Origin: a bacterium
Lineage (GTDB): Bacteria; BMS3Abin14
Reading direction: 5' to 3'
Assembly: GCA_020350725.1 (NCBI GenBank)
Contig: CP070719.1
Span: 1,260,769-1,270,424, forward strand
Length of the DNA stretch: 9,656 nt
Below the pieces are notes generated by a model. That model was not told where the DNA came from, ran no database searches, and saw nothing but the letters and a program-made list of their open reading frames with translations. This document shows, in pieces, positions 1 through 9,656 of this stretch. The position numbers and the translations under genes were made by a program. Every line of letters starts with the position of its first letter. Positions within the stretch are counted from its first letter, which is position 1.

Positions 1-327
1 AGGGCCCTGAGACGGCGGAAATGGTGTAAAGGACAGTACACAGTTTCCGGTTCACAGTGGGGAAGTAGAGGATTAGAGCATTGGAAATTAGAGATTAAGG
101 ATCAATCCAAAGTCCCAAATCCAAAATCCAACAAAATACTTCCCAGTTCACAGTGGGAAAGCAGAGCATTAGAGCATTGGAAATTAGAGATTAGAGATCA
201 GTTGTGGAACCTCTTCCCAGATAAAAGTTCGCCCGCTCGGACAACCATTCACACCATCAGCCCTGATCGAACAAGATAGTTCCCAGAAAACAGTTTCCAG
301 TTCCCGGTTAAATCCTGAAACATTAAT
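1..327. repeat. Non-coding region of diverged direct repeats and 7-nt words
   Basis: No credible gene is present. A block of about 54 bp (62-115, running from GAAGTAGAGG through ATTAGAG words to AATCCAAAGTCC) recurs in diverged form at 157-200 in the same orientation, and as an inverted copy at 3680-3733. Each is preceded by TTCACAGTGG (51 and 147). At 105-132 the words ATCCAAA, GTCCCAA, ATCCAAA and ATCCAAC follow each other with an exact 7-nt period. A 30-bp stretch at 203-232 is identical to 366-395, which is the right half of the hairpin element further along. Function is unknown; these are repeat sequences rather than coding DNA. Confidence 0.8.
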
Positions 328-400
328 CTTATGCGAACGGGGGAAGAGGTCGATCGGAAAGCCAATGTGGAACCTCTTCCCAGATAAAAGTTCGCATAAG
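328..400. repeat. Two-part inverted repeat (large hairpin), 73 bp
   Basis: The outer arms CTTATGCGAAC (328-338) and GTTCGCATAAG (390-400) are perfectly complementary over 11 bp. The inner arms GGGAAGAGGT (341-350) and ACCTCTTCCC (372-381) pair over 10 bp, leaving a loop of about 21 nt and an asymmetric internal bulge. The right half, 366-395, is repeated exactly at 203-232 without a left arm, so this is a dispersed repeat with one truncated copy. It lies 56 nt beyond the stop codon of adenine deaminase and could fold at the 3' end of that mRNA. No run of T follows on either strand, so it is not a canonical intrinsic terminator. Confidence 0.75.
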
Positions 401-455
401 ATATATTATGTTAAGTCAAGCCCATATCCCGATCCGGCCCCTCCAGGACGTCGCC

Positions 456-2192
456 TCACGATTCCGTCTCTTCTCCCACCTCAAGGGGCACGTGGGAAAA
501 CGTCCCCACATCGAAGAGCCCCCAGTCGGTCAGCTTGAGCTCCGGTATCACGGGAAGAGCCAGGAAGGACAGCGCCATGAAAGGATCGCCCACCCGGCAG
601 CCCGTTCTCCGCACCGCTTTCTTCAATTGCGCCAGGCCGGCAGTCACGACGTCCACGCTCCTCTCGCTTATCAGGCCGCAGACCGGCAGGTCCAGGGTGC
701 CTATGGTCTTACCCTTGACGGCGCAGGAAAGGCCGCCACCGGCCTGGATGAGGGCGTTAACGGCGGCTACGGCGCTCTTCTCATCCATGCTCACGCATAT
801 GATGTTGTGGGAATCGTGGGCAACGCTCGAGGCAATGGCCCCTTCCTTCATGCCGAAGCCCCTGACGACACCTTTACCGACCCTTCCGGTGCCCCTGTGC
901 CGTTCCAGAACATAAAGGGCCGCCAGATCGGATTTCGCATCCGGTATGAAACACTTTCGGCCGTCAAGGGGCACCCGCTCTGTGGAGCTCCCTGTCAGCA
1001 GCGAGCCCTCCCGCAACTCTATGACCCTGACGTCCCTGTCTCCGGTAAGGCGGATGTCGAGATCGGACGCTGACAGCGGTTTGAGATGGATCGAACGCAA
1101 CAGAGTGTGCTGAACCGTGCTCTGTTTGATCGGGGCAATGAGAACGCCGTCCCTGGCCACGATCCGGCCGGACTTTGTGACAAGTTTCACTTTAAATTGC
1201 TTCAGGTTCTTCAGAACAACCAGATCGGCCATGTAGCCGGGTGCGACGGCCCCCCGGCCTGCCAGGCGAAAATGTTCTGCCGGGTTAATGGTCACCATTC
1301 TGACGGCCTCGACCGGATCGACCCCTCTCGACACAGCCAGTCTCAAGAGGAGGTCCAGGTGCCCTTTCCTCAGGAGCTCATCGGCGTGCCGATCATCGGT
1401 TGCGAGCATGAATCTCCTTGAATTACGGTCAGTTACAACGGGAAGGATGGCCTCCATATCGTGGGCGCTGGTCCCCTCCCTGATCATCACCCGGATTCCC
1501 AGGCGAACCTTCTCCAGGGCCTCCTCACCGTTCGTGCATTCGTGATCCGACTGGATGCCGGCTGCCGCGTAGGCGTTCAGATGCTTTCCGGTCAGGAGGG
1601 GCGCGTGCCCGTCTATGGGACGCCCCGCACTGGCCCTTACTTTGCGCAGAACAGCCTCTTCACCGAAGACGACGCCGGGATAATTCATCACCTCCGCGAG
1701 GCCGAGGACCCGTTCATGCTGGAGGAGGTGCTCAATGTCGCGGGCGCTGACCGTGGATCCGGAGGTCTCGAAATCGGTTGCCGGAACACACGAAGGAGCC
1801 ATGAGAAAGAGATCGAGGGGGACGCCCTCGCTGTCGGCGAGGATAAACTCGATGCCGGCGATGCCGGAAACGTTAGCGATCTCATGGGGGTCGGCGATGA
1901 GGCATGTCGTACCCCTCGGCACCACGACCCGGCTCAGTTCACTGGGGCGAAGCATCGTGCTCTCAATGTGGAAATGGGATTCGATGAAGCCCGGCGATAC
2001 GTAGGAACCGGCCAGATCGATCTCCTCCTCTCCCCCGTAATGGCCCAGGCCGGCGATGACGTCCCCGGCGATCGCCACGTCAGCTTTCTGGATCTCTCCG
2101 GTAAAGATGTTGATGACCTTACCGTTCTTGAGGACGAGATCGGCTTTTTCGTCGCCCCTGGCAACGGCGAGCAATCTGGCAAGATTTTCCAT
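456..2192 (-). CDS. ade: Adenine deaminase
   Basis: Adenine deaminase of the amidohydrolase superfamily hydrolyses adenine to hypoxanthine and ammonia in purine salvage; it is a cytoplasmic metalloenzyme. The 578-residue chain has the family's length and order: a small N-terminal beta domain, the metal-binding ESHFHIEST segment (His73, His75), DPHEIANVSG near 101-110, LAEVMN (Glu167), DGHAP (His196), SDHECT (His217) and LATDDRH (Asp266). The C-terminal domain carries VAHDSHNI near 457-464, typical of the long AdeC-type enzymes. An in-frame ATG eight codons upstream (2216) would give 586 residues but has no ribosome site, whereas the ATG at 2192 follows AGGGGG at 5-nt spacing, so the shorter start is preferred. 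It lies 45 nt downstream of the nuclease-like gene on the same strand, probably co-transcribed. The TGA stop is at 456-458. No key residue appears missing. Confidence 0.95.
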   Translation of the reverse strand: MENLARLLAVARGDEKADLVLKNGKVINIFTGEIQKADVAIAGDVIAGLGHYGGEEEIDLAGSYVSPGFIESHFHIESTMLRPSELSRVVVPRGTTCLIADPHEIANVSGIAGIEFILADSEGVPLDLFLMAPSCVPATDFETSGSTVSARDIEHLLQHERVLGLAEVMNYPGVVFGEEAVLRKVRASAGRPIDGHAPLLTGKHLNAYAAAGIQSDHECTNGEEALEKVRLGIRVMIREGTSAHDMEAILPVVTDRNSRRFMLATDDRHADELLRKGHLDLLLRLAVSRGVDPVEAVRMVTINPAEHFRLAGRGAVAPGYMADLVVLKNLKQFKVKLVTKSGRIVARDGVLIAPIKQSTVQHTLLRSIHLKPLSASDLDIRLTGDRDVRVIELREGSLLTGSSTERVPLDGRKCFIPDAKSDLAALYVLERHRGTGRVGKGVVRGFGMKEGAIASSVAHDSHNIICVSMDEKSAVAAVNALIQAGGGLSCAVKGKTIGTLDLPVCGLISERSVDVVTAGLAQLKKAVRRTGCRVGDPFMALSFLALPVIPELKLTDWGLFDVGTFSHVPLEVGEETES

Positions 2193-2197
2193 GCTTA

Positions 2198-2203
2198 CCC
2201 CCT
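2198..2203 (-). promoter_or_regulatory. Ribosome binding site deciding the adenine deaminase start
   Basis: On the minus strand AGGGGG lies 5 nt before the ATG at 2192. The alternative ATG at 2216 is preceded by AT-rich DNA with no purine-rich Shine-Dalgarno match. This supports the 578-residue form. Confidence 0.6.
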
Positions 2204-2237
2204 GTTTAAATTCCATAATAACAATTAGTTATAAATT

Positions 2238-3044
2238 CTATTTCATGTTGCTTATTAACATTTTTGCCAGTGGATTCCCCGTCATGAAATGATGCCTGAA
2301 GACCAACTTGAGGTTTCTCCTCAGGTCGGGCTTGCTGTTGACGACATAGATCATTCCGGCCAGGTGGAAGATCTCGCGTTCGAGCCTCTCGAACGTGACT
2401 TCGACCCCTGCAGCTGACGAAAGCGCCTCCACCATGAGAGGTACGATCTTGTCCTTCATCCGGAGGTGTGTGTCCTCGTGAAGGATGGCGAAATCAGGTC
2501 CGATGTCGGCGATCCTTCTGACGAAGGATGCTATCTCCGGCAGGTCCACGTGCTTGGGAGGAGCCGTCTTGACCTCCATGTAGAGGAAACGTCCCGAGAC
2601 GATGGCCACCACATCGTGGTCACCGCCCGCATCCAGGCCGCCAAAACGGACGCCCCAGGCAGAGGGACAGCCGAAATCCCGCCGGAGGACCTGGGATACG
2701 TACCATTCGTAGGTTCCGCCGAAACTTCCCACGGCATCGCGCGGCAAGGGGCGCCCTGTCTCATCGGGGATGAGAACGCCAAGGTCGAAGAACTGGGTGA
2801 GGAATCCGTCGAAGGCCTCCGGGGCGCAGAAGCGCTCCACTGCCCGGCGGCCCTTGATCCAGGCCGAAGGACTCTTGCATTTGATGGCCTCCCGGAGGAG
2901 GAGCCTGGCCGCGTAATGGTCCAGCAGGGACATGTACTTTTCCTCCTCCCCTACTCCGCGTCCGGGCACGAGCAGTTCCTCCTCAGGGTTCCACCTGTCG
3001 ATGGAAAGACCCCTGCTGCGAATGAGGCTCTGGAGGGTATCCAT
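2238..3044 (-). CDS. Uncharacterised protein with PD-(D/E)XK nuclease-fold motifs
   Basis: I do not recognise a named family for this 268-residue soluble protein. The middle carries the usual order of a restriction-endonuclease-like core: a helix with a glutamate (GTYEWYV, Glu113), then GGDHDVVAI (Asp142 and Asp144), a short turn, and a strand ending in MEVKT (Glu157, Lys159), which matches the D-x(n)-ExK metal site. A helix and the strand DFAILHEDT follow. There is no signal peptide or membrane segment. The start is uncertain. The ATG at 3044 has no Shine-Dalgarno and sits 6 nt from a repeat array (first heptamer at 3051), while the in-frame ATG at 2933 (residue 38) follows GGAGGAGG at good spacing and would give 231 residues. 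It is followed by adenine deaminase on the same strand. Nuclease activity is inferred from the motif pattern only; it could be a non-catalytic member or another beta-alpha protein. Confidence 0.7.
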   Translation of the reverse strand: MDTLQSLIRSRGLSIDRWNPEEELLVPGRGVGEEEKYMSLLDHYAARLLLREAIKCKSPSAWIKGRRAVERFCAPEAFDGFLTQFFDLGVLIPDETGRPLPRDAVGSFGGTYEWYVSQVLRRDFGCPSAWGVRFGGLDAGGDHDVVAIVSGRFLYMEVKTAPPKHVDLPEIASFVRRIADIGPDFAILHEDTHLRMKDKIVPLMVEALSSAAGVEVTFERLEREIFHLAGMIYVVNSKPDLRRNLKLVFRHHFMTGNPLAKMLISNMK

Positions 3045-3050
3045 AGGAAA

Positions 3051-3078
3051 AGTTTACAGTTTACGGTACCCAGTTTCC
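3051..3078. repeat. Heptamer array next to the start of the nuclease-like gene
   Basis: AGTTTAC at 3051 and 3058, GGTACCC at 3065 and AGTTTCC at 3072 follow each other with an exact 7-nt period. The array begins 6 nt outside the ATG at 3044, where a promoter and ribosome site would be expected. GAGTCCA words follow at about 3099-3113. Confidence 0.65.
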
Positions 3079-3159
3079 AGCCGAAACCATGGCAAATGAG
3101 TCCAGAGTCCAGGGACCTGTGCCCGGAGGGGCGAGGGGGCGATGTATAGTTCTAAGAGA

Positions 3160-3210
3160 TAAGTGATAAGAGATAAGTATACTGAGCTGTTACTTATCAC
3201 ATATCACTTA
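3160..3210. repeat. 20-bp stem-loop built of 7-nt GATAAGN words
   Basis: The left arm 3160-3179 and right arm 3191-3210 are complementary at 18 of 20 positions, with an 11-nt loop (3180-3190). The arms are made of words of the GATAAGT/GATAAGA type at 7-nt spacing, read in opposite orientation in each arm. There is no flanking T tract. It lies in the space between divergent genes, so terminating a convergent transcript is unlikely to be its role. Confidence 0.7.
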
Positions 3211-3278
3211 GTACTCAGGACTCAGCTCTCGGTGAACAGTTAGTACCTGGAACGTGGAACGTGAATTACAGGCAGCGG

Positions 3279-3325
3279 GGACGCGGAGAGAAAAGAGTCC
3301 AGAGTCCAGAGGCCAGGGTCCAGAG
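3279..3325 (+). repeat. 47-bp GC-rich repeat unit, single copy
   Basis: This runs from GGACGCGGAGAG through two GAGTCCA words to GGTCCAGAG. The same 47-bp unit, with a few substitutions, is tandem at 6904-7006 and inverted at 9026-9119. Two GGAACGT words (3249, 3256) precede it. Confidence 0.75.
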
Positions 3326-3348
3326 GAAACGCGGGGAGAAAAGCGGTC

Positions 3349-3438
3349 GTCATTGCGAGGAGTTACGAGAGGGACGAGGGCGACGCGGCAATCCAAGATT
3401 TTCCGGATCGCTTCACCTGTAGGCAGTTCGCGATGACA
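3349..3438. repeat. Palindromic 'GTCATTGCGA' element, about 90 bp
   Basis: The ends GTCATTGCGA and TCGCGATGAC are inverted repeats with one mismatch in 10. The interior includes GACGCGGCAATCC and GGATCGCTTCACC, the usual internal words of an element type I recall from many bacterial genomes. There is no coding capacity. It resembles a small non-autonomous (MITE- or REP-like) element. The 20 bp before it, ACGCGGGGAGAAAAGCGGTC, also precede the partial copy at 3481. Confidence 0.65.
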
Positions 3439-3480
3439 GGTAATGCGTGGAGACACGGGGACGCGGAGGGAAAAGCGGTT

Positions 3481-3518
3481 GTCATTGCGAACAGAAAACC
3501 GTGTGAAGCAATCTATAG
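3481..3518. repeat. Partial copy of the 'GTCATTGCGA' element
   Basis: GTCATTGCGA recurs at 3481-3490, then GTGTGAAGCAATC, and the sequence runs directly into GTGAACC words at 3521. The right terminal repeat is missing. The 20 bp upstream (3461-3480) nearly match those upstream of the full copy (27 of 30 identical over 3329-3358 against 3461-3490), so both sit in the same GC-rich word context. Confidence 0.5.
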
Positions 3519-3520
3519 CT

Positions 3521-3652
3521 GTGAACCGCGAACCGTGAACCGTGAACCAGTCTTTCCGAATCACCAATCACGGCTCTTTCCCTACCGTGAACTGTGAACT
3601 AGCCTTTTCGAATCACTAATCACAAATCACTAATCACTAATCACTAATCCTG
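3521..3652. repeat. Heptamer arrays: GTGAACN and AATCACN blocks
   Basis: GTGAACC or GCGAACC words start at 3521, 3528, 3535 and 3542. AATCAC words follow at 3559 and 3566, GTGAACT at 3587 and 3594, then AATCACN at 3611, 3618, 3625, 3632 and 3639, with a diverged word at 3646. Both GTGAAC-to-AATCAC joints (CAGTCTTTCCG and TAGCCTTTTCG) place the second word exactly 17 nt after the last GTGAAC. There is no open frame with protein-like composition. Confidence 0.85.
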
Positions 3653-3676
3653 GCAGTCTTAACCGTGAACCCTCCT

Positions 3677-3768
3677 TTTGGACTTTGGATTGATCTCTAA
3701 TCTCTAATTTCTAATCCTCTAATCCTCTGCTTCACCAACCGTGAACGGTGAACTGTGAACCGGAAACC
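3677..3768. repeat. Heptamer array and inverted copy of the window-start repeat
   Basis: TTTGGAC (3677), TTTGGAT (3684), TGATCTC (3691), TAATCTC (3698), TAATTTC (3705) and TAATCCT (3712) continue in one 7-nt register. GTGAACG (3741), GTGAACT (3748), GTGAACC (3755) and GGAACC-type words come next. Positions 3680-3733 are the reverse complement of 62-115 with about 49 of 54 identical, so this and the window-start block face each other across the adenine deaminase pair. Confidence 0.8.
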
Positions 3769-3787
3769 GGCTTTACACCCCTCGGCG

Positions 3788-3817
3788 TTGACAAAGGGCA
3801 GCAAAACAGGGTATTAC
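3788..3817 (+). promoter_or_regulatory. Candidate sigma-70 promoter of the NtrC-like regulator
   Basis: TTGACA (3788-3793) matches the -35 consensus exactly. TATTAC (3812-3817) is a 4-of-6 match to the -10 box at 18-nt spacing. Initiation near 3824 would leave a leader of roughly 90 nt before the GTG start at 3913. It lies just past the last repeat word. The prediction rests on sequence alone. Confidence 0.4.
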
Positions 3818-3912
3818 AAAATTGAAACAGGTCCGCTTGGTTTGAAAGCCTCGGGCGGGGATGCCCACCGCATCGACCCGTTATACAGAGCAGGGCACAG
3901 GGGATATCTGAC

Positions 3913-5280
3913 GTGGCCGTACTTCTGGTTATCGACAACGACAACGACTTCAGAAAACTCATCGTCGGGTTCTTCCGTGACGAGGGCCATGAGGTGGACG
4001 AGGCCCATGACGGTGAAAAAGCCGTCCATCTGGTCAAGAACCGAAAATACGATGTCACCCTTGCGGACATGGAACTGCCGAGTATCAGCGGCATGGACGT
4101 CCTTCGGGAGATCAAATTCATCAGTCCCGACACGGAGGTTCTCATGATGACCGCCTTCGGAACCACCGAGGGCGCCATCAAGGTCATGAAGCTGGGGGCC
4201 TTCGACTATATCCAGAAGCCCTTTGACATGCCGGAACTCCAGGCAAGGGTGGACAAGGCCATTCAGTACAGGATGCTCACCAATGAGGTTGACTATCTCA
4301 GACACGAAAGGGACATCATCTACCGTTACGATGACATCATCGGGACGAGTCCCGGCATCCGGAAAGTCCTCGAGGTATCCAGGGTCGCCGCCGGGTCCGA
4401 CGCGCCCGTGCTCGTGAGGGGGGAGCCGGGAACGGGCAGGGAGCTGGTCGCCGGCGCCACCCATTACAACAGCGCCAGGCGGGACGGCGGCTTCATCAGG
4501 GTCAACTGTTCGGGTATTCCCCCGAGACACCTCCAGAGCGACCTCTTCGGCCACATCAAGGACGCCTTCGAAGGGGCCAGAAAGCACAGGGTCGGCAGGA
4601 TCGAGCAGGCCAACAACGGCACGGTCTTTCTCGAGGAGATCGCCGCCATTCCCCCCGATATCCAGGAAGAACTGGTGAAGTTCATGACCACCGGCCAGCT
4701 GGTGCGGGTGGGGAGCAGCCGGACGATCACCGCCAATGTCCGGATCATGGCCTCGACAAGCGAAGACCTTGCCCGTGAGGCCGAGACCGGCTCTTTCAAC
4801 CGGGACCTGCTGGCGGCCGTCTCCACCATCGTCATCGACGTCCCACCCCTCAGAGACAGGCTGGAGGACATACCCCAGCTGGCAAACTATTTCCTGAGGC
4901 GTCTTCCCTCCGAGGTGGCCCGGATGAAGGTCAACGGCCTGTCCGAGGAGGCCATCGCCAAACTGGAGCAATACCCCTGGCCCGGCAACATCAGGGAGCT
5001 GAAAAATGTCCTGGAAAGGGCGATCCTCGCCTGTGAAAGAGATATCCTGACCGCGTCCGACATCCAGCTGCCAGGCGAAGGCCCGGCGACGGAAGGAGTG
5101 GCCGCTCTGGATGGGAGGAATCTCAAGGACCTGGAGAAAAAGGCCGTGCTCGAGGCCCTGAAAAAGACCAATTACGTCCAGAAGGAGGCCGCCAAACTCC
5201 TGGGCATCTCCAAGCGGGTCATCCACTACAAGATCCAGCAGTTCGGCATCAAGCATCCCAGGTGGATAAGAAACAAGTGA
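3913..5280 (+). CDS. NtrC-family response regulator with degenerate AAA+ domain
   Basis: This 455-residue protein has a receiver (1-120), an AAA+ domain (about 141-370) and a Fis-type helix-turn-helix (about 405-445), the layout of sigma-54 enhancer-binding proteins. In the receiver the phospho-acceptor Asp52, Thr80 and Lys102 are present, but the acidic pair reads Asp8-Asn9. In the AAA+ domain Walker A reads GEPGTGRE with Arg176 in place of lysine. The sigma-54 contact loop GAFTGA reads DAFEGA (217-222), Walker B reads FLEEI (Glu241 for Asp), sensor I reads ASTS, and the arginine-finger positions are Asn296 and Ala302. Sensor II (PGNIREL, Arg361) is kept. It is therefore probably unable to work as a normal sigma-54 activator, and may repress or activate with sigma-70 as reported for HupR- or NtrX-type proteins. 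GTG start at 3913 with AGGGGA upstream; the receiver begins right there. The partner kinase is not in the window. Confidence 0.9.
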   Translation: MAVLLVIDNDNDFRKLIVGFFRDEGHEVDEAHDGEKAVHLVKNRKYDVTLADMELPSISGMDVLREIKFISPDTEVLMMTAFGTTEGAIKVMKLGAFDYIQKPFDMPELQARVDKAIQYRMLTNEVDYLRHERDIIYRYDDIIGTSPGIRKVLEVSRVAAGSDAPVLVRGEPGTGRELVAGATHYNSARRDGGFIRVNCSGIPPRHLQSDLFGHIKDAFEGARKHRVGRIEQANNGTVFLEEIAAIPPDIQEELVKFMTTGQLVRVGSSRTITANVRIMASTSEDLAREAETGSFNRDLLAAVSTIVIDVPPLRDRLEDIPQLANYFLRRLPSEVARMKVNGLSEEAIAKLEQYPWPGNIRELKNVLERAILACERDILTASDIQLPGEGPATEGVAALDGRNLKDLEKKAVLEALKKTNYVQKEAAKLLGISKRVIHYKIQQFGIKHPRWIRNK

Positions 5281-5590
5281 CGATCTCCCTATCTCTGTCC
5301 CCTGTGCGTCAGTAAACGGTCTTGGTTCCCCGTCCGGCTTACACAGCCCGGCTTGCCTGTCAAACCCTTCCGCCATCGCGGCATACCCTTTCGATGGTCG
5401 AATAACCCGGCGTCTCCGGCACGCGGACGCGTGCAGCGGCCTTCAGAACCGAACAAATAACTCCCTAACTTCCTTTTGCTGTTGAAGTTTCATTTCAAAT
5501 CATCCAAAATATTCCGTTGTTTTGTCTGCTTTGTCTGCGCCCTTCTTGATTTTGGGCGCGAAACCGCAAACAGGAACGGGAGGACCCTTC
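5281..5590 (+). other. Array-free intergenic leader of the UDP-sugar genes
   Basis: No gene and none of the word arrays seen in the other large gaps. It holds a near-perfect dyad, GCACGCG-GA-CGCGTGC (5419-5434), and a weak 6-bp stem CCATCG/CGATGG (5373-5397). There is also a 9-bp tandem TTTGTCTGC at 5521 and 5530, and a GC-rich hairpin GCGCCC/GGGCGC (5537-5542 with 5554-5559, 11-nt loop) 31 nt before the dehydrogenase start. The AT-rich stretch near 5480-5515 is the likeliest promoter location, but I see no convincing pair of boxes. No T-tract terminator is seen after the regulator. Confidence 0.5.
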
Positions 5591-6898
5591 ATGAACATAA
5601 CCGTAATCGGGACAGGCTACGTCGGTCTGGTCACGGGGACATGTTTCGCCGAATTCGGCGTCAGGGTGACCTGCGTCGACAAGGACCCGGCGAAGATAGA
5701 CGCCCTGAAAAAGGGTAAGATCCCCATCTACGAGCCCGGGCTCGAGGAGCTCGTCCAGAAGAACATCGAAGACGGGAGACTGCATTTTACGACGGATCTC
5801 GGACCCAGCGTCAAACAATCGCTGGTCCTGTTCATCGCCGTCGGCACGCCGCCCAGGGGGGACGGCAGCGCGGACCTGTCCTATGTCGAGGAGGTGGCCC
5901 ACAGCATCGGGCAGAACATGGACGGCTACAAGGTCATCGTGACCAAGAGCACCGTCCCGGTGGGGACGGGGGAGAGGATCCAGAAGATCATCGCCCAGCA
6001 CCGACCGGCGGGGGATTTCGACGTCGCGTCCAACCCGGAGTTTCTCAGGGAGGGTTCGGCGGTCGAGGATTTCATGAGGCCCGACAGGGTCGTTATCGGA
6101 GCGAGGAGCGATCAGGCGGTCGCCATTCTGCAGGACCTTTACCGCCCCCTCTACCTCATCGAAACGCCCTTCGTGATCACCAACGTCGCCACGGCGGAAC
6201 TGATCAAATATGCGTCCAACGCCTTCCTGGCCACCAAGATCTCGTTCATCAACGAGATGGGCAACATCTGCGAGCGGATAGGGGGCGACATCAACATCGT
6301 GGCGAAGGCCATGGGGCTCGACGGCCGGATCGGCCCGAAGTTCCTCCACGCGGGGCCCGGATACGGAGGGTCCTGCTTCCCCAAGGACACAAGGGCTCTG
6401 ACGCAGATCGCCAACGCGCTTGACCAGCCGACGAAGATCGTCGAGACCGTCGTGGAGGTCAACGAGGCCCAGAAGAGAAGGGCTTTCGAGAAGGTCCTCC
6501 AGGCGGCGGGGGGCGACCTGAAGGGCAAGGTGGTCGGACTCCTGGGCCTGTCCTTCAAACCCAACACCGACGACTTCCGCGAATCGCCCGCCGAGGTCGT
6601 CGTCAGGGGCATCCTGGCCGAAGGCGGCACCGTCCAGGCCTACGACCCGGCGGCGACGGACCAGGCGAGGGAGACGCTGGGTGACCAGGGCATCACCTAC
6701 TGCAAGAACGCCTACGAGGCGGTGGAGGGCGCCGATCTCATGGTCGTCGTCACCGAGTGGAACCAGTTCCGCCTCCTCAATCTCACCCAGTGCCGGGATC
6801 TTCTGAAGAACCCGATCCTCGTCGACCTGAGAAACGTCTACCAGCCGGAGAACGTCCGGAAGCTGGGATTCGAGTACATCTCCGTGGGAAGAGTGTGA
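5591..6898 (+). CDS. ugd: UDP-glucose 6-dehydrogenase
   Basis: This enzyme oxidises UDP-glucose to UDP-glucuronate with two NAD+ in the cytoplasm, supplying acidic surface polysaccharide. The 435-residue length is standard. An N-terminal Rossmann motif GTGYVG (7-12) comes first, followed by AVGTPP (83-88), TKSTVPVGT (118-126) and SNPEFLREG (148-156, typical of UDP-glucose rather than UDP-ManNAc enzymes). ELIKYASNAF (203-212) carries Lys206 and Asn210, GPGYGGSCFPKD carries the catalytic Cys262 and Asp266, and the C-terminal domain has GLSFKPNTDDFRESP. The ATG at 5591 follows GGGAGG at good spacing and starts right at the NAD-binding strand, so a longer in-frame start at 5522 is rejected. A 47-bp tandem repeat begins within about 6 nt of the stop. 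The epimerase gene on the same strand uses its product. All catalytic residues are present. Confidence 0.96.
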   Translation: MNITVIGTGYVGLVTGTCFAEFGVRVTCVDKDPAKIDALKKGKIPIYEPGLEELVQKNIEDGRLHFTTDLGPSVKQSLVLFIAVGTPPRGDGSADLSYVEEVAHSIGQNMDGYKVIVTKSTVPVGTGERIQKIIAQHRPAGDFDVASNPEFLREGSAVEDFMRPDRVVIGARSDQAVAILQDLYRPLYLIETPFVITNVATAELIKYASNAFLATKISFINEMGNICERIGGDINIVAKAMGLDGRIGPKFLHAGPGYGGSCFPKDTRALTQIANALDQPTKIVETVVEVNEAQKRRAFEKVLQAAGGDLKGKVVGLLGLSFKPNTDDFRESPAEVVVRGILAEGGTVQAYDPAATDQARETLGDQGITYCKNAYEAVEGADLMVVVTEWNQFRLLNLTQCRDLLKNPILVDLRNVYQPENVRKLGFEYISVGRV

Positions 6899-6903
6899 AG
6901 AGC

Positions 6904-7013
6904 GGACGCGGGGAGAAAAGAGTCCAGAGTCCAGGGGCCAGCGTCCAGAGGGGCGCGGAGAGAAAAGAGTCCAGAGTCCAGGGGCCAGCGTCCAGAGGGG
7001 CGCGGAGAGAAAA
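6904..7013 (+). repeat. 47-bp tandem repeat directly after ugd
   Basis: Two identical 47-bp units occupy 6913-6959 and 6960-7006, with the first 7 nt of a third at 7007-7013. Each contains two GAGTCCA words, GGGGCCAGCG and GGGGCGCGGA. An upstream variant GGACGCGGG (6904-6912) matches the end of the inverted copies at 9026-9119. The perfect identity of the two units suggests recent tandem duplication. 47 is not a multiple of 3, and reading frames through it are artefacts. Confidence 0.85.
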
Positions 7014-7016
7014 ACG

Positions 7017-7078
7017 AATCACAAATCACAAATCACGAATCACTGATTCACCAACTGTGAACTGTGAGCCAGCCTTTA
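7017..7078. repeat. Heptamer array AATCACN running into GAACTGT words
   Basis: AATCACA (7017, 7024), AATCACG (7031), AATCACT (7038), GATTCAC (7045), CAACTGT (7052), GAACTGT (7059) and GAGCCAG (7066) share one continuous 7-nt register. The array ends in CAGCCTTT, a variant of the joint also seen at 3598-3606 and 7227-7236. Confidence 0.8.
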
Positions 7079-7134
7079 CCACAGAGGACCACAGAGCGGT
7101 CCCTTTCAGACCGCATCACAGAGGGCCACAGAGA
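7079..7134. repeat. CCACAGAGG-type repeat with internal hairpin
   Basis: CACAGAG words recur four times across this stretch (within 7080-7133). They surround a short hairpin GCGGTC (7096-7101) and GACCGC (7109-7114) with a 7-nt loop. Runs of ACCACAGAGG words are a dispersed repeat type I recall from many environmental bacterial genomes. No gene is seen. Confidence 0.6.
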
Positions 7135-7144
7135 TGATTTCAGT

Positions 7145-7308
7145 TTTGGATTTGGGACTTTGGATTCGCAATCGAATCACAAATCACAAATTACTAATCA
7201 CGGCGGTCTCAACTGTGAACTGTGAACCAGTCTTTTCAAATCACGAATCACAAATCACTGATCACGGCGGTTTACCGACCGTAAACTGGAAACTGGAAAC
7301 TGGAAACT
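7145..7308. repeat. Long mosaic heptamer array upstream of the epimerase
   Basis: TTTGGAT (7145), TTGGGAC (7152) and TTTGGAT (7159) come first. From 7175 to 7308 about 19 successive 7-nt words keep one register while changing identity: AATCACA, AATTACT, AATCACG, GCGGTCT, CAACTGT, GAACTGT, GAACCAG, TCTTTTC, AAATCAC, TGATCAC, GGCGGTT, and finally GGAAACT at 7288, 7295 and 7302. ATCACGGCGGT occurs at both 7197 and 7261. Confidence 0.8.
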
Positions 7309-7340
7309 TTCCCTTCGGAATTTGGAGCGATCCTTTTCTC

Positions 7341-7368
7341 TGGACTCCGGACTCTGCACTCTGGACTC
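7341..7368. repeat. Heptamer array of GGACTC words
   Basis: TGGACTC (7341), CGGACTC (7348), TGCACTC (7355) and TGGACTC (7362) form four units with an exact 7-nt period. It ends 20 nt before the epimerase start codon, leaving only the ribosome site GGAGG between them. Confidence 0.75.
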
Positions 7369-7388
7369 CTGTACCCGGAGGCCAATAG

Positions 7389-8357
7389 ATGGCCGCCCGG
7401 GTTTTAATAACCGGCGGCGCCGGGTTCATAGGTTCCCATCTCTGCGAGCGGCTTCTGGGAGAGGGCCGGGAGGTCGTCTGTCTCGACAACTTCAACGATT
7501 TTTACGACCCGGCCGTCAAACGGGACAACGTCGAACCCCTCACAGGCAATGACAGGTTCCACCTTTTCGAGGGCGACATCAGGGATGCGGGTCTTCTGGA
7601 GCGGCTTTTCCGGGAGCAGAATCCGGATGCGGTGGTCCACCTCGCGGCCATGGCCGGTGTCAGGCCGTCCCTCGAGGACCCTGTCCTCTACGCGGACGTC
7701 AACGTGGTGGGGACTTCGGTTCTCCTGGACGCGGTCCGCAGGTTCCCGGTGGGCAACTTCCTCTTCGCCTCTTCTTCCTCGGTATACGGCAGTCAGGAAA
7801 AGGTTCCCTTCTCGGAGACGGACCAGGTTAACCGCCCCATCAGCCCCTACGCGGCCACCAAGGTGGCCGGCGAACACATCTGCTACACCTACCACCACCT
7901 GTTCGGGATCCCCGTCACCTGTCTTCGTTTTTTCACGGTTTACGGACCCAGGCAGCGGCCGGAGATGGCAATACACCAGTTCGCGAGCCTGATCAGGGCC
8001 GGTGAGGAGGTACCCGTCTTCGGCAGCGGCTCGAGCCGGAGGGATTATACTTACATCGACGACATCATCGATGGTATAATGCTGTCCTTGAGCCGTCCCT
8101 TCGGTTACGAGATCTTCAATCTGGGTGAATCGAGGACGGTGGAACTCAACGAGGTCGTTTCACTCCTCGAGGATGCACTGGGGGCCAGGGCACAGATCGT
8201 CCAACTTCCCGACCAGCCCGGAGACGTTCCTATAACCTACGCTGATATCAGCCGGGCAAGGGAGAAATTAGGCTACAATCCGTCGGTGGATATCGAGACC
8301 GGTATCGACTGTTTCATCCAGTGGTTCCTCGGCGAAAAGGGAGGGGACAGTTCATGA
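7389..8357 (+). CDS. NAD-dependent epimerase, UDP-glucuronate 4-epimerase type
   Basis: This 322-residue extended short-chain dehydrogenase probably interconverts UDP-glucuronate and UDP-galacturonate in the cytoplasm, acting on the product of the preceding dehydrogenase. It shows TGGAGFIG (8-15, NAD binding), LDNFNDFYDP (32-41, a hallmark of glucuronate epimerases), HLAAMAGVR (84-92), SSSSVYG (128-134) and the catalytic YAATK (Tyr154, Lys158). LRFFTVYGPRQRPEMA (179-194) and RRDYTYIDD (217-225) follow. The LRFFTVYGP-RP-MA pattern and the FND-YDP loop favour this subfamily over UDP-galactose 4-epimerase or GDP-mannose dehydratase, but the exact substrate is inferred. ATG at 7389 with GGAGG 7 nt upstream. 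Its TGA overlaps the next start codon by 4 nt. The 490 bp between it and ugd are almost entirely repeats, so co-transcription with ugd is uncertain. Confidence 0.9.
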   Translation: MAARVLITGGAGFIGSHLCERLLGEGREVVCLDNFNDFYDPAVKRDNVEPLTGNDRFHLFEGDIRDAGLLERLFREQNPDAVVHLAAMAGVRPSLEDPVLYADVNVVGTSVLLDAVRRFPVGNFLFASSSSVYGSQEKVPFSETDQVNRPISPYAATKVAGEHICYTYHHLFGIPVTCLRFFTVYGPRQRPEMAIHQFASLIRAGEEVPVFGSGSSRRDYTYIDDIIDGIMLSLSRPFGYEIFNLGESRTVELNEVVSLLEDALGARAQIVQLPDQPGDVPITYADISRAREKLGYNPSVDIETGIDCFIQWFLGEKGGDSS

Positions 8358-8620
8358 CTATCGACCGATCCAAGATCATAAAGGAGGCGAAGTCAAAGAT
8401 CTTCGTTATCACAGAAAAATACGAGTTCATCGGCTACCTTCATCTGATCAATATCGACCGGCGTGAGAGCGACGTCCTCAACGACGACAAGCCTTTCCTC
8501 CACCTCACGGACGTCGAGGTCCGGGTCAAGGATACGAAAAAGACCAGTCATGTCCCCTTTGTCGCGGTGAACAAGAAGAACGTCATCTGCGTGATCCCCT
8601 TCGATATGGAAAGGGAGTGA
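8354..8620 (+). CDS. Small conserved-looking protein of unknown function (88 aa)
   Basis: This predicted 88-residue soluble protein has no signal peptide or membrane segment. Predicted content is mostly beta strand: KIFVITEKYEFIGYLHL (15-31), then HLTDVEVRVKD (50-60), then VPFVAVNKKNVICVIP (67-82), with charged turns between. It loosely recalls small all-beta domains annotated as DUF6812, but I am not sure of that. The start ATG at 8354 overlaps the epimerase stop (ATGA) and has GGGAGGGG about 7-10 nt upstream, so translational coupling is likely. A longer in-frame start at 8321 would overlap the epimerase coding sequence more and is rejected. Linkage suggests a role tied to the sugar-nucleotide genes, but no function can be assigned. 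A repeat array begins 2 nt after its stop. Confidence 0.75.
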   Translation: MTIDRSKIIKEAKSKIFVITEKYEFIGYLHLINIDRRESDVLNDDKPFLHLTDVEVRVKDTKKTSHVPFVAVNKKNVICVIPFDMERE

Positions 8621-8622
8621 CC

Positions 8623-8795
8623 GGTTTACAGTTCACGGTTCACGGTTTACAGTTGGTGAAGCAGTGATTCGTGACTCGTCATTCGTGATTCGTTTGCGAA
8701 TCCAAAGTCCCAAATCCAAAAAGAAAGTTCACAGTTCACCATTCACGGTTTACGGTTGAAGACCGTCGTGATTCGTGATTTGTGATTCGTGATTC
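8623..8795. repeat. Heptamer arrays in reverse orientation
   Basis: GGTTTAC (8623), AGTTCAC (8630), GGTTCAC (8637) and GGTTTAC (8644) lead. GTGATTC (8664), GTGACTC (8671), GTCATTC (8678) and GTGATTC (8685) follow, then ATCCAAA/GTCCCAA words near 8699-8720. AGTTCAC (8726, 8733), CATTCAC (8740) and GGTTTAC (8747) come next, and GTGATTC/GTGATTT at 8768, 8775, 8782 and 8789 close the array. All are exact 7-nt steps. These are the reverse complements of the GTGAACN and AATCACN words found at 3521-3768 and 7017-7308. Confidence 0.85.
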
Positions 8796-8806
8796 GTTTT
8801 TTCCCC

Positions 8807-8873
8807 GCGTCTGCTTTTCGCCCCCTCTCCCTATCTCCCCCTCGCATTCCCGCGTCCCCGTGTCTTCGCGTCA
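8807..8873 (-). repeat. GC-rich octamer words
   Basis: Near 8850-8873 the words CCGCGTCC, CCGTGTCT and TCGCGTCA follow with an 8-nt step; pyrimidine-rich CCCCCTCTCCC-type sequence precedes them. The reverse complement matches GAGACACGGGGACGCGGAG near 3450-3468, so this is a dispersed family in opposite orientation. Confidence 0.55.
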
Positions 8874-8900
8874 GAAGATTGAGGTTCCAGGCTATCTGGT

Positions 8901-9006
8901 CAGTATCGGTGTAACGAGGTATGGAGGTATCGAGGAATTCAACCTCAGGTTCTTTCGTTATTGATCTAAACACCTCGATACTTCGCTACATCGATACTTC
9001 GGTACC
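8901..9006. repeat. Inverted pair of GGTATCGA-type octamer arrays
   Basis: The left arm (8901-8935) is made of words such as AGGTATGG and AGGTATCG at an 8-nt step. The right arm (8973-9006) carries the reverse complements of AAGTATCG, ATGTAGCG and AAGTATCG. The innermost 9 bp, GTATCGAGG (8927-8935) with CCTCGATAC (8973-8981), pair perfectly across a 37-nt loop, and outer pairing is imperfect. Confidence 0.65.
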
Positions 9007-9025
9007 ATTACCTTTAAATCGTTTC

Positions 9026-9119
9026 CTCTGGACGCTGGCCCCTGGACTCTGGACTCTTTTCTCTCCGCCCCCCTCTGGACACTGGCCTCTGGACTCTGGA
9101 CTCCTTTCTCCCCGCGTCC
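9026..9119 (-). repeat. Inverted tandem copies of the 47-bp repeat
   Basis: CTCTGGAC starts at 9026 and 9073, a 47-bp period. The unit at 9026-9072 is the reverse complement of the 6913-7006 unit with only a couple of differences in the GCGCGG stretch. The second unit, 9073-9119, carries a few more substitutions and ends in CCCCGCGTCC like the variant at 6904. Confidence 0.8.
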
Positions 9120-9176
9120 GACATCCCATTCCTATTGTATCGTCGAACGTCTTGTGATACTTAACAAAATTCTATT

Positions 9177-9206
9177 TGTGCAATACCTGTTAACGGTTGC
9201 TGCACA
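9177..9206. promoter_or_regulatory. Symmetric dyad upstream of the PHP gene, possible operator
   Basis: TGTGCA (9177-9182) and TGCACA (9201-9206) are inverted repeats separated by 18 nt. The palindrome GTTAAC (9189-9194) sits exactly at the same centre, so 11 of 15 symmetric pairs match. The surrounding 9130-9200 is the AT-richest stretch without repeat words and a plausible promoter region, though no clear -35/-10 pair stands out. The dyad lies 74-103 nt before the ATG. Confidence 0.35.
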
Positions 9207-9279
9207 TTCCGAACCGGTTGGAAAATCGTATACATTTCCTGGAACCGGGAACAGTGGACCATTCAGGGGAACCGGTGTC

Positions 9280-9656
9280 ATGATAGATCTGCACACCCAT
9301 ACCTTCGCCAGCGACGGCGTGCTCCTGCACTCCGAGCTCGTCAGACGGGCCAGTGCGGCCGGCTATCGAGCCGTCGCCATCACGGACCACGCCGACGAGA
9401 CCAATATGGAGGACCTCATCGCGCGTGCGGTCAAGACAGCCGAGATCTGGCGGGGCAGGGGAGACATCCACGTCGTTCCCGGCGTCGAGATCACCCACGC
9501 CCACCCCGACAGGATCGCTTCCCTGGCCGCCCGGGCAAAGGAATCCGGTGCCAAGATCGTTGTCGTCCACGGTGAGACCATCACGGAACCGGTGGCTTCC
9601 GGGACCAATGCCGCCGCTGTCTCATGCAGGGATGTGGATATCCTTGCCCATCCGGG
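9280..9656 (+). CDS. PHP-domain metal-dependent phosphoesterase, 3' end outside window
   Basis: The first 125 codons of a polymerase-and-histidinol-phosphatase (PHP) domain protein are present. The metal ligands appear in order: DLHTH (His5, His7), SDG (Asp12), ITDHAD (His37), PGVEITH (Glu70), VVVHGET (His97) and ILAHP (His124). This hydrolase fold binds about three metal ions and cleaves phosphoesters. The layout, with VVVHGETITEPV and GTNAAA, matches the short stand-alone proteins usually annotated 'histidinol phosphate phosphatase domain-containing', whose true substrate is generally unknown; a role in histidine synthesis is not implied by the neighbours. ATG at 9280 with AGGGGA (9265-9270) upstream. 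It runs off the window end, so length and C-terminus cannot be judged. Confidence 0.88.
   Translation, partial: MIDLHTHTFASDGVLLHSELVRRASAAGYRAVAITDHADETNMEDLIARAVKTAEIWRGRGDIHVVPGVEITHAHPDRIASLAARAKESGAKIVVVHGETITEPVASGTNAAAVSCRDVDILAHP

Follow-up and report, generated by a model that had tools for sequence, protein, structure and literature searches.

The window, a 9,656-nt stretch of DNA corresponding to bases 1260769–1270424 of a 2,777,163-base sequence that is interrupted by 112 gaps, each of 100 N, contains clusters of short tandem arrays with a repeat unit of 7 nt. We refer to the recurrent units as modules. Five are arrays of heptads, namely A (AATCACN), B (GTGAACN), C (TTTGGAY), D (GAGTCCA), and E (CTAATCT). 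Module F is a palindrome of GATAAGN heptads, module G is the octad GACGCGGA, and module X, GTCATTGCGA...GTGAAGCAATC, is itself no heptad array. Positions are those of the window unless marked as genome positions.

The focal region lies on the plus strand. A C block of TTTGGAY heptads is located at 7145–7169 and is followed by the linker CAATCG into an A block, as read from the sequence and this C-to-A transition. The period scan places the A block at 7175–7201, with four copies of AATCACN (one of them AATTAC) in phase 0 modulo 7. A non-periodic linker, GGCGGTCTC (7202–7210), leads into a B block of AACTGTG/GTGAACN words (7211–7228), and a 10-nt linker, AGTCTTTTCA (7229–7238), leads from there to a second A block (7239–7265), now in phase 1 modulo 7. 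Another A-to-B linker, GGCGGTTTACCGACC (7266–7280), precedes the second B block (7281–7307; GTAAAC and three copies of GGAAAC). All three linkers were recognized in our linker survey. The cluster extends upstream on the plus strand to 6899–7072, a part that follows the module syntax and contributes two D units (GAGTCCA heptads in a 47-nt tandem), an A block at 7017, and a B block at 7053.

Two further large clusters are present in the window. One at 3476–3768 on the plus strand reads X-B-A-B-A-(B)-C-E-B, and the other, at 8622–8799, reads A-B-C-A-B on the minus strand. All three large clusters follow the genome-wide module order. Smaller features on the minus strand include a C block followed by an E block at 104–198, an order known from the transition survey, and two D units of CTCTGGA heptads at 9026–9103. 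An F element at 3140–3225 is palindromic by sequence and folding, and each of its arms carries GATAAGN/TAAGAGA heptads. For a copy elsewhere in the genome, at a distant site, the predicted fold is about -27 kcal/mol. No Rfam family matched within the window at gathering score, and no promoter- or terminator-like site was found in the focal region. A 268-aa open frame on the minus strand (2241–3044) has no Pfam or NCBIfam match. It carries a D...ExK-like stretch, GGDHDVVAIVSGRFLYMEVKT, and could have a PD-(D/E)xK nuclease fold.

Heptad periodicity of intergenic DNA

Coding regions were masked by open reading frame and hexamer score before intergenic DNA was analyzed by lag. Over the whole genome, intergenic identity at lag 7 was 0.319, compared with about 0.255 at neighboring lags (0.251–0.273 over the rest of the range 5–12), and harmonics were seen at lag 14 (0.302) and lag 21 (0.283). 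Coding DNA, defined genome-wide by the same masking, had no lag-7 signal and displayed the codon period only. Perfect tracts with at least 12 matches gave the same picture: 107 intergenic tracts had period 7, compared with 0–11 for other periods up to 13 and with none in Markov simulations. The 34 perfect intergenic tracts of period 14 are a harmonic of period 7. An approximate scan yielded 777 intergenic tracts of period 7 (out of 853 period-7 tracts in total), 147 of period 8, and at most 17 for each remaining period from 4 to 12. The 777 tracts cover 30 kb and group into 513 clusters.

The 7-nt periodicity is genuine and genome-wide. The initial annotation had claimed period 7 at 13 intervals, and at all of them lag-7 identity was 0.58–0.90. 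Mononucleotide shuffles gave 0.24–0.34, the observed value was not reached in any of 500, and identity was low at other lags. Its broader observation that many words have a common 7-nt period is borne out by the lag-7 excess and the tract scans, and the genome-wide comparison with neighboring lags on which it had staked that claim came out in its favor. An excess of period 7 over other periods and over chance, together with a mainly intergenic location, places these tracts with the heptanucleotide simple sequence repeats (SSRs). The 147 period-8 tracts are the sole other clear excess, and many of their words are G-rich. Genome-wide, the octad GACGCGGA/GACACGGG is found near D modules.

Modules, linkers, and register

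Within clusters, 97.5% of 982 module copies are codirectional. Their order is strict and one-way throughout the genome: D, X, then cycles of B, A, and C, and then E. The most frequent transitions genome-wide are A to B (123), B to A (72), X to B (65), C to A (59), and B to C (56), followed by D to X (21), C to E (20), and E to B (19). The reverse orders A to D, A to X, C to X, and E to X were each counted 0 times in clusters across the genome. The linkers between modules are conserved and non-periodic. Genome-wide, the B-to-A linker is 10 nt long at 56 of 73 junctions, the B-to-C linker is mostly 6 nt, and the 59 C-to-A transitions have gaps of 8, 22, or 15 nt.

The initial annotation had described the focal arrays as holding a single 7-nt register while the word changes. 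This does not hold, as the words change over non-repeated linkers where the phase slips. In the 134-nt stretch on which that description was based, and in its own frame, linker words such as GCGGTCT, TCTTTTC, GGCGGTT, and TACCGAC repeat nothing adjacent, and AATCAC moves from position 0 modulo 7 in the block at 7175 to position 1 in the block at 7239. Across the genome, A-to-B linkers measure 12 nt (n = 38), 13 nt (n = 23), or 14 nt (n = 35), and from the start of one A or B block to the start of the next of its kind the distance takes all residues modulo 7. Register is kept inside a block and lost across word changes, and the words change where one module of a dispersed composite repeat with a fixed order gives way to the next. 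Reading a common register across words from sequence alone risks taking the borders between modules for the work of a copying machine.

Each heptad of a block has a core of six fixed bases and one free spacer position, and this pattern is repeated across hundreds of copies. Only module F is clearly palindromic. We rejected strong RNA structure as a property of the A-B composite, as its predicted structure is modest (mean z of -1.1 and -1.5). With respect to flanking genes, 146 clusters are codirectional and 97 are opposite (P = 0.002). Clusters are present in convergent, divergent, and codirectional gaps, at variable distances from gene ends. Replication-strand bias could not be read from cumulative skew, which gave no clean origin or terminus on this scaffolded sequence.

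The X element is 32–33 nt long and occurs at about 120 places in the genome, usually 5' of B blocks; its ends are conserved, whereas its middle varies. The copy at genome positions 1264249–1264281 corresponds to 3481–3513 of the window. Of 61 genomes sampled, 20, belonging to many families, also carry it. Another motif, TTCGACARGCTCA, occurs 61 times genome-wide (e.g., at genome positions 2380836–2381099), often within array clusters.

Dispersal, neighboring words, and relatives

Exact multi-module copies of 45–140 nt are found at distant loci, including 121 nt common to genome positions 849020 and 2768208. Dispersed copies differ mainly by indels of 1 nt and of 7, 14, or 21 nt. We counted 1,098 indels of 7 nt, compared with 238 of 6 nt and 262 of 8 nt; 197 of 14 nt, compared with 37 and 35 at the adjacent lengths; and 29 of 21 nt, compared with 6 and 4. 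These peaks come from paralogous copies within one genome, and they support, rather than prove, a 7-nt step because the alignment of periodic DNA favors whole-heptad gaps. Neither an empty site nor a boundary duplication was found for composite copies in this genome. Around the A-B junction there was no sharp boundary and no common termini were seen; conservation declines gradually to either side of the anchor. Terminal inverted repeats are absent from the A, B, and C modules. A search for plasmid similarity gave no match.

Adjacent words within a block tend to differ. In position-preserving shuffles, 38 ± 4.6 identical neighbor pairs were expected for A blocks, 36 ± 4 for C blocks, and 13.6 ± 2.8 for B blocks, and we observed 11, 16, and 7, respectively. 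For A blocks matched for length and linker, there were 15 identical pairs, compared with 31 ± 4 expected. Identical adjacent words make up 13% here and 28–41% in arrays of other phyla. Among the matches listed, GTGAACN triples with identical neighbors numbered 7 of 46 here, 35 of 54 in the family member G002, and 15 of 22 in G004. The latter two carry pure GTGAACC runs instead, as known from pattern matches and a few loci of 3–5 kb. Instead of purging, the cause of this avoidance could be a small number of heterogeneous founder arrays.

Arrays of A and B are present in the family members G002, G004, and G011 and were not found in G003, G007, and G009. The A-B composite is absent from all 11 other family genomes, and it had no match in a genome collection that may omit very near records.

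The gaps in the sequence bear on how these arrays are represented. Of the 112 N gaps, 69 are no more than 300 bp away from an array, compared with 41 expected from random intergenic positions; therefore, the longest arrays may be missing from the assembly. The ends of contigs share overlaps of up to 141 nt, a length that is probably the assembly k-mer and far exceeds any block. Many exact 139–141-nt repeats end at N gaps (e.g., genome positions 373098 and 390008) and resemble unmerged k-mer overlaps of scaffolded contigs. A GC-only stretch in one array cluster (genome positions 1393104–1393528) resembles a sequencing or gap-filling error.

Origin of the composite and comparison with known repeats

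The focal region is a single member of an intergenic family of polar, modular repeats found throughout the genome. We judge it somewhat more probable than otherwise that, in this family, slippage or recombination with a heptad step makes and trims the blocks and that an ancestral composite has spread by copying of segments. This account is the most economical one, adding copying to a known tendency: heptad-step slippage or recombination was proposed for bacterial heptamers following the 2007 survey cited in PMC4692102 and PMC4679880. In its favor are the intergenic-only lag-7 excess, the conserved linkers and directional syntax, the exact copies at distant loci, the indel spectrum, the shortage of identical neighbors compared with the pure runs of G002 and G004, the absence of the A-B composite from relatives, and the lack of an RVT_1 match in the genome. 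During replication, slippage or recombination with a 7-nt step would create blocks and alter their length, and blocks with identical neighbors would be shortened fastest, leaving non-identical words. Once the lineage had split from its family, ectopic recombination, template switching, or some form of transposition would have placed copies of the composite at hundreds of intergenic sites. With such copying and trimming, the mosaic would be an inherited architecture, with no machine that writes different words in a single register. Most likely, the arrays are passive in the main and have a mild preference in their orientation toward flanking genes. Codirectionality with genes is not predicted by a passive model and hints at selection or coupling to transcription. 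Recombination and slippage alone also fail to explain one free spacer beside six fixed core bases.

That same pattern, six constant bases and one free position in hundreds of copies, would be expected if the arrays were binding sites, with a DNA- or RNA-binding protein, a Csp-like or other regulator, covering about 7 nt per subunit, reading the six-base cores, and using the modules as regulatory cassettes. The mild codirectionality with flanking genes agrees with this, CspB binds as one protein per heptamer (PMC4679880), and a regulatory role of heptads has been proposed for Beggiatoaceae (PMC4679880) and Geobacter (PMC2700814). However, arrays occupy convergent, divergent, and codirectional gaps alike, their distance from gene ends varies, and the focal region lacks a promoter- or terminator-like site, so we regard binding sites as an unlikely explanation. 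The many dispersed, polar copies with missing modules could also be read as a decayed MITE-like element moved by a Y1 or other transposase, in which the heptads are incidental and module-poor strings are internal deletions. MITEs are recognized by terminal inverted repeats and target-site duplication. Exact segments common to distant loci and two Y1_Tnp matches in the genome fit this reading, but no common termini of the copies were seen, the A, B, and C modules have no terminal inverted repeats, and Y1_Tnp is equally present in array-less family members such as G003 and G009, with no correlation to arrays in the family. We consider such an element rather unlikely.

The initial annotation had suggested a common copying mechanism with a 7-nt step and a search for a linked reverse transcriptase or transposase. 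A templated enzyme of the reverse transcriptase or telomerase type that writes words in 7-nt steps would account for one step length with many words and for the indel spectrum. The peaks at 7, 14, and 21 nt, alignment-favored as they are, agree with the step itself. The enzyme does not fare as well: Pfam RVT_1 had no match in the genome, register is lost between words, and the avoidance of identical consecutive products is the opposite of what iterated templating would give. We regard templated writing as very improbable. As to a transposase, the Y1 genes do not track arrays among relatives. An assembly artifact is extremely unlikely; the excess of gaps near arrays and the contig-end overlaps of up to 141 nt point toward one, but blocks of 14–35 nt are much shorter than the apparent k of about 141, the clusters have unique flanks, and identical words are found in independent genomes. 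Finally, a self-propagating directional grammar, in which an active process of an undescribed kind adds or copies modules in a set order and direction with adjacent units differing and so rewrites the intergenic DNA of this lineage, seems distinctly improbable to us.

Among known repeats, bacterial interspersed mosaic elements (BIMEs) and REPINs are likewise dispersed intergenic mosaics of several motif types in recurrent combinations. BIMEs are built of palindromic REP units in alternating orientation and have a linked RAYT (Y1) transposase. Unlike these, most modules here are non-palindromic and the clusters are one-way. In the SPADE survey (PMC6344855), no other tandem repeats were as abundant as heptamers in the intergenic regions of a broad set of prokaryotes; there was no clear functional clue, and heptamers lack an accepted explanation. 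Heptanucleotide SSRs are over-represented in bacteria, and polymerase slippage has been hypothesized (Mrazek 2007, as relayed in PMC4692102 and PMC4679880). The arrays described here resemble bacterial SSRs in period, intergenic location, and occurrence in many lineages, and differ in having fixed modules in an ordered, one-way composite that avoids identical neighbors.

Cyanobacterial STRR sequences and the Xanthomonas GGGAATC and Nostoc GGGGAYT repeats (PMC4692102) are also tandem heptamers between genes with heterogeneous units (GGGANTN), but they use other words, and module order and linkers are unreported there. The TAACTGA repeats found in marine Beggiatoaceae as well as in cyanobacteria and Bacteroidetes are intergenic heptads, which in Microcystis and Elizabethkingia occur together with other heptamers (PMC4679880); they mostly use one word and lie near start codons in BOGUAY, and TAACTGA triples are absent from this genome. 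The multicopy sequences of Geobacter metallireducens form dispersed families with four or five heptad repeats per member, but with one word per family and, in the accessible part of that report, no described syntax between modules (PMC2700814). Heptamer abundance is already known; the syntax and the neighbor rule look new, as no directional module order or neighbor avoidance was described in the literature searched, which mostly excluded subscription journals. Several heptad words in one ordered composite with hundreds of copies provide a setting in which the making, spread, and purging of arrays can be separated.

At least 117 stretches, drawn from many phyla, contain four tandem copies of GTGAACN. 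Loci of other phyla contain 318 period-7 tracts, compared with 30–35 at periods 6 and 8, a count biased, like their word composition, by choosing the loci with a GTGAAC period-7 bait. The word TAACTGA recurs among these loci. Cyanobacterial loci such as L198 and L250 carry different words and mixed arrays side by side, and mixed heptamers are reported in Microcystis (PMC4679880), contrary to the one word per array that the initial annotation took as typical of STRR; the clusters of this genome likewise hold several words each. The pattern xxGAxxx fits 67% of distinct words here (40% expected) and 49% in other phyla (34% expected). A word grammar shared across bacteria was rejected: the overlap with other phyla was 13 words, compared with 9.9 ± 2.8 expected. 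We claim no shared lexicon because this overlap is at chance level and the bait biases composition. Hairpin avoidance by the words was unsupported once G+C was matched; the words are merely poor in GpC and CpG. Viral contigs contain few GTGAAC arrays (21 stretches). At four loci of other phyla (L189, L195, L244, and L254), an inverted array comes within about 50 nt after a GTGAAC array, and these pairs could form hairpins.
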